DNA from: Halomonas eurihalina
GTDB taxonomy: Bacteria; Pseudomonadota; Gammaproteobacteria; Pseudomonadales; Halomonadaceae
Assembly (NCBI RefSeq): GCF_008274785.1
Contig: NZ_VTPU01000005.1
Coordinates: 1-64,000, forward strand
DNA length: 64,000 nucleotides
Direction of reading: 5' to 3'
In this document: one piece after another, positions 1 to 64,000 of the stretch
How the letters are laid out: each line of letters starts with the position of its first letter
Numbering within the stretch: the first letter of the stretch is position 1
Program-made: the position numbers and the translations under genes
Notes under the pieces: generated by a model
Database searches by the model: none
What the model was told of the DNA's origin: nothing
The model's input: only the letters and a program-made list of their open reading frames with translations

Positions 1-212
1 GCAAAACAGGTGCTTCTGCCACCCTTCACCGCCTGCAACGTTGCCCGTCGCCGGCAGCGGATGCGTACTTTACGGATTCGAACGGCAGCACGCAAGGACT
101 TTTTGCCGAGTCATCTCGAACGCACACCAAGACGCGCCCCTGCCCCGACGCAACCAGCAGGTATCCCGGCAGATCCAGGGACCTGCTCGCCAATCGGCGT
201 AATAAAGTACGT

Positions 213-1367
213 TCAACTCTCGCCGCGCCTCGAGCCCGCAACCAGCGAATCTACGCCAAGATCGGAGATGCTACGCGCTCCGGTGAGCGTCATCGCGACT
301 CGCACCTCCTTTTCGAACAGCTCGAGCAGATGGGCCACGCCCGACTCCCCGGCAGTAGCGAGCGCATAGACGAAGGCCCGCCCCAGCAACACGGTATCGG
401 CGCCCATGGCGATCATTCGCACGACATCCAGCCCACTGCGCACACCGGAGTCGGCCAGGATGGCAAGGTCGCCCTTCACTGCATCGGCGATGGCAGGCAG
501 GGCTCGCGCGGTGGAGGGCACTCCGTCGAGCTGGCGACCACCATGGTTGGAAACGACGATGCCATCCGCCCCGAAACGGACAGCGTCACGGGCATCCTCG
601 GGGTCGAGTATCCCCTTGATGATCATCGAGCCGTCCCAGTACTCGCGAATCCACTCCAGGTCCTTCCAGGAGATGGAAGGATCGAAATTATCGCCGAGCC
701 AGGCGATGTAATCCTCGAGCTCCGTCGGTTGACCGCGGTAATCCGATACATTGCCAAGATCATGTGGGCGACCATGAACGCCCACATCCCAGGCCCAGGA
801 CGGATGGATCACGGCCTGGAGCATGCGCCGAATCGCTGCATGCCGGCCGCTCATTCCTGAATGGGCATCACGATAGCGCGCCCCCGGTACGGGCATGTCG
901 ACCGTGAAGACGAGCGTCTTGATGCCGGCGGCCTTGGCTCGCTCCAGAACGTGGCGCATGAACCCTCTGTCTTTCAACACATAGAGTTGAAACCAGAGAG
1001 GACGATCCACTGCAGAGGCCACCTCGTCGATGGGGCATACCGATACCGTGGACAAGGTGAACGGTATGCCCTTGCTGGCGGCGGCCCTGGCTGCCTGCAC
1101 CTCACCTCGTCTGGCATACATGCCTGCCAGCCCCACAGGGGCCAGGGCGACGGGCATCGCCAGGGATTCGCCGAACAGCTCGGTTTCCAGCGACAGCGTG
1201 GACATATCCTTCAACACACGCTGACGCAAGGCAATATCGGCGAGATCCTCGACATTGCGCCGCAGCGTATGCTCGGCATAGGCGCCCCCGTCGGCGTAAT
1301 GGAAGAGGAAGGGTGGAATGCGGCGCTTGGCGGCTTGGCGATAGTCCGTGGCAGCTGAAATGATCAT
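213..1367 (-). CDS. lldD: FMN-dependent L-lactate dehydrogenase
   Basis: Oxidises L-lactate to pyruvate and passes electrons to the quinone pool at the inner membrane. The 384-residue product is the usual length for the family. It keeps the FMN-dependent alpha-hydroxyacid dehydrogenase fold and the active-site motif [10 protein letters not shown], with the catalytic His near residue 275. The ATG at 1365-1367 has only a weak ribosome site (AGAGC). It is divergent from the GntR-type regulator at 1652, and two LldR-type palindromes lie between them, so lactate-induced derepression is likely. No lactate permease (lldP) is adjacent. The family is clear; L-lactate rather than another 2-hydroxyacid is supported by the lldR neighbour. 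Confidence 0.93.
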
Positions 1368-1440
1368 GGCGAGCTCTGGGCAATGGATGGGCCATCGACG
1401 GCTTGAGGGGCATCATGGTCGCGACGGCGACAAAATGGAT

Positions 1441-1457
1441 AATTGGTAAAACCAATT
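1441..1457. promoter_or_regulatory. lldO1: LldR-type operator 1
   Basis: The sequence AATTGGTAAAACCAATT is an inverted repeat with TTGGT and ACCAA half-sites, the pattern bound by FadR-family GntR regulators such as LldR. It lies 74 bp upstream of the lldD start. Confidence 0.8.
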
Positions 1458-1581
1458 TTAATCTTTTTACCACTGCACGTTATGGCGCGGCAGCATGGCT
1501 GTCAAACTCGCCCCTGCACGCCTCTTCCGCCCGAACTGCCTTGCGATAGGAGTTTTCTCACCCAAAAGCCCCTAGCTCGCT

Positions 1582-1596
1582 ATTGGTAATACCAAT
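1582..1596. promoter_or_regulatory. lldO2: LldR-type operator 2
   Basis: ATTGGTAATACCAAT repeats the half-sites of the palindrome about 140 bp away. It lies 55 bp upstream of the chosen lldR start. Two spaced sites in a divergent promoter region match the two-operator arrangement known for E. coli lld. Confidence 0.8.
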
Positions 1597-1651
1597 TTTA
1601 CAACGCTATCATGCTGCCCTGATGCTCGACTCCGTAGCGAAGGTCCCCGAG

Positions 1652-2425
1652 ATGTCCTATCAACCCGTCCGCCAGCCCCGCCTCGCCGACGTCATCACCG
1701 AGCGACTCGAAAGCCTCATCCTCGAAGGTAGCCTGAAACCCGGCCAGCGACTGCCTCCGGAGCGCGAACTCGCCGAACGCTTCGGCGTGTCACGCCCCTC
1801 GGTACGCGAGGCGATACAGAAACTCGCCGCTCGCGGGCTGCTGGCCAGCCGCCAGGGCGGCGGCACCTTCATTACCGAAGCCCTCCATAATGGCTACGGC
1901 GATCCGCTGCTCGACATGCTGTCCCGTCACAATGAATTCCATCTGGATCTGCTGGAGTTCCGCGATGCCATGGAGAGCCTCTCGGCGTACTACGCCGCCT
2001 TGCGTTCCACGCCCACGGACAGGGCAATGCTGCTAGAGCGCTTCGAGGAACTCGAGGCCTGCTTCGCCAACCGCGACCCGGCGAGCGAGGCCAAGGCAGA
2101 TGCCGCCTTCCACCTGGCCATCGCCGAGGCCGCTCATAACGTCATGCTGTTGCACACCATCCGTGGCATCTTCCACCAGCTCGAGCGCAGCATCGTCGAC
2201 AACCTGGGCCATCTGCTCGACAAGCCCGATGCCCGGCAGCAGTTGATGGCGCAGCACCGCGCCTTGCTGGATGCCATTCTCGAGGGACGCGCCGAGGACG
2301 CCCGCACCCGTTCCCACGAGCATCTGGTATACGTGGAGGAGGGCTTGCTGGAAGTGGCCCGCGCCGAGACCCGGGCCCAGCGTTCGCTGCGCCGGGCTCA
2401 AGCCATGCCGACGGCGTCGTCCTGA
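1652..2425 (+). CDS. lldR: Lactate-responsive GntR/FadR-family regulator
   Basis: Transcriptional regulator of 257 residues. It has an N-terminal winged helix (about residues 8-75, with PPERELAERFGVSRPSVREA) followed by an all-helical FCD ligand-binding domain. I chose ATG 1652 (MSYQPVR) because AAGG lies 8 bases upstream and the protein then begins as the family does. The frame is open to 1583, but that start would sit inside the operator. The divergent lldD and paired palindromes point to lactate control of lldD and autoregulation. The downstream sensor kinase gene begins 3 bases after the stop, so both may share a transcript. Confidence 0.9.
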   Translation: MSYQPVRQPRLADVITERLESLILEGSLKPGQRLPPERELAERFGVSRPSVREAIQKLAARGLLASRQGGGTFITEALHNGYGDPLLDMLSRHNEFHLDLLEFRDAMESLSAYYAALRSTPTDRAMLLERFEELEACFANRDPASEAKADAAFHLAIAEAAHNVMLLHTIRGIFHQLERSIVDNLGHLLDKPDARQQLMAQHRALLDAILEGRAEDARTRSHEHLVYVEEGLLEVARAETRAQRSLRRAQAMPTASS

Positions 2426-2428
2426 GCC

Positions 2429-4348
2429 ATGGTCGGCAGTCATCGTCTGACACGTCGCCAACGTGCCCTTCGTGTCCTGCTCGCGGGCCTGGGGCTGGCC
2501 GGCCTCGCCCTGTGCATGTGGCAGACCGCCCAGGTCGCTCGGGAGCAGGCCTTGCAGGACCTGCGTCGCGATGCCGAAAACGAACTGCGGCTCTCGGCAG
2601 CCGGTCTGGTCGGTCACCTGTCGCGCCATGACTACCTGCCGGAACTGCTGGCCTCGCGGGAAATGGTCAAGCGCTTCCTCTTCTCGCCGGACAGCCAGAA
2701 TTCCATGCCGCTCAACCTGATGCTGGATCGCTTCCGCGCCACCGCCGGGGTATCCGATATTTATCTGCTCGATCATCAAGCCAACACCCTGGCCGCCAGC
2801 AACTGGCACCGCCCCAACACCTTCATCGGCGAGAACTACCACTATCGGAGCTACTACCAGGAAGCCATCCAGGGGCGCCGTGGCCACTTCTATGGCCTGG
2901 GTGTCCAATCGATGACCCGGGGCTACTACTTCTCGGCACCGGTCTGGCTGGACGAAACCGCACCGAACGCCACCCCGGACGGCGTCATGGTGCTCAAGGT
3001 CACCCTCGATGCCGTGGAGCAGAGCTGGGCCGAACAAGATGCCGAGCTGCTGGTCACCGACCGCGACGGTATCGTCTTCATGGCCAGCCAGCCGGAGCTG
3101 CGCCTGACTGCCATGACCCCGCTCAGCGACGCCGAGCGCGAGGCACTCCACGACTCACGGCGTTATGCCGACGAACCGCTCCCGCACGCCGGCATTCAAG
3201 AGATCGAACGGCGCGACCCCCGCACCCGCCTGGTCGACTTTTCCTCCGGCCCCCTTCAGGGCCAGCGCTATCTCAGCCTGACCCGTGCCATGCCTGACTT
3301 CGAGTGGGACATGCACATTCTTAAGCCGCTGACACCGGTCGTCAGTGCTCAATGGGTCTCGGCCCTGCTGGCCGGGGGCCTCTATGGCCTGGTCGCTCTG
3401 GGCGGCGGCATCGGTTGGCAGCGCCTGCGCCTGCGCCGGGAACGCGAGCGCTTCGCTGAACGCGAACGCCACACCCTGGCCCGGGTCCGCGATGAGCTCG
3501 AGCGCAACGTGGCCAAGCGTACCCACGACCTGGTGACCACCAACCAGCGACTATCCGACGAAATCGAGGAACGCCGCCGTGCCGAAGACAGCCTCCGCGA
3601 GACCCGCGACGAACTGGTACAGGCCGCCAAGCTCGCCGTGCTCGGCCAGTTGGCCGCTGGCATCAACCATGAGCTCAACCAGCCCCTGTCGGCGATCCGC
3701 GCCTATGCAGAGAACGCCCGCGCCTTCATCGAGCGTGATCGTATCGAGACCGCCGACGCCAATCTCGACCAGATCATCCAGCTCACCGAGCGCATGTCCG
3801 AGATCAGCGCCCAGTTGCGGCAGTTCTCGCGCAAGAGTGGCGACACCCTCACCGCCGTCTCCGTACCTTCCTGCTTCGACTATGCGTTGCGGCTATTCCA
3901 GGCGCGCCTCAACGAACTCGGTGTCACGGTGGAACGCCACTGGCAAGCGGAAGACATCTGGGTACGCGCCGATCCGGTGCGCCTCGAACAGGTCCTGGTC
4001 AACCTGATCGGCAATGCCCTCCAGGCCATGGCGGATACCGCCACTCCGCATCTGGTGCTGACCATCGACTCGACGCCGGAACAGGTGAAGATTCGCGTGG
4101 CCGACAGCGGCCCCGGCATCGCCGAGGCACAGCTATCACGCGTCTTCGAGCCTTTCTTCACCACCAAGTCCACGGGCAGCGGCCTGGGGCTGGGCCTTTC
4201 CATCTCGGGGCGCATCATCGACGACCTGGGTGGCCGCATCGAGGCCGACAACGCCCCTGGCGGCGGCGCTCTGTTCACCATTACCCTGCCACCCAACCCC
4301 GGGCCAGAGGCCCGCCGAACGACCGAGGAGTCATCGACCCATGCATGA
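2429..4348 (+). CDS. dctB: DctB-type sensor histidine kinase
   Basis: Membrane sensor kinase of 639 residues. One transmembrane helix lies near residues 12-31 and another near 305-328, enclosing a periplasmic double-Cache-like sensor domain. A coiled linker leads to the HisKA domain with phospho-acceptor His about residue 414 in [18 protein letters not shown]. The HATPase domain has an N-box ([11 protein letters not shown]) and G-boxes ([15 protein letters not shown]). DctB kinases typically sense C4-dicarboxylates or related acids. The stop overlaps the start of the response-regulator gene by 8 bases, so the pair is translationally coupled. The ligand is not shown by sequence. Confidence 0.9.
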
Positions 4349-5723
4349 CAACGCGGATGTCCCGGTGATGATCATCGACGATGAGGCCCACCTGCGCATC
4401 ACCGCGGGCCAGACACTCGAGCTCGCCGGCTACACGCCCCGCCCGTTCGAAAGCGCCGAGGCCGCCCTCGCGGAGCTCGAGACCGATTTCACCGGCGTCG
4501 TGGTCAGCGACATTCGCATGCCGGGCATGGATGGCATGGCCCTGCTGCGCGAGGTGCGGCGTCGCGACCCGGACCTGCCGGTGATCCTGATCACCGGCCA
4601 CGGCGACATTTCTACCGCCGTCGAGGCCATGCGCGAAGGTGCCTGGGACTTCCTGGAAAAACCCTTCGCCGGCGAGCGCCTGGTCGAAATGGTACGGCGC
4701 GGCAGCGACAAGCGCCGCCTGAGCCTGGAAAACCGCGCCCTCAAGGCCGAGCTGGAAGCGCAACAATCGGCCCCCGGGCCCCGGCTCGTCGGCCGCACAC
4801 CGGTGATCCAGCGCCTGGCCGCCATGGTCCAGCGTATCAGCCGCGTCGAAGCCGACGTGCTGCTGTTCGGCGAAACCGGCACCGGCAAGGACCTGGTGGC
4901 CCGGGCGATCCACGAGCGCAGCCCTCGCGGCGGCCGCCCCTTCGTCGCCATTAACTGCGGCGCGGTGCCGGAGAGCACCATCGAGTCGGAGCTGTTCGGC
5001 CACGAGAAAGGCGCCTTTACCGGCGCCCTGGAGCGGCGTATCGGCAAGTTCGAACACGCCGCCGGCGGCACCGTCTTCCTCGACGAGATCGAATCGATGC
5101 CGCTGGCCTTGCAGGTCAAGCTGCTGCGTGTCCTGCAGGAGCGCAGCGTCGAGCGCCTGGGCTCCAACCAACCCGTGCCGCTGGATATCCGGGTCATTGC
5201 CGCCGCCAAGATCGACCTCAAGGCCGCCGCCGAGGCCGGCGAATTTCGCGAGGACCTCTACTACCGGCTCAATGTGGTGACCCTGCCGATCCCGCCGCTG
5301 CGCGAACGCCGCGAGGACATCCCGCTGCTGTTCCAGCACTTCGCCGCCGTGGCCGCCAGCCGCAGCAGCATGGAGGCCCCGCCCCTCGACGCGGCGGGCA
5401 TCTCGGCACTGCTCGCCCACGACTGGCCCGGCAATGCCCGAGAACTACGCAACCTCGCCGAGCGTTACGTGCTGCTCGGCGTAACGTGCGATTATCGTCT
5501 CGACATGCTGATGGAAGGCGTAGGCAACAACGGCGCCGAGCTATCCCTGCCCGAACAGGTCGAACTGTTCGAGAAACAACTGATCAGCCAGGCCCTGGCC
5601 CGTCACCACGGCCATGTCACTGACGTCTGCGAGCACCTGGGGCTGCCCCGCAAGACGCTCTACGACAAGCTGAGACGCCATAATCTAAAGGCCGAGCACT
5701 ATCGCCACAGCGCCGAACCCTGA
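4341..5723 (+). CDS. dctD: DctD-type sigma-54-dependent response regulator
   Basis: Enhancer-binding protein of 460 residues that would activate sigma-54 promoters when phosphorylated by the kinase encoded just upstream. The receiver domain has phospho-Asp about residue 57 (SDIRMPGMDG). The AAA+ domain has Walker A GETGTGK (177-183) and the sigma-54 contact loop GAFTGA (224-229). The C-terminus is a Fis-type helix-turn-helix. ATG 4341 is preceded by GAGGAG and overlaps the dctB stop; a longer open frame to 4230 is not used. A candidate target is the TAXI-TRAP promoter near 16.8 kb. The last 25 bases overlap the convergent gene. Confidence 0.92.
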   Translation: MHDNADVPVMIIDDEAHLRITAGQTLELAGYTPRPFESAEAALAELETDFTGVVVSDIRMPGMDGMALLREVRRRDPDLPVILITGHGDISTAVEAMREGAWDFLEKPFAGERLVEMVRRGSDKRRLSLENRALKAELEAQQSAPGPRLVGRTPVIQRLAAMVQRISRVEADVLLFGETGTGKDLVARAIHERSPRGGRPFVAINCGAVPESTIESELFGHEKGAFTGALERRIGKFEHAAGGTVFLDEIESMPLALQVKLLRVLQERSVERLGSNQPVPLDIRVIAAAKIDLKAAAEAGEFREDLYYRLNVVTLPIPPLRERREDIPLLFQHFAAVAASRSSMEAPPLDAAGISALLAHDWPGNARELRNLAERYVLLGVTCDYRLDMLMEGVGNNGAELSLPEQVELFEKQLISQALARHHGHVTDVCEHLGLPRKTLYDKLRRHNLKAEHYRHSAEP

Positions 5724-6370
5724 GCCCATAACTCCCCCAGGGCCGACCACGGCGGCAGCCAGGGAATCGTGCTACAGGCAAGCAGCAGCATCAGGACGGA
5801 ATTGATCGGCTCGCGATAGTCGAACAGCTTGAAGGCACTGCCGAAGGAACGCTTGATACGCGTCCCGGCCAGATCGACGCTGTACAGCTCATCGAGCAAC
5901 AGGTGAATCAAGCACCCCAGCACCAGCGCCAGCCCCTCAACCCAGGCCAGCCAGGCCGGCTGTTCGAGCAACCGATAGCTCGCCGCGCTGGTCGCCAGCC
6001 CGCAAAGACCGGCCGCCAGCAGTGAGTGCCAGATGCCACGGTGGACGGAGAAGCGCTTGAAGACCGGCGCCAGCACATAGCGCACACCGATATAGAGCCC
6101 CCCGCAGGTCATCAACAGGGCGCCCGGCGTCAGCCAGGGACGCAACAGCACGGCGCCGGCGGCCACGGCCAACACGGCCGCCACACCGAAGATCAGGCGC
6201 ACCGAATGAGAATGATCGGAGTCGATATCCGGCAGGATGCCGCCGAAGGCGGTCAGCACCATCACCGGCAACGTCTGCAGCGACGACCAAAGGTCCGCCT
6301 GCCAGCCAGCCAGGGCCAGCAGGCCACCACCGCCCGCGGCGACACTGAGGTGGGTTCGAAAATCGGCCAT
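5699..6370 (-). CDS. DUF457/YdjM-type membrane-bound metal-dependent hydrolase
   Basis: Inner-membrane protein of 223 residues with several hydrophobic segments. It has the metal-binding pattern of the YdjM/DUF457 family: an early MADFRTH His, PDIDSDHSH, HRGIWHS and HLLLDELYS. Family members are often SOS-associated or phospholipase-like, but the substrate is not established. I chose the start MADFRTHL because the family begins there; ten further upstream codons are open. The gene is convergent with and overlaps the end of dctD. No LexA box was recognised. Confidence 0.75.
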   Translation of the reverse strand: MADFRTHLSVAAGGGGLLALAGWQADLWSSLQTLPVMVLTAFGGILPDIDSDHSHSVRLIFGVAAVLAVAAGAVLLRPWLTPGALLMTCGGLYIGVRYVLAPVFKRFSVHRGIWHSLLAAGLCGLATSAASYRLLEQPAWLAWVEGLALVLGCLIHLLLDELYSVDLAGTRIKRSFGSAFKLFDYREPINSVLMLLLACSTIPWLPPWSALGELWAQGSALWR

Positions 6371-6482
6371 GCCGGGGCGCCTCGATAACTGGATAAACAT
6401 CCATTATCGCCCAGAACCCTCATGCAGAACAATCGGTTAACACGCCCCGGAAGCGATCGCCGCATACGGCGTCGCCCCACGG

Positions 6483-7031
6483 TCAGCCGGCGGCTTCCAG
6501 GTATTCATCCTTGAGCTTGACGTAGTTGCCGGCGGTATACGGGAAGAAGGCACTCTCCTTGTCCTTGAGTGGCCGCAACGCCTTGGCGGGATTGCCGGCA
6601 TAGACGTGGCCGCCGGCCAGGTGCTTGCCCGGCGGCACCACGGCGCCGGCGGCGATGATCACCTCATCCTCGACCATGGCGCCGTCCATGACGATGGCGC
6701 CCATACCCACCAGGATGCGATCACCCAGGGTGCAGCCATGCAGGATCGCCTTATGGCCGATGGTCACCTCATTGCCGATGGTCAACGGAAAGCCATCGGG
6801 ATTGAACTCGCTGGCGTGGGTGATATGCAGCACGCTGCCGTCCTGCACGCTGGTCCGCGCCCCGATGCGGATACGGTGCATGTCACCACGGATCACCGCC
6901 ATGGGCCATACCGAGCAATCATCGCCCAGCTCCACATCGCCCAGCACCATGCACTGGGGATCGATGTAGACCCGCTCTCCCAGTTGCGGCGTGACACCAC
7001 GCCAGGCTCGCAGGGTCATCGTCTCGCTCAT
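6483..7031 (-). CDS. Gamma-carbonic anhydrase family protein (YrdA-like)
   Basis: Left-handed beta-helix hexapeptide-repeat protein of 182 residues. It carries the gamma-class features GDMHRIRIG, a later HITH and HKAILHGC, which supply metal-ligand histidines. YrdA/PaaY-like proteins are cytosolic trimers; some hydrate CO2 and some act as thioesterases, so activity cannot be assigned. It lies 16 bases downstream of the sodium symporter gene on the same strand, probably in one transcript. Confidence 0.85.
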   Translation of the reverse strand: MSETMTLRAWRGVTPQLGERVYIDPQCMVLGDVELGDDCSVWPMAVIRGDMHRIRIGARTSVQDGSVLHITHASEFNPDGFPLTIGNEVTIGHKAILHGCTLGDRILVGMGAIVMDGAMVEDEVIIAAGAVVPPGKHLAGGHVYAGNPAKALRPLKDKESAFFPYTAGNYVKLKDEYLEAAG

Positions 7032-7047
7032 CGGGTACCTCCCGTCG

Positions 7048-8394
7048 TCAGATCAATCCGGACACCAATACTACCAGCGTCAGCGGAATCGACACCCAGC
7101 GCACGAGATTCCGCCAGACGCTGAACCCGAGCGGGCCGGCGTCCAGGGCACGCGAAGCGACGGGCGCGGGCAGCACCCAGACAGCGAAAATCGCGATCAG
7201 CAAGCCGCCCATCGGCAGGAAGATCTCCGGCGGAATGGTGCTGACCAGGGCGAAGGCATTCATGCCGAACAGAATCTCGACATCGGCCATGGTCGAAAAG
7301 GAGAGCACCGACAGCAGACCCAGCGACCAGACCGTCAGACCGACCACCGCCGCCGCCTTGCCTCGGCCCAGCCCCCAGCCTTGAAGGGTCGCGACCATGG
7401 GCTCGGCGAGATTGATCGACGATGTCCAGGTCGCCAGCAGCAGCAACAGGAAAAACAGCGACAGCCAAAAGGCGCCGAAGGGCAGGTCGGCGAAGGCCAC
7501 CGGCAGAGTGACGAACATCAACCCCGGTCCTTCGCCGGGATCCATGCCCTGGGAGAACACCACCGAAAAGATGGCGATGCCGGCCAGCAGCGCTACCGCC
7601 ACGTCCAGGACCGCCACCGATGCCGCTGCTCGGGAAAGGCTCTGATGATCCGGCATGTAGGCACCGTAGGCCATCAGCGCACAGGCACCCACCGCCAGAG
7701 TGAAGAAGGCGTGGCCCATTGCATGCACCATCACCATCGGCGTCACCGCCGACAGGTCCGGCTTGAACAACCAGGACACTGCCTCCCCGAAACCACTGGT
7801 GGTAGCCGCATGGCCCGCCAGCACCAGCAGCAGCAGATACAGCAACGGCATCAGGAAGTTATTGAGCCGCTCCAGACCCTTGGTCACCCCCGCGGCGACC
7901 ACCAGCATGGTCATCACCAGAAACAGGGTGTGGTTGAAGGCCATGAGTGCCGGGTCAGCGAGGAAAGCATCGAAACCGGCGCCGATTTCGGCGGCACTGC
8001 GTCCGACGAACTCGCCATTGACCGCCTCGACGAGAAACTCGATGGACCAGCCCGAGACCACCGAGTAAAACGACAGGATGCAGAACACCGTGAAGGCACC
8101 GAACAGTCCCAGCCAGCGCCAATGACCGCTGGCCCCCGCCTCGGAGGCCAGATGGCCGAGCGACTGCATCGGACTGCGGCGCCCGGCCCGGCCGATCAGG
8201 ATTTCGGCCATCATGACCGGAACCCCCAGCAGGATCACGAAGGCCACATAGAGCAACAGGAAGACGGCCCCGCCGTTCTCGCCGGTAATGTAGGGAAATC
8301 GCCAGATATTCCCCAGCCCGACGGCGGCCCCGGTCACCGCCAATATGAAAGCGCGGCGGCTGCTCCAGCGCTCCAGGGTCTCGTTCATTGCCAA
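7048..8394 (-). CDS. Neurotransmitter:sodium symporter (NSS/SNF) family transporter
   Basis: Integral membrane protein of 448 residues with about 11-12 predicted helices and the LeuT fold. The diagnostic unwound first helix AVGLGNIWRFPY occurs near residues 20-31 and lines the sodium and substrate sites. Such carriers import amino acids or related compounds with sodium, which suits a halophile. The ATG at 8394 follows a GGAGATT ribosome site. A fold-back repeat element begins 35 bases upstream. Confidence 0.88.
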   Translation of the reverse strand: MAMNETLERWSSRRAFILAVTGAAVGLGNIWRFPYITGENGGAVFLLLYVAFVILLGVPVMMAEILIGRAGRRSPMQSLGHLASEAGASGHWRWLGLFGAFTVFCILSFYSVVSGWSIEFLVEAVNGEFVGRSAAEIGAGFDAFLADPALMAFNHTLFLVMTMLVVAAGVTKGLERLNNFLMPLLYLLLLVLAGHAATTSGFGEAVSWLFKPDLSAVTPMVMVHAMGHAFFTLAVGACALMAYGAYMPDHQSLSRAAASVAVLDVAVALLAGIAIFSVVFSQGMDPGEGPGLMFVTLPVAFADLPFGAFWLSLFFLLLLLATWTSSINLAEPMVATLQGWGLGRGKAAAVVGLTVWSLGLLSVLSFSTMADVEILFGMNAFALVSTIPPEIFLPMGGLLIAIFAVWVLPAPVASRALDAGPLGFSVWRNLVRWVSIPLTLVVLVSGLI

Positions 8395-8428
8395 TCTCCG
8401 GCCAGGGTGGAAAAGTCGCCAAGACTCA

Positions 8429-8566
8429 GCGCTGTCCGAAAAGCCGGTGAGCGAAGGTTAGACAAGGCGAAAAGCTACAAGAACGCGGAGTTTACCAAGA
8501 GTAACGGCGCATTTTGAGTGGATTTTCAACGCCGCATGACCGAGCGCAGACGCTTCTGGACAATGT
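8429..8566 (+). mobile_element. 138-bp fold-back MITE-like element, copy 1 (diverged)
   Basis: This copy is 138 bp, the same length as the copies at 16437 and 22263, with clear but weaker similarity. It keeps GCGAAGGTTAGACAAGGCGA, the GCGGAGTTTACC centre and GGATTTTCAACG. Its ends, GCGCTGTCCGAAAAG and the complement of CTTCTGGACAATGT, are degraded versions of the terminal inverted repeat. Flanking tetramers CTCA and CTGA resemble a decayed target duplication. It is non-coding and lies between the symporter and oligopeptidase genes. Confidence 0.75.
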
Positions 8567-8635
8567 CTGACACATTGAAACCCGCCACGACCGCCCGCAT
8601 CTAACAGGGCATTCCCATCATCAACCGAGGTGCGC

Positions 8636-10684
8636 ATGTCCACGAACCCACTGCTCGACGCCCACTCGCTTCCCCCCTTCGCCGAGATCAAGCCCGAGCA
8701 CGTGGTGCCGGCCATCGAGACCCTGCTGGCGGAAAACCGCGAGGCCATCGAGGCGCTGGTCGCCCGGGCCGAGCGCGAAACGCCCCGCTGGGACACTCTG
8801 GCCGCGCCCCTGGAAGCCTTCAATGACCGGCTTTCCCGCGCCTGGTCGCCGGTGTCGCACCTCAACGGCACCATGAACAACCCGGCCCTGCGCGAGGCTT
8901 ACGAGCAGAGCCTGGGCATGCTCTCCGACTACACCACCTGGCTCGGCCAGCACGAGGGCCTGTTCCGTGCCTGGCAAGCGCTCAAGGATGGCCCGGCCTG
9001 GGCAGAGCTCGACGAGGGGCAACGCCGCACCGTGGAGAATGCCCTGCGTGACTTCCGTCTGGCCGGTGTCGACCTGCCGGCCGACAAGAAGCAGCGCTAC
9101 GGCGAGATCCAGGCCCGCCTGTCGAGCCTGGCCAACACCTTCTCCAACCAGCTGCTCGACGCCACCCAGGCCTGGCATCTGGTGCTGGATGACGACAGCC
9201 GCCTGGCCGGCCTGCCGGAAAGCGCCCTGGCGACCCTGGCGGCCAACGCCGAGGCCAAGGGACAGCAGGGCTACCGCATCACCCTGGATTTCCCCAGCTT
9301 CTTCCCGGTGATGACGCACGCCGACGACCGCGAGCTGCGCCGCGAGGTGTACACCGCCTTCGTCACCCGCGCCTCCGAGACTGGCCCCAACGCCGGTGAG
9401 TTCGACAACGCCCCCGTCATGGAGGAAATCCTCGCCTTGCGCCGCGAACTCGCAGAGCTGCTGGGCTTCGCGACCTATGCCGACTATTCGCTGGCCACCA
9501 AGATGGCCGATTCCCCGCAAGGCGTGATCGATTTCCTGAACGATCTTGCCGAGCGCGCCGTGCCCCAGGCACGGGAAGAATACGCCGAGCTGGCGGCCTT
9601 CGCCCGCGAACAACTGGGCCTGCCCGAGTTGGCGTCCTGGGACGTGGGGTACGTTAGCGAGAAGCTGCGTGAGGCGCGTTACGCCATTTCCGACGAGCAA
9701 CTACGCCCCTACTTCCCCGCCCCCCAGGTGGTCAACGGGTTGTTCAAGGTCGTCGAAAAGCTTTACGGCGTGACCTTCGAGGAGGACACCGAAGCACCGC
9801 GTTACCATCCCGACGTGCGCTTCTTCCACATCATGGAACAAGGCACGCCAATCGCGGGCTTCTATCTGGATCTCTATGCCCGTGAAGGCAAGCGGGGCGG
9901 GGCCTGGATGGACGAGTGCCGCGTCCGCCGGGAAGAGAATGGCTCGCTGCAACTGCCGGTGGCCTACCTGACCTGCAACTTCACCCGCCCCGTGGGCGAT
10001 GCGCCGGCCCTGCTGACCCATGACGAGGTCACCACCCTGTTCCATGAATTCGGCCATGGCCTGCATCACATGCTGACCCGCCAGACCATCGCCGATATCT
10101 CCGGCATCAACGGCGTGGCCTGGGATGCCGTCGAACTGCCCAGCCAGTTCATGGAGAACTACTGCTGGGAGCGCGAAGGCCTGGACCTGATCGCCGGCCA
10201 CGTGGAAACCGGGGAGCCGCTGCCCGACGAGCTGTTCGACAAGCTGCTGGCGGCCAAGAACTTCCAGTCCGCCATGGGCATGGTGCGCCAGCTGGAATTC
10301 TCCCTGTTCGACTTCCGCCTGCACCTCGAGGCCAGCACGCCCAGCGCCGCCGACATTCAGGCACTGCTCGACGAGGTTCGGGACAGCGTCTCGGTGGTGC
10401 CACGCGTCGACTTCAACCGCTTCCAGAACGGCTTCGGTCACATCTTCGCCGGTGGTTACGCGGCGGGCTACTACAGTTACAAGTGGGCCGAAGTCCTGTC
10501 CGCCGACGCCTGGAGCGCCTTCGAGGAAGCCGGCATCTTCGACCCGGAGACCGGGCGGCGTTTCCGCAGCGAGATTCTCGAGCGTGGGGGCTCCCGGGAC
10601 GCCGCCGAGCTGTTTCGCGCCTTCCGGGGCCGCGAGCCGAGCGTCGAACCTCTGTTGCGCCACAGCGGCATCCGCGCCGCCTGA
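8636..10684 (+). CDS. prlC: Oligopeptidase A (M3 zinc metallopeptidase)
   Basis: Cytosolic thimet-type oligopeptidase that degrades short peptides, including cleaved signal peptides. The product is 682 residues, about the length of E. coli PrlC (680). The zinc motif HEFGH is at about 470-474 (LFHEFGHGLHHML), with the third ligand Glu downstream in NGVAWDAVELPSQ. I chose ATG 8636 because GAGG lies 5 bases before it; an in-frame GTG two codons upstream overlaps that ribosome site. It is followed by yheV, the usual neighbour. Confidence 0.95.
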   Translation: MSTNPLLDAHSLPPFAEIKPEHVVPAIETLLAENREAIEALVARAERETPRWDTLAAPLEAFNDRLSRAWSPVSHLNGTMNNPALREAYEQSLGMLSDYTTWLGQHEGLFRAWQALKDGPAWAELDEGQRRTVENALRDFRLAGVDLPADKKQRYGEIQARLSSLANTFSNQLLDATQAWHLVLDDDSRLAGLPESALATLAANAEAKGQQGYRITLDFPSFFPVMTHADDRELRREVYTAFVTRASETGPNAGEFDNAPVMEEILALRRELAELLGFATYADYSLATKMADSPQGVIDFLNDLAERAVPQAREEYAELAAFAREQLGLPELASWDVGYVSEKLREARYAISDEQLRPYFPAPQVVNGLFKVVEKLYGVTFEEDTEAPRYHPDVRFFHIMEQGTPIAGFYLDLYAREGKRGGAWMDECRVRREENGSLQLPVAYLTCNFTRPVGDAPALLTHDEVTTLFHEFGHGLHHMLTRQTIADISGINGVAWDAVELPSQFMENYCWEREGLDLIAGHVETGEPLPDELFDKLLAAKNFQSAMGMVRQLEFSLFDFRLHLEASTPSAADIQALLDEVRDSVSVVPRVDFNRFQNGFGHIFAGGYAAGYYSYKWAEVLSADAWSAFEEAGIFDPETGRRFRSEILERGGSRDAAELFRAFRGREPSVEPLLRHSGIRAA

Positions 10685-10744
10685 GTTTCGCCCCACCGTA
10701 TCATCGCGCCGGGACGTCCCGGCGCCGCGTCACCAGGAGGCCTC

Positions 10745-10999
10745 ATGGCCACTCAGAAACGCTTCATCGCCGGCGCCATCTGCCCCCGCTGCGCCGAGAT
10801 GGACCGCATCCGCAGCTGGGAACAGAACGGCATACGCTATCGCGAGTGCGTCAGTTGCGACTTCTTCGAACAACTGCCCATCGAGGAGGAAGCCCCTCCC
10901 GAGCTCGAGACCCGGATCAGTCAGTCCCAGGAAGAGCAGACATCCCAGTCCGATGACCTGCAGACCGTACGAATCCTCGATCCCGGTCAACGGCACTAG
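10745..10999 (+). CDS. yheV: YheV-family putative zinc-ribbon protein
   Basis: Small protein of 84 residues with two cysteine knuckles (CPRC and CVSC), consistent with one zinc ribbon, and an acidic Glu/Gln-rich tail. A strong AGGAGG site precedes the ATG. It sits 60 bases after prlC, as in many gammaproteobacteria. The molecular role is unknown. Confidence 0.88.
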   Translation: MATQKRFIAGAICPRCAEMDRIRSWEQNGIRYRECVSCDFFEQLPIEEEAPPELETRISQSQEEQTSQSDDLQTVRILDPGQRH

Positions 11000-11008
11000 G
11001 TTCGCCGC

Positions 11009-11799
11009 TTATAGCTCCCTGATCCAGATATTGCGAAAGCTGACGGCGGCATCGTGATCCTGCAAATAGAGCGGAGCACAGCCGTGCGCCTCGTCGTATG
11101 AGGGCGCCCCGATCCACTCGGTGGTACGGTACCCTGGATTTCCACGTGGTTCTGGACCAGCACGCCGTTGTGCAGCACCGTCGCGAAGGCGGGAGACTCG
11201 AGCTCTCCCGCGTCATCGAAACGTGGCGCAGTGTAGATGATGTCGTAACTCTGCCACTCGCCGGGAGACCGCGAGGCATTCACCAGGGGAATGTGCTGCT
11301 TGTAGATCGACGCCGCCTGGCCATTCGGGTACGTCGCGTTATCGTACGAATCGAGCACTTGTATCTCGTAGCGTTCCTGCAGGAAGACGCCGCTATTGCC
11401 TCTGTCCTGGCCGTCCATGCCGGCGATGTCCTCGGGAGTTCGCCACTCGAGATGCAACTGCACGTCGCAGAAGTCCTCCCGGGTACGAATTCCCCCTGAT
11501 TCCGGCTTCACCGTCATGGCACGGTTCTCGACCCGCCACGGCGCCGCCCCGCCATCCTCGGCTTCCCAGGCATCGAGATTCGTACCATCGAACAGCACGG
11601 TCGCATCCGAGGGCACTCCGTTGGCTGGAGCCTGCACCGGTTCGGGTACCGGCTCCCAGACTTCCGTCTTCTCGGCTTGCTGCCAGGGCTCGAGTTCCTG
11701 GTCGACATCATCGGCCGCGACACAGGCCGCGGAGACCAGGCTGCCGCAGGCGATCAGCATCAAGCCGCGCGGCGCAAAGGGGCGTAGATATTCCATCAT
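11009..11799 (-). pseudogene. DUF1080 (3-keto-glycoside hydrolase family) gene, frameshifted
   Basis: Exported protein of the DUF1080/PF06439 jelly-roll family, linked to cleavage of 3-keto-glycosides. The start ATG 11799 follows AGGAGGAAC; residues 1-30 form a signal peptide. The frame is normal through HNGVLVQNHVEIQG, then shifts. On the plus strand the pentamer GGTAC occurs twice in tandem at 11123-11132. Removing one copy restores the family ending (QGTTEWIGAPSY, then HGCAPLYLQDH and SFRNIWIREL, stop at 11009). As written, translation ends out of frame at 10996 with an unrelated tail. Whether this is a real mutation or an assembly error cannot be told here. It is last in the leftward G3DH cluster. 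Confidence 0.85.
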
Positions 11800-11861
11800 G
11801 CTATCGTTCCTCCTGGAAATTGGAGCCATTGCCTTGAAGCCTGCACCTGACGCCCGGACGA

Positions 11862-12419
11862 TCAGGTCGTTGCCCAGGCGGGCTGCCCCGGCTCGTAAGG
11901 CGCGCAACCGTCATAACGCCCCGGAACGGCGACAAAACGCAGCACTTCCTTGGCCCCGACTTCCGACGTGAAAAAGCCGAACAGGGTCAATTGCTTGATC
12001 ATGGTGAAATAGTGAGGAGTGTCATCGGCTGCTACCTGGGCCTTGGCTTCCTCGTCGAGCCGGCTGACCAGTGTCTCGCGCTGGCTGCCATCCAGGCTCA
12101 GAAAATCTCGGTCATACTCCGCACGGCTGAGGGCATCGAGCTTCGCCAGGCCATTATGGAAGATCTCCTGTTCCTGTGGGGTATAGCAGTCGGTGACGAA
12201 CACGGTCATGAACTCGCCAACCCTGGCGTCCTTGGCGCCCGGCGTATCGGTCCGTGGCAGGATGGTTTCCGCGATCTCGTCCAGGAGCCGGGTATCCCGG
12301 GCCTCGAACCTCCCCTTCCCTTTGGCGTCGGCACTATAGGCGAACAGGGCATTGCCACCGATCATGGCCGTTCCAGTCGCGACGGTGATCATTTTCAGCA
12401 GTTCACGGCGGTTCATCAC
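11862..12419 (-). CDS. Glucoside 3-dehydrogenase small subunit (gluconate 2-DH subunit 3 family, LacC-like)
   Basis: Tat-exported partner of the flavosubunit, 185 residues. The N-terminus has a twin-arginine signal (NRRELLKM followed by a hydrophobic stretch to about residue 32). The rest matches the 'gluconate 2-dehydrogenase subunit 3' family, with ETILPRTDTPGAKDA. These subunits carry the cofactor-loaded GMC subunit, which lacks its own signal, across the membrane. The start overlaps the stop of the GMC gene by 4 bases (ATGA), implying coupled translation and a stable complex. No cytochrome c subunit gene is adjacent. Confidence 0.88.
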   Translation of the reverse strand: MMNRRELLKMITVATGTAMIGGNALFAYSADAKGKGRFEARDTRLLDEIAETILPRTDTPGAKDARVGEFMTVFVTDCYTPQEQEIFHNGLAKLDALSRAEYDRDFLSLDGSQRETLVSRLDEEAKAQVAADDTPHYFTMIKQLTLFGFFTSEVGAKEVLRFVAVPGRYDGCAPYEPGQPAWATT

Positions 12420-14101
12420 AGGTTCCTCTTCTTCAACTCACTGACCGCGTGGTCGACCGCGCGAGCGGTCAGGGCCATGTAGGTCAAGGATGGATTGACG
12501 CAGGATGCCGAGGTCATGCAGGCGCCGTCCGTCACGAAGACGTTCGGTGCATCCCACACCTGGTTGTGCCGGTTGAGAACCGATGTCGCCGGGTCGCGGC
12601 CCATGCGCGCCGTGCCCATCTCGTGAATGCCCATGCCCGGCGCGTAGTCGTCTTCCTCTCCCTGGACATTCTTCACACCGGCGGCTTCCAGCAGGTCAAC
12701 CGCGTCCTGGACCATATCCTTGCGCATGTCCCGCTCGTTCTGCTTGATCTCGACGTTCATGGCGAGGACCGGCAGGCCCCATTTATCGGTAATACTGCGA
12801 TCAAGAGAAATCCGGTTCTCGTGGTAGGGCAGCATTTCACCGAAACCGGTCATGCCGATCGTCCAGCCACCGGGTTGGCTGAGTGTCTGCTTCAGGTCCG
12901 CCCCGATGTTGAGTTCTGCGATCTCTCGATCCCAGCGCTGCCGACTGGCCGACCCCTGATAGCCAAAACCACGCAGATACTGGCGACTGTCCTCCCCGAC
13001 ATTGCGGAAACGCGGGATATAAAAGCCTGCCGGGCGGCGTCCGAAGTAGTACTTGTCCTCGTAACCTTCCACATCGCCGCTGGCACCACAGCGGAAGTGG
13101 TGATCCATCACGTTGTGCCCCAGCTCACCGCTGCTGCTGCCCAGGCCGCCGGGCCAGACATCCGTGGCGGAATTCATCAGGATCCAGGTGGAGTTGAACG
13201 TGGAGGCGTTGAGGAAGATCACATCGGCGGTGTATTCGTAGGTCTGGTTGTTCTCGGCATCAATGACCTCCACGCCCCGCGCGCGCTTCTTGTCCTTGTC
13301 GTAAAGCACCTGGGTAACGATGGAAAAGGGCCGCAAGGTCAGGTTGCCAGTATTCATGGCGACCGGCAGCGTGGATGACTGCGTGCTGAAATACGCACCA
13401 TAGGGGCACCCCAGCCAGCACTTGTTGCGGTACTGGCAATTCACTCGGTTCTGTTCGGGTTTTGGCTGCGTGATATTGGCCACCCGGCTGTGAATCAAGT
13501 GCCGGGTTCCACCGAAGGCTTTCTCGATACGCTTGGCGACATCTTCTTCCACGCAATTGAGCTCGATAGGCGGGAGAAACTGTCCATCGGGCAGAATATC
13601 CAGCCCCTGTCGACTACCCGCTATGCCGGCAAAGCGCTCGACATAGTCGTACCAGGGCGCCATATCCTCGTACCGGATAGGCCAGTCGATAGCGACACCT
13701 TCACGCAAATTGGCCTCAAAATCCACGGAGGACCAGCGATAGCTTTGCCTCCCCCACAACAGCGACCGACCGCCCACATGATATCCACGAAACCAGTCGA
13801 AGCGCTTTTCCTCAATGTAAGGGTTATCCTGCTCATCAGCCCACATCCCCATGGTTGATTCATTCAATGGGTAGTCGCGCTTGAGAACCGGAAATTTCTC
13901 TTTCATCTCCTGCGTTGGCTGGTCCCTATGAGGATAATCCCATACCTCCTTGGCTGCGTTCTTATAGTCTTTTATATGTTCAATGTTACGGCCACGCTCG
14001 AGAAGAAGAACTTTCAGCCCTTTCTCGGTTAGCTCCTTCGCTGCCCAACCGCCACTGATGCCTGAACCGACCACGATTGCATCATAATGATTTTCCGCCA
14101 C
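12416..14101 (-). CDS. Glucoside 3-dehydrogenase catalytic subunit (GMC oxidoreductase, LacA-like)
   Basis: FAD-dependent GMC oxidoreductase of 561 residues that would oxidise the C3 hydroxyl of glucose units and their glycosides in the periplasm. The dinucleotide motif GSGISGGWAA is at 12-21. A Cys motif C-x5-C-x3-C (222, 228, 232) matches ligands for a [3Fe-4S] cluster in the related FAD-glucose dehydrogenases. The GMC C-terminus has CVNPSLTYMALTARAV. Enzymes of this type were described from marine Halomonas as glucose-3-dehydrogenase. The coupled small subunit, DUF1080 gene and sugar epimerase genes favour 3-keto-glycoside chemistry over gluconate 2-dehydrogenase. Confidence 0.85.
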   Translation of the reverse strand: MAENHYDAIVVGSGISGGWAAKELTEKGLKVLLLERGRNIEHIKDYKNAAKEVWDYPHRDQPTQEMKEKFPVLKRDYPLNESTMGMWADEQDNPYIEEKRFDWFRGYHVGGRSLLWGRQSYRWSSVDFEANLREGVAIDWPIRYEDMAPWYDYVERFAGIAGSRQGLDILPDGQFLPPIELNCVEEDVAKRIEKAFGGTRHLIHSRVANITQPKPEQNRVNCQYRNKCWLGCPYGAYFSTQSSTLPVAMNTGNLTLRPFSIVTQVLYDKDKKRARGVEVIDAENNQTYEYTADVIFLNASTFNSTWILMNSATDVWPGGLGSSSGELGHNVMDHHFRCGASGDVEGYEDKYYFGRRPAGFYIPRFRNVGEDSRQYLRGFGYQGSASRQRWDREIAELNIGADLKQTLSQPGGWTIGMTGFGEMLPYHENRISLDRSITDKWGLPVLAMNVEIKQNERDMRKDMVQDAVDLLEAAGVKNVQGEEDDYAPGMGIHEMGTARMGRDPATSVLNRHNQVWDAPNVFVTDGACMTSASCVNPSLTYMALTARAVDHAVSELKKRNL

Positions 14102-14137
14102 GGCTTCGCTCCTTTGTTATTGAACTTGATGCCTGCG

Positions 14138-15037
14138 TCACACGTCACACGTCTTTATTGCCGACGCCAGCGACCTCTTCCTCTCTTCATGGCTTTCCCC
14201 GCTTGGCATGAACTCCTGCGCCACATAACCTTCAAATCCCGTTTCCGTTATGGCACGCATGATCGCCGGATAGTAAAGCTCCTGGTTACCATCGAGTTCA
14301 TGCCGCCCCGGAACACCGGCCGTATGATAGTGACCGAAGTACTGATGGTTCTCACGAATGGTGCGAATGACGTCACCCTCACTGATCTGCATATGATAAA
14401 TATCGTACAAGAGCTTGAAGTTCGGGGAATCCAACCTTTTGCACAATTCTACCCCCCAGTCAGTGTTGTCACATAGATAGTCCGGGTGATCGATCTTGCT
14501 GTTCAAGAGTTCCATCTGCAGCGTGACGCCTTGTCTTTCTGCTTGTCTCAGTATTTTCTTTAGTCCTTCCTCAGCATTGGAGAGCCCATCCTCCGGACTC
14601 ATGCCTCGAGCATTGCCACTAAAACAGATGAGGTTCTTGTAGCCAGCCTCACTCACCAGATCGATATGCCGGCGGTAACTATCCACCAGGGCGGAGTGAA
14701 AGCTCTTGTCACTCCAGCCATCTTCCAGGTTAGGCTCCGCTCCATTACACATGGATGAGTCGATACCATGGCGCTTGAGAATGTGCCATTGGTTCGGCCC
14801 TACCAGATCAATAGCGGCAAACCCGACCTGCCGAACAAGCTGGCAAAGCTCCTCGAGAGAGAGAAAGTCAAATGTCCAACGTGCGACGGAATGGTGGATA
14901 TTGCCCTTCAGCGCGGAGTCTTTCGGCGTCTTGCCGGCAAGTGCCTCGGGACCAAAGCGACCCAGCGCCAGCATGCCAAGAGTGCCGGTCGCGGTATTGC
15001 ACAGAAAGCGACGTCTGCTGAGAGGATGTCTCACCAT
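14138..15037 (-). CDS. Tat-exported sugar isomerase/epimerase-like TIM barrel protein
   Basis: AP-endonuclease-2/hydroxypyruvate-isomerase-like TIM barrel of 299 residues. It begins with a twin-arginine signal (SRRRFLCNT then a hydrophobic segment), so it acts in the periplasm. Metal-site features include MELLNSKIDH, LLYDIYHMQ and FGHYHTAG, with the Glu, Asp and His expected of the superfamily. It lies 36 bases upstream of the G3DH flavosubunit on the same strand. In comparable 3-keto-sugar clusters such proteins rearrange or hydrate keto-sugars; the exact reaction is an inference. Confidence 0.82.
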   Translation of the reverse strand: MVRHPLSRRRFLCNTATGTLGMLALGRFGPEALAGKTPKDSALKGNIHHSVARWTFDFLSLEELCQLVRQVGFAAIDLVGPNQWHILKRHGIDSSMCNGAEPNLEDGWSDKSFHSALVDSYRRHIDLVSEAGYKNLICFSGNARGMSPEDGLSNAEEGLKKILRQAERQGVTLQMELLNSKIDHPDYLCDNTDWGVELCKRLDSPNFKLLYDIYHMQISEGDVIRTIRENHQYFGHYHTAGVPGRHELDGNQELYYPAIMRAITETGFEGYVAQEFMPSGESHEERKRSLASAIKTCDV

Positions 15038-15183
15038 GTGAGTTCTCTATTGTCGGATCATGAGATGGATGACCGGCAATATAGATGATCGGCTGATCAA
15101 GCCAAGTAAGTCTTCCCGGACTTCCTGGCCTTCAGGCAGGTCACATCGCCGGTCCATGGTAAAGTGAGACCATCAATTCCTGG

Positions 15184-16050
15184 TCAAAGGTTATCCTTGA
15201 GAAAACGGTTTCCAACCGTTATGACGTCTTCAGGATCGAGCGGATGGTCGTGCTCAATGATGTACCACTTGGCACCAGCTTCTTCGACGGCCGGCAATAT
15301 CGTTTCCCAATCCAGAACCCCATTACCCAGTGAGGTGAAGCCACCTTCTTTCGTTGCCTCGCCCTGAGGCGCATTATCCTTGGCATGTACAGCGAACAGG
15401 CGGTCATCGAAGCGAGTGACATACTCAGCAGGATCAAGACCAGCCCGCTCGACCCAGGCAAGATCGATCTCGCTTTTCAGGGCAGGGCCTGAAGCGTCGA
15501 AGAGCAACTCCAGCGCTGTCTTGTCACCATACTCCTGCATTTCGAAATCATGATTGTGGTAGGCAAGCGTCATATCTGCTTTATCGAGTTTTTCTGCCAT
15601 GCTACCGAGTTCTTTCCCCAGCTCTTTCCAACCGCTGGCGCTATCGGGGCGAGCGTCCTCTTCGAGGTAGGGAATAACGATGGTGTCGTTTCCAACGGCC
15701 TTGTTGAAATCGACGACCTCACTGCTCTCGCTACGCAGTTCATCAAGGCCGACATGCGTGGCGATAATATCGAGATCGTACGTTTCCAGAAGCTCATTCA
15801 TGCGTTCCGCGGATACACCATGATCTCCGACGGTTTCTATCGCCTTGACGCCAGCCCGATTGACGGCGGCAAACTGTTCTTCCGTGGAGCCATGATCTCT
15901 CATCGTATACATCTGTACGGCGATGGGCAGATCCAGGCTCTCTTCCATTGCAATGGCTGGTGCGGTAACGAATGATCCCATCATGAGCATGGACGCCATG
16001 ATGGAAATTTTCTTCACCATTAATGTGATGTTGGGGCTTCCTATTGCCAT
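15184..16050 (-). CDS. Exported sugar isomerase/epimerase-like TIM barrel protein
   Basis: Second TIM-barrel epimerase-like protein in the cluster, about 288 residues. I chose ATG 16050 because AGAGGAG lies 10 bases upstream; ATG 16020 (MVKKISIM) is the alternative and gives a more compact signal peptide ending at APAIA. The body has LAYHNHDFEM, SEIDLAWVERAG and VHAKDN, typical metal and substrate residues of the family. It is first in the leftward cluster, about 100 bases downstream of the LacI-type palindrome. Confidence 0.82.
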   Translation of the reverse strand: MAIGSPNITLMVKKISIMASMLMMGSFVTAPAIAMEESLDLPIAVQMYTMRDHGSTEEQFAAVNRAGVKAIETVGDHGVSAERMNELLETYDLDIIATHVGLDELRSESSEVVDFNKAVGNDTIVIPYLEEDARPDSASGWKELGKELGSMAEKLDKADMTLAYHNHDFEMQEYGDKTALELLFDASGPALKSEIDLAWVERAGLDPAEYVTRFDDRLFAVHAKDNAPQGEATKEGGFTSLGNGVLDWETILPAVEEAGAKWYIIEHDHPLDPEDVITVGNRFLKDNL

Positions 16051-16153
16051 GTCGTCGGGGCTCCTCTTCTTGATTCTTGTCGTCGGAAGACACCATGCCT
16101 TGCGGATCAAGGGTCGACCACGACTCACTTCACCAGCGGATGATGACATCTTC

Positions 16154-16171
16154 TATGTAACCGGTTACATA
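16154..16171. promoter_or_regulatory. LacI-family-type operator (perfect 18-bp palindrome)
   Basis: TATGTAACCGGTTACATA is perfectly self-complementary with the central CG step typical of LacI/GntR-repressor operators. It lies about 105 bp upstream of the first gene of the leftward glucoside 3-dehydrogenase cluster. The cognate regulator is not next to it and may be elsewhere in the genome. Confidence 0.7.
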
Positions 16172-16325
16172 TCTATAGAAAACTTCCTCCAGCTTCGCAA
16201 GATGCGTATCGGTAACTGCCGCCGTAACAGGTATCACCTGAACACCTGAATATTGCCGGAACCCCACAACCATGCCGATTAAAGGCAGAGGCATGATAAG
16301 CACCAAGCCGAATAAAACTTTGGTC

Positions 16326-16430
16326 TATAGGCCCTTTGTCTATGAAACTTTTATCTATGAAAGCTTTATCTATGAAACCTTGCCCTATGAAACCTTGCCC
16401 TATGAAACCTTGCCCTATGAAACCTTGGCG
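16326..16430 (+). repeat. 15-nt tandem repeat, seven units
   Basis: Seven 15-nt units stand head to tail. Units at 16371, 16386 and 16401 are identical (TATGAAACCTTGCCC); the unit at 16416 differs only at its end, and the three upstream units are degenerate. An eighth weak unit may begin at 16311. The array abuts the fold-back element and lies between divergent clusters. It is not a CRISPR: there are no spacers. Confidence 0.9.
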
Positions 16431-16436
16431 TATTAG

Positions 16437-16574
16437 GCCTTGTCTGAAAAGTCGACAAGCGAAGGTTAGACAAGGCGAAAATTTGCGAAAACGCGGAGTT
16501 TACAAGGAGTAAATGAGCATTTGAGCGGATTTTCAACGTCGTATAACCGAGCGTAGGCACTTTTCGGACAGTGC
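16437..16574 (+). mobile_element. 138-bp fold-back MITE-like element, copy 2
   Basis: Starts GCCTTGTCTGAAAAGT and ends with the complement of GCACTGTCCGAAAAGT, giving 16-nt terminal inverted repeats with 3 mismatches. Flanking tetramers TTAG (16433-16436) and CTAG (16575-16578) fit a YTAR-type target. The two halves pair imperfectly along their whole length around a TTTAC-AAGGA-GTAAA centre. Nearly the same sequence as copy 3, in the opposite orientation. Confidence 0.88.
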
Positions 16575-16662
16575 CTAGGCACTTTCAGTTGTCATCATCC
16601 TGCGAACATCATAGGTGGCAGGAACCACTTGTGTCTCAGGCAGGACCCGGAACGAAGATCGC

Positions 16663-16682
16663 GTGTGCGACATTTCGCACAC
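16663..16682. promoter_or_regulatory. Candidate DctD-type enhancer (upstream activating) site
   Basis: Arms GTGTGCGA and TCGCACAC are perfect inverted repeats around CATT. A weaker partner, TGTGTGAAATTCCGG, follows about 30 bp downstream (16697-16711). Paired GTGCG-type palindromes are the known layout of DctD binding sites. The site is about 110-130 bp upstream of the candidate -24/-12 promoter, a normal enhancer distance. Confidence 0.6.
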
Positions 16683-16791
16683 CATGGCGGCCAGGCTGTG
16701 TGAAATTCCGGCCCGATCGCCCCTCCCCAACTTCGACCTTGGTCGCAAACAAAAAATGTAACCTACTGAATAACAAGCCTTGTCCCGCTTC

Positions 16792-16807
16792 TGGGGCGTT
16801 CCTTGCT
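16792..16807 (+). promoter_or_regulatory. Candidate sigma-54 (-24/-12) promoter for the TAXI-TRAP genes
   Basis: TGGGGCGTTCCTTGCT keeps the invariant GG and GC with the required spacing; the consensus is TGGCACGNNNNTTGCW. It lies 77 bp upstream of the TAXI receptor start and downstream of the paired palindromes. The sigma-54 activator DctD is encoded 11 kb away. Confidence 0.6.
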
Positions 16808-16884
16808 ATATGTTAGGGGCGTACACCCAAGTCGGTTCGGTACTGGATCGACGCTCCACAACCAGAATGCAAGGGAGACACGCC

Positions 16885-17862
16885 ATGACCATCAAGACTT
16901 GCCTGATCACCGGCACGCTGACCGGCGCCATGCTGGTCGCCGGCAGCGCCCAGGCCGACCGTGCCGACTGGCCTGAAAACTTCACCGTGGGCACGGCCAG
17001 CCAGGGGGGCACTTACTTTGTCTACGGTTCCGGCTGGGCTAACCTGGTCGCCGATGAACTTGGCCTGTCCGGCGGCGGCGAAGTCACCGGTGGCCCCAAC
17101 CAGAACCTTGCGCTGGTTCATGGTGGTGATGTGGCCTTCGGCCTGACGACCATGGGCCCGGCCGCCGATGCTGTGGCCGGCGAAAGTTCCCTGGCCCCCG
17201 GCGTGCCGATGGACAATGTCTGCGCGCTCTTTCCCATGTACGAGACGCCGTTCTCCATCACCACCCTGGCCAACAGTGGCATCGAGTCGATCTCCGATAT
17301 CCCGGATGGCGCCAGCATCGGCTTCGGCCCAGCGGCTTCCACCTCCGACACCTACTTCCCGGCCATGCTCGAGACGCTGGGCGTCGAGTTCGATCGCCGC
17401 AACGGCGGCTGGAACGACCTGGGCGGCCAACTGCAGGATGGCCTGATCGATGTCATCGCCTTCGCCGCCGGCATCCCGATTCCCGCCGTCAGCCAGCTCG
17501 AGGTCCAGACCGACGTGAACATCATCGAGTTCACCGAGGAAGAGCAGGCCAAGGTGATGGAGGAGTTCCCGGTCTCCGCCTTCGAGATCCCGGCCAGCAC
17601 CTACGAGACACTCGAGAAGGATGCCCGCGCGGTCTCCATGTGGAACTTCACCATTGCCGGTTGCGACCTGCCGGAAGACCTCGTCTACGAGGTCACCAAG
17701 CTGAGCATGGAAAATAACGACAGGATGCGCGACATCCACCGCAGTGCTGAATTCAGCGTGCCGGAGAACCTCAAGTACAACACCGTGCTGCCTTTCCACC
17801 CCGGTGCAGTGCGCTGGTACGAGGAGAACGGCTACGAGATCCCCGAGGATCTGAAGCTGTAA
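16885..17862 (+). CDS. TAXI-family TRAP transporter solute receptor
   Basis: Periplasmic binding protein of 325 residues for a TRAP importer. The signal peptide runs from MTIKTCLITG to about residue 24 (GSAQA). The mature part has the TAXI signature near its start (NFTVGTASQGGTYFVYGSGWANLV) described here only by its key GTASQGGTY. ATG 16885 is preceded by AAGGGAG; a longer open frame upstream is ignored because it would precede the signal peptide. It is followed by the fused permease gene. TAXI receptors are reported to bind glutamate-like or dicarboxylate ligands, but this substrate is unknown. Likely sigma-54/DctD-controlled. Confidence 0.9.
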   Translation: MTIKTCLITGTLTGAMLVAGSAQADRADWPENFTVGTASQGGTYFVYGSGWANLVADELGLSGGGEVTGGPNQNLALVHGGDVAFGLTTMGPAADAVAGESSLAPGVPMDNVCALFPMYETPFSITTLANSGIESISDIPDGASIGFGPAASTSDTYFPAMLETLGVEFDRRNGGWNDLGGQLQDGLIDVIAFAAGIPIPAVSQLEVQTDVNIIEFTEEEQAKVMEEFPVSAFEIPASTYETLEKDARAVSMWNFTIAGCDLPEDLVYEVTKLSMENNDRMRDIHRSAEFSVPENLKYNTVLPFHPGAVRWYEENGYEIPEDLKL

Positions 17863-17949
17863 GCCACCGACCGCTCCATTGCCCCGTGCCGGCCACGCCG
17901 GCGCGGGGTTGCCTGACTGCTCCTCCGTCCCACACCCAAGGGTGTTTTC

Positions 17950-20133
17950 ATGTCGCATACTCCCCAATCCCGTGACGAGGCTGCTCGCGACGAGGCCCAG
18001 CCTGTCAACGCCGAAGGTGCCGATGAGGTCGCCGTCGAGGCCAACCGCCGCCTCTATTACGGCTGGCAGTGGCTGTTGTTCGGCATCCTCGCCATTGCCT
18101 ACTCGCTCTTTCACCTGGTCTCGCTCAATATCTATCCGCTGGAGACCTGGTCGTTTCGCATTCTGCATATCGCCGGTGCCCTGATCCTCGGCTATGGCCT
18201 CTACGCCGGCACCCAGTTTGCCGACGACGACAGTCGTCGCTCTGCTGCCTGGATGCGCTGGCTGAGCTACGCCCTGTTGGTTCCCGCGCTCTACGCCCTG
18301 GTGCGAGTGATCATGATGCAGCAGGAAATGAGCGCCGGCGCCATGCGCATTGCCCCGGAGATCGAGGCCTGGCACTTCGGCTACCCGCTGATCCTGGCCA
18401 CCGTGGCCGGCATTCTGCTGTCCTGGAGCTATCGCCAGGTCCGGGACCGCCTCTCGCCGGCGGACTTGGTGCTGATGGTCTGTGCCTTGGCCGTGGCCGG
18501 CTATCTGCTGGTGATGTTCAACAGCCCGCTGCGCGCCTCCACCGGCACCTCCTTCGCGCCCATGGGCATTTCCTACGCGGCCATCGCCGGTTCGCTGCTG
18601 ATTCTCGAGCTGACCCGCCGCGTTGCCGGCCTGGCGCTGGTGATCATCTCGGCCATCTTCCTGGCCTATGTATTCGCCGGCCCTTATCTGCCGGGCTTTC
18701 TCGGCTATCCGGGGCTCTCGGTCGGCCGCTTCTTCAGCCAGGTCTACACCGACGCCGGCATCCTCGGGCCGACGACGGCGGTGTCCTCGACCTACATCAT
18801 CCTGTTCATCATCTTTGCTGCCTTCCTGCAGGCCTCCAAGGTCGGCGACTACTTCATCAACTTCGCCTTCGCCGCGGCCGGCCGTGCCCGCGGCGGTCCA
18901 GCCAAGGTATCGATCTTCGCCTCGGGACTGATGGGCATGATCAACGGTACCTCGGCCGGCAACGTGGTCTCCACCGGTTCGTTGACCATTCCGCTGATGA
19001 AAAAGGTCGGCTATCCGGCCCGCAGCGCCGGCGCCATCGAGGCCGCCGCCTCTACCGGCGGGCAGATCATGCCGCCGATCATGGGTGCCGGGGCCTTCAT
19101 CATGGCCGAGGTCACCGGCATCCCTTACACCGAGATCGCCGTGGCGGCCATTATCCCGGCCATTCTCTACTTCCTGTCGATCTACTGCATGGTGGACTTC
19201 GAGGCGGCTCGCAAGGGCATGCGTGGCATGCGCAGCGACGAGATCCCGAAATTCCGTCGCCTGGTCAAGCAGGTCTACCTGTTCGCACCGATCATCATCC
19301 TGATCGCCGCCCTGTTCATGGGTTATTCAGTGATCCGCGCCGGTACCCTGGCGACGGCCTCGGCGGCCGTGGTGAGCTGGATCTCGCCGAACAAGATGGG
19401 CCTACGGGCCATCCTCAAGGCACTGCAACTGGCCGGCGGCATGTCGATCCAGATCATCGCCGTGTGCGCCTGCGCCGGCCTGATCGTCGGCGTGATCGCC
19501 CTGACCGGCGTCGGTGCACGCTTCTCTTCGCTGCTGCTCGGCCTGGCCGGGGTCAGCCAACTGCTGGCACTGTTCTTCGCCATGTGCATCTCGATCCTGC
19601 TGGGCATGGGCATGCCGACCACGGCGGCCTATGCGGTGGCCGCCTCGGTGGTGGCTCCGGGCCTGATCGAGATCGGCATCCAACCGCTGGTGGCGCACTT
19701 CTTCGTGTTCTACTTCGCGGTGGTCTCGGCGATCACCCCGCCGGTGGCACTGGCCTCCTACGCGGCGGCGGGCATCTCCGGCGACAGGGCCATGAGCACC
19801 TCGGTGGCGTCATTCAAGATCGGTCTGGCTGCCTTCATCGTGCCGTTCATGTTCTTCTACAGCCCGGCGATGCTGCTGGAAGGCTCCTGGATGCAGATCC
19901 TGCGGGTCGGCGTGACCGCCACCCTGGGCATCGTACTGCTGTCGGCCACCGTGCAAGCCTGGTTCTTCGGCCCGGTGAAGGCCTGGCAGCGCATCGTCAT
20001 GTTGATCGGCGCGTTGTGCATGATCTATGGCGGACTGATGACCGACGTGGCCGGCCTGGCCATCGGTATCGTGCTCTTTCTGCTGCAGCGCGGTCGCAAC
20101 GATGGCGGCACCCGGTCGGTGGCCTCCGACTGA
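17950..20133 (+). CDS. TRAP transporter fused DctQM permease (TAXI-associated)
   Basis: Inner-membrane permease of 727 residues. An N-terminal DctQ-like part (about residues 35-200) is joined to a DctM-like part with roughly 12 further helices, the usual form for TAXI systems. Conserved DctM features include GLMGMINGTSAGNVVSTGS and STGGQIMPPIMGAGAF. It uses an ion gradient, probably sodium here, to import the ligand delivered by the receptor encoded 87 bases upstream. A strong terminator follows 22 bases after the stop, so receptor and permease form a two-gene operon. Confidence 0.92.
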   Translation: MSHTPQSRDEAARDEAQPVNAEGADEVAVEANRRLYYGWQWLLFGILAIAYSLFHLVSLNIYPLETWSFRILHIAGALILGYGLYAGTQFADDDSRRSAAWMRWLSYALLVPALYALVRVIMMQQEMSAGAMRIAPEIEAWHFGYPLILATVAGILLSWSYRQVRDRLSPADLVLMVCALAVAGYLLVMFNSPLRASTGTSFAPMGISYAAIAGSLLILELTRRVAGLALVIISAIFLAYVFAGPYLPGFLGYPGLSVGRFFSQVYTDAGILGPTTAVSSTYIILFIIFAAFLQASKVGDYFINFAFAAAGRARGGPAKVSIFASGLMGMINGTSAGNVVSTGSLTIPLMKKVGYPARSAGAIEAAASTGGQIMPPIMGAGAFIMAEVTGIPYTEIAVAAIIPAILYFLSIYCMVDFEAARKGMRGMRSDEIPKFRRLVKQVYLFAPIIILIAALFMGYSVIRAGTLATASAAVVSWISPNKMGLRAILKALQLAGGMSIQIIAVCACAGLIVGVIALTGVGARFSSLLLGLAGVSQLLALFFAMCISILLGMGMPTTAAYAVAASVVAPGLIEIGIQPLVAHFFVFYFAVVSAITPPVALASYAAAGISGDRAMSTSVASFKIGLAAFIVPFMFFYSPAMLLEGSWMQILRVGVTATLGIVLLSATVQAWFFGPVKAWQRIVMLIGALCMIYGGLMTDVAGLAIGIVLFLLQRGRNDGGTRSVASD

Positions 20134-20155
20134 CACTTCCCCGCTCAGCGACGCA

Positions 20156-20196
20156 AAGGGCCCCGCCGAATCATTCGGCGGGGCCCTTCCATTTTT
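20156..20196 (+). terminator. Rho-independent terminator of the TAXI-TRAP operon
   Basis: Arms AAGGGCCCCGCCGAA and TTCGGCGGGGCCCTT pair perfectly over 15 bp around the loop TCA and are followed by CCATTTTT. Confidence 0.92.
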
Positions 20197-20267
20197 CGAT
20201 CTAGACGGGCCGATAGCACTTGTCCCCGGCTCTCGTTCAGGCCGTGAATGCCTGTGTACAGAGCGAC

Positions 20268-21110
20268 TCAAGTACGCAGGTTGTCCAATACCTTCAGTGT
20301 CGGCTCGGCCTGGTTGAGCGTATAGAAGTGCAGCCCCGGGGCGCCGCCGTCGAGCAGGCGTTGGCAAAGGCCCGAGATCACTTCCTCGCCGAAGGCGGCG
20401 ATGGCCTCGCTGTCGTCGCCGTAGGCCTCGAGCTGCTTGCGGATCCAGCGCGGAATCTCGGCGCCACAGGCGTCGGAAAAGCGTGCCAGCTTGGCGTAGT
20501 TGGTGATCGGCATGATCCCCGGCACGATGGGCGCTTCCACGCCCAGGGCACGAGCACGATCGACGAAGTGGAAATACGCCTCGGCAGTAAAAAAGTACTG
20601 GGTGATGGCGATGTCGGCCCCGGCATGCACCTTGCGGGCGAAGTTCTCGAGGTCACGATCGAAGCTGGGCGCCTGGGGGTGGGACTCGGGATAGGCCGCC
20701 ACGGCGATCTCGAAATGATCCCCGGTCTCCTCGCGAATGAACTCGACCAGTTCGTTGGCATAGCGCAATTCGCCGACTCCGCCCATGCCGGACGGCAGGT
20801 CGCCGCGCAGCGCCACCAGCCGCTTGACGCCATCCTCCTGGAAGCGCTTGAGCAGATCGCGCAGTTGCGCCTTCTCGCTGCCGACGCACGACAGGTGGGG
20901 CGCGGTATCGATGCCACACTCGCGCACTGCCTTGACGGCGCTCAGGGTGCGATGCTGAGTGGAACCACCGGCACCATAGGTCACGGAAAAGAAGCGCGGA
21001 TCCCGTGTGGCCAGCGCATCCCGGGCACGCATCAGCTTGTCGCGCCCGGCATCGGTGTTGGGCGGAAAGAATTCGAAGCTGATATCCAGCGGGGACTGTT
21101 GCGCGCTCAT
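20268..21110 (-). CDS. metF: 5,10-methylenetetrahydrofolate reductase
   Basis: FAD-dependent reductase of 280 residues that makes 5-methyl-THF for methionine synthesis. Family motifs are present: ISFEFFPP near the N-terminus (catalytic Glu), FSVTYGAGGST, ALRGDLP and QYFFTAEAY. ATG 21110 is preceded by GAGGAA; an upstream open frame to 21173 has no ribosome site. Two other methyl-cycle genes, ahcY and metK, lie on the same strand 4 and 7 kb away. No SAM or SAH riboswitch was recognised upstream. Confidence 0.93.
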   Translation of the reverse strand: MSAQQSPLDISFEFFPPNTDAGRDKLMRARDALATRDPRFFSVTYGAGGSTQHRTLSAVKAVRECGIDTAPHLSCVGSEKAQLRDLLKRFQEDGVKRLVALRGDLPSGMGGVGELRYANELVEFIREETGDHFEIAVAAYPESHPQAPSFDRDLENFARKVHAGADIAITQYFFTAEAYFHFVDRARALGVEAPIVPGIMPITNYAKLARFSDACGAEIPRWIRKQLEAYGDDSEAIAAFGEEVISGLCQRLLDGGAPGLHFYTLNQAEPTLKVLDNLRT

Positions 21111-21329
21111 CGGTGATTCCTCGTCTGTATCGGTGACGCAGCCATTGTGACGACTCGTGGACATCGGGACCAATGAAAGTTTCGCCGGGCGCCATCAATA
21201 TAATTCATATAACAATCGGCGCAACGATAACCTGAAGATCTAAGCGAGTCGATGAGCCTCTCTGCCACTGACAGCTTCCTTCCACCCAGGCATGATAATC
21301 CTCCGCTTCGACTCAAGGATGGAGATATC

Positions 21330-22262
21330 ATGACCCTGGAGCCCGGCACCCTGATGGGCCCGCTATGGACGCTTCTGGCCTTCGTCGGACTCGGCTGGCT
21401 CGCCGCGCGCCGCCTGTCCGTCGATCCACGCCCCATCGCCACCTTGCTGATCTACCTGATCGCGCCCCTGACCTTCTTCCGTGGCCTGGTGCTGGGCGGC
21501 CCCACTCCCGCCTACCTGCTGGTGACCGGCGCGCTCTTCCTCTGTGCCAGCCTGGTCGCCCTGATGGTCAATCGCCTGGCGCGCCATGCCCTGCCCGACG
21601 AGGAAAGCGCGGTCCTGGCCTTCTCGGCCGGCACCGGCAATACCGGCTACTTCGGCCTGCCGGTGGCCCTGGTGCTGCTGCCGCCGACAGGTGTGACGCT
21701 GTACCTGTTCGGGGTGTTGGGCGTGACCCTCTATGAATTCACCCTGGGCTTCTATCTGAGCGCTCGCGGGCGCTTCTCGGCTCGCCAGAGCCTGCTCAAG
21801 ATCCTCCGCCTGCCGCTGATCTATGCCTTCCTCGCGGCACTGGCAGTCGAAGCACTCGGCATCGGCGTGCCCGACGCAGTCATGGAAGGGCTCGAGGTCT
21901 TTCCGCCGACCTATACCCTGCTCGGCATGATGATCATCGGCATGACGCTCGGCCGGGTGACGCTGCGCCAGTTCGACTGGCGCTTCATTGGCGCCTGCGT
22001 GGCAGTTCGCTACCTGCTGTGGCCACTTCTGGCGCTCGGGGTCGTGCTCAGCCTGCAGGCCACGGTCGGGTTATCGACAGAACTTGCCATGGCGCTGCTG
22101 TTGATCGGCGTGGTCCCGATGGCCGCCAATGTGGTGGTGGTCGCCATGGAGCTCGGTATCGCCACCGAGAAAGGCGCACTGGCCGTGTTGATCACCACCC
22201 TGGCCGCGCCGTTGCTGATCCCACTGTACCTGGGATGGATGGCGCCACTGGTCGGCGGCTAG
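21330..22262 (+). CDS. AEC (auxin efflux carrier) family transporter
   Basis: Membrane protein of 310 residues with about ten hydrophobic segments in the two-halves arrangement of the AEC/bile-acid-sodium superfamily. Motifs include AGTGNTGYFGLPVAL and GMMIIGMTLG. Bacterial AEC members often carry organic acids such as malate or malonate; the substrate here is unknown. I chose ATG 21330 for its GGAG site. The TAG stop is formed by the CTAG tetramer that also borders the fold-back element, so the element begins on the base after the stop. Confidence 0.83.
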   Translation: MTLEPGTLMGPLWTLLAFVGLGWLAARRLSVDPRPIATLLIYLIAPLTFFRGLVLGGPTPAYLLVTGALFLCASLVALMVNRLARHALPDEESAVLAFSAGTGNTGYFGLPVALVLLPPTGVTLYLFGVLGVTLYEFTLGFYLSARGRFSARQSLLKILRLPLIYAFLAALAVEALGIGVPDAVMEGLEVFPPTYTLLGMMIIGMTLGRVTLRQFDWRFIGACVAVRYLLWPLLALGVVLSLQATVGLSTELAMALLLIGVVPMAANVVVVAMELGIATEKGALAVLITTLAAPLLIPLYLGWMAPLVGG

Positions 22263-22400
22263 GCACTGTCCGAAAAGTGCCTACGCTCAGTTATACGACG
22301 TTGAAAATCCGCTCAAATGCTCATTTGCTCCTTGTAAACTCCGCGTTTTCGCAAATTTTCGCCTTGTCTAACCTTCGCTCGTCGACTTTTCAGACAAGGC
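22263..22400 (-). mobile_element. 138-bp fold-back MITE-like element, copy 3
   Basis: 138 bp bounded by identical CTAG tetramers at 22259-22262 and 22401-22404, a clean 4-bp target duplication. The terminal inverted repeats are GCACTGTCCGAAAAGT and GCCTTGTCTGAAAAGT, matching at 13 of 16 positions. It is nearly identical, in reverse orientation, to the copy at 16437. No coding capacity, so any movement would need a transposase supplied elsewhere; IS5-like elements use YTAR targets. Confidence 0.9.
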
Positions 22401-23060
22401 CTAGTCCCGTCCCAGGCCTGGCGCCACCAGTACCCGGCTCGCCGCAGGCCGACCCCGTACCCGCTCGATATAGGCCACCAGGCGCGGGGTCTCGGCGAAC
22501 AAGTCCTCGGCGCGGGACAAACCGGCGAGATAGTCGAGCATGGGAGCGGCGATCGCGTCGGCGATGGTGAAGTCGCCTCCCACCAGATACTCTCCTTCGG
22601 CCAACTGCTCCTCCAGCAACGTCAGTACCTTGATGACCCCGGGCCGGGCGTCGGCTACCGCGTCCTCACGCACGGTTCCGCCTTCGCCCTTGGGAAACAC
22701 GAACTCCAGCAAATAGCGCCGCACCAGGGCCTGATCCACATAACCGGCCAGGATACCGGTCCACTGATCGGTCTGCGCCCGAGCCCAGGTTTCCGCCGGC
22801 TGCAGGGCCGGCCCATCGAAGGCGGCATCCAGATAGCGGCAGATGCTGGGTGTCTCGATCAGGCGCCGTTCGCCATGCAGCAGGATCGGCACCTTGCCGA
22901 AGGGATGCAGCGCATAGTGCTCCGGCGAATGTATCGCCAGGGGCCGCCCTCCAGCCTCGGTGCCCAGCGTGTAAGGGATCGACTTCTCCTCGCAGCACAG
23001 CTGGACGCTGCGCACGAAGTTGCTGAACTGGGGGCCGACGATATGCACGGGTTGGATCAT
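22401..23060 (-). CDS. Glutathione S-transferase family protein
   Basis: Cytosolic protein of 219 residues. An N-terminal thioredoxin-like domain has FSNFVRSVQLCCEEK, the cis-Pro segment GKVPIL and the glutathione-contact IETPSICRYL. It is followed by an all-helical GST C-terminal domain (GDFTIADAIAAPML). ATG 23060 has AGGAGT upstream. It is divergent from a TetR regulator with a palindromic operator between, suggesting inducible detoxification. Its TAG stop lies in the CTAG bordering the fold-back element. Confidence 0.88.
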   Translation of the reverse strand: MIQPVHIVGPQFSNFVRSVQLCCEEKSIPYTLGTEAGGRPLAIHSPEHYALHPFGKVPILLHGERRLIETPSICRYLDAAFDGPALQPAETWARAQTDQWTGILAGYVDQALVRRYLLEFVFPKGEGGTVREDAVADARPGVIKVLTLLEEQLAEGEYLVGGDFTIADAIAAPMLDYLAGLSRAEDLFAETPRLVAYIERVRGRPAASRVLVAPGLGRD

Positions 23061-23105
23061 GTCAGGACTCCTATCGCGGGAAACGACTAACAGGCTAGAC
23101 CGCCG

Positions 23106-23127
23106 CACCATATGTTCAAGAACATAT
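23106..23127. promoter_or_regulatory. Operator for the divergent TetR-family regulator
   Basis: Arms CCATATGTTC and GAACATATGG are perfect inverted repeats around AA, centred between the divergent GST and TetR genes. This is the size and position expected for a TetR-family operator controlling both. Confidence 0.8.
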
Positions 23128-23170
23128 GGTCATTATCATGGCATACTCGCCACGATGCCAAGGAGCTCCC

Positions 23171-23719
23171 ATGCCCTGGAGAGACGATCACAAGCCCCGC
23201 ACCCGCCACCAGATCCTGGGCGCCGCTGCCACCCTGTTCACACGCCACGGATTCAAGGGCACGACCATCGATGACGTAATGCGTCAGGCCGGCCTGACTC
23301 GTGGAGCCTTCTACGCCCACTTCGCCTCCAAGGGCGAACTCTATGCCGCAGCACTGCGACACGCCGCCCGAAACAACGCGACGCGCCTGCAGAACGCCGA
23401 TCCACGGGAACGCGTGCTCGGTTATCTGAGCGAGGCCCACCGGCGCGGAGAGGACGTGAACTGTCCGCTGGCCTGCCTGGTCAGTGACGTCGCCCAGCAG
23501 GACGACCAGGTGCGCGAAGCCTATACGCGCCTGTTCGGCGGATTCGTGGCCCACTGCCAAACCGCCGGAGAGGAAGCGCGGGAGAATCGTCGGCGCGCCT
23601 TGCAGCAGGCCGTCACCATGATCGGCGGGATGGCGATCGCCCGCACCCTCAATGACGACGCCCTGGCCGAGGAAGTGCTCGACGCTTGCCGCGCACTGGC
23701 AGGCATCGAGAACGCCTAG
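23171..23719 (+). CDS. TetR-family transcriptional regulator
   Basis: Repressor of 182 residues. The N-terminal helix-turn-helix (about residues 10-55) contains GFKGTTIDDVMRQAGLTRGA and FYAHFASKGELY; the C-terminal ligand domain resembles that of AcuR/YxaF-type regulators. ATG 23171 follows AAGGAG; the open frame to 23126 would run into the operator. It probably represses itself and the divergent GST gene until an electrophile or solvent is present. The ligand is unknown. Confidence 0.88.
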   Translation: MPWRDDHKPRTRHQILGAAATLFTRHGFKGTTIDDVMRQAGLTRGAFYAHFASKGELYAAALRHAARNNATRLQNADPRERVLGYLSEAHRRGEDVNCPLACLVSDVAQQDDQVREAYTRLFGGFVAHCQTAGEEARENRRRALQQAVTMIGGMAIARTLNDDALAEEVLDACRALAGIENA

Positions 23720-23742
23720 AGTTAGAGGGCATGCCCTGAAGC

Positions 23743-24573
23743 TCAGGCGCCGCGGGTCGCTGCCCCGACCGCATCCGGCACGGCCTCGCCGGACTTGAGC
23801 CCGTTGGCCATGGCGGGTTCTCGGGCGATCACCTCACCGCGCCAGTCGATCAACTGCAAGTGACCATTGGGCGCTTCCATCAGCGCCGTGCAGTGCTCCA
23901 CCCAGTCGCCGTCGTTGCAATAGAGCACGCCGTCCCGGGCGCGGAAGCCGGCCTTGTGGATATGCCCGCCGACGTAACCGTCCAACCCTTCCCGGGCTGC
24001 CTGATGCAGAGCGGCCTGCTCGAACTGGGCGACATAACGCTGGGCGGCACCGCTACGCCGCTTCAGCGCGGCGGCAAGCGACCAGTAAGGCATCCCCAGC
24101 AACCGACGCCCTCGGTTGCACCAACGATTCAGGGCCAGTACGAACTGATGCATGCCATCCCCTAGGGCCATCATCCAGGGGGCCATGCGGACATGGGTAT
24201 CGAACTCATCGCCATGGCTGATCAGCAGGCGCCGACCATCGGCGGTGGCATGCACCATGCGATGTTCGATACGCACGCGATGGACCTTCAGGCCACACAA
24301 CCTTCTGAAGGCGGCATCATGGTTGCCGGGGATATAGATGATCTCGCAGCCACTGCGTGCCAGACGCAACAAGCGCGCCACCAGGCGCTGCTGCGCCGGC
24401 GGGAGTACCGCTCGCTTGCGCATGGCGATGAGATCGACAATATCGCCGACCAGATAGAGACGCTCGGGACGCACGCGACGCAACAGACGTGCCAAGAGCT
24501 CCGCCTGACAGTCACGGGTTCCCAGGTGGACATCGGAGACGAACAGGGTTCGCACGGGCATGGGACTGGGCAT
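23743..24573 (-). CDS. LpxH-like metallophosphoesterase (UDP-2,3-diacylglucosamine diphosphatase family)
   Basis: Calcineurin-like phosphoesterase of 276 residues with the metal motifs FVSDVHLGT, LVGDIVDL, IPGNHDAAF, ISHGDEFD and GGHIHKAGF. It belongs to the LpxH-like group that may cleave UDP-diacylglucosamine or another phosphodiester; housekeeping lpxH is usually shorter. I chose ATG 24573 because AGGAG lies 8 bases before it. The frame stays open through the heptanucleotide array to 24747, giving a repetitive SSLFPLP tail that I regard as untranslated. Confidence 0.8.
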   Translation of the reverse strand: MPSPMPVRTLFVSDVHLGTRDCQAELLARLLRRVRPERLYLVGDIVDLIAMRKRAVLPPAQQRLVARLLRLARSGCEIIYIPGNHDAAFRRLCGLKVHRVRIEHRMVHATADGRRLLISHGDEFDTHVRMAPWMMALGDGMHQFVLALNRWCNRGRRLLGMPYWSLAAALKRRSGAAQRYVAQFEQAALHQAAREGLDGYVGGHIHKAGFRARDGVLYCNDGDWVEHCTALMEAPNGHLQLIDWRGEVIAREPAMANGLKSGEAVPDAVGAATRGA

Positions 24574-24661
24574 GGGGCGATCTCCTAGCGATGCCCGCTC
24601 AGCATGCCCCAGCGCCATGACCGCACCATGGCGGCCAGATGACGATATTGTGTCCAGAAGA

Positions 24662-24717
24662 GGGAAGAGGGAAGAGGGAAGAGGGAAGAGGGAAGAGGGA
24701 AGAGGGAAGAGGGAAGA
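24662..24717 (+). repeat. Heptanucleotide tandem array, eight units
   Basis: Eight perfect copies of GGGAAGA (56 bp) lie upstream of the phosphoesterase gene, in the space it shares with the end of ahcY. A short hairpin (GCTCCAA, loop AGG, TTGGAGC, 24723-24739) follows. Such arrays change length by slippage; as seven is not a multiple of three, any read-through frame would shift. Confidence 0.95.
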
Positions 24718-24823
24718 GCCTAGCTCCAAAGGTTGGAGCATCATCAAGAGCTTTCTGCTCTCTTGAAGGTGCTAAGCGCCGTGCTTCCCTCTTCCAGCGG
24801 CACCAGCCGCGTTCTTCCGGCTT

Positions 24824-26233
24824 TCAGTACCGATAACTCTCAGGCTTGTAGGGCCCTTCGGCGGGTACGCCGGTGTACTCGGCCTGGGCCTCGGTCATGC
24901 GCGTGATCACGCCGCCGAAGCCTTCGACCATGTAACGCGCCACTTCCTCGTCCAGATGACGCGGCAGCACGCGTACACCCAGCGCCTCATGCTTATCGTC
25001 ATCGGGCAGTTCGGCATAGCCAGCCTCGAAGAGATGGATCTGGGCCAGCACCTGGTTGGCGAAGGAACCATCCATCACGCGGGAAGGGTGTCCGGTGGCA
25101 TTGCCCAGGTTCACCAGGCGACCTTCGGAAAGCAGGATCAGGTAATCGCGGCTTTCCGGATCGTACTCGCCGGGATCGCTGTCGCGGTACACCTTGTGCA
25201 CCTGGGGTTTGACCTCTTCCCAGTGCCACTGGCGGCGCATGTAGGCCGTGTCGATCTCGCTGTCGAAGTGACCGATGTTGCAGACCACCGCCCCGGCCTT
25301 GAGCGAACGCAGCATCGACGCGTCACAGGCATCGACATTGCCGGTGGCGGTCACCACCAAGTCGATCTTCTGCAACAGGTCGCGATCGATGCTTTCCATT
25401 CCCCGGTTGATACCGTCCCGATAGGGCGAAACCACCTCGAAACCATCCATGCAGGCCTGCATGGCGCACAGCGGATCGATCTCGGCGACCTTGACGATCA
25501 TGCACTCCTGTCGCAACGAGGCCGCCGATCCCTTGCCGACATCGCCATAGCCCATCACCAGGGCCTGCTTGCCAGCCAGCAGGTGATCCACGCCTCGCTT
25601 GATGGCATCGTTGAGCGAATGACGACAACCGTACTTGTTATCGTTCTTGGACTTGGTCACCGCGTCGTTGACGTTGATGGCCGGCACCCTGAGCGAGCCC
25701 TCCCGCCACATGTCGAGCAGACGATGCACCCCGGTGGTGGTTTCCTCGCTGATGCCATGAATGGCATCGAGCAGCTCGGGACGCTGGTCATGCAGCAGAG
25801 CGGTCAGGTCGCCCCCGTCGTCCAGTACCAGATTGGGCACCCAGTCGTCGGGCCCCTCCACCGTCTGCTCGATGCACCACCAGAATTCTTCCTCGCTCTC
25901 TCCCTTCCAGGCAAATACCGGAATGCCGGCGGCGGCGATGGCGGCGGCCGCATGATCCTGGGTCGAGAAGATATTGCATGATGACCAGCGCACCGAGGCA
26001 CCGAGGTCGATCAGCGTCTCGATCAGCACGGCGGTCTGGATGGTCATGTGGATACAGCCGGCGATGCGCGCGCCGGCCAATGGCTGGCTATCGCGATAAC
26101 GCGCACGAATCGCCATCAGGGCGGGCATCTCGGTCTCGGCGATGCGGATCTCGCGACGCCCCCAATCGGCCAGGGTAATGTCGGCGACCTTATAGTCCAC
26201 ATGCGTGGGGGCGGATACGGCAGGCTGGTTCAT
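24824..26233 (-). CDS. ahcY: Adenosylhomocysteinase (S-adenosylhomocysteine hydrolase)
   Basis: NAD-dependent enzyme of 469 residues that splits S-adenosylhomocysteine into adenosine and homocysteine, removing the product inhibitor of methyltransferases. Landmarks are [15 protein letters not shown], the NAD-binding [17 protein letters not shown] and the C-terminal KPESYRY typical of the family. The length matches proteobacterial enzymes that carry an internal insert. ATG 26233 is preceded by GAGGTG. It shares strand and pathway with metF and metK. The 5' leader is short and shows no SAH riboswitch. Confidence 0.96.
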
Positions 26234-26309
26234 GCATCACCTCTTTCCCAGGGAAAAACGTGACCTTCACTATAGGCAGCGGGATGAAAAGCGGACAAGC
26301 CGATATCTC

Positions 26310-28043
<1,734 letters not shown>

Positions 28044-28051
28044 TCACGACG

Positions 28052-28074
28052 GCCGCCACTGAAAATGTGGCGGC
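28052..28074. other. Stem-loop between ligB and metK
   Basis: GCCGCCAC and GTGGCGGC pair perfectly around TGAAAAT. There is no T-run on either strand, so it could be a transcript 3'-end structure for metK rather than a classical terminator. Confidence 0.45.
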
Positions 28075-28138
28075 ACGTTGTGCGAGATCAGCGATACCCG
28101 TTATGGACAACGACGCTCATCGTGTACCGCTTGCCAGA

Positions 28139-29359
<1,221 letters not shown>

Positions 29360-29695
29360 GGCGTCCTCGACCCTCTGCTAGTGAGATGACGGCGGCAGGG
29401 CAAGCCGCCGGGACAGACGGTGACGCAGGCCGCAGGCGGCGATGCTCGCCATGGCCCGGGCAGACCGATAGGCTGCGAATTCTACACGCTCACCGAGAAC
29501 CTTCCTAGCGACTCCGGGCCAGTCATCTGAGCAGTGTCGCCCAGCATTTGAAGGCAGGTCGCATCTCGGCGACAATAAGCGACCGAATTCGGCCGCGCCG
29601 CCCGCGTCTTGCGGCGCATCCAGCCAGATACACGCCCGGCCCCTCCCCGGCCGGAAGGTGTTCGCAGACTACCGCCGCAGGCGAGGAGCAACCCC
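29360..29695. other. Divergent intergenic region, metK / tkt copy 1
   Basis: 336 bases carrying the promoters of two divergent housekeeping genes. I see no RNA gene, no conserved riboswitch and no convincing palindrome. GAGGAG at 29683 is the transketolase ribosome site. Open frames here are continuations of the flanking genes. Confidence 0.6.
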
Positions 29696-31788
29696 ATGCC
29701 GACCCGTTTCGAACTGGCCAACGCCATTCGCGCCCTTTCCATGGATGCCGTCCAGAAGGCCAACTCCGGTCACCCCGGCGCCCCCATGGGCATGGCCGAC
29801 ATCGCCGAGGTCCTGTGGAACGATTTCCTCGTCCACAATCCCGCCGATCCGCACTGGCCCGACCGTGACCGCTTCGTGCTCTCCAACGGCCACGGCTCCA
29901 TGCTTCTCTATTCCCTGCTGCATCTCTCCGGCTACGAGCTCGGCCTCGAGCAACTGCAGAACTTCCGCCAGCTGCACGCCAAGACCGCCGGCCATCCTGA
30001 GTACGGCTATGCACCGGGCATCGAGACCACCACCGGCCCGCTGGGCCAGGGCCTGGCCAACGCCGTCGGCATGGCCATCGCCGAGCGCACCCTGGCCGCC
30101 CAGTTCAACCGCCCCGGCCACACCATCGTCGACCATCACACCTACTGCTTCGTCGGCGACGGCTGCCTGATGGAAGGCATTTCCCATGAGGTCGCCTCCC
30201 TGGCCGGCACCCAGCAGCTCGGCAAGCTGATCGCCTTCTACGACGACAACGGCATCTCCATCGACGGCGAGGTCGAAGGCTGGTTCACCGACGACACCGC
30301 CAAGCGCTTCGAGGCCTACGGCTGGCACGTGGTGCCCAATGTCGACGGTCACCAGCCCGAGCAGGTCAAGGCGGCCATCGAACTGGCCCGCCAGCACAGC
30401 GACACGCCCAGCCTGATCATCTGCAAGACGGTGATCGGCTTCGGCGCGCCCAACAAGCAGGGCAAGGAGTCCTGCCACGGCGCGGCGCTGGGCGAGGACG
30501 AGGTCGCCGCCGCCCGCGAGCAGCTCGACTGGCCGCATGCGCCCTTCCATGTGCCGGAGGCGATCTACCAGGGCTGGGACGCCAGCGAGGCCGGCCGCAC
30601 CCGCCAGGCCGACTGGCAGGCGCGGTTCGAGCGCTACGCCGCGGCCCATCCCGAGCTGGCCCGCGAGTTCCTGCGCCGCCAGAAGGGCGAGCTGCCCGCC
30701 GAACTGAGCAGCGAAGCGCTGATCGAGCAGGCCCAGGACAAGGCCGAGACCACCGCCTCGCGCAAGGCCTCGCTGGCCTGCCTCAACGAACTCGGCCCGC
30801 AGCTCCCCGAGCTGCTCGGCGGCAGCGCCGACCTGGCGCCCTCCAACCTGACGGTCTGGAACGGTGCCCGGGTGATCGGCCCCGAGGGCTCGCGTGAGGG
30901 CGCTCCCGACGGCAACTACCTGCACTATGGCGTGCGCGAGTTCGGCATGGCCGCCATCGCCAACGGCATCGCCCTGCACGGCGGCTTCGTGCCCTACACC
31001 GCGACCTTCCTGATCTTCATGGAGTACATGCGCAACGCCGTGCGCATGGCCGCGCTGATGGGGCTGCGCAGTATCTACGTGTTCACCCACGACTCCATCG
31101 GCCTCGGCGAGGATGGCCCCACCCACCAGCCGGTCGAGCAGCTGACCACCCTGCGCAGCACGCCCAACATGTCGACCTGGCGCCCCTGCGATGCCGTGGA
31201 GACCGCCGCGGCCTGGAACGCCGCCCTCAAGCGCCAGTCCGGCCCCACCGCCCTGGTGCTGTCGCGTCAGAACCTGCCGCATCAGGCCCGCGACAAGCAG
31301 CAGCTCGCCGATATCCAGCGGGGTGGGTACGTACTGAAAGAGAGTATCCTCAAGGGCAGCGTGGTGACGCCGGAGCTGATCCTGATCGCCACCGGCTCCG
31401 AGGTCGGCCTGGCCATGGACGCCGCCGCGGCGCTGGCCGACAAGGGCCGCCGGGTGCGCGTGGTCTCCATGCCCGCCACCGACGTCTTCGATGCCCAGGA
31501 CGCCGAATACCGCCAGCGGGTGTTGCCCGCCGAAGTCGGCAACCGCCTCGTCATCGAGGCCGGCCACCCGGATCTCTGGTACAAGTACGTCGGCCTCGAG
31601 GGTCGGGTCATCGGCATGACCACCTTCGGCGAATCCGCCCCGGCCGGCGACCTGTTCAAGCACTTCGGCTTCACCGTCGACAACATCGTCGACGAGGCCG
31701 AGCAAATGCTCGACGACGCCGAGGACTGAGCACGCCTGGCCGCTCAGGAAAAATGAAAGGGCGCGACCAATTGGCCGCGCCCTTTTTC
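29692..31788 (+). repeat. Long direct repeat, copy A (whole tkt gene plus terminator)
   Basis: About 2.1 kb almost identical to 43178-45290. Similarity begins only at CCCC before the ATG and runs through the terminator, about 55 bases past the stop. In the coding part I found one difference, at 31702 (G) against 45188 (A), synonymous. Confidence 0.93.
29696..31729 (+). CDS. tkt: Transketolase, copy 1
   Basis: Thiamine-diphosphate enzyme of 677 residues that moves two-carbon units between ketoses and aldoses, linking xylulose-5-P, ribose-5-P, erythrose-4-P and glycolytic intermediates. TPP/Mg motif: [18 protein letters not shown]; further signatures [11 protein letters not shown] and [18 protein letters not shown] 29696 has GAGGAG at a good distance. 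The protein is identical to that of the second copy at 43182. Here it stands alone behind its own promoter, divergent from metK, so it is the likely housekeeping copy. Confidence 0.96.
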
Positions 31789-31789
31789 G
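31756..31789 (+). terminator. Terminator of tkt copy 1
   Basis: AAAGGGCGCG and CGCGCCCTTT arms around an ACCAATTGGC core form a strong hairpin followed by a T-run. The same structure ends the second tkt copy. Confidence 0.9.
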
Positions 31790-31878
31790 TTCCGCCTTCT
31801 CATGTCGCGAGACGCTATCGGCATCTGGCGCCCGTCCGATGGCATACGTAGAATAGAGCGCGGCCATACATGGCCACT

Positions 31879-32051
31879 GTTCTCAGGGCGGGGTGAAAGT
31901 CCCCACCGGCGGTGATGGCGCCCTTCCATTCAGTGAAAGAGAAGGCGTGCACAAGCCCGCGAGCGCCCGGCATCGGTACTACGACGAGCCGGGGACAGCA
32001 GATTCGGTGAGATGCCGAAGCCGACGGTGATAGTCCGGATGGAAGAGAACG
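31879..32051 (+). ncRNA. FMN riboswitch (RFN element)
   Basis: Leader RNA with the conserved FMN aptamer blocks in order: TCAGGGCGGGGTGAAAGTCC, CACCGGCGGTGATGG, AGCCCGCGAGCG, a variable stem, GATTCGGTGAGATGCCGAAG, CCGACGGTGATAGTCCGGAT and GGAAGAG. It stands about 108 bases upstream of the ribH start and should switch off expression when FMN is plentiful. It explains most of the 430-base gap between tkt and ribH. Confidence 0.95.
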
Positions 32052-32159
32052 GCACCTTAGACGGGCCGGACGCGCGCTCGCGGTTCATACCGCCTGCCCC
32101 GGCTTGCCCGACGACGGGTCCCGCATGCCCTGATTCTGGTAACTTTATCGAGGAAGACC

Positions 32160-32642
32160 ATGAATCAGTCGAATACCGATCACGCCCCCCGCATCGCCTT
32201 CATCCAGGCCAGCTGGCACAGCGACATCGTCGGCCAGGCCCGAGAGGCATTCACCACCACTCTCGCCGAGCAACACGGCATCGAGCGCGAGCGCGTCGAG
32301 GTCTTCAGCGTTGCAGGCGCCTACGAGATCCCCTTGCAAGCCAAACTGCTGGCCAGAAGCGGCCGCTACGCCGCCATCATCGGCGCCGGCTTCGTGGTCG
32401 ATGGCGGTATCTATCGTCACGACTTCGTCGCCCAGGCGGTCATCGACGGCATGATGCGAGTGCAGTTGGACACCGAAATCCCCGTTCTCTCGGTAGTGCT
32501 GACCCCCCATCACTTCCACGAGCACGCCACCCACACGGCGTTCTACCACGAGCACTTCCTGACCAAGGGCCGCGAGGCCGCCGAGGCCTGCGCCATGACC
32601 CTGGAGAACCTGAGTCAGGCACGCAAGCTGATCGAGGCCTGA
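32160..32642 (+). CDS. ribH2: 6,7-dimethyl-8-ribityllumazine synthase, RibH2 type
   Basis: Penultimate step of riboflavin synthesis: condenses 5-amino-6-ribitylaminouracil with dihydroxybutanone phosphate. The 160-residue product has SWHSDIVGQA, VAGAYEIPL and LTPHHFHEH, and RHDFVAQAVIDGMM replaces the usual RibH1 sequence; this is the RibH2 subtype of Brucella and Mesorhizobium. No other rib gene follows. Control by the FMN riboswitch shows it belongs to flavin supply. It sits as a lone gene inside the segment bounded by the two tkt copies. Confidence 0.92.
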   Translation: MNQSNTDHAPRIAFIQASWHSDIVGQAREAFTTTLAEQHGIERERVEVFSVAGAYEIPLQAKLLARSGRYAAIIGAGFVVDGGIYRHDFVAQAVIDGMMRVQLDTEIPVLSVVLTPHHFHEHATHTAFYHEHFLTKGREAAEACAMTLENLSQARKLIEA

Positions 32643-32661
32643 CAAGGCACATCGTCAAAAA

Positions 32662-32690
32662 CGCCGCCAGGAAACCCTGGCGGCGCTTGA
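32662..32690 (-). terminator. Terminator at the end of the sugar ABC operon (possibly bidirectional)
   Basis: CGCCGCCAGG and CCTGGCGGCG pair over 10 bp around AAAC. On the minus strand the hairpin is followed by TTTTTGA, so it best serves the leftward ABC operon. It lies just after the convergent ribH stop. Confidence 0.8.
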
Positions 32691-32736
32691 GACTCTCATG
32701 CCGGAAGCGAATGCTCCGCCATGGCAATCGCTTGAT

Positions 32737-33693
32737 TTACTGCTCGAGCACGAAGGGATCGGTGTACTGATCCACGTTCTCGGCCGTAACCAGCATGCAG
32801 TCGAAGAGCTGCTTCTCACCCTCAATGCCAGTCTCGCCGGTGCGGATGAACGTGTCCGCCATACGCACAGATTCTTCCGCAAAGATCGCCACCGGCTGAA
32901 GTACCGTATAGGCCATTTCGCCTGCTTTGACCGCTTCCACGGCATCTGGAGAACCGTCGAAGCCGCCGACCACCACATCCTCCAGCTTGCCGGCCTCCTT
33001 GAGTGCCGCGATAGCACCCAGCGCCATTTCATCGTTGCCGCTGATCACGCCATCGACATCGGGATTGGCCTGCAACATGCTCTGCATCTTGTTGTAGCCC
33101 TGAGTACGATCCCAGTTGGCGACGTCCGAACCGACACGCTCAAGGCTCGGATACTGGCTGAGCACGGTTTCATAGCCGTTGGAACGGGTCGCGGCATTGT
33201 TGTCGGAAGGGGCACCCTCAAGCTCGACATACTTCGCCTCGTCACCAACGCTCTGCACCCATTGCTGGGCACCCAGTGCCGCCCCCTGAGCATTGTTGGA
33301 CACCAGCTGTGCCTTGGCCAGGCCCTGCTGGTTGATCTCGGCGTTGACGATGAACACCGGAATGCCGGCATCGACCGCCTTGCGCACCGCACCGATCGAA
33401 CCATCCGCATTGGCGGGATCGAGAATGATCGCTTCGGCCTGATTGGTGATTGCCGTGTCGACCTGATTGCTTTCGGTATTGGTATCCCCCTTGTGGGAGC
33501 TGACGTTGGCTTCGTAACCGAGCTCCTCGGCGGTGGCCTCGGCGATCTTGCCCTCGGTGAACCAGTAGGGGTTCGACGTATCATTGACGATGATCGAGAT
33601 GAGCCCCTTATCCTGGGCCGCAGCGGCACCCGCCACGAGCGGGACCGTCACGGCGAGGGCTGCAATCAGCAGGCGTTTTCCTTTCATGAGCAT
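32737..33693 (-). CDS. Sugar/polyol ABC transporter substrate-binding protein (RbsB-like)
   Basis: Periplasmic binding protein of 318 residues, Peripla_BP_4 type. The signal peptide (MLMKGKRLLI to about AGAAAA) is followed by ISIIVNDTSNPYW, the usual first strand and ligand loop, and later GVISGNDEMALGAI. ATG 33693 follows AAGGG; ATG 33687 is the alternative. It is last in the leftward operon of permease, ATPase, DUF2291 and dehydrogenase genes, whose enzymes suggest a tetritol or related polyol as ligand. The ligand itself is an inference. Confidence 0.9.
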   Translation of the reverse strand: MLMKGKRLLIAALAVTVPLVAGAAAAQDKGLISIIVNDTSNPYWFTEGKIAEATAEELGYEANVSSHKGDTNTESNQVDTAITNQAEAIILDPANADGSIGAVRKAVDAGIPVFIVNAEINQQGLAKAQLVSNNAQGAALGAQQWVQSVGDEAKYVELEGAPSDNNAATRSNGYETVLSQYPSLERVGSDVANWDRTQGYNKMQSMLQANPDVDGVISGNDEMALGAIAALKEAGKLEDVVVGGFDGSPDAVEAVKAGEMAYTVLQPVAIFAEESVRMADTFIRTGETGIEGEKQLFDCMLVTAENVDQYTDPFVLEQ

Positions 33694-33711
33694 AATGGTC
33701 ACCCTTGGGTC

Positions 33712-34854
33712 TTATGATTGTGATGCCGGGTTCACGGCAGTACTTTCCGCGGCGGGTTCCGCCCCGCGGGATTTGGCCTCTCGTTGCGGAGAGGAGACTT
33801 CGCCGCCGGAAGACGTCGAGCGCTGCTTCTTCCGACCGCTGTACTGAATGCTGTTGAGCAGCACGGCGAGAACAATGACGGCGCCGGTGAACACTGTCTG
33901 CCAGTAGGACGAGACGCCGATGATCACCAGGCCATCGGACAGAAAGCCGATCACGAAGGCCCCGAGCAGGGTGCCCCGCACATTGCCGCGCCCACCGGTC
34001 AGCGCCGCGCCGCCGATGACCACCCCGGCGATGGCGGTCAGCTCATAGGTGGTCCCCGCCGTCGGCCCGGCGGAAGTCAACTGCGACGACAGCACCAGGC
34101 CGGCGATGGCAGCGCAGATGCCCGACAGCACATAGACGGATACCTGCACGCGCTTGACCGGAACCCCCGACAGTTCTGCCGCCCGGGCATTGCCGCCGGT
34201 CGAGTAGACCCAACGCCCGAACGGTGTCCGGGTCAGGGCCAGCAGGGCAACGATCGCCACGGCCGCCAGAACCAGTACGCCGACAGGAATGCCGAACAAG
34301 CGGTTGAAGCCCAGCCAGTCGAAGCCGGTATTACCGAGCTCCGGACTGCCACCGAGGTTGTTGTAGGTGAGGCCATCGGTCATCAACAGGGCAACGCCGC
34401 GGGCCACATAGAGCATGCCCAGGGTCGCGACGAAGGCCGGCACCTTGAAGTAGGCGATGAGCACGCCATTGATCGCCCCGACCAAGGCCCCCATGGCACA
34501 GGTCAGGACGACCACCGCCCACACTGGCGGATAGACCACCACGCCGAAGATCTCGAACGACACTCCCTGCATCAGAAAGCCGGCAAAGACGCCCGCGAAA
34601 CCCAGCGTCGAGCCTACGGAGAGATCGATGCCACCCGTCAGAATAACCAGCAGCATGCCGATGGACAGCAGTCCGAAGATCGCCACGTGGGACGACATGG
34701 TCAGGAAATTGTCCACCGAGAAGTAGACCGGCGACAGGATCGAGAAGATGATGATGATCGCGATCAGGGCGAAGAAGGCGCGGCCCTCGAGCAGCAGGCG
34801 CCCCAGGTCGAATCCGCCATTGCGGGAACCGGCGGCTTGGCTGGTATCGGTCAT
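33712..34854 (-). CDS. Sugar/polyol ABC transporter permease (RbsC-like)
   Basis: Integral membrane protein of 380 residues with about ten helices, BPD_transp_2 family. It has the motifs LTGGIDLSVGST, VGAINGVLIAYFKVPAF and ELTAIAGVVIGGAALTGGRG, the permease loop that contacts the ATPase. The soluble C-terminal tail is Ser/Lys/Glu rich and longer than usual. It starts 27 bases after the ATPase stop and ends 18 bases before the binding-protein start. Confidence 0.92.
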   Translation of the reverse strand: MTDTSQAAGSRNGGFDLGRLLLEGRAFFALIAIIIIFSILSPVYFSVDNFLTMSSHVAIFGLLSIGMLLVILTGGIDLSVGSTLGFAGVFAGFLMQGVSFEIFGVVVYPPVWAVVVLTCAMGALVGAINGVLIAYFKVPAFVATLGMLYVARGVALLMTDGLTYNNLGGSPELGNTGFDWLGFNRLFGIPVGVLVLAAVAIVALLALTRTPFGRWVYSTGGNARAAELSGVPVKRVQVSVYVLSGICAAIAGLVLSSQLTSAGPTAGTTYELTAIAGVVIGGAALTGGRGNVRGTLLGAFVIGFLSDGLVIIGVSSYWQTVFTGAVIVLAVLLNSIQYSGRKKQRSTSSGGEVSSPQREAKSRGAEPAAESTAVNPASQS

Positions 34855-34881
34855 TGTTGTGCACTCCGCTATTCGTATGAT

Positions 34882-36447
34882 TCAGGCAGCCACGGCTTCG
34901 CCCGAGGCAGCCATGATCTCTTCTTTGCTGACGCCGGCACCGAACTCCGCCACGATCCTTCCGCGGCTCATCACCACGACCCGATGCGCGATGCTCAAGC
35001 ACTCGCCGACCTCGGAAGTCGAAAAGACAACGGCGAGCCCCTGCCGGGCACCTTCACTGAGCAGCCCGAAAACCTCGGCCTTGGCGCCGATATCGATGCC
35101 TCTGCTGGGTTCGTCGAGCAGCACGACCCTGGGATGCGTGGCCAGCATCTTGCCGATGACGACCTTCTGCTGATTCCCGCCCGACAGCGATCCGATGCCG
35201 GCCTCACCGCCATCGGTCTTGATATGCACATTGCGGATGGACGACGTCACGACATCCTGCTCCCGCCGTCGCGAGGTGAAGAGACCGCGCGTAAAGGCAC
35301 CGATGCTGGCCAGCGACAGGTTCTCGCCCACCGACATCGTCTGTACCAGACCGTCGCGCTGCCGATCCTCGGGCACCAGCACCAGGCCATGCTCGATACG
35401 CTCGGCGATGCTCAGGTGCGAGACATCATGGCCTTCGAGCACGACCTCGCCTTGCGCCGATGAGATGCGACCGGCGACGCTCTCGAGCAGTTCGGTTCGC
35501 CCCGCCCCCATCAAGCCGTAAATGCAGACGATCTCGCCCGCGCGCACATCGAGGGACAGGCGATCGACCGCCGAGCGTCCCGGTACCGTGGCATCCGGCA
35601 CCGACACCTCACGCAGCGAAAGGGCGATCTCACCCATCTCGTAACCCGTGGGAGGCGAGCCAAGGTCGAAGCCCTCGCCGACCATGTTGCGCACGATCCA
35701 CTCCAGATCGATGTCCCGACGCGGGGCATAGGCCGTCATGACGCCATCACGCAGTACCACCGCATGATCGGTGATCGTGAGCGCTTCCTCGAGATGATGG
35801 GAGATGTAGACGATGGAGACGCCACGCTGCTTGAGGTCGCGGATGACCCGGAACAGCACCTCAACCTCCGTGGCGGAGAGCGCCGAGGTCGGCTCGTCCA
35901 TGATCAGGATGCGTGAATTCGCCGACAGCGCCCGGGCGATCTCGACGATCTGCTGCTGTCCCAGCCGCAGTTCCTCCACCGGTGTCAGCGGATCGATGGG
36001 CTCGTCGAGCTCCTCCATCAGCAAGCGAGTCTGACGCTCCTCCTCGGCATAGTCGACACCGGTCGCTCCGCCCAACTCGCGTCCCATGAAGATGTTGTCG
36101 CGCACGCTCAGGTTCGGCGCCAGGCTCAACTCCTGGTGAATGATCGAGATACCCAGCCGCTGTGCCTCGCTGGTCGACGCAAAACTCACCGCCCGCCCCT
36201 CGAGCAGAATCTCGCCGGAGGTGGGGCGGATCACGCCCGACAGGATCTTCATCAGCGTCGACTTGCCGGCGCCGTTCTCGCCGAACAGCGTCGTGACCTG
36301 TCCGCGATGCACATCGAAGTTCACCGCTTTCAGGGCGTGGACGTTGCCGAAGGACTTGGCGACATGACGCGCCGAGAGAATGGCCTCGCCGGAAGCCTCC
36401 TCCGGGGACAGCTTATCGTTGTGACTCATGGCAGATTCGTCCGTCAT
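34882..36447 (-). CDS. Sugar/polyol ABC transporter ATP-binding protein (RbsA-like)
   Basis: Tandem ATPase of 521 residues. The first domain has an intact Walker A (GENGAGKST) and Walker B (ILIMDEPTSAL). The second has the degenerate P-loop GLMGAGRTE with signature LSGGNQQK and VVLLDEPSRGIDIGAK. This is the family pattern in which only one domain hydrolyses ATP well. ATG 36447 has a weak GAGCGAG site 12 bases after the DUF2291 stop; ATG 36429 is the alternative. Confidence 0.92.
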   Translation of the reverse strand: MTDESAMSHNDKLSPEEASGEAILSARHVAKSFGNVHALKAVNFDVHRGQVTTLFGENGAGKSTLMKILSGVIRPTSGEILLEGRAVSFASTSEAQRLGISIIHQELSLAPNLSVRDNIFMGRELGGATGVDYAEEERQTRLLMEELDEPIDPLTPVEELRLGQQQIVEIARALSANSRILIMDEPTSALSATEVEVLFRVIRDLKQRGVSIVYISHHLEEALTITDHAVVLRDGVMTAYAPRRDIDLEWIVRNMVGEGFDLGSPPTGYEMGEIALSLREVSVPDATVPGRSAVDRLSLDVRAGEIVCIYGLMGAGRTELLESVAGRISSAQGEVVLEGHDVSHLSIAERIEHGLVLVPEDRQRDGLVQTMSVGENLSLASIGAFTRGLFTSRRREQDVVTSSIRNVHIKTDGGEAGIGSLSGGNQQKVVIGKMLATHPRVVLLDEPSRGIDIGAKAEVFGLLSEGARQGLAVVFSTSEVGECLSIAHRVVVMSRGRIVAEFGAGVSKEEIMAASGEAVAA

Positions 36448-36459
36448 GGATGGGCTCGC

Positions 36460-37107
36460 TCACTGCACGCTCAGGCTGACGGGCGTCACGAGCCAGTTGT
36501 TCGGATTGATCAACTTGAAGACGCCGGTGACGGCGACGCTCTCGCCGCTCAGGTCGTCGGTATCGATCCCCGACAGCACCTGTTCCTTCATCTCGTCGTT
36601 GATCGCCGCGCCGGCGTTCTGGTATTCGATCTGGTTGGTGAACTGACCGAACTCGATGTCGCCGGTGGCGTCCCGCAGGTCGGTGCCGTTGATGGCCGGG
36701 CCAGTCTGCACGCGAATCGTCAGACCCTCTGGAACGCCCTCGACATCGACCGCATAGATGCCGGCCTTGCCCTCACCGACCACACCGGAGAAGGTCACGG
36801 GGACCACCGGGCCGATGCCAGCCGCTACGCCATAGCGCTCCCCGGCCGCGGCCTTGTCCTCGGCGACGGCGGCCGCCAGTTCACTGGCCTCCACGGCACG
36901 CTTCTCGACGCTGTCGCGCACGATGGGAAACTGTTCCGCGCCATAGCGCTCGGCGGAAAATCCTTTCTCCTGCTGCGCACCGATCGGCACCACGGTGGTA
37001 TCCAGGGCCATGGCCGCCAGCACGACGACCGCGACGGCAAGGATCGCGACACGGCCGCGTCCTTTGCCAGCACGGGGCAGCGGCCCGGCATCGACTCGTG
37101 AACTCAT
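36460..37107 (-). CDS. DUF2291-family periplasmic protein
   Basis: Protein of 215 residues with one N-terminal membrane anchor (about residues 19-36) and a periplasmic domain matching DUF2291, including QTGPAINGTDLRDATGDIEFGQ described by its NGTDLRDATG core. DUF2291 genes recur in polyol ABC operons such as the rhizobial erythritol loci. The role is unknown, perhaps assembly or substrate delivery for the importer. It lies between the dehydrogenase and ATPase genes on one transcript. Confidence 0.82.
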   Translation of the reverse strand: MSSRVDAGPLPRAGKGRGRVAILAVAVVVLAAMALDTTVVPIGAQQEKGFSAERYGAEQFPIVRDSVEKRAVEASELAAAVAEDKAAAGERYGVAAGIGPVVPVTFSGVVGEGKAGIYAVDVEGVPEGLTIRVQTGPAINGTDLRDATGDIEFGQFTNQIEYQNAGAAINDEMKEQVLSGIDTDDLSGESVAVTGVFKLINPNNWLVTPVSLSVQ

Positions 37108-37168
37108 GATGAAACGACCTCTTGTTGTTTACTCGTGCCCCAGCCCCGCAAGGGGCCGGCAGAGCACT

Positions 37169-38293
37169 TCATTCACCAGGGATCAGCACGACCTTGAGCG
37201 CCTGCTTGTCGTGCTTCATCAGCTCGATGCCGTCGTGGAAGCGCTTCAGTGGCAGTGTGTGGGTCACCACATCCTGGGTCGGGCAATCGCCGTTCTCGAT
37301 GCCTTCGATGACCAACGGATAGCAGTAGGGCCCCAGGTGAGCCCCCAGTACATCGAGCTCCTTGCGATCGCTGATGATGCTCCAGTCCACTGTCACCGGC
37401 TCCTTGAAGACGCTGAATTCCACGAACCGGCCGAGCTTGCGCAGCATCGACAGGCCTTGCTCCACCGACTTGGACGCGCCCGTGGCCTCGATGTAGATGT
37501 CGCAGCCGTATCCGCCGGTCATCTCCTTGACGATCGACACCACATCGTCCTCGAGCGGGTTGAGCGCTACATCGGCCCCGAACCGTTTCGCCAGTTCCAG
37601 CCGCTCGGGATTCAGGTCCAGCACCACCAGCTTGGCGGGCCCGGACTTCTTGATCGGGCCGATCATGCCAAGTCCCAGGGTTCCGGAGCCAGCCAGCACG
37701 ACCACATCACCCAGTTCGATCTGGGCACGCTTGACGGCGTGCATGGAGCAGGCATACGGCTCGACCAGCACAGCCTGCTCCATGGGCAGGGAGTCCGGCA
37801 GCTTGTGATTGACGGCTTCGGCCGGGAATTTCATGTACTCGGCCATGCCGCCATTGACGTTGTGCTGGAAGCCATAGACATCATGCCGTTCGCACATCCA
37901 GTACTGGCCGCGGTTGCAAAAACGACAGTCCCAGCAAGGCACGATCTGCTCGGAGATGATGCGATCGCCGATCTCGAATCCCTGGACACCAGGCCCCATC
38001 TTGATCACATGACCGATGAATTCATGGCCGGGAATCATGGGCGCCTTGATATAGGCCGGCTGATCCGCGTCACCCCAGAAGCTGGGCGCGCCTTCAAAAG
38101 CCTTGAGGTCGCTGGCGCAGATCCCGCAGGCTTCCACCTTGATCAGGATTTCCTTCTCGCCGATTTCCGGCACTGCCACCTGCTCCAGGCGATAGTCTCC
38201 CGGGGCATAGGCCACGATGGCATCCATGGTGTCGGGGATGGTGACGTCCGCGGTCGCGGATTGGGTGAGGGTCTCGTTCATTGGGGCCTCCAC
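37169..38293 (-). CDS. Zinc-dependent polyol dehydrogenase, erythritol/L-threitol dehydrogenase-like
   Basis: Medium-chain NAD(P)-dependent dehydrogenase of 374 residues. Catalytic zinc: CGICASDL and GHEFIGHV. Structural zinc: four Cys in CWDCRFCNRGQYWMC. Cofactor: LAGSGTLGLGMIG. It shares with the erythritol/L-threitol dehydrogenases the blocks SEQIVPCW, YGFQ, VDWSIISDRKELDVLGAHLG and the C-terminal KVVLIPGE. It would oxidise a tetritol to erythrulose, matching the kinase and isomerase genes nearby. The start could also be Met5 (MNETLTQ). Which tetritol it uses is not shown by sequence. Confidence 0.85.
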   Translation of the reverse strand: MEAPMNETLTQSATADVTIPDTMDAIVAYAPGDYRLEQVAVPEIGEKEILIKVEACGICASDLKAFEGAPSFWGDADQPAYIKAPMIPGHEFIGHVIKMGPGVQGFEIGDRIISEQIVPCWDCRFCNRGQYWMCERHDVYGFQHNVNGGMAEYMKFPAEAVNHKLPDSLPMEQAVLVEPYACSMHAVKRAQIELGDVVVLAGSGTLGLGMIGPIKKSGPAKLVVLDLNPERLELAKRFGADVALNPLEDDVVSIVKEMTGGYGCDIYIEATGASKSVEQGLSMLRKLGRFVEFSVFKEPVTVDWSIISDRKELDVLGAHLGPYCYPLVIEGIENGDCPTQDVVTHTLPLKRFHDGIELMKHDKQALKVVLIPGE

Positions 38294-38311
38294 TGAGCTA
38301 GCGCTGGCTTA

Positions 38312-38338
38312 TCATTTGATCTTGTATTGCTCAAATGA
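38312..38338. promoter_or_regulatory. Inverted repeat upstream of the polyol importer/dehydrogenase operon
   Basis: TCATTTGA and TCAAATGA are perfect 8-bp arms around an 11-bp spacer, only 19 bases upstream of the dehydrogenase ATG. The 9-mer CATTTGATC within it recurs at 40362 in the dhaK promoter. A repressor site for the SorC-family regulator encoded next door is likely. Confidence 0.65.
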
Positions 38339-38534
38339 ATTAACGCTTTTCAGTATAGCCGGGTCAATGAACTCGTTGGATTTTTTGCCTAATACTTTAG
38401 GAGCAACAAATAACTTGCTGTTTTTTTATATAATTTATGAAGAGTGTCCGAAAACAATAGAATCGAACCTGGAGGTTTGACAGCAGACAAGGCTGCTCAC
38501 TAGAAACGAGGAGTGAACATATGATCAAACGATA

Positions 38535-39518
38535 TCAACCCGTCTCGGCGGCAGGCGTCGCCTCATCGAGGCGCAGAATGGTATGCGCGTTGGTGACACT
38601 GGTGGCCAGGGTATCGATCACGCCGGTCCGCAGCGCCCCCAGGATGCCGGCGGCCTTGGTGTTCTCGCTGGCAATGGCAACGACATCGGGAATTCGCGCC
38701 AGGTCCCCGATGGTCAGGCCGATCACCCGCCCCTGCATCGGCGTCCGCGCAGGCTGGCCGTGCAGGTCGATGAAGTCATAGCCCATCATGTCACCCACCG
38801 TGCCCGACAGCCGGGCCTCGGCGATTTCCTGGGGCGAGAACCACCCCATGCGCACCATGTTGCTGTCCTCGCTGAGATCCCCCACCCCGATCAGAGCGGT
38901 GTCGGCCCGCCGCGCACGATCCAGCGTCTGTCGTACGGTGGAATTCTCGTACATGGCATCGCGCAACTCGGGGTTCTGCACCAGGGCCGGAGCATAGAGC
39001 GTCTCGCTGTCGCCACCGAACTTCATCGCCAGACGTCGACAGATATGATCGGGGTTCATGTACTCGCCGGCACGCAGCGAGCCGCCAATGGCACACACGA
39101 ACGAGCACTTGCGCTCGCCCTGCTCGAAAACGTTGTCCGCCACGGCGCCGACATTGCGCCCCATTCCCACGGCGACGATAGAACCATCGTGCAGGGTGCG
39201 CGACAGATGATCGGCAACCAGGCTGGCCACACCAGAGCGCTGCACGTCTTGATCCGCATGATCAAGCGCCACCAGGGCACGCTTGATGCCAAAGCGACGT
39301 ATCAACTCCTGCTCGATCTCGGCACTCACCGAAGGGTGCTGACGCACCCGTACATCGACGATGCCTTCCGCATGCGCCCGTTTGAGCAGGCGCCCCGCCT
39401 TGACCCGCGAGATGCCCAGGCGATTGGCGATGACTTCCTGCGTCTCGCCCTCCACGTAATAGAGGGTGGCGATCTCGGTCATCAAGGCGATATCGGCGTT
39501 CTCGACGCGCTCGTTCAT
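38535..39518 (-). CDS. SorC-family sugar-binding transcriptional regulator (EryD-like)
   Basis: Regulator of 327 residues. The N-terminal helix-turn-helix (about residues 8-50, with EVIANRLGISRVKAGRLL) is followed by the SorC sugar-phosphate-binding domain (VAVGMGRNVGAVA, ALIGVGDLSEDS, GDMMGYDFIDLHG). Brucella EryD, which controls erythritol genes, is of this family. ATG 39518 follows GAGG. It lies 73 bases downstream of the RpiB-like gene on the same strand. It probably senses a sugar phosphate of the pathway and controls both divergent arms. Confidence 0.88.
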   Translation of the reverse strand: MNERVENADIALMTEIATLYYVEGETQEVIANRLGISRVKAGRLLKRAHAEGIVDVRVRQHPSVSAEIEQELIRRFGIKRALVALDHADQDVQRSGVASLVADHLSRTLHDGSIVAVGMGRNVGAVADNVFEQGERKCSFVCAIGGSLRAGEYMNPDHICRRLAMKFGGDSETLYAPALVQNPELRDAMYENSTVRQTLDRARRADTALIGVGDLSEDSNMVRMGWFSPQEIAEARLSGTVGDMMGYDFIDLHGQPARTPMQGRVIGLTIGDLARIPDVVAIASENTKAAGILGALRTGVIDTLATSVTNAHTILRLDEATPAAETG

Positions 39519-39591
39519 GGCGGTGGCCTCATGCGATCCGTGACTGGAGACCGGCACAAGATACCACAGCGATCAGCCGAACCCTCAGTGA

Positions 39592-40089
39592 TCAAGCGCT
39601 CGGCGAGCCGCGCGAAAACTCCCGCTCGTAATCGGCGATACGCGCCACCTTCTCGCTGGAGGCTCCACCACCGAAATCGGCACCGAGAAAGGCGGTAACG
39701 ATGCTCTTGGCCAACTCCACTCCGACGACGCGCGCCCCCAGGGCCACTATCTGGGCATCATTGCTCGAGCGCGCCTTGATCGCCGAGTAGGTGTCATGCG
39801 CCTGGGCCGCACGAATGCCCGGCACCTTGTTGGCCGAGATCGCGACCCCGATGCCGGTACCGCACACCAGCACCCCGCGCTCGACCTCCCCCGCCGCGAC
39901 GGCCCGCGCCACGCGCACCGCAATATCGGGATAGAGCACCGGCTCGGCATTGTAGGTACCGAAATCCACCGCCTCGAAGCCCAGGGATCGCACATGCTCG
40001 ATCAATGCTTCCTTGAGTTCGAAGGCCGCCTCATCTCCTCCCAGGGCGATGCGAACTGCCGCTCGCGCGGCCATGGTTGAATCAGACAT
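39592..40089 (-). CDS. RpiB/LacAB-family sugar-phosphate isomerase (probable erythrulose-4-P isomerase)
   Basis: Isomerase of 165 residues. It has the RpiB fold with GGDEAAFELK, CGTGIGVAISANK (catalytic Cys) and RSSNDAQIVALGARVVG. RpiB homologues in tetritol loci act as D-erythrulose-4-phosphate isomerase giving D-erythrose-4-P; elsewhere they are ribose-5-P isomerase. The dehydrogenase, kinase and transaldolase neighbours favour the tetrose role. ATG 40089 is preceded by AGGAG at 8 bases. Divergent from dhaK. Confidence 0.85.
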   Translation of the reverse strand: MSDSTMAARAAVRIALGGDEAAFELKEALIEHVRSLGFEAVDFGTYNAEPVLYPDIAVRVARAVAAGEVERGVLVCGTGIGVAISANKVPGIRAAQAHDTYSAIKARSSNDAQIVALGARVVGVELAKSIVTAFLGADFGGGASSEKVARIADYEREFSRGSPSA

Positions 40090-40462
40090 GGATAGCACTC
40101 CTGGTTACCGGCCATCGACCCAGCGCCAACGGCCTCCGCGTTCAAAGTATCACCAGACGATCATTTGTAAACCCAAAATTTCACATGAACACGCCCCCGG
40201 CGAACAAAGGATGTGCTTTCAAGGCTCCCGCAAAAATCGAGAATCACACTAAAAATCAAACAAATATAGAGAATTCTGGGTAACAGGAAGGAAAGGAAGC
40301 GACCAAAGTCTCACCCCCTCTCGCCAGGACAGCCTTGACATGTCTCGACGACAAGCCTAAACATTTGATCACATATCGAACATTTATGGCATTGACCAGC
40401 TGTCACTCGGCTTCCGGCCAGGCCAATACGACGACAACAACCCACAACTTGAGGAACACGCC
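40090..40462. other. Divergent promoter region, isomerase-regulator / dhaK-dhaL-tal-tkt
   Basis: 373 bases, more AT-rich than the surrounding genes. It contains GATCATTTGT (40159-40168) and ACATTTGATC (40361-40370), sharing the core of the inverted repeat at 38312, so probable SorC-regulator sites. The sequence TTGATCACATATCGAA at 40365 is also roughly palindromic. No RNA gene or further coding frame was recognised. Confidence 0.6.
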
Positions 40463-41452
40463 ATGCAGCGCATCATCAATGACCCCGATAACGTGGTGGA
40501 TGACGCGGTCCGCGGCTATCTGCGAGCGTCCCCCTCGCTCTACGCCGCCACCGACCATCCCCGGGTGCTCAAGTACGCCGGCGAGACACCCGACAAGGTC
40601 GGCGTGGTCACCGGCGGCGGTTCCGGGCACGAGCCCGCCTTCCTGGGCTATGTTGGCGAAGGGCTGTGCGATGCCGTGGCGATCGGCGAGATCTTCTCGT
40701 CACCCACCGCGGATGCCTTCCTTGATGCCTTCCGGGCCGCTGACCGGGGTCGTGGCGTGGCCTGCCTGTACGGCAACTACGCCGGCGACAACATGAACGT
40801 GAAAATGGCGCGCCAGATGGCGGAGATGGAAGGCATCGACGTCAAGACAGTGATCGCCCGGGACGATGTCGCCTCCGCCCCGGCCGACCAGCGTGACCAG
40901 CGACGAGGCGTCGCCGGCGAGATCATGATGTGGAAAGTGGGCGGTGCCGCCGCGGCACGCGGCGATGACCTGGCCGAGGTGATCCGTCTGGCCCAGAAGG
41001 CCGTCGACGCCTGCTCGAGCATCGGCATCGGCTTGAGCAGCTGCACCATACCCGCCAATGGCAAGCCCAACTTCTCGATCGAGCCCGGCCACATGGAGCT
41101 CGGCATCGGCCACCATGGCGAACCAGGGATCGAGGTGGCTCCCCTGACCGATGCCACCTCGATGGCCAAATCGATGTGCGATCCGGTTCTCGCCGACCAG
41201 GATTTCACCGGCGGCGAGGTAGCGGTACTGGTCTCGGGGCTCGGCGCCACGCCGAACATGGAACTCAACCTGCTGTACGCCCACATCGCCGACCGCTTCG
41301 AGGCCGAGAGCATCACCGTGCACCGCGCCGATATCGGCAACTACTTCACGTCACTGGAGATGATGGGGGCGACCCTGACGGTGATGAAGCTCGACGATGA
41401 GCTCAAGCCTCTCATCGACGCGCCGGCCCGCTCGCTGGCCATCACCCGCTGA
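40463..41452 (+). CDS. dhaK: Dihydroxyacetone/erythrulose kinase subunit DhaK
   Basis: Substrate-binding kinase subunit of 329 residues that holds a short ketose covalently through a histidine. GIGHHGEPG places the conserved His at 218, the same number as in E. coli DhaK. Other motifs: GVVTGGGSGHEPAFLGYVG and SSCTIPANGK. ATG 40463 follows GAGG. With the DhaL gene 24 bases downstream and no DhaM phosphotransferase gene in the window, an ATP-dependent two-subunit kinase is likely. In this context the substrate is probably erythrulose rather than dihydroxyacetone. Confidence 0.92.
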   Translation: MQRIINDPDNVVDDAVRGYLRASPSLYAATDHPRVLKYAGETPDKVGVVTGGGSGHEPAFLGYVGEGLCDAVAIGEIFSSPTADAFLDAFRAADRGRGVACLYGNYAGDNMNVKMARQMAEMEGIDVKTVIARDDVASAPADQRDQRRGVAGEIMMWKVGGAAAARGDDLAEVIRLAQKAVDACSSIGIGLSSCTIPANGKPNFSIEPGHMELGIGHHGEPGIEVAPLTDATSMAKSMCDPVLADQDFTGGEVAVLVSGLGATPNMELNLLYAHIADRFEAESITVHRADIGNYFTSLEMMGATLTVMKLDDELKPLIDAPARSLAITR

Positions 41453-41476
41453 CTGCCTTCACATTCGGGAGCCCTC

Positions 41477-42130
41477 ATGCAATATCTGAACACCACTCAC
41501 GGTACCGACATTCTCGAGGCGCTGGTCGATGTCATCGTCGAAAACCGCAACTACCTGAGCGAAGTCGACGGCGCCATCGGCGACGGCGACCACGGCATCA
41601 ACATGGCCAAGGGGTTTCGCTTGTGCGGCGAGTCGATCCAGGGCCAGTCACTGGGCCTCTCCAAGGCGCTGGGCACTCTCGCCACAACCTTGATGGGCTC
41701 CATCGGCGGCTCCATGGGCCCACTCTACGGCAGCCTGTTTCTCGGCATGAGCAACGCCATCAAGGAATGCGAGACCCTCGATGCCAGGGCCTTCGGTGAC
41801 ATGCTGACCGGCGGCCTGAACGCCCTTCAGGGCATCAGCGACGCGCAGGTCGGCGACAAGTGCCTGCTCGACACCCTAGTGCCGGCAGTCGACGACTATC
41901 GTCGCGCGGCGGACAACGGAGAGGATTTCCCCGCCGCTCTGGACGCCCTTCGCCAGGGTGCCGAACGCGGCTGCGAGTCCACCCGAGAGCTGGAAGCCCG
42001 TATCGGTCGCGCCGCCAGGCTGGGCGAACGCTCCAGGGGCCACCTCGACGCCGGCGCCGTCTCCTGCCGGCTGCTGCTGGTGACGCTCGCCGACAGCACC
42101 GAGCGTCACCTGGAGAAAGCCGCCGCCTGA
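41477..42130 (+). CDS. dhaL: Dihydroxyacetone/erythrulose kinase nucleotide-binding subunit DhaL
   Basis: All-helical phosphoryl-transfer subunit of 217 residues. It has the metal/nucleotide loop EVDGAIGDGDHGINMAKGF with three Asp ligands, then SIGGSMGPLYG. The C-terminal LGERSRGHLDAGAVSC is the second conserved block. It binds ATP, or ADP in PTS-type systems, and phosphorylates the ketose held by DhaK. It lies between dhaK and tal in one rightward operon. Confidence 0.92.
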   Translation: MQYLNTTHGTDILEALVDVIVENRNYLSEVDGAIGDGDHGINMAKGFRLCGESIQGQSLGLSKALGTLATTLMGSIGGSMGPLYGSLFLGMSNAIKECETLDARAFGDMLTGGLNALQGISDAQVGDKCLLDTLVPAVDDYRRAADNGEDFPAALDALRQGAERGCESTRELEARIGRAARLGERSRGHLDAGAVSCRLLLVTLADSTERHLEKAAA

Positions 42131-42220
42131 CGCGACGCTAGCGGCCTGCCAGATTCTTCGCCCGGATGGTGCTCGGCACTGTCCGGGCGCCCCTCGCCCA
42201 TTGTTCCAGTGGAGACACTC

Positions 42221-43168
42221 ATGGTTTCACGACTCGACGACCTCAAGCAGCACTCCCTGGTGGTCGCCGACACCGGCGACCTGGACGCCATCCGGCGCTA
42301 CCAGCCCCAGGACGCCACCACCAACCCGTCCTTGATCCTCAAGGCCTTCGACATGCCCGGCTATCAGCCGCTGATCGAACGGGAGCTGGCCACGCTCCCC
42401 GCCCAGGGTGACAAACAGGAGCGCGCCGCCCGGGCCGTCGATCACCTGGCCGTGGCCATGGGCAGCGAGATCGCCGGCGTGGTCCCCGGGCGCGTCTCCA
42501 CCGAAGTGGCCGCCCGACTGTCCTTCGATACCCAGGCCAGCATCCGCAAGGCCCATGAGCTGATCGAGCTCTACGCACAGCGCGGCATCGGCCGCGACCG
42601 GGTATTGATCAAGCTGGCCTCGACCTGGGAGGGCATCCGTGCCGCCGAGGTACTGGAGAAGGAAGGCATCAACTGCAACCTGACGCTGCTGTTCAGCGAT
42701 GCCCAGGCCCAGGCCTGCTTCGATGCCGGCGTCTTTCTGGTCTCGCCCTTCGTCGGTCGGGTCACCGACTGGTACAAGAAAGAAACCGGCCGGGATTTCC
42801 CCCCCGAAAACGATCCCGGCGTACAGTTCGTGCGCGGTGTCTGTGAACGCGTCAGCCAGGGCGGCTATGACACCGTGGTCATGGGGGCCAGTTTCCGCAC
42901 CGCCGACCAGGTCCTGGCACTCGCTGGCTGCCCGCGGCTGACCATCTCGCCGGCGTTGCTCGAAGAGCTGGCCACCACACCGGGGACCGTCAAACCCAAG
43001 GTGCTCATGACACGTAACGGCGGCCCGCGACCGACATCGCTCAGCGAGTCCGGCTTCCGCTGGGAGCACAATCAGGATGCCATGGCCAACGACAAGCTGG
43101 CCGAAGGCATCCGTCGTTTCGACGACGACCAGTCACGCCTCGAGCAACGCATCGCCGACCGCCTTTGA
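42221..43168 (+). CDS. tal: Transaldolase
   Basis: Class I transaldolase of 315 residues, TalB type. It has the [11 protein letters not shown] motif near the N-terminus and the Schiff-base Lys in [17 protein letters not shown]. It transfers a dihydroxyacetone unit between sedoheptulose-7-P and glyceraldehyde-3-P, producing or using erythrose-4-P, the predicted end product of the adjacent pathway. ATG 42221 has GGAG at 7 bases; an in-frame GTG at 42209 overlaps that site. It is 13 bases upstream of the second tkt. Confidence 0.95.
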
Positions 43169-43181
43169 TCCAGGAGTCCCC

Positions 43182-45215
43182 ATGCCGACCCGTTTCGAAC
43201 TGGCCAACGCCATTCGCGCCCTTTCCATGGATGCCGTCCAGAAGGCCAACTCCGGTCACCCCGGCGCCCCCATGGGCATGGCCGACATCGCCGAGGTCCT
43301 GTGGAACGATTTCCTCGTCCACAATCCCGCCGATCCGCACTGGCCCGACCGTGACCGCTTCGTGCTCTCCAACGGCCACGGCTCCATGCTTCTCTATTCC
43401 CTGCTGCATCTCTCCGGCTACGAGCTCGGCCTCGAGCAACTGCAGAACTTCCGCCAGCTGCACGCCAAGACCGCCGGCCATCCTGAGTACGGCTATGCAC
43501 CGGGCATCGAGACCACCACCGGCCCGCTGGGCCAGGGCCTGGCCAACGCCGTCGGCATGGCCATCGCCGAGCGCACCCTGGCCGCCCAGTTCAACCGCCC
43601 CGGCCACACCATCGTCGACCATCACACCTACTGCTTCGTCGGCGACGGCTGCCTGATGGAAGGCATTTCCCATGAGGTCGCCTCCCTGGCCGGCACCCAG
43701 CAGCTCGGCAAGCTGATCGCCTTCTACGACGACAACGGCATCTCCATCGACGGCGAGGTCGAAGGCTGGTTCACCGACGACACCGCCAAGCGCTTCGAGG
43801 CCTACGGCTGGCACGTGGTGCCCAATGTCGACGGTCACCAGCCCGAGCAGGTCAAGGCGGCCATCGAACTGGCCCGCCAGCACAGCGACACGCCCAGCCT
43901 GATCATCTGCAAGACGGTGATCGGCTTCGGCGCGCCCAACAAGCAGGGCAAGGAGTCCTGCCACGGCGCGGCGCTGGGCGAGGACGAGGTCGCCGCCGCC
44001 CGCGAGCAGCTCGACTGGCCGCATGCGCCCTTCCATGTGCCGGAGGCGATCTACCAGGGCTGGGACGCCAGCGAGGCCGGCCGCACCCGCCAGGCCGACT
44101 GGCAGGCGCGGTTCGAGCGCTACGCCGCGGCCCATCCCGAGCTGGCCCGCGAGTTCCTGCGCCGCCAGAAGGGCGAGCTGCCCGCCGAACTGAGCAGCGA
44201 AGCGCTGATCGAGCAGGCCCAGGACAAGGCCGAGACCACCGCCTCGCGCAAGGCCTCGCTGGCCTGCCTCAACGAACTCGGCCCGCAGCTCCCCGAGCTG
44301 CTCGGCGGCAGCGCCGACCTGGCGCCCTCCAACCTGACGGTCTGGAACGGTGCCCGGGTGATCGGCCCCGAGGGCTCGCGTGAGGGCGCTCCCGACGGCA
44401 ACTACCTGCACTATGGCGTGCGCGAGTTCGGCATGGCCGCCATCGCCAACGGCATCGCCCTGCACGGCGGCTTCGTGCCCTACACCGCGACCTTCCTGAT
44501 CTTCATGGAGTACATGCGCAACGCCGTGCGCATGGCCGCGCTGATGGGGCTGCGCAGTATCTACGTGTTCACCCACGACTCCATCGGCCTCGGCGAGGAT
44601 GGCCCCACCCACCAGCCGGTCGAGCAGCTGACCACCCTGCGCAGCACGCCCAACATGTCGACCTGGCGCCCCTGCGATGCCGTGGAGACCGCCGCGGCCT
44701 GGAACGCCGCCCTCAAGCGCCAGTCCGGCCCCACCGCCCTGGTGCTGTCGCGTCAGAACCTGCCGCATCAGGCCCGCGACAAGCAGCAGCTCGCCGATAT
44801 CCAGCGGGGTGGGTACGTACTGAAAGAGAGTATCCTCAAGGGCAGCGTGGTGACGCCGGAGCTGATCCTGATCGCCACCGGCTCCGAGGTCGGCCTGGCC
44901 ATGGACGCCGCCGCGGCGCTGGCCGACAAGGGCCGCCGGGTGCGCGTGGTCTCCATGCCCGCCACCGACGTCTTCGATGCCCAGGACGCCGAATACCGCC
45001 AGCGGGTGTTGCCCGCCGAAGTCGGCAACCGCCTCGTCATCGAGGCCGGCCACCCGGATCTCTGGTACAAGTACGTCGGCCTCGAGGGTCGGGTCATCGG
45101 CATGACCACCTTCGGCGAATCCGCCCCGGCCGGCGACCTGTTCAAGCACTTCGGCTTCACCGTCGACAACATCGTCGACGAGGCCGAACAAATGCTCGAC
45201 GACGCCGAGGACTGA
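43182..45215 (+). CDS. tkt: Transketolase, copy 2
   Basis: 677 residues, identical in translation to the gene at 29696. It is last in the rightward dhaK-dhaL-tal-tkt operon; CAGGAG stands 5 bases before ATG 43182 and 13 bases separate it from the tal stop. In this position it would be co-induced with the polyol pathway to drain erythrose-4-P into the pentose-phosphate pool. TPP motif [13 protein letters not shown] as in copy 1. Confidence 0.96.
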
Positions 45216-45257
45216 GCACGCCTGGCCGCTCAGGAAACTGGCCGCTCAGGAAAAATG

Positions 45258-45290
45258 AAAGGGCGCGGCCAATTGGCCGCGCCCTTTTGC
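45258..45290. terminator. Bidirectional terminator between tkt copy 2 and fbaB
   Basis: A perfect 30-bp palindrome built from AAAGGGCGCGGCCAA and its complement, with T-rich ends on both strands. It serves convergent transcripts. Confidence 0.88.
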
Positions 45291-45328
45291 GTCACCGAGA
45301 CTTGCGCCTCAGAAGATCCGATCTTTTC

Positions 45329-46381
45329 TCAGGCGATGCTGATCCTGTCGTCCAGATACACATCCTGAATGGCGTTGAGCAGTTCGACGCCTTCGGCCAT
45401 GGGCTTCTGGAAGGCCTTGCGGCCGGAGATCAGTCCCATGCCGCCGGCACGCTTGTTGATCACCGCGGTGCGCACCGCCTCGCCGAGGTCGGTGTGGCCC
45501 TTGGAACCTCCCCCCGAGTTGATCAGGCCGATGCGCCCCATGTAGCAGTTGGCCACCTGATAGCGCGCCAGGTCGATAGGATGGTCCGAGGTCAGTTCGT
45601 CATAGACCTTGTCGTGGGTGTGGCCGAAGCCGACGGCCCGATAGCCGCCGTTGTTCTCCGCCAGCTTCTGCTTGACGATGTCGGCCTTGATGGTCGCCGC
45701 CATGTGAATGGCCTGGCCGGTGAGGTCGGAGGCGACATGATAGTCGCTGCCATCCTTTTTGAACTCGGGGTTACGCAGGTAGGCCCACAACACCGTGACC
45801 ATGCCCAGCTGGTGGGCCCGTTCGAAGGCCTCGCTGATCTCGGTGATCTGGCGACGGCTCTCGGGCGAGCCGAAGTAGATGGTCGCGCCCACCGCCGCAC
45901 AGCCCATGGCATGCGCCTGCTCGACCTGACCGAACAGCGTCTGGTCGTAGACCGCCGGATAGGTCAGCGTCTCGTTGTGGTTGAGCTTCACCATCATCGG
46001 AATCTTGTGGGCATAGCGACGCGCTACCGAGGCGAGGCCACCGAGTGTCGAAGCCACGCAGTTGCAGCCACCCTCGATGGCCAGCTCGACGATGTTGGCG
46101 GGATCGAAATACAGCGGGTTGGGCGCGAACGAGGCACCGGCCGAGTGCTCGATGCCCTGGTCGACCGGCAGGATGCTGACATAGCCGGTGCCGCCCAGGC
46201 GGCCGTGGTTATAGATGGCCTGCAGGTTACGCAGCACCTGGGGACTGCGATCACTATCCGCCATCACGCGGTCGATGAAGTCCGGGCCCGGCTTATAGAG
46301 CGACTCGGCCGGCACGCCCCGACACTCATGGTTCAGCAGGCTGTCCGCCTCATCGCCGAGTAGCTGTGGGATATCGGTCAT
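45329..46381 (-). CDS. fbaB: Class I fructose-bisphosphate aldolase, FbaB type
   Basis: Bacterial (DhnA-like) class I aldolase of 350 residues that works through a lysine Schiff base and needs no metal. Motifs: [36 protein letters not shown] and [10 protein letters not shown] class II aldolase is encoded 3.6 kb away on the other strand, so two unrelated aldolases flank epd-pgk. FbaB enzymes are often tied to gluconeogenic growth. ATG 46381 is 229 bases from the divergent epd start. Confidence 0.93.
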
Positions 46382-46610
46382 TGTACGTTTCCTCTCCTTG
46401 GTCGTTCGCCTTGATAGTTCGACGGGTAACGGGGATGCACCATCTAGCCTAGTGTCCTAACTCAGGCCCGGCCATCGCATGCGGGTGGCCAGCCACAGAC
46501 TGCCGAAGCCAGTCGAGCGCGTCCAGTCCCCGCCCCCGGGACGTCCGCCCGGATTTGCGCTAGAATCGCGGGCTCGAGTTTTCCGGCGCCAGCATAGTTC
46601 GAGGCATCTC

Positions 46611-48851
46611 ATGGCTCATCGCATCGCCATCAACGGTTACGGCCGCATCGGCCAGTGCGTGCTTCGCGCGCTCATCGAGCGCCGCGAGCCCGATCTGGAA
46701 GTGGTGGCCATCAATGAGCTGTCGGGGCTCGACACCATCGCCTACCTGACGCGTTACGACACCACCCATGGCCGTTTTCCCGGCCACGTCGAGGTCGACG
46801 GCGATCATCTGGTGATCGACGGTCGACCGATACAGGTGCTGTCCGAGTCCGAGCCGAGTCGGCTGCCCTGGGACGAGCTCGGCATCGACCTGGTGCTGGA
46901 ATGCTCGGGCAGCTTCAAGGATCGCGCCACTGCCGAGCGCCACCTGAGCGCCGGCGCCGGCCGGCTGCTGTTCTCCCAGCCTGCCGAGAGCGACGTCGAC
47001 GCCACCATCGTCACCGGCATCAACGATGCCGACCTGACGGCGTCGTGCCGAATCATCTCTGCCGCCTCCTGCACCACCAATTGCCTGGTACCGGTACTGA
47101 CCGTGCTCGACGAGGCGCTGGGCCTGGAGCACGGCGTGACCACCACCATACATTCGGCGATGAACGACCAGCCGGTGATCGACGCCTACCATCAGACCGA
47201 TCTTCGCCTGACGCGTTCGGCCATGCAGTCCATCGTGCCCGTCGACACCGGGCTGGCCCGAGGCATCAACCGCCTGATGCCTCACCTGGCCGAGCGCTTC
47301 GAGTGCCTGCACGTGCGTGTGCCGACCATCAACGTCTCGGCCATGGACTTGGCGCTGTGCGTGCGCACCGACACCACGGCCGAAACGGTCAATGACCTGC
47401 TGCGCGAGGCAAGCCACACCCGGCTTTCCGGGCTGCTCGGCTACACCGAAGAGCCCATGGCCTCGATCGACTTCAACCACGACCCACGCTCCGGTATCGT
47501 GGATGCCACCCAGACCCGGGTGGCCGGCGGCCGCCTGATCAAGATGCTGTGCTGGTTCGACAACGAGTGGGGGTTCGCCAATCGCATGCTCGATGTCGCC
47601 GGCCGGATCGCCAGGCTGGGCCCGGCGCCACCCTCCCAACGCCTGACTCCCTTCGGCTTCCCAGACGAGGAATCTGCTTCCATGAACGTGCGCAAGATGA
47701 CCGACCTCGACCTACGCGGCAAGCGTGTACTGATCCGCGAGGACCTGAACGTGCCCGTCAAGCACGGCAAGGTGACCAGCGATGCCCGCCTGCGGGCCTG
47801 CCTGCCGACCATTCGGGCAGCCCTGGAAGCCGGCGCCCGGGTGATGCTGATGAGCCACCTGGGACGCCCCACCGAGGGTGAGCCCGCCGAGGAATTCTCG
47901 CTGGCCCCGGTGGCGGATCATCTCGGCGAGCTGCTCGAGCGCCGCGTACGCCTGGTCAAGGACTACCTCGACGGCGACGTCGAGCTCGTCGACGGCGAGG
48001 TCGCGCTGCTCGAGAACGTGCGCTTCAACAGCGGCGAGAAGAAGGACGACGAGGCCCTGGCCAAGCGGTACGCGGCACTGTGCGACGTCTACGTGATGGA
48101 CGCCTTCGGCACCGCTCACCGCGCCCAGGCTTCCACTCATGGCGTGGCACGCTTCGCCCCCGAGGCCTGCGCCGGTCCCTTGCTGGCCGACGAGCTCAGC
48201 GCCCTGGAAAAGGCCCTGGCCACCCCGGCCCGCCCGATGACGGCTATCGTCGGCGGCTCCAAGGTCTCCACCAAGCTCGAGGTGCTCACCGCCCTGGCCG
48301 AGAAGTGCGACCGAATCATCGTCGGCGGCGGCATCGCCAACACCTTCATCGCGGCGGCCGGCTACAACGTCGGCAAGTCGCTGCATGAAAGCGACCTGGT
48401 CGAACAGGCCAAGGCCCTGATGGCCCGGGTCGAGATTCCGCTGCCCAGCGACGTGGTGGTGGCCACCGAGTTCTCCGAAAGCGCCACGGCCGTGACCAAG
48501 CCGGTGGACCAGGTGCAGGATGACGAGATGATCCTCGACATCGGCCCCGACACCGCCGCACGCCTCGGCGAGCAACTCAAGGCCGCCGGCACCATCCTGT
48601 GGAACGGCCCGGTGGGCGTGTTCGAGATCGATCAGTTCGGTCGCGGCACCGAGGCACTGTCCCAGGCCATCGCCGAAAGCCCGGCCTTCTCCATCGCCGG
48701 CGGCGGTGACACCCTGGCGGCCATCGACAAGTACGGCATCGCCGACCGGGTTTCCTACATCTCCACTGGCGGTGGCGCCTTCCTCGAATACGTGGAAGGC
48801 AAGACGCTGCCCGCCGTAGCCGCCCTGGAAGCCGCGGCCGACAAGGCCTGA
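46611..48851 (+). CDS. epd-pgk: Erythrose-4-phosphate dehydrogenase / phosphoglycerate kinase, one continuous reading frame
   Basis: A single frame of 746 codons. Residues 1 to about 337 are an Epd/GAPDH-type enzyme ([15 protein letters not shown], catalytic Cys in [10 protein letters not shown], and [14 protein letters not shown], which marks Epd rather than GAPDH). Residues 358-746 (ATG 47682) are a full 389-residue Pgk ([40 protein letters not shown]). No stop separates them; a Pro-rich stretch of about 20 codons joins them. GAGGA lies 10 bases before ATG 47682, so Pgk may also be made separately. E. coli has epd-pgk-fba as separate genes. Start ATG 46611 has GAGGC. Confidence 0.88.
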
Positions 48852-48886
48852 TACACTACGCGGATTCCAAACGATCGACTCTCGGT

Positions 48887-48912
48887 GCGGCGCCGTCCCA
48901 GGACGGCGCCGC
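48887..48912 (+). other. Strong stem-loop between pgk and fba
   Basis: GCGGCGCCGTCC and GGACGGCGCCGC pair perfectly over 12 bp around CA. There is no T-run, so it may be an mRNA processing or stability element adjusting pgk against fba rather than a full terminator. Confidence 0.6.
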
Positions 48913-48936
48913 CGTCACGCTAGACAGGTACGAAAC

Positions 48937-50001
48937 ATGGCACTGATCAGCATGCGCCAGATGCTGGACCACGCCGCCGAACACGGCTACGGCGTCCCGG
49001 CCTTCAACGTCAACAACCTCGAGCAGATGCGCGCCATCATGGAGGCCGCCGACGAGACCGATTCTCCGGTGATCGTCCAGGCCTCCGCCGGCGCCCGCAA
49101 GTACGCCGGCGCCCCCTTCCTGCGCCACCTCATCCTGGCCGCCGTCGAGGAGTTTCCGCATATCCCGGTGGCCATGCATCAGGACCACGGCACCAGCCCC
49201 GCCGTGTGCCAGCGCTCCATCCAGCTCGGCTTCTCCTCGGTGATGATGGACGGCTCGCTGGGCGAGGACGGCAAGACGCCGACCAGTTACGACTACAACG
49301 TCGACGTCACCCGTCGCACCGTCGAGATGGCCCACGCCTGCGGCGTTTCCGTCGAGGGCGAGCTGGGCTGCCTGGGCAGCCTGGAAACCGGCATGGCCGG
49401 CGAAGAGGATGGCATCGGTGCCGAGGGCAAGCTCGATCACGATCAGTTGCTCACCGATCCCGAAGAGGCCGCCGACTTCGTCAAGGCGACCCATGTCGAC
49501 GCCCTGGCCATCGCCATCGGCACCAGCCACGGCGCCTACAAGTTCACCCGTCCGCCCACCGGCGACACCCTCTCCATCCAGCGCATCAAGGAGATTCATG
49601 CCCGCATCCCGGAGACGCACCTGGTGATGCACGGCTCCTCCTCGGTACCCCAGGAATGGCTCGAGGTGATCAACGAGTTCGGCGGTGAGATCCCCGAGAC
49701 CTACGGCGTGCCCGTCGAGGAAATCGTCGAGGGCATCAAGCACGGCGTGCGCAAGGTCAACATCGACACCGACCTGCGCCTGGCGTCCACCGGGGCGGTG
49801 CGCCGCTTCCTGGCCGAGAACCCCGCCGAGTTCGACCCGCGCAAGTTCCTCAAGGTCAGCACCGCGGCCATGAAGGACGTCTGCAAGGCCCGCTACGAAG
49901 CCTTCGGCACCGCCGGCAACGCCTCGAAGATCAAGCCGATCAACCTCGAAGAGATGTTCCTGCGCTACGAGCGCGGCGAACTGGATCCGCGGGTGAAGTA
50001 A
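48937..50001 (+). CDS. fba: Class II fructose-bisphosphate aldolase
   Basis: Zinc-dependent aldolase of 354 residues, CbbA/Fba subtype. Landmarks: [14 protein letters not shown] near the start, zinc-site [34 protein letters not shown] region (MHGSSS) and KVNIDTDLR. It splits fructose-1,6-bisphosphate to dihydroxyacetone-P and glyceraldehyde-3-P, and is placed after pgk as in the standard epd-pgk-fba operon. A terminator follows closely. Confidence 0.96.
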
Positions 50002-50023
50002 GCCAGCCGATATGACCGGCACA

Positions 50024-50060
50024 CAAAGAGGGACGGCCTTGGCGCCGCCCCTCTTTGTTT
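50024..50060 (+). terminator. Terminator of the epd-pgk-fba operon
   Basis: CAAAGAGGG pairs with CCCTCTTTG, enclosing a GC-rich inner stem, and is followed by TTT. It probably serves the convergent acetyltransferase gene too. Confidence 0.85.
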
Positions 50061-50065
50061 CGATG

Positions 50066-50515
50066 CTACAGCGTCAATCCCAGGCGCAGCATGTCCTTGT
50101 GCTGGATCCCCAGCTCATGGACCGGTTCGTCGTAGTGATCGAGAAAGTGATCCCGGATCACGGACTCGACCCGGAAACCGGCACGCTGGTAGAAGGCCAG
50201 TTGATGGCCGAAGGTGCCGGTACCGAGCTCGATGCGCGCATGCCCCTGCGCTCGGGCATCGGCAATGGCATGCTCGAGCAGCGCCGAGCCGATGCCTTGC
50301 GCCTGGGCCTCGATCGCCACGGCGATGTTGAACAACTCCAGCACACCGTCGCGGTTGATGTTGAGCACACAGGCTCCGACCGGCTGCCCCTGCTCGCTGG
50401 CCAGATAGCACAAGGCGCCTTCAAGATAGGTGGCGATATGATGCTCGGACGGATCCGCCAACAGCAGCAACGACATGGGCAGTTCCTGCGGTGCAACACG
50501 GGAGAATGTCGGCAT
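50066..50515 (-). CDS. GNAT-family N-acetyltransferase
   Basis: Protein of 149 residues with the acetyl-CoA-binding motif A as AQAQGIGSALLEHAIADAR and a C-terminal FYQRAGFRVESV. It transfers an acetyl group to an unknown amine. I chose ATG 50515 because GGAG lies 6 bases upstream; 13 further open codons precede it. Transcribed toward fba. Confidence 0.85.
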   Translation of the reverse strand: MPTFSRVAPQELPMSLLLLADPSEHHIATYLEGALCYLASEQGQPVGACVLNINRDGVLELFNIAVAIEAQAQGIGSALLEHAIADARAQGHARIELGTGTFGHQLAFYQRAGFRVESVIRDHFLDHYDEPVHELGIQHKDMLRLGLTL

Positions 50516-50589
50516 CTCGAACTCCGTTCGACCAGGAAAATCCGACAATGCCAAGCCCTCGCCACACCGGCAAGCCGCGCAGGCTGGAA

Positions 50590-51786
50590 TCAGGCGACGG
50601 GGGCATCAACCTCCCTGACACGCCGCCCCTCCTGAACCACCAGGGCGCACTGCAGCACCGCACCAAGCATCGCGATGGCGGCAGCCCCCACGGCCAGTCC
50701 CCAGACAGGCCATTGCATGGCCAGTATCACCCCGCCGACGGCGGAACCAATGGCGCTCCCCAGATACAGCGCCGATTCGTTCAGCGCGATCGCCAGATGG
50801 CCATCACCAGCCATGCTGCGCGCCTTGAACAGCTCATCGTTCTGCGGCACCTGCAGCGCCCAACCGACGGCTCCCCAGACGACGAGGGGCAGCATCGTCA
50901 GCGCCAGCCGATACGGCGCCAGCACCGGCAACAGGATCAGCGCCGTCGCCAGCAGCAACATGATGCCCAGCGTGACCTTGGGGCCCCGTACGCGATCCAC
51001 CACGGTACCGACCAGGAAGCTGCCGACCACGCCACCGATGCCCCAGACCCAGAGGTAGGGAGTGACCGAGATCGTTTCACCCTCGGCGTAAGCCGCAACG
51101 AAGGGGGCGATGAAGGTATACATCCCCAGGCTCGCGATGGCGGCAAGTAGCGAAACGCCCAGAATGGCGACGACACGACGGTCCGCCATGACGGCCAGCT
51201 TGCTCCGCATGGATACCGAAGGTGTGTCGGGCAGCGTCGGCAGGCGCCACAGCATGCCCAGCAAGGTCAGTCCACCGAGCATGGCAATCAACCAGAAAGC
51301 GGCCTGCCAGCCCAGCCGTTCCGCCAACAGCAGGCTGACCGGCACTCCCAGTACGGTCCCGCTGGCCATGCCGCCCATGACAATGGCGATGGCCTTGCCT
51401 CGTCGGCGCTCTCCGGCCAGGCTCGCCGCCGCCGCAATGCCCAGGGCCAGATAGACACCGGCGCCGATTCCCGCCACGGCCCGCAATACGACCAGGGTCA
51501 CGATGTCGTTTGCCAGCGCACTGACGACATTGGCGATCACGAATATCGCCAACGAGCCAAGCAACCCGATGCGCTGACGATGGGCAGGCAGGACTGCCAC
51601 CAGCAGCGGCGATCCCAGCCCATAGGCCAGGGTGAAAGCCGTTACCAATTGGGCCGCCAACGACACGGAAACCGATAACTCGGTCTCGATCATGGGAATC
51701 AATCCCGCCGTGGCGTAGGACGCCATCCCCAGGGCAAAGGCGCCGACAGCTACCATCATGGCCGTCGATAGTTCTCGGTTCAGCAT
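50590..51786 (-). CDS. MFS transporter, DHA1 (AraJ-like) family
   Basis: Twelve-helix major facilitator of 398 residues. It has the DHA motifs ALGMASYATAGLIP and GRxxG-like ERRRGKAIAIVMGG, and VLGVPVSLLLAERLGW after helix 5 (antiporter motif C region). This group exports sugars, arabinose-like compounds or drugs by proton antiport. Divergent from an MmyB-type regulator that probably controls it. AGGAG lies 6 bases before the ATG. Confidence 0.88.
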   Translation of the reverse strand: MLNRELSTAMMVAVGAFALGMASYATAGLIPMIETELSVSVSLAAQLVTAFTLAYGLGSPLLVAVLPAHRQRIGLLGSLAIFVIANVVSALANDIVTLVVLRAVAGIGAGVYLALGIAAAASLAGERRRGKAIAIVMGGMASGTVLGVPVSLLLAERLGWQAAFWLIAMLGGLTLLGMLWRLPTLPDTPSVSMRSKLAVMADRRVVAILGVSLLAAIASLGMYTFIAPFVAAYAEGETISVTPYLWVWGIGGVVGSFLVGTVVDRVRGPKVTLGIMLLLATALILLPVLAPYRLALTMLPLVVWGAVGWALQVPQNDELFKARSMAGDGHLAIALNESALYLGSAIGSAVGGVILAMQWPVWGLAVGAAAIAMLGAVLQCALVVQEGRRVREVDAPVA

Positions 51787-51855
51787 CTCAATCTCCTCCT
51801 TGGTTCCGAGGCCGAACGCCTCATTGGAGGAGCTATGGTCCGAGCTTATTTATAG

Positions 51856-51870
51856 GGTTACAATTTAACC
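51856..51870. promoter_or_regulatory. Inverted repeat between MFS and MmyB-type regulator genes
   Basis: GGTTA and TAACC flank CAATT in an AT-rich divergent promoter region. Likely operator for the adjacent regulator; arms are short. Confidence 0.5.
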
Positions 51871-51897
51871 GATTATTCTATTACTACGAGTATCCGT

Positions 51898-52755
51898 ATG
51901 TGTGCATCACGGAGTTTGGTACGCACTCGTCCCGAGCTTGCGGACTTCCTACGGAGCCGCAGGGAACGACTATCGCCGGAAATGCTCGGACTGCCGCGTG
52001 GCAATCGCCGCCGCACCCCGGGCTTGAGACGGGAAGAAGTCGCGGCGCTGGCCGGTGTCGGGGTGACCTGGTACACCTGGCTGGAACAGGGACGCGACAT
52101 CGGCGTTTCCACGGGCTTTCTGGACAGCCTCGCCCGAGTCTTGCGGTTGGACGCCGCCGAACGCCGCCACCTCTACCTGCTCGTACACCAACGTCCTCCA
52201 ACGGAGAGCAAGCGGACCTGGTGCACCATGCCCAGCCTGGCGCAGCGGCTGCTCGACGACCTTCCCCATCGGCCCGCTTATGTTCTCAACTTGCGCTGGG
52301 ACGTGCTGGCCTGGAACACCGCCGCCGATCGCGTCTTCGGCTTCTCGGCCCAGCCCCTGGAACGACGCAACCTGCTATGGATGCTGTTCGTCGACGACGC
52401 CACTCGCAGGCTCTTCGATGCCTGGGAGCAGCAGGCCCCACGCCTGGTATCCAGCTTCCGTCAGGACTATGCCAGCGCTCCCGAGGACAGCGACATCGAG
52501 CAACTGGTCCAGGAGCTGGAAGACGTCGCACCCGAGTTCAAGACATGGTGGCGACAGCAGGATATCCACGGCCCCTGCCTCGGCCGACGCTCACTGTGCA
52601 TCCCGGACATCGGCACGCTCGATTTCGAACACATGACCCTCACCCTGGATGAGGATCGCCATCTGCGCCTGGTCTATTACGCGGCCTGCGAGTCGCCTCC
52701 CGGGGCCGGGGCCTTCGAGGATTGGCTGAGGGCACCACCGATCATGCAAGGGTAG
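51898..52755 (+). CDS. XRE-type helix-turn-helix regulator with MmyB-like ligand domain
   Basis: Regulator of 285 residues. The N-terminal helix-turn-helix (about residues 12-80) has the group signature RRRTPGLRREEVAALAGVGV and TWYTWLEQGRD. The C-terminal part (about 105-270) is the MmyB-like domain, with VLAWNTAADRVFG, which binds fatty-acid-like ligands in known relatives. Regulators of this family are usually divergent from the transporter or reductase they control, as here with the MFS gene. Confidence 0.88.
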   Translation: MCASRSLVRTRPELADFLRSRRERLSPEMLGLPRGNRRRTPGLRREEVAALAGVGVTWYTWLEQGRDIGVSTGFLDSLARVLRLDAAERRHLYLLVHQRPPTESKRTWCTMPSLAQRLLDDLPHRPAYVLNLRWDVLAWNTAADRVFGFSAQPLERRNLLWMLFVDDATRRLFDAWEQQAPRLVSSFRQDYASAPEDSDIEQLVQELEDVAPEFKTWWRQQDIHGPCLGRRSLCIPDIGTLDFEHMTLTLDEDRHLRLVYYAACESPPGAGAFEDWLRAPPIMQG

Positions 52756-52794
52756 TAATGTTTCGCGAATCGGCGACACCCGGTGCAAGGATGA

Positions 52795-52818
52795 TGAACA
52801 GTTGAAGAACACTGTTCA
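52795..52818. promoter_or_regulatory. Inverted repeat upstream of the first YieH-like HAD gene
   Basis: TGAACAGT and ACTGTTCA are perfect 8-bp arms around an 8-bp spacer, about 100 bases upstream of the HAD start. A looser TGGT-N9-ACCA pair follows at 52833. Probably a regulatory site; the regulator is unknown. Confidence 0.55.
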
Positions 52819-52916
52819 CAAAGTGCGCTATATGGTCTTTAATTAACCATGAACACAATCTTCCCTATCGGGGCAATGTGTTCGCTTTCCAACATTCCCA
52901 CAGAGGCTCGGTGACA

Positions 52917-53591
52917 ATGCGCCCTCTCTGCCTTCTCTTCGATTGCGATGGCACCCTGGTCGACAGCGAACCCCTGCTGGCCGACGAGATGGCGACCAGC
53001 CTCAACGCCGTCGGCCTGCCCTTTCAAGCCAGCGACTACATCGGCGAGTTTCGCGGCGCGCGCTTCCGGCACATCGTCGCCGAACTCGAGCGCCGCCACG
53101 GCAGCGTGGACGCGCAACGCCTCGAGCCGCTCGAGCGTGAGATGCGCGCCAACCTCAACCACCGACTGGCCACCGACCTGACACCGATCGAGGGTGCCAC
53201 CGAAGCCTTGGCAGTGCTGGCGTCGATTCCCATGGGCGTGGTATCCAATGGACCGACGAACAAGATTCGCACCTCCCTGCGGGCCACCGGCCTGGACGAA
53301 CTCTTCGGAGAGCATCTGTTCAGTGCCTATGATGCCCAGTGCTGGAAGCCCGACCCCGGCCTCTACCTCCATGCCGCCCGTCAGATGGGCTTTGCCGCGG
53401 CGGATTGCGTGGCCATCGATGACTCCCTCGTCGGCGTCCAGGCGGCGCTGGCCGCCGGCATGACGGTGATCCACCTCAATCGTTTCCCGGATGTCGAGGA
53501 AACACCCGAGGGCGCCATCGCCATCACCAGCATGTTCCAGCTGCCCACCGTCATCTCGCGCCTGACCCAGGCCCAGGCCATGGCGAACTGA
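52917..53591 (+). CDS. HAD-superfamily sugar-phosphate phosphatase (YieH-like)
   Basis: Phosphatase of 224 residues. HAD motif I is DCDGTLVDSE with the nucleophile Asp near residue 9, motif II is VVSNGP, and the C-terminal motifs are WKPDPGLY and IDDSLVGVQAALAAGM. The VVSNGP...LFSAYD...WKPDP spacing resembles E. coli YieH, a 6-phosphogluconate phosphatase. That suits the adjacent 2-ketogluconate operon, whose product would be 6-phosphogluconate. A close paralogue lies at 59878. ATG 52917 has GAGG at 10 bases; a GTG two codons upstream is possible. Confidence 0.85.
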   Translation: MRPLCLLFDCDGTLVDSEPLLADEMATSLNAVGLPFQASDYIGEFRGARFRHIVAELERRHGSVDAQRLEPLEREMRANLNHRLATDLTPIEGATEALAVLASIPMGVVSNGPTNKIRTSLRATGLDELFGEHLFSAYDAQCWKPDPGLYLHAARQMGFAAADCVAIDDSLVGVQAALAAGMTVIHLNRFPDVEETPEGAIAITSMFQLPTVISRLTQAQAMAN

Positions 53592-53744
53592 TCGATAGCG
53601 GCTCGCCCTCCCCATCCTGATGCCTCCCGGGTCGCGCGCTCCCGGGGGAATGGCCATATTCCCCCATCGATCAGCGTGTTAGCCCGCCTTTCGACCTTTG
53701 TCTAGCGCCTCACTGCTTGCGGCTCGTAGAGTGTGCTGCCTACG

Positions 53745-53760
53745 ATGGGAACGTTCCCAT
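53745..53760. promoter_or_regulatory. LacI/PtxS-type autoregulatory operator
   Basis: ATGGGAACGTTCCCAT is a perfect 16-bp palindrome with a central CG, 16 bases upstream of the LacI-family start. This position suits autorepression of the regulator-kinase-dehydrogenase-TRAP operon. Confidence 0.8.
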
Positions 53761-53776
53761 TCAATACGGTAGCGCC

Positions 53777-54832
53777 ATGCCCGCGACGTCACGCTCCGCC
53801 ACCATCCTGGAAGTCGCCCGCGACGCCGGTGTCTCGAAGACCAGCGTATCCCGCTATTACAGCGGCGAACGCGAGCGTCTCTCCACCGGCATGCAGCAGC
53901 GTATCGCCCATGCCGCAGAGCGCCTCGGCTACCAGCCCAATCCCATGGCCCGGGGCCTCAAGGGTGGGCCTTCGGGGCTGGTCGGCATGCTGGTCGCCGA
54001 TATCCGCAATCCCTTTTCGGTGGCGGTGATGCATGGCGTCGAACAGGCCTGTCGCCGACAAGGCTTGTCGTTGATGGTCTGCAATACCGACAACGACCCG
54101 ACGCTGGAGCGTCAGAACCTGGCGCTGCTGACCTCATACCGGATCGAGGGGCTGATCGTGAACGCCGCCGGTCGCCACGGCGAGGCCTTGGCCGAGCTGG
54201 CCGGCAATGGCCTGCCGCTGGTACTGCTCGACCGTTCCCTGGAAGGCATCGACGCCGATGAGGTCGGGCTCGACAACGACCGAGCCATCGACATGGCGCT
54301 CGACCACCTGATCGAGCGCGGCTACCGCCGAGTGCTATTCGTCACTGAACTGCCGGCCCGGGCCAGCTCGCGTCAGGCGCGGATGGCGCGCTTCGAATCG
54401 AGCAGCATGTCACGACAGCTCGAAGGCGAAGTGTTGAGTCTCGAGCTCAACGACACAGCCGGTCTCGACCGGGGGCTGAGCGCATTCCTCGACGCCGCGA
54501 CACAGCAACCCACCGCCATACTGTGCGGCAACGGCCAGGTCACGCTCGCGGTGATCCGCGCCCTCCAGGCCCGTCGAGTACCGCTCGGCGAAATCGGCCT
54601 GATGGGCATCGATGAGCTCGATTGGTGCCAGCTGGTCACGCCCGGCATCACCACCCTGGCCCAGCCGACCGACGCCATCGGCCAGGCCGCCGTCGACCGT
54701 CTGCGCGCCCGTCAGGCCGAACGAACCACGCCCGAGCCCCGACACGAACGTTTCACCCCGACCCTGATCATCCGGGACTCGACACGCCGCCCCGGCATCG
54801 ATGCTCCCCATTGCGACGAGACGCGCCCATGA
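53777..54832 (+). CDS. LacI-family regulator, PtxS-like
   Basis: Repressor of 351 residues. The helix-turn-helix with ILEVARDAGVSKTSVSRYYSG is followed by the hinge and a periplasmic-binding-protein-like domain (VGMLVADIRNPFSVAVMHGV, RIEGLIVNAAGRH). It closely resembles PtxS/KdgR-type regulators of 2-ketogluconate genes in Pseudomonas. ATG 53777 has only a weak ribosome site; upstream open codons would overlap the operator. The stop overlaps the kinase start by ATGA, so the regulator heads its own operon. Confidence 0.86.
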   Translation: MPATSRSATILEVARDAGVSKTSVSRYYSGERERLSTGMQQRIAHAAERLGYQPNPMARGLKGGPSGLVGMLVADIRNPFSVAVMHGVEQACRRQGLSLMVCNTDNDPTLERQNLALLTSYRIEGLIVNAAGRHGEALAELAGNGLPLVLLDRSLEGIDADEVGLDNDRAIDMALDHLIERGYRRVLFVTELPARASSRQARMARFESSSMSRQLEGEVLSLELNDTAGLDRGLSAFLDAATQQPTAILCGNGQVTLAVIRALQARRVPLGEIGLMGIDELDWCQLVTPGITTLAQPTDAIGQAAVDRLRARQAERTTPEPRHERFTPTLIIRDSTRRPGIDAPHCDETRP

Positions 54833-55824
54833 CACGACCTTCATCTCCCGAGATTCTCTCCTTTGGCGAGGCCATGACCCTGTTCGTGGCCGAAACGACC
54901 GGCGACCTAGCCGAGGTGGAGCGCTTTCAGCGACGCATCGCCGGTGCCGACACCAACGTCGCCATCGGCCTGGCACGCCTGGGCTTCCATGTCGGCTGGT
55001 TGAGCCGGGTCGGCGACGACAGCTTCGGCCGCTACCTGCGCGCCACCCTGGAACACGAAGGCCTGGACTGCCGTCATCTGATCACCGATACCGATCACGC
55101 CACCGGACTGGTGTTCAAGGAACGCGCCCTGGACGGCGCCGATCCCCGCGTCGAATATCGTCGACGGGGCAGCGCCGCCAGCCAGCTTTCTCCCGCCGAT
55201 GCCGACGCCGTCGATTTCTCGGCCTTGCGGCACCTGCACGCCACCGGCATTCCGCCGGCGCTCTCGCCGAGCTGCCGCGAGCTTTCCTATCACCTGCTCG
55301 GCGAGGCACGTCGCCGCGGCGCCAGCCTGTCCTTCGATCCCAACCTGCGTCCCAGCCTCTGGTCCAGCGAACGCGAGATGCGCGAGACCCTGAACGACCT
55401 GGCCGCCCACACCGACTGGGTAATGCCGGGGCTCGCCGAGGGCCAGTTGCTGACAGGCCAGGAAACGCCCCATGACATCGCCGGCTTCTACCTCGACCAA
55501 GGCGCCGAGGCGGTCTTTCTCAAGCTCGGCCCGGAAGGCGGCTACTATCGCGGCCGCCTCGGTGGCGAGGAGCAGGCCTTCAGCGTGCCCGGCATTGCGG
55601 TGGCCGAGGTGGTCGATACCGTCGGCGCCGGAGACGGCTTTGCGGTCGGCGTGATCAGCGCCCTGCTGGATGGCGTTTCGCCACGCCAGGCCTTGCAGCG
55701 CGGCTGCCTGATCGGCGCCGAGGCCGTGCAGGTTCCCGGCGACATGGAAGGCCTGCCCCACCGCGACCGTCTCGAACGCCTCGAGGCCGCCCTCGACGAC
55801 ACCTCCCGGAGGAGTGCCACATGA
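54829..55824 (+). CDS. kguK: PfkB-family sugar-acid kinase, probable 2-ketogluconate kinase (KguK-like)
   Basis: Ribokinase-family kinase of 331 residues. It has RIAGADTNVAIGLARLG near the N-terminus and the catalytic DTVGAGDGFAVG with its Asp base near residue 265. LHATGIPPAL, SFDPNLRPSLW and GDMEGLP are features I associate with 2-ketogluconate kinase; 2-keto-3-deoxygluconate kinase (KdgK) is the close alternative. The neighbouring PtxS-like regulator and 2-hydroxyacid dehydrogenase favour KguK. It starts by ATGA overlap with the regulator and ends by ATGA overlap with the dehydrogenase. Confidence 0.82.
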   Translation: MTRPSSPEILSFGEAMTLFVAETTGDLAEVERFQRRIAGADTNVAIGLARLGFHVGWLSRVGDDSFGRYLRATLEHEGLDCRHLITDTDHATGLVFKERALDGADPRVEYRRRGSAASQLSPADADAVDFSALRHLHATGIPPALSPSCRELSYHLLGEARRRGASLSFDPNLRPSLWSSEREMRETLNDLAAHTDWVMPGLAEGQLLTGQETPHDIAGFYLDQGAEAVFLKLGPEGGYYRGRLGGEEQAFSVPGIAVAEVVDTVGAGDGFAVGVISALLDGVSPRQALQRGCLIGAEAVQVPGDMEGLPHRDRLERLEAALDDTSRRSAT

Positions 55825-56801
55825 CCAAGCGTATTCTGGTATACCGCTCGATCAACGAAGACCAGCTCGCACGGCTGGAACGCGACTTTCATGTCGACTA
55901 CCTGCCGGAGGTCGCCAGTGCCGAGGATCCCGCCTTCCTCGACGCCCTGGCCAACGCCCACGGCCTGGTCGGCGCCAGCCTGCCGATCACCCCGGCGCTG
56001 CTCGACCGGGCACCGCATCTCGAGGCCATCGCCAGCATCTCGGTGGGCTACGACAACTACCCGGTGGATGAGCTGACCCGGCGCGGCATTCTGCTGTGCA
56101 ATACCCCCGACGTGCTGACCGAGACCACCGCCGACACTGGCTTTCTGCTGATCATGTGCGCAGCCCGCCGCGCCATCGAGCTGGCCGGGATGGTCCAGCG
56201 CGGCGAGTGGCGCGAGAGCATCGGCAAGGAGCTGTTCGGTACCGATGTGCATGGCAAGACGCTCGGCATGGTCGGCTTCGGCCGCATCGGTGCCGCCATC
56301 GCGCGACGTGGCGCACTGGGCTTCGGCATGCGGGTGCTGTATTCGAACGCCTCGCCCAAGCCCGAGCTCGAGGCCGAGCTTGGCGCCCGGCACCGCGAGC
56401 TCGATGAGCTGCTCACCGAGGCCGACATCGTCTGCGTCACCGTGCCCCTCAATGCCGACACGCACCACCTGATCGGTGCTCGCGAGTTCGCGCTGATGAA
56501 GCCCTCGGCGATCTTCGTCAACGTCGCCCGCGGCAAGGTGGTCGACGAGACCGCGCTGATCGAGGCGCTCCGCGCAGGTAAACCGCACGCCGCCGGCCTT
56601 GATGTCTTCGAGCGCGAGCCCCTGCCCGAGACGTCGCCCCTGCCACACATGCCCAATGTCGTGGCACTGCCGCATATCGGCTCGGCAACCCATGAAACGC
56701 GCACCGCCATGGCCGACCGCGCGGTCGCCAACATTCTCGCCGCCCTGAACGGCGAGCGACCACCCAGCCCGGTCAACGAGCTCGAACTGAAGAGCTCATG
56801 A
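55821..56801 (+). CDS. D-isomer 2-hydroxyacid dehydrogenase (2-ketogluconate or 2-keto-6-phosphogluconate reductase)
   Basis: NAD(P)-dependent reductase of 326 residues of the GhrB/TkrA/KguD group. Cofactor loop GMVGFGRIGAAIARR; catalytic Arg in NVARGKVVDE, Glu in DVFEREPLPE and His in LPHIGSAT. In kgu pathways the enzyme reduces 2-keto-6-phosphogluconate to 6-phosphogluconate; if it acts before the kinase it would reduce free 2-ketogluconate. Translationally coupled to the kinase. Confidence 0.88.
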   Translation: MTKRILVYRSINEDQLARLERDFHVDYLPEVASAEDPAFLDALANAHGLVGASLPITPALLDRAPHLEAIASISVGYDNYPVDELTRRGILLCNTPDVLTETTADTGFLLIMCAARRAIELAGMVQRGEWRESIGKELFGTDVHGKTLGMVGFGRIGAAIARRGALGFGMRVLYSNASPKPELEAELGARHRELDELLTEADIVCVTVPLNADTHHLIGAREFALMKPSAIFVNVARGKVVDETALIEALRAGKPHAAGLDVFEREPLPETSPLPHMPNVVALPHIGSATHETRTAMADRAVANILAALNGERPPSPVNELELKSS

Positions 56802-56837
56802 CAATCAGCAACCACATAACAATCAAGAGGTAACGAC

Positions 56838-57839
56838 ATGCTCACGACACGCACACAATCAGGACGCTTCCTCAAGCCGCTCATCATCGCTGCCACCCTG
56901 GCCGCCACACTCGGCGCGACGGGCATCGCCCAGGCCGTGGAGCTGCGCTTCGGTCACGGCGGCACCGAGGACACCGCCTACCACCTCGGCGCGACCCGCT
57001 TCCAGGAGCTGGTCGAGGACAAGAGCGACGGTGATATCGGCGTCCAGATCATGGGCAATTCGGTACTCGGCCATGAAACCGAGATGTTCGAGCAGCAGAT
57101 GGCCGGCGCACTGGACCTGTCGATCATCAATCCCGGCCTGATCACCGACTTCTCATCCACCGCCAATGTCTTCTCCATTCCCTTCCTGTATCGCGACCAG
57201 GCGCACTGGCAGGCCGTGCTCGATGGTGACGTGGGCCGCGAGATCGCCGATCGCATCACGGAGGAAACCGGCGTCAAGGTGCTGGCCTTCTTCGGCGGCG
57301 GCAAGCGCCAGATCGTCAGCAGCCGCCCGCTCGAGAGCCTCGACGACCTGAAGGGCATGAAGCTGCGCACCAACCCGACCAAGCCCTTGATCGCCGCTTG
57401 GTCGGCGCTGGGTACCGAACCCACGGTCATGGCCTGGAAGGAGATCTACACGGGCCTGCAGCTCGGCGCCATCGATGGCTTGCTCAACGAGGCCGAATGG
57501 ATCCACCGCATGCGGTTTCATGAAGTCGCCCCGCATATCGGCCTTTCCGAGCACGACATCACGGTACGCCTGCTGACCATGTCACAAATGTCCTGGGACC
57601 GCCTCGACGAGAGCCAGCAGCAGGCCGTGATGGAAGCCGCCCGCGAGGCCGCGAGCTATGCGCGTCAGGTCCAGCTCGAGCAGGATGCCGAGGCCCTGGA
57701 TCTGCTCGTCGAGGAAGGCGCCACCCTGCATGAACTGGACCGGGAGCGCATGCAGGAGATCGTCAGTGAACCGCTCGCCGAAGTCGTCGAGGAAATGGGG
57801 CTGACCGAGCTGCGCCAGAAGATCGCCAACGTCGAGTGA
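56838..57839 (+). CDS. dctP: TRAP transporter solute-binding protein, DctP family
   Basis: Periplasmic receptor of 333 residues. The signal peptide ends near residue 32 (GIAQA). Mature features: LRFGHGGTEDTAYHLGA and the ligand Arg in LKGMKLRTNPTKPLI, the conserved carboxylate-binding residue, so an organic or sugar acid is expected. First of the dctP-dctQ-dctM genes inside the kgu-like operon; the probable ligand is 2-ketogluconate or a related aldonate. Confidence 0.9.
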   Translation: MLTTRTQSGRFLKPLIIAATLAATLGATGIAQAVELRFGHGGTEDTAYHLGATRFQELVEDKSDGDIGVQIMGNSVLGHETEMFEQQMAGALDLSIINPGLITDFSSTANVFSIPFLYRDQAHWQAVLDGDVGREIADRITEETGVKVLAFFGGGKRQIVSSRPLESLDDLKGMKLRTNPTKPLIAAWSALGTEPTVMAWKEIYTGLQLGAIDGLLNEAEWIHRMRFHEVAPHIGLSEHDITVRLLTMSQMSWDRLDESQQQAVMEAAREAASYARQVQLEQDAEALDLLVEEGATLHELDRERMQEIVSEPLAEVVEEMGLTELRQKIANVE

Positions 57840-57898
57840 GCCCTTGCCGGGGTGCCTGGCGCCCCGGCTCAGGATCTCGCCCTCCGGAGAACGCCGCC

Positions 57899-58501
57899 AT
57901 GAGACGCCTGTTGCACGGCCTGACTCACCTGAATCGCGGGCTGGAGCGCTGCCTTCACTGGCTCCTGCTGGCCCTGCTGTTCGGTTTCATCGCCTTGATC
58001 GTCTATCAGATCGTCAGCCGTAATCTGCCGCTGATGCCTCGCCTGTACTGGACCGAGGAATTCAGCCGCTTCGCCTTTCAGTGGATGATCATGCTGGGCA
58101 CCGCCATCGGCGTGCTGCATGCCGACCACTTCGTCCTCGAGGCCTTCCCGCGTGGCTCGCGGGCCAGCCTTGTGACGCGCTGGATACGCGATCTGGCCTG
58201 CCTGGCCGTCGGCCTGATCTTCGTCATCCACGGCAAGGATTTCGCCCTGTCCGGCCTGCGGCGCGAGGCCACCGCCTCGGGACTGTCGATGATCTACGTC
58301 TATTCGGCCTTCAGCGTCAGCGGCCTGCTGATCGTCCTGTTCAGCGCCCAGCGGCTGCTGCACGCCCTGCTCGATGGCGTGCCCCGCATGGAAGCCAGCC
58401 TCGACACGCCCGACGCCGTCGAGGAGGCGCTCGAGGCGCACGCCGGGCACGGCGATGAACTGGATCCTTCGCTCTCTTCCACCGACGGGAGAACGCCATG
58501 A
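57899..58501 (+). CDS. dctQ: TRAP transporter small permease, DctQ family
   Basis: Four-helix membrane protein of 200 residues with LYWTEEFSRFAFQWMIMLG (W-T-E-E motif of DctQ) and a soluble acidic tail. ATG 57899 follows CGGAG; an open frame back to 57836 overlaps the receptor stop and is unlikely. It ends by ATGA overlap with dctM. Confidence 0.9.
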   Translation: MRRLLHGLTHLNRGLERCLHWLLLALLFGFIALIVYQIVSRNLPLMPRLYWTEEFSRFAFQWMIMLGTAIGVLHADHFVLEAFPRGSRASLVTRWIRDLACLAVGLIFVIHGKDFALSGLRREATASGLSMIYVYSAFSVSGLLIVLFSAQRLLHALLDGVPRMEASLDTPDAVEEALEAHAGHGDELDPSLSSTDGRTP

Positions 58502-59805
58502 TTCCCATGGATGCCGTCTTCATCCTGCCCTGGCTGCTGTTCGGCCTGCTCGGTGTGCTGATCGTCGCCGGAGTGCCGATCGCCATGGCCCTGGTCCTGA
58601 CCGCCGCCGGCATGATCCTGCTCGACCCGCGCCTGACCTATTGGGTCATGTTCCAGCGCATGTACAACGGCATGGACTCGTTCGTGCTGCTCGCCGTGCC
58701 GTTGTTCCTGCTGGCCGGCAACCTGATGAACGCCGCGCGCATCACCGACCGGCTGATCACCCTGTGCATGCGCCTGGTGGGCCACTTCAAGGGCGCCCTG
58801 GCACATGTCAACGTGATGGTCAGCATGCTGTTCGCCGGCGTCTCCGGTTCTTCGACGGCCGACAGCGCCGGCGTGGGTACCGTGCTGATCCCGGCCATGC
58901 AGCGCGAGGGCTATCCGAGCCACTTCTCGGTGGCCGTGACCGCCGCCTCGTCGGTCATGGGCATCATCATTCCCCCTTCCATCAACATGATCGTCTGGGG
59001 TGCCCTGACCAACACCTCCATCGCCGGCCTGTTCCTCGGCGGCATCCTGCCCGGCGTGATGATCGGCGTGGCCCAACTCGCGCTCAACGTCGGCTATGTG
59101 CGTCGCTACCAGGTGCCGGTTCGCCGTCGCGCCTCGCTGATCGAACTGGCGCGCTCGAGCAAGGACGGCCTGCTGGCCGCCGGCATTCCCGTGGTCATCA
59201 TCGGTGGCATCACCCTGGGGCTGGTCACTCCCACCGAGGCAGCGGTGATCGCCGTGCTCTACGCCCTGGCGCTGGGCACCCTCGTCTATCGGGAACTCAA
59301 CCTCGCCAAGGTGCTTGATGCCTCCACCGACACCGTGCGCCTGTGCTCACTGTCGCTGTTCAGCCTGGTCGGGGCGGCGATCTTCGGCTATCTGATCAGC
59401 TTCTACCAGATTCCCCCCAAGCTGATGGCCGGCGTCAACATCAGCGATCCCGTGATGCTTCTGCTGTTGATGACCGCCGTCATGCTGGTCATCGGCACCT
59501 TCATGGACTCCCTGCCGGCCATGGCCATCATGGCGCCGATCTTCCAGCCCCTGGCCATGCAGGCCGGCGTCCATCCGGTGCAGTTCGGCGTCATCGGCGT
59601 CATGGCGCTGGGCCTGGGGCTGATCACGCCGCCCTATGGTCTCTGCCTGATGATCTCGGCGAAGATCGGCGGCATTCCGCTGCTCCAGGCGCTCGGCACC
59701 ACGCTGCTGTATCTGGCCGTCATGCTGGGCGTGATTCTGTTGCTGATCCTCTATCCGGATCTGATCCTGATGCTGCCCCGACTGATCGCTCCCGATTTCG
59801 TGTGA
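58498..59805 (+). CDS. dctM: TRAP transporter large permease, DctM family
   Basis: Channel-forming permease of 435 residues with about 12 helices. DctM signatures: LLAVPLFLLAGNLM, GVSGSSTADSAGVGTVLIP, SSVMGIIIPPSINMIVWG and LGLITPPYGLCLM. It uses an ion gradient to import the ligand delivered by DctP. The start overlaps dctQ by ATGA. It ends 72 bases before the second HAD gene. Confidence 0.93.
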   Translation: MIPMDAVFILPWLLFGLLGVLIVAGVPIAMALVLTAAGMILLDPRLTYWVMFQRMYNGMDSFVLLAVPLFLLAGNLMNAARITDRLITLCMRLVGHFKGALAHVNVMVSMLFAGVSGSSTADSAGVGTVLIPAMQREGYPSHFSVAVTAASSVMGIIIPPSINMIVWGALTNTSIAGLFLGGILPGVMIGVAQLALNVGYVRRYQVPVRRRASLIELARSSKDGLLAAGIPVVIIGGITLGLVTPTEAAVIAVLYALALGTLVYRELNLAKVLDASTDTVRLCSLSLFSLVGAAIFGYLISFYQIPPKLMAGVNISDPVMLLLLMTAVMLVIGTFMDSLPAMAIMAPIFQPLAMQAGVHPVQFGVIGVMALGLGLITPPYGLCLMISAKIGGIPLLQALGTTLLYLAVMLGVILLLILYPDLILMLPRLIAPDFV

Positions 59806-59877
59806 GCCTGCATCGTGCCGCCTGGCCGGGTACACTGGCCGGCGGCGACCCATCCACGACCAACCCACGAGGCTTTC

Positions 59878-60597
59878 ATGTCCGCGTCCTCGCCTTCCGC
59901 CCTGCCGGCTTCGGCTCCCTCCTCTTCGGCTCCCCTCTGCCTGCTGTTCGACTCCGACGGTACCCTGGTCGACAGCGAGATTCTGCTGGCCGAGGTCATG
60001 GGCGAGGTCCTGCCCGAGTACGGGCTCCCCTTTACCGCCCGCCAGTACATGGAAGCCTTCCGGGGCGTTCGCTTTCACGATATCGTCGCCACCCAGCAGC
60101 GCCGTCACGGCCAGCTCACCGAAGACAACCTGGCGCGCCTGGAAGCCGCAATGCGCACTCGCATGCAAGCACGCATGACCGAGGAGCTCGTCGCCATCGA
60201 CGGCATGCCCGACGCGCTGGACGCCCTGGCCGCCTACCCCAAGGCCGTCGTCTCCAACGGCCCCGACAGCAAGATCCGCTGCGCCATGGCCAGTGCCGGC
60301 CTGGCACACCACTTCGGCGACCACCTGTTCAGCGCCTACACCCTGGGCGTCTGGAAGCCCGACCCCGGCCTCTACCTCAAGGCGGCCGAGGCCATGGGCT
60401 TCCCACCCGAGCGCTGCGTGGTGATCGACGATGCAGCGGTGGGCGTGGAAGCCGGACTGGCCGCCGGCATGCAGGTGATTCACCTCAACCACTTCCCCGA
60501 TGAGGAAACCACGCCCGAGGGCGCCATCGCTCTCCTCCACGCCAGCGAATTGCCCGAGGTCATCGCGCGGCTGGCGAGTACTCGGCAGGCATTCTGA
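59878..60597 (+). CDS. HAD-superfamily sugar-phosphate phosphatase (YieH-like), paralogue 2
   Basis: 239 residues. After a Ser/Ala/Pro-rich N-terminus of about 18 residues, the sequence aligns along its length with the HAD protein at 52917: FDSDGTLVDSE, VVSNGP, LFSAYTLGVWKPDPGLY and IDDAAVGVEAGLAAGM. ATG 59878 follows ACGAGG. Its last 29 bases are included in the 376-bp tandem duplication, so a copy of its 3' end lies at 60945. Together the two HAD genes bracket the kgu/TRAP operon. Confidence 0.87.
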   Translation: MSASSPSALPASAPSSSAPLCLLFDSDGTLVDSEILLAEVMGEVLPEYGLPFTARQYMEAFRGVRFHDIVATQQRRHGQLTEDNLARLEAAMRTRMQARMTEELVAIDGMPDALDALAAYPKAVVSNGPDSKIRCAMASAGLAHHFGDHLFSAYTLGVWKPDPGLYLKAAEAMGFPPERCVVIDDAAVGVEAGLAAGMQVIHLNHFPDEETTPEGAIALLHASELPEVIARLASTRQAF

Positions 60598-60944
60598 GCC
60601 GGCATCAGGACGTCGCGACCGGCTCCGCCAGTCCCGCTACCGGTGCCGGCATACGAAGCAGGCTACCGGCATCAGGCCAACGCTTTCGCTCCTCGTCGTT
60701 CAGGTGTTGAGTGGCGGTGGTGATGTAGAGCGTCCGCAGATCGGGGCCTCCGAAGGCCACCATGGTGGGGTGCGGGCAAGGTAGCTCGAAGCTCGCCTCC
60801 AGCCTTCCCTCGGGAGAGAAACGCACGATACGCCCTCCCCCATAAAGAGCGCTCCAATAGCAGCCCTCGCTATCCACGGCGGCACCATCCGGCACCCCCG
60901 GCAAGCCCAGGGCATCCAGATCCGCCCAGACCCTCGGCTCGCCG
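60569..60944 (+). repeat. 376-bp tandem duplication, unit 1
   Basis: Identical by eye to the next 376 bases. The unit starts with GGCTGGCGAGTACTCGG inside the end of the HAD gene and ends with CCTCGGCTCGCCG inside the SMP-30 gene. Confidence 0.93.
60605..60944 (-). pseudogene. Truncated duplicate of the 3' part of the SMP-30 gene
   Basis: This minus-strand piece encodes the same last 99 residues (PGVPDGAAVDSEG to AEPVATS) as the intact gene but lacks the first two thirds. It lies in unit 1 of the tandem duplication. It could be read only from an internal ATG without an obvious ribosome site, so it is probably not functional. Confidence 0.88.
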
Positions 60945-61320
60945 GGCTGGCGAGTACTCGGCAGGCATTCTGAGCCGGCATCAGGACGTCGCGACCGGCT
61001 CCGCCAGTCCCGCTACCGGTGCCGGCATACGAAGCAGGCTACCGGCATCAGGCCAACGCTTTCGCTCCTCGTCGTTCAGGTGTTGAGTGGCGGTGGTGAT
61101 GTAGAGCGTCCGCAGATCGGGGCCTCCGAAGGCCACCATGGTGGGGTGCGGGCAAGGTAGCTCGAAGCTCGCCTCCAGCCTTCCCTCGGGAGAGAAACGC
61201 ACGATACGCCCTCCCCCATAAAGAGCGCTCCAATAGCAGCCCTCGCTATCCACGGCGGCACCATCCGGCACCCCCGGCAAGCCCAGGGCATCCAGATCCG
61301 CCCAGACCCTCGGCTCGCCG
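60945..61320 (+). repeat. 376-bp tandem duplication, unit 2
   Basis: Second unit, identical to 60569-60944. It holds the real 3' end of the SMP-30 gene. The junction CGCCG-GGCTGG has at most 1 bp of shared sequence, pointing to an illegitimate tandem duplication. Confidence 0.93.
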
Positions 61321-61874
61321 GTGCAGCCAGTCTCCATATCAAAGGGATAACGCAGGATCCGCCGGGTCAACGAGTCCGTGTGATAAAGCCAGCGTCGGTC
61401 GGGGCTGAAGGCCAGTCCATTGGCAATGCCGAGACCAGACCACCGCTGCACCAGTTCTCTCCCCTCGAAGCAGTAGAGAGCCGCGGAAGGCGTATCCTCG
61501 TCGGCGGCAATCGTACCCGCCCAGAAACGCCCGGCCGCATCGCAGCGGCCATCGTTGAAGCGATTGCCCTTCTCGTCGTGCCACTCGGGGTTGTCCGCCA
61601 GGCGCTCGGTCCGGCCATCGAACGGTAATCGCAGCCTGATGATGCCCGAGGCCGTGGCGGCGAGCAGTCCTTCCTCGCACAACGCAATGCAGCCGACCTT
61701 TTCATCCAGCTCGATGCGCGAGGGCGCTGCGTGCCGATCCGGCTGCCAGGCATGGATCACGCCATGATTGATATCCACCCAGTGGAGCGTCTGCCGCGCC
61801 ACCGACCATAACGGGCTCTCGCCCAGACTCATGTCGAGCTCGACCGCCACCTGCACTCGTGTCTCCGTCACCAT
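60981..61874 (-). CDS. SMP-30/gluconolactonase family protein
   Basis: Six-bladed beta-propeller of 297 residues with a divalent metal site. Typical blocks: LGESPLWSVARQTLHWVDI (first metal Glu), EKGNRFNDGRCDAAGRFWAGT, GIANGLAFSPDRRWLYHTDS and PDGAAVDSEGCYW. It opens sugar lactones such as glucono- or other aldonolactones. No signal peptide, so cytosolic. It follows a sugar porter on the same strand, suggesting an oxidative route in which the imported sugar becomes a lactone; no matching sugar dehydrogenase is seen between them. Confidence 0.9.
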   Translation of the reverse strand: MVTETRVQVAVELDMSLGESPLWSVARQTLHWVDINHGVIHAWQPDRHAAPSRIELDEKVGCIALCEEGLLAATASGIIRLRLPFDGRTERLADNPEWHDEKGNRFNDGRCDAAGRFWAGTIAADEDTPSAALYCFEGRELVQRWSGLGIANGLAFSPDRRWLYHTDSLTRRILRYPFDMETGCTGEPRVWADLDALGLPGVPDGAAVDSEGCYWSALYGGGRIVRFSPEGRLEASFELPCPHPTMVAFGGPDLRTLYITTATQHLNDEERKRWPDAGSLLRMPAPVAGLAEPVATS

Positions 61875-61900
61875 GCGATTACCTGCCCCTTCCTCGGTCG

Positions 61901-61990
61901 TTAAACCTGCGGCGTGCCCTGACGCGCCACGTCACCGACAACGACGACGCCAGAGCGGTCGGCCAGCTTCCTGTTGACCGCTTCACTCAT
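61901..61990 (-). CDS. Small ORF (29 codons) between sugar porter and SMP-30 genes
   Basis: ATG 61990 overlaps the sugar-porter stop (ATGAGTGA) and the frame ends at 61901, 27 bases before the SMP-30 start. It encodes MSEAVNRKLADRSG followed by VVVVGDVARQGTPQV. I do not recognise it; it could be a translational-coupling leader or the remnant of a deleted gene. Confidence 0.4.
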   Translation of the reverse strand: MSEAVNRKLADRSGVVVVGDVARQGTPQV

Positions 61991-63389
61991 ACGCCATTTC
62001 CTCGAGTTCCTTGCCTCGCGTTTCCTGGACCCAGCGCAGCACAAAGCAGGCCGACAGCACGGCACACAAGGCATAGAAGCCATAGGCGCCCGCCAGGCCG
62101 ATGGATGCCAGCATGATCGGGAAGGTCATGGTAATGCCGAAGTTGGCCAGCCACTGGAACAGCCCGGCGATGGCGAGTCCCGAACCACGCATCTGATTGG
62201 GAAACATCTCGCCCAGCATTACCCACATCACCGGTCCCCAGGAGACGTTGAAGCTGAACACGTAGATATTGGCGGCCAGCAGGGCCAACACGCCCATGTC
62301 GTCGCTGAGCTGCAGATTCCCGTCGACCATGGTTGCCGTGGAAAAGGCGAAGACCAGACAGGCCAGGGTAATGGCCATTCCCACCGAGCCGACCCACAGC
62401 AGGGGCTTGCGGCCGATCTTGTCGATCAACGCGATTGCCAGCAGGCAAGCGCCGATGCTCACGGCCCCTGTGATCACGTTGATCAGCAGAGCATCGCCCT
62501 CCGAGAAGCCTACCGATTGCCACAGCACTGCGCCGTAATAGAACACCACATTGATGCCTACCAGCTGCTGGAACACCGCCAGGCCGATACCGACCCAGAC
62601 AATGCCATGCACCTTGCCGGTCGCGCGGTTGACCACATCGCTCAACCGCGGCTTGTGATCACGATCCAGGGTAGTGTGGATCTCATCGAGCTTGTCGCCG
62701 ACCTCTTGCTCCGGCATCACCAGGCCCAGCACCCGGCGAGCTTCCGACTGTCGACCACTGCTGATCAAGTATCGCGGGCTCTCGGGGATGAACAGTAGCG
62801 CCACCAGGAATACCGCCGCTGGCAGCAGTTCGATCCAGAACATCCAGCGCCAGGTGGCAAAGCCGAACCACAGCTCGGCGACCGCCGAACTCGAGACATA
62901 GGCCAGCACGTAGTTGCTCAGAAAAGCCATGAACAAGCCGCCGATGATGGCCACCTGCTGGATGGTAGCCAGGCGACCGCGATACCTCGAGGGCGCCACT
63001 TCACTGATATAGGCCGGCGTCATCACACTGGCGGCCCCCACTGCCATGCCACCGAGGACGCGATAAACCACGAATTCCATCGAACCACCGGCGATTCCCG
63101 ACCCCCAGGCACTCACCAGGAAGAAAATCGCCGAAACGATCAATACCGTACGACGGCCAAAGCGGTCCGCCAGGCGACCGGCAAAGAAGGCACCGACGGC
63201 ACAGCCCAGCAGCATGGATGCCACGTTGAAGCCGGTACCGACACTGTCGGAATTGAAAGAGGATTGGAGACCATCGACCGTGCCGTTGATGACGCCACTA
63301 TCGAAGCCGAAGAGAAAGCCACCGATGGCGGCAATACAGCATATGATGAGTATATAGGCAGAACGACTGAGCGGTTTGCGATCCGTCAT
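61983..63389 (-). CDS. Sugar porter family MFS transporter (XylE/GalP-like)
   Basis: Twelve-helix sugar symporter of 468 residues. It has all the family marks: GGFLFGFDSGVINGT in helix 1, RLADRFGRR between helices 2 and 3, PESPRYL after helix 6, QQLVGINVVFYYG in helix 7, DKIGRKPLL, and a C-terminal ETRGKELEE (PETKG position). ATG 63389 follows GGAG. It imports a hexose or pentose, probably with protons; the LamB-type porin upstream supplies passage through the outer membrane. Confidence 0.93.
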   Translation of the reverse strand: MTDRKPLSRSAYILIICCIAAIGGFLFGFDSGVINGTVDGLQSSFNSDSVGTGFNVASMLLGCAVGAFFAGRLADRFGRRTVLIVSAIFFLVSAWGSGIAGGSMEFVVYRVLGGMAVGAASVMTPAYISEVAPSRYRGRLATIQQVAIIGGLFMAFLSNYVLAYVSSSAVAELWFGFATWRWMFWIELLPAAVFLVALLFIPESPRYLISSGRQSEARRVLGLVMPEQEVGDKLDEIHTTLDRDHKPRLSDVVNRATGKVHGIVWVGIGLAVFQQLVGINVVFYYGAVLWQSVGFSEGDALLINVITGAVSIGACLLAIALIDKIGRKPLLWVGSVGMAITLACLVFAFSTATMVDGNLQLSDDMGVLALLAANIYVFSFNVSWGPVMWVMLGEMFPNQMRGSGLAIAGLFQWLANFGITMTFPIMLASIGLAGAYGFYALCAVLSACFVLRWVQETRGKELEEMAYE

Positions 63390-63464
63390 GTTCAATCTCC
63401 AGAAAAAAGGGCGCCCGAGCCCAGGCACCAATATCGAAGCAACAGCAAGCAGGTCACGGGGCCA

Positions 63465-64000
63465 TTACCACCAGACATCCATCTGCACGCCGACGGTCAG
63501 GCCATCGTTGTCATCGATGTCAATCGCGCCACCGGCATCGCCGGCCGAGATTGCAGCGCTGCCTCCATCTTCCTGAAGGGGATCGCCATCCCAGTTGGCA
63601 TAGGTAGCAAAGAGCCGAATGACCGGTCGCGCATAACCGCCGACCCCCGCCGCCCATTGCTGGGCCAATGTGAACTTGGTGAGGCTCCGGCTACCGATCC
63701 CGTCATCGACCTCGGGGTCGATGTAGTCATGACCGAGCTCCAGGGCGGTACTCATATTCTCCGTCCAGTAGTAGGTAGGGCGAATACCGGCGGAAATCCA
63801 AGTACGTCCCGAGTCATCATCAAAGCTCTGATCTTCATAGACGGCGGCATACATCAGGTCCAGCTTGTCCGGCGAGAGCCACACATTGCCATGGTTGATG
63901 ACGCGCCACATATCGCCACCCGGCGCATCTCGATGCGTCGTGCTTCCCGCCATGCGTCCCTTGGTATCACCGGCATTGATGATGCCGTCAGTGGCGTATT
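63465..64000 (-). CDS. LamB-type maltoporin/carbohydrate porin, C-terminal part (cut by window edge)
   Basis: The frame is open to the window end. The visible 178 residues show the alternating beta-strand pattern of an outer-membrane barrel with acidic loops. They end in VGVQMDVWW, with the terminal aromatic residues needed for barrel assembly and close to the LamB ending. Blocks such as WISAGIRPTYYWTENMSTALELG match maltoporin strands. It is upstream of the sugar porter on the same strand, fitting a porin-porter-lactonase transcript. The start lies outside. Confidence 0.82.
   Translation of the reverse strand, partial: YATDGIINAGDTKGRMAGSTTHRDAPGGDMWRVINHGNVWLSPDKLDLMYAAVYEDQSFDDDSGRTWISAGIRPTYYWTENMSTALELGHDYIDPEVDDGIGSRSLTKFTLAQQWAAGVGGYARPVIRLFATYANWDGDPLQEDGGSAAISAGDAGGAIDIDDNDGLTVGVQMDVWW

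Follow-up and report, generated by a model that had tools for sequence, protein, structure and literature searches.

Gene content of the locus and structure of the repeated unit

The stretch of DNA analysed here (the window) comprises bases 1-64000 of contig C53 (215,903 bases), which belongs to a 3.84-Mb draft genome of Halomonas in 60 contigs. Pfam searches with the six proteins encoded at 56838-63431 identified three parts of a TRAP transporter, a HAD-superfamily hydrolase, an SMP-30/gluconolactonase/LRE-like protein (SGL) and a sugar MFS transporter; the three TRAP transporter genes lie upstream of the HAD gene, and the sugar MFS transporter gene lies beyond the SMP-30 gene. The HAD and SMP-30 genes are convergent, and a direct repeat occupies the region in which they meet (Table 1). 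The start of the HAD gene was taken as the ATG at 59878; in the list of open reading frames, this frame runs from an upstream GTG. Of two related genomes, H. elongata 153B (G020) and a genome available as one contig of 4,061,825 bases (G075), the latter has a HAD protein with 97% identity over residues 1-238, and both have an SMP-30 protein with 97% identity.

Table 1. Features of the duplicated region (window coordinates)
Feature	Position	Strand	Description
HAD-superfamily hydrolase gene, intact	59878..60597	+	239 aa + stop; Pfam PF00702 7.6e-24, PF13419 2.6e-21
Duplicated unit, copy 1	60569..60944		HAD CDS end, 29 bases (60569-60597); intergenic, 7 (60598-60604); SMP-30 3' part, 340 (60605-60944)
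SMP-30 3' fragment in copy 1	60605..60944	-	Residues 186-297 + stop, 112 SMP-30 codons
Novel joint between units	60939..60950		SMP-30 sequence joined to HAD end; 1 bp (G) microhomology
Duplicated unit, copy 2	60945..61320		Identical to copy 1
Orphan HAD gene end, 29 bases (second copy)	60945..60973	+	Start of unit 2
SMP-30/gluconolactonase/LRE-like gene, intact	60981..61874	-	297 aa, 894 bases; Pfam PF08450 SGL 4.6e-76

Direct string comparison revealed zero differences between the two units, which are arranged head-to-tail in the same orientation with nothing between them, i.e., as a direct tandem duplication with an offset of 376. Tandem Repeats Finder reported the repeat at 60569-61321, with a period of 376, 2.0 copies, 100% matches and 0% indels; base 61321 also continues the match, bringing the identity at this offset to 377 bases, and an exact match of this length cannot be of chance origin. 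Thus, the two methods agree on the exact 376-bp tandem duplication at convergent gene ends that had been claimed in an earlier note on this DNA. As that note also stated, the unit includes the final 29 bases of the HAD gene together with the 3' part of SMP-30, although the SMP-30 share (340 of 894 bases, 38%) is slightly above the 'last third' given there.

The two breakpoints fall in different genes, the left in one and the right in the other, and both genes are therefore intact: HAD retains its stop codon in unit 1, and SMP-30 does so in unit 2, which bears out the survival of both genes proposed earlier. What is left between them is an SMP-30 fragment whose frame stays open across the joint, comprising 135 codons from stop to stop (upstream TAG at 61013-61015). 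The 99 codons previously assigned to this fragment apply only when it is counted from its first listed start, a TTG at 60904, and in annotation this unit 1 frame should be labelled a duplicated fragment rather than a gene. The fragment had also been described as promoterless; indeed, a simple consensus scan, which is a weak test, found no sigma-70-like promoter in 60300-61950. However, the fragment is co-directional with SMP-30 and lies 36 bases downstream of it, and therefore it may be transcribed by read-through. The spare SMP-30 tail appears to be debris with no evident job, and no sign of function was found.

A remnant of a second HAD gene was observed elsewhere in the contig, outside the window. 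This 62-codon frame (L133:14735-14923; C53:74735-74923) has two internal deletions that keep the frame, and both Asp residues of the N-terminal DxD motif read Gly. The tail of the relic matches the HAD locus of G014 with 85% identity (74861-75001). The relic abuts a gene for a siderophore-interacting protein that has kept its SIP domain and is without the FAD-binding domain of the G075 relative.

Relatives and the ancestral arrangement

Over approx. 3.95 kb, the genome studied (G000) differs from G020 by 4.9% (95.1% identical) and from G075 by 3.1% (96.9% identical); judged by these sequences, the two are the nearest relatives among those found. Each has one unit, ungapped within the unit, and HAD and SMP-30 stop codons that are 7 bp apart. 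In the sample of the genus (90 genomes, one per species), 32 genomes, including this one, matched the SMP-30 search at 1e-100, and the count of SMP-30 tails refers to these, weaker SMP-30 matches falling outside it. Among the 31 other genomes, 30 (all but G071; G020 and G075 included) were represented by a locus, and each of these has one SMP-30 tail, with the reservation that in G005 (L013) the contig stops 129 bases past the tail, so that a second copy might have gone unnoticed. When 57 loci were compared, two tails were present in L001, L110 and L128 (this genome), while L131 and L132 were without SMP-30; inheritance of the duplication from relatives was rejected on the single tail found at all 52 other SMP-30 loci, several of which come from the same genomes.

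A relative of the HAD gene lies within the 1.5-kb flanks of SMP-30 in nine of the 30 genomes (G006, G018, G020, G021, G025, G075, G076, G078, and G088), and therefore the HAD/SMP-30 neighbourhood predates the duplication. The single unit of G020 and G075, together with the single tail in 30/30 genomes, is what an ancestral single copy should leave, and on this sequence comparison the two-unit state is the derived one. It should be noted that, whereas the earlier note had proposed a search for single-unit strains, the single-unit relatives found here are other species.

Is the second unit an assembly artefact?

The most serious alternative, albeit an improbable one, is that the strain has one unit, which the assembler doubled, e.g., when contig ends with an overlap were merged or a chimeric read was followed. 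The assembly is a draft in many contigs, the joint is present in this assembly only, and both nearest relatives have one unit, all of which would be compatible with such an error. However, the ends of the contigs argue against it. Among seven unmasked contig ends, three are made up of tandem repeat over exactly 77 bases (the C53 end and the C20 start, both with period 7, and the C1 start, with period 24), while no array terminates the other four (the C53, C10, C60, and C13 starts). Since the three repeat ends share the same length, they suggest a de Bruijn assembly with k=77, a reading that draws on the default k series of SPAdes; in that case, every 77-mer across the joint would have been seen in the reads. 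A longer array would collapse to a loop in such a graph, and therefore 'two' units is a minimum; likewise, a mixed population of one-unit and two-unit cells would look identical in such an assembly.

The composition of the assembly also speaks against an error of this kind. Contig C53 is without N, and the 376-bp duplication is its sole exact direct repeat of at least 50 bases at offsets 31-3000. In 120 kb of five other contigs, the sole long exact repeat (offsets >20) is the 24-base array at the C1 start. Thus, duplicates of this kind are not widespread in the sampled assembly. As for the background, exact direct repeats of at least 50 bases within 3 kb occur in two of the 79 named loci (652,519 bases) and were not found in 200 kb of G075. 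In one of these loci, L047, the repeats form three pairs (offsets 205-227; exact matches, 68-110 bases) that may represent an imperfect array, and the other, L091, has one 66-base exact match at offset 1502; in both, the exact match is shorter than the offset. The duplication is therefore probably real.

Other repeats were observed in the contig. Two transketolase genes (window 29696-31729 and 43182-45215; PF00456 1.2e-160 each) lie 13.5 kb apart, and one of them is preceded by a transaldolase gene (42209-43168, PF00923). They differ at one of 2034 CDS bases (31702), with an exact 2010-base match that begins 4 bases before the ATG; going by the sequences, this pair may have been duplicated recently or homogenised by gene conversion. 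Arrays of 7-base repeats (GAAGAGG; AGCTCGT/AGCTCGA-like) are found at window 24657-24718 and at C53:104074, 141836, and 215827-215903; C53 ends inside the last of these, contig C20 also starts in a period-7 array, and 200 kb of G075 contained none of those motifs that were searched for. Finally, window 16340-16427 contains approx. six copies of the 15-base repeat CTATGAAACCTTGCC, with 91% matches.

Age of the duplication

A comparison of the 376-bp unit with the relatives shows 11 differing sites against G020 and 13 against G075, and six substitutions are private to the genome studied with respect to both relatives. All six are present in both copies, and therefore the duplication occurred later than these changes, while the two copies differ from each other at 0/376 sites. 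If gene conversion is ignored, a Poisson bound (three differences) places the event at less than approx. 27% or 23% of the time since the splits from G020 and G075, respectively. Identical copies, shared private substitutions and single-unit relatives are thus all in keeping with the recent event suggested in the earlier note, and the duplication appears to be recent, with the qualification that gene conversion between the copies could make an older one look young.

Adjacent 376-bp direct repeats can be homogenised, and the perfect identity of the copies would also be expected of an older duplication held identical by gene conversion or by repeated loss and regain. Nonetheless, such a history is quite unlikely: an older duplication is absent from the relatives, which have a single SMP-30 tail in each of the 30 genomes, and a young event explains why the six private substitutions are common to both copies without any need for conversion.

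Two of the private changes are adjacent (60934-60935, and again at 61310-61311), GA in G020 and G075 being replaced by TC. The pair is synonymous in SMP-30 and lies close to the right breakpoint. It equals a 2-base inversion and may have arisen as such, or as two plain substitutions.

The joint and the route of formation

Homology at the joint is just 1 bp, and therefore long homology was not used. When 376-bp segments were placed at random in C53 (20,000 draws), 54% had 0 bp of microhomology and 29% had 1 bp; the observed homology is at chance level and does not discriminate the enzymatic route. At the ends of the unit, no direct repeat of more than one perfect base was found, the best being an imperfect TCGCnnG match (5/7). 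Long flanking direct repeats of the kind required for RecA-dependent, homology-mediated duplication (rrn, IS, REP) are missing, and involvement of a mobile element or target-site duplication receives no support, as no element lies between the copies and no transposase was found among the six Pfam-scanned neighbours. In contrast, short-junction illegitimate duplication is characterised by no or few homologous bases, as here. RecA-independent template switching, slippage with poor pairing, or end joining would fit such a joint.

A 6-bp inverted pair, CTCGCC/GGCGAG, lies near both ends, and arms of at least 6 bases occurred in approx. 4% of random draws. A hairpin or quasi-palindrome route was considered and rejected, since the joint CTCGCC-GGGCT-GGCGAG as single-stranded DNA folds barely above shuffled sequences (z -1.09; 23/200 as good). 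The inverted pair could at most be a weak hint of a hairpin-assisted route.

Interpretation

The most reasonable explanation (with a probability of approx. 80%) is a recent, lineage-specific 376-bp tandem duplication that arose by a copying accident in a Halomonas chromosome close to that of H. elongata and that is known from one assembly. In the ancestor, HAD and SMP-30 would have met tail to tail, their stop codons separated by 7 bp. A copying accident would then have linked the interior of SMP-30 to the position 29 bases short of the HAD end; judging from the 1-bp joint, the likeliest route is RecA-independent, by template switching or by slippage behind a stalled fork, or else end joining. 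Each gene would have kept one full end, with neither protein changed. The resulting array should be unstable and may plausibly collapse by recombination, and if one unit were lost, the locus would return exactly to its single-unit state.

It is very improbable that the rearrangement was selected because the 376-bp insertion parts the convergent genes and cuts transcript collision or antisense overlap. The distance between the stop codons has indeed increased from 7 to 383 bp with both proteins unchanged, and, if true, such a reading would make the array a one-step and exactly revertible insulation of convergent transcripts. However, the simple consensus scan (again a weak test) found no terminator-like site in 60300-61950, the joint included; HAD is followed, for 347 bases past its stop codon, by the sequence that the single-unit arrangement also has there; and the 7-bp spacing is kept in G020 and G075, the wide spacing being confined to one genome. 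Thus, the duplication is most likely neutral, with little consequence beyond annotation. As a copying accident, it nonetheless provides a natural example in which breakpoints in two convergent genes leave both proteins unchanged, and, given strains to work with, the locus could serve as a reversion assay.

Comparison with known duplications

A literature search returned no paper combining Halomonas, tandem duplication and gluconolactonase. Replication slippage can plausibly span a few hundred bases, and the length of the Halomonas unit falls within this range; however, unlike duplications that arise by slippage between short direct repeats, the unit is flanked by no repeat of more than one perfect base.

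In two reports on rearrangements in E. coli and other bacteria, microhomology is described at 40/40 sequenced lac-amplification joints in E. coli, alongside three deletions with 1-4 bp of microhomology (PMC3161906), and short repeats are described at the ends of all confirmed rearrangements (PMC3411829). Compared with the joints published there, the 1 bp seen here lies towards the lower limit. The events in those reports were selected or detected in cultures, are mostly kilobases in length and usually have a few or more bases of homology, whereas the present duplication is 376 bp long, has 1 bp and was found in an assembly (PMC3161906, PMC3411829). Nonetheless, like the illegitimate duplications described there, it is direct, has little homology at the joint and needs no IS or rrn repeat (PMC3161906, PMC3411829), and it is an ordinary event of a known type.
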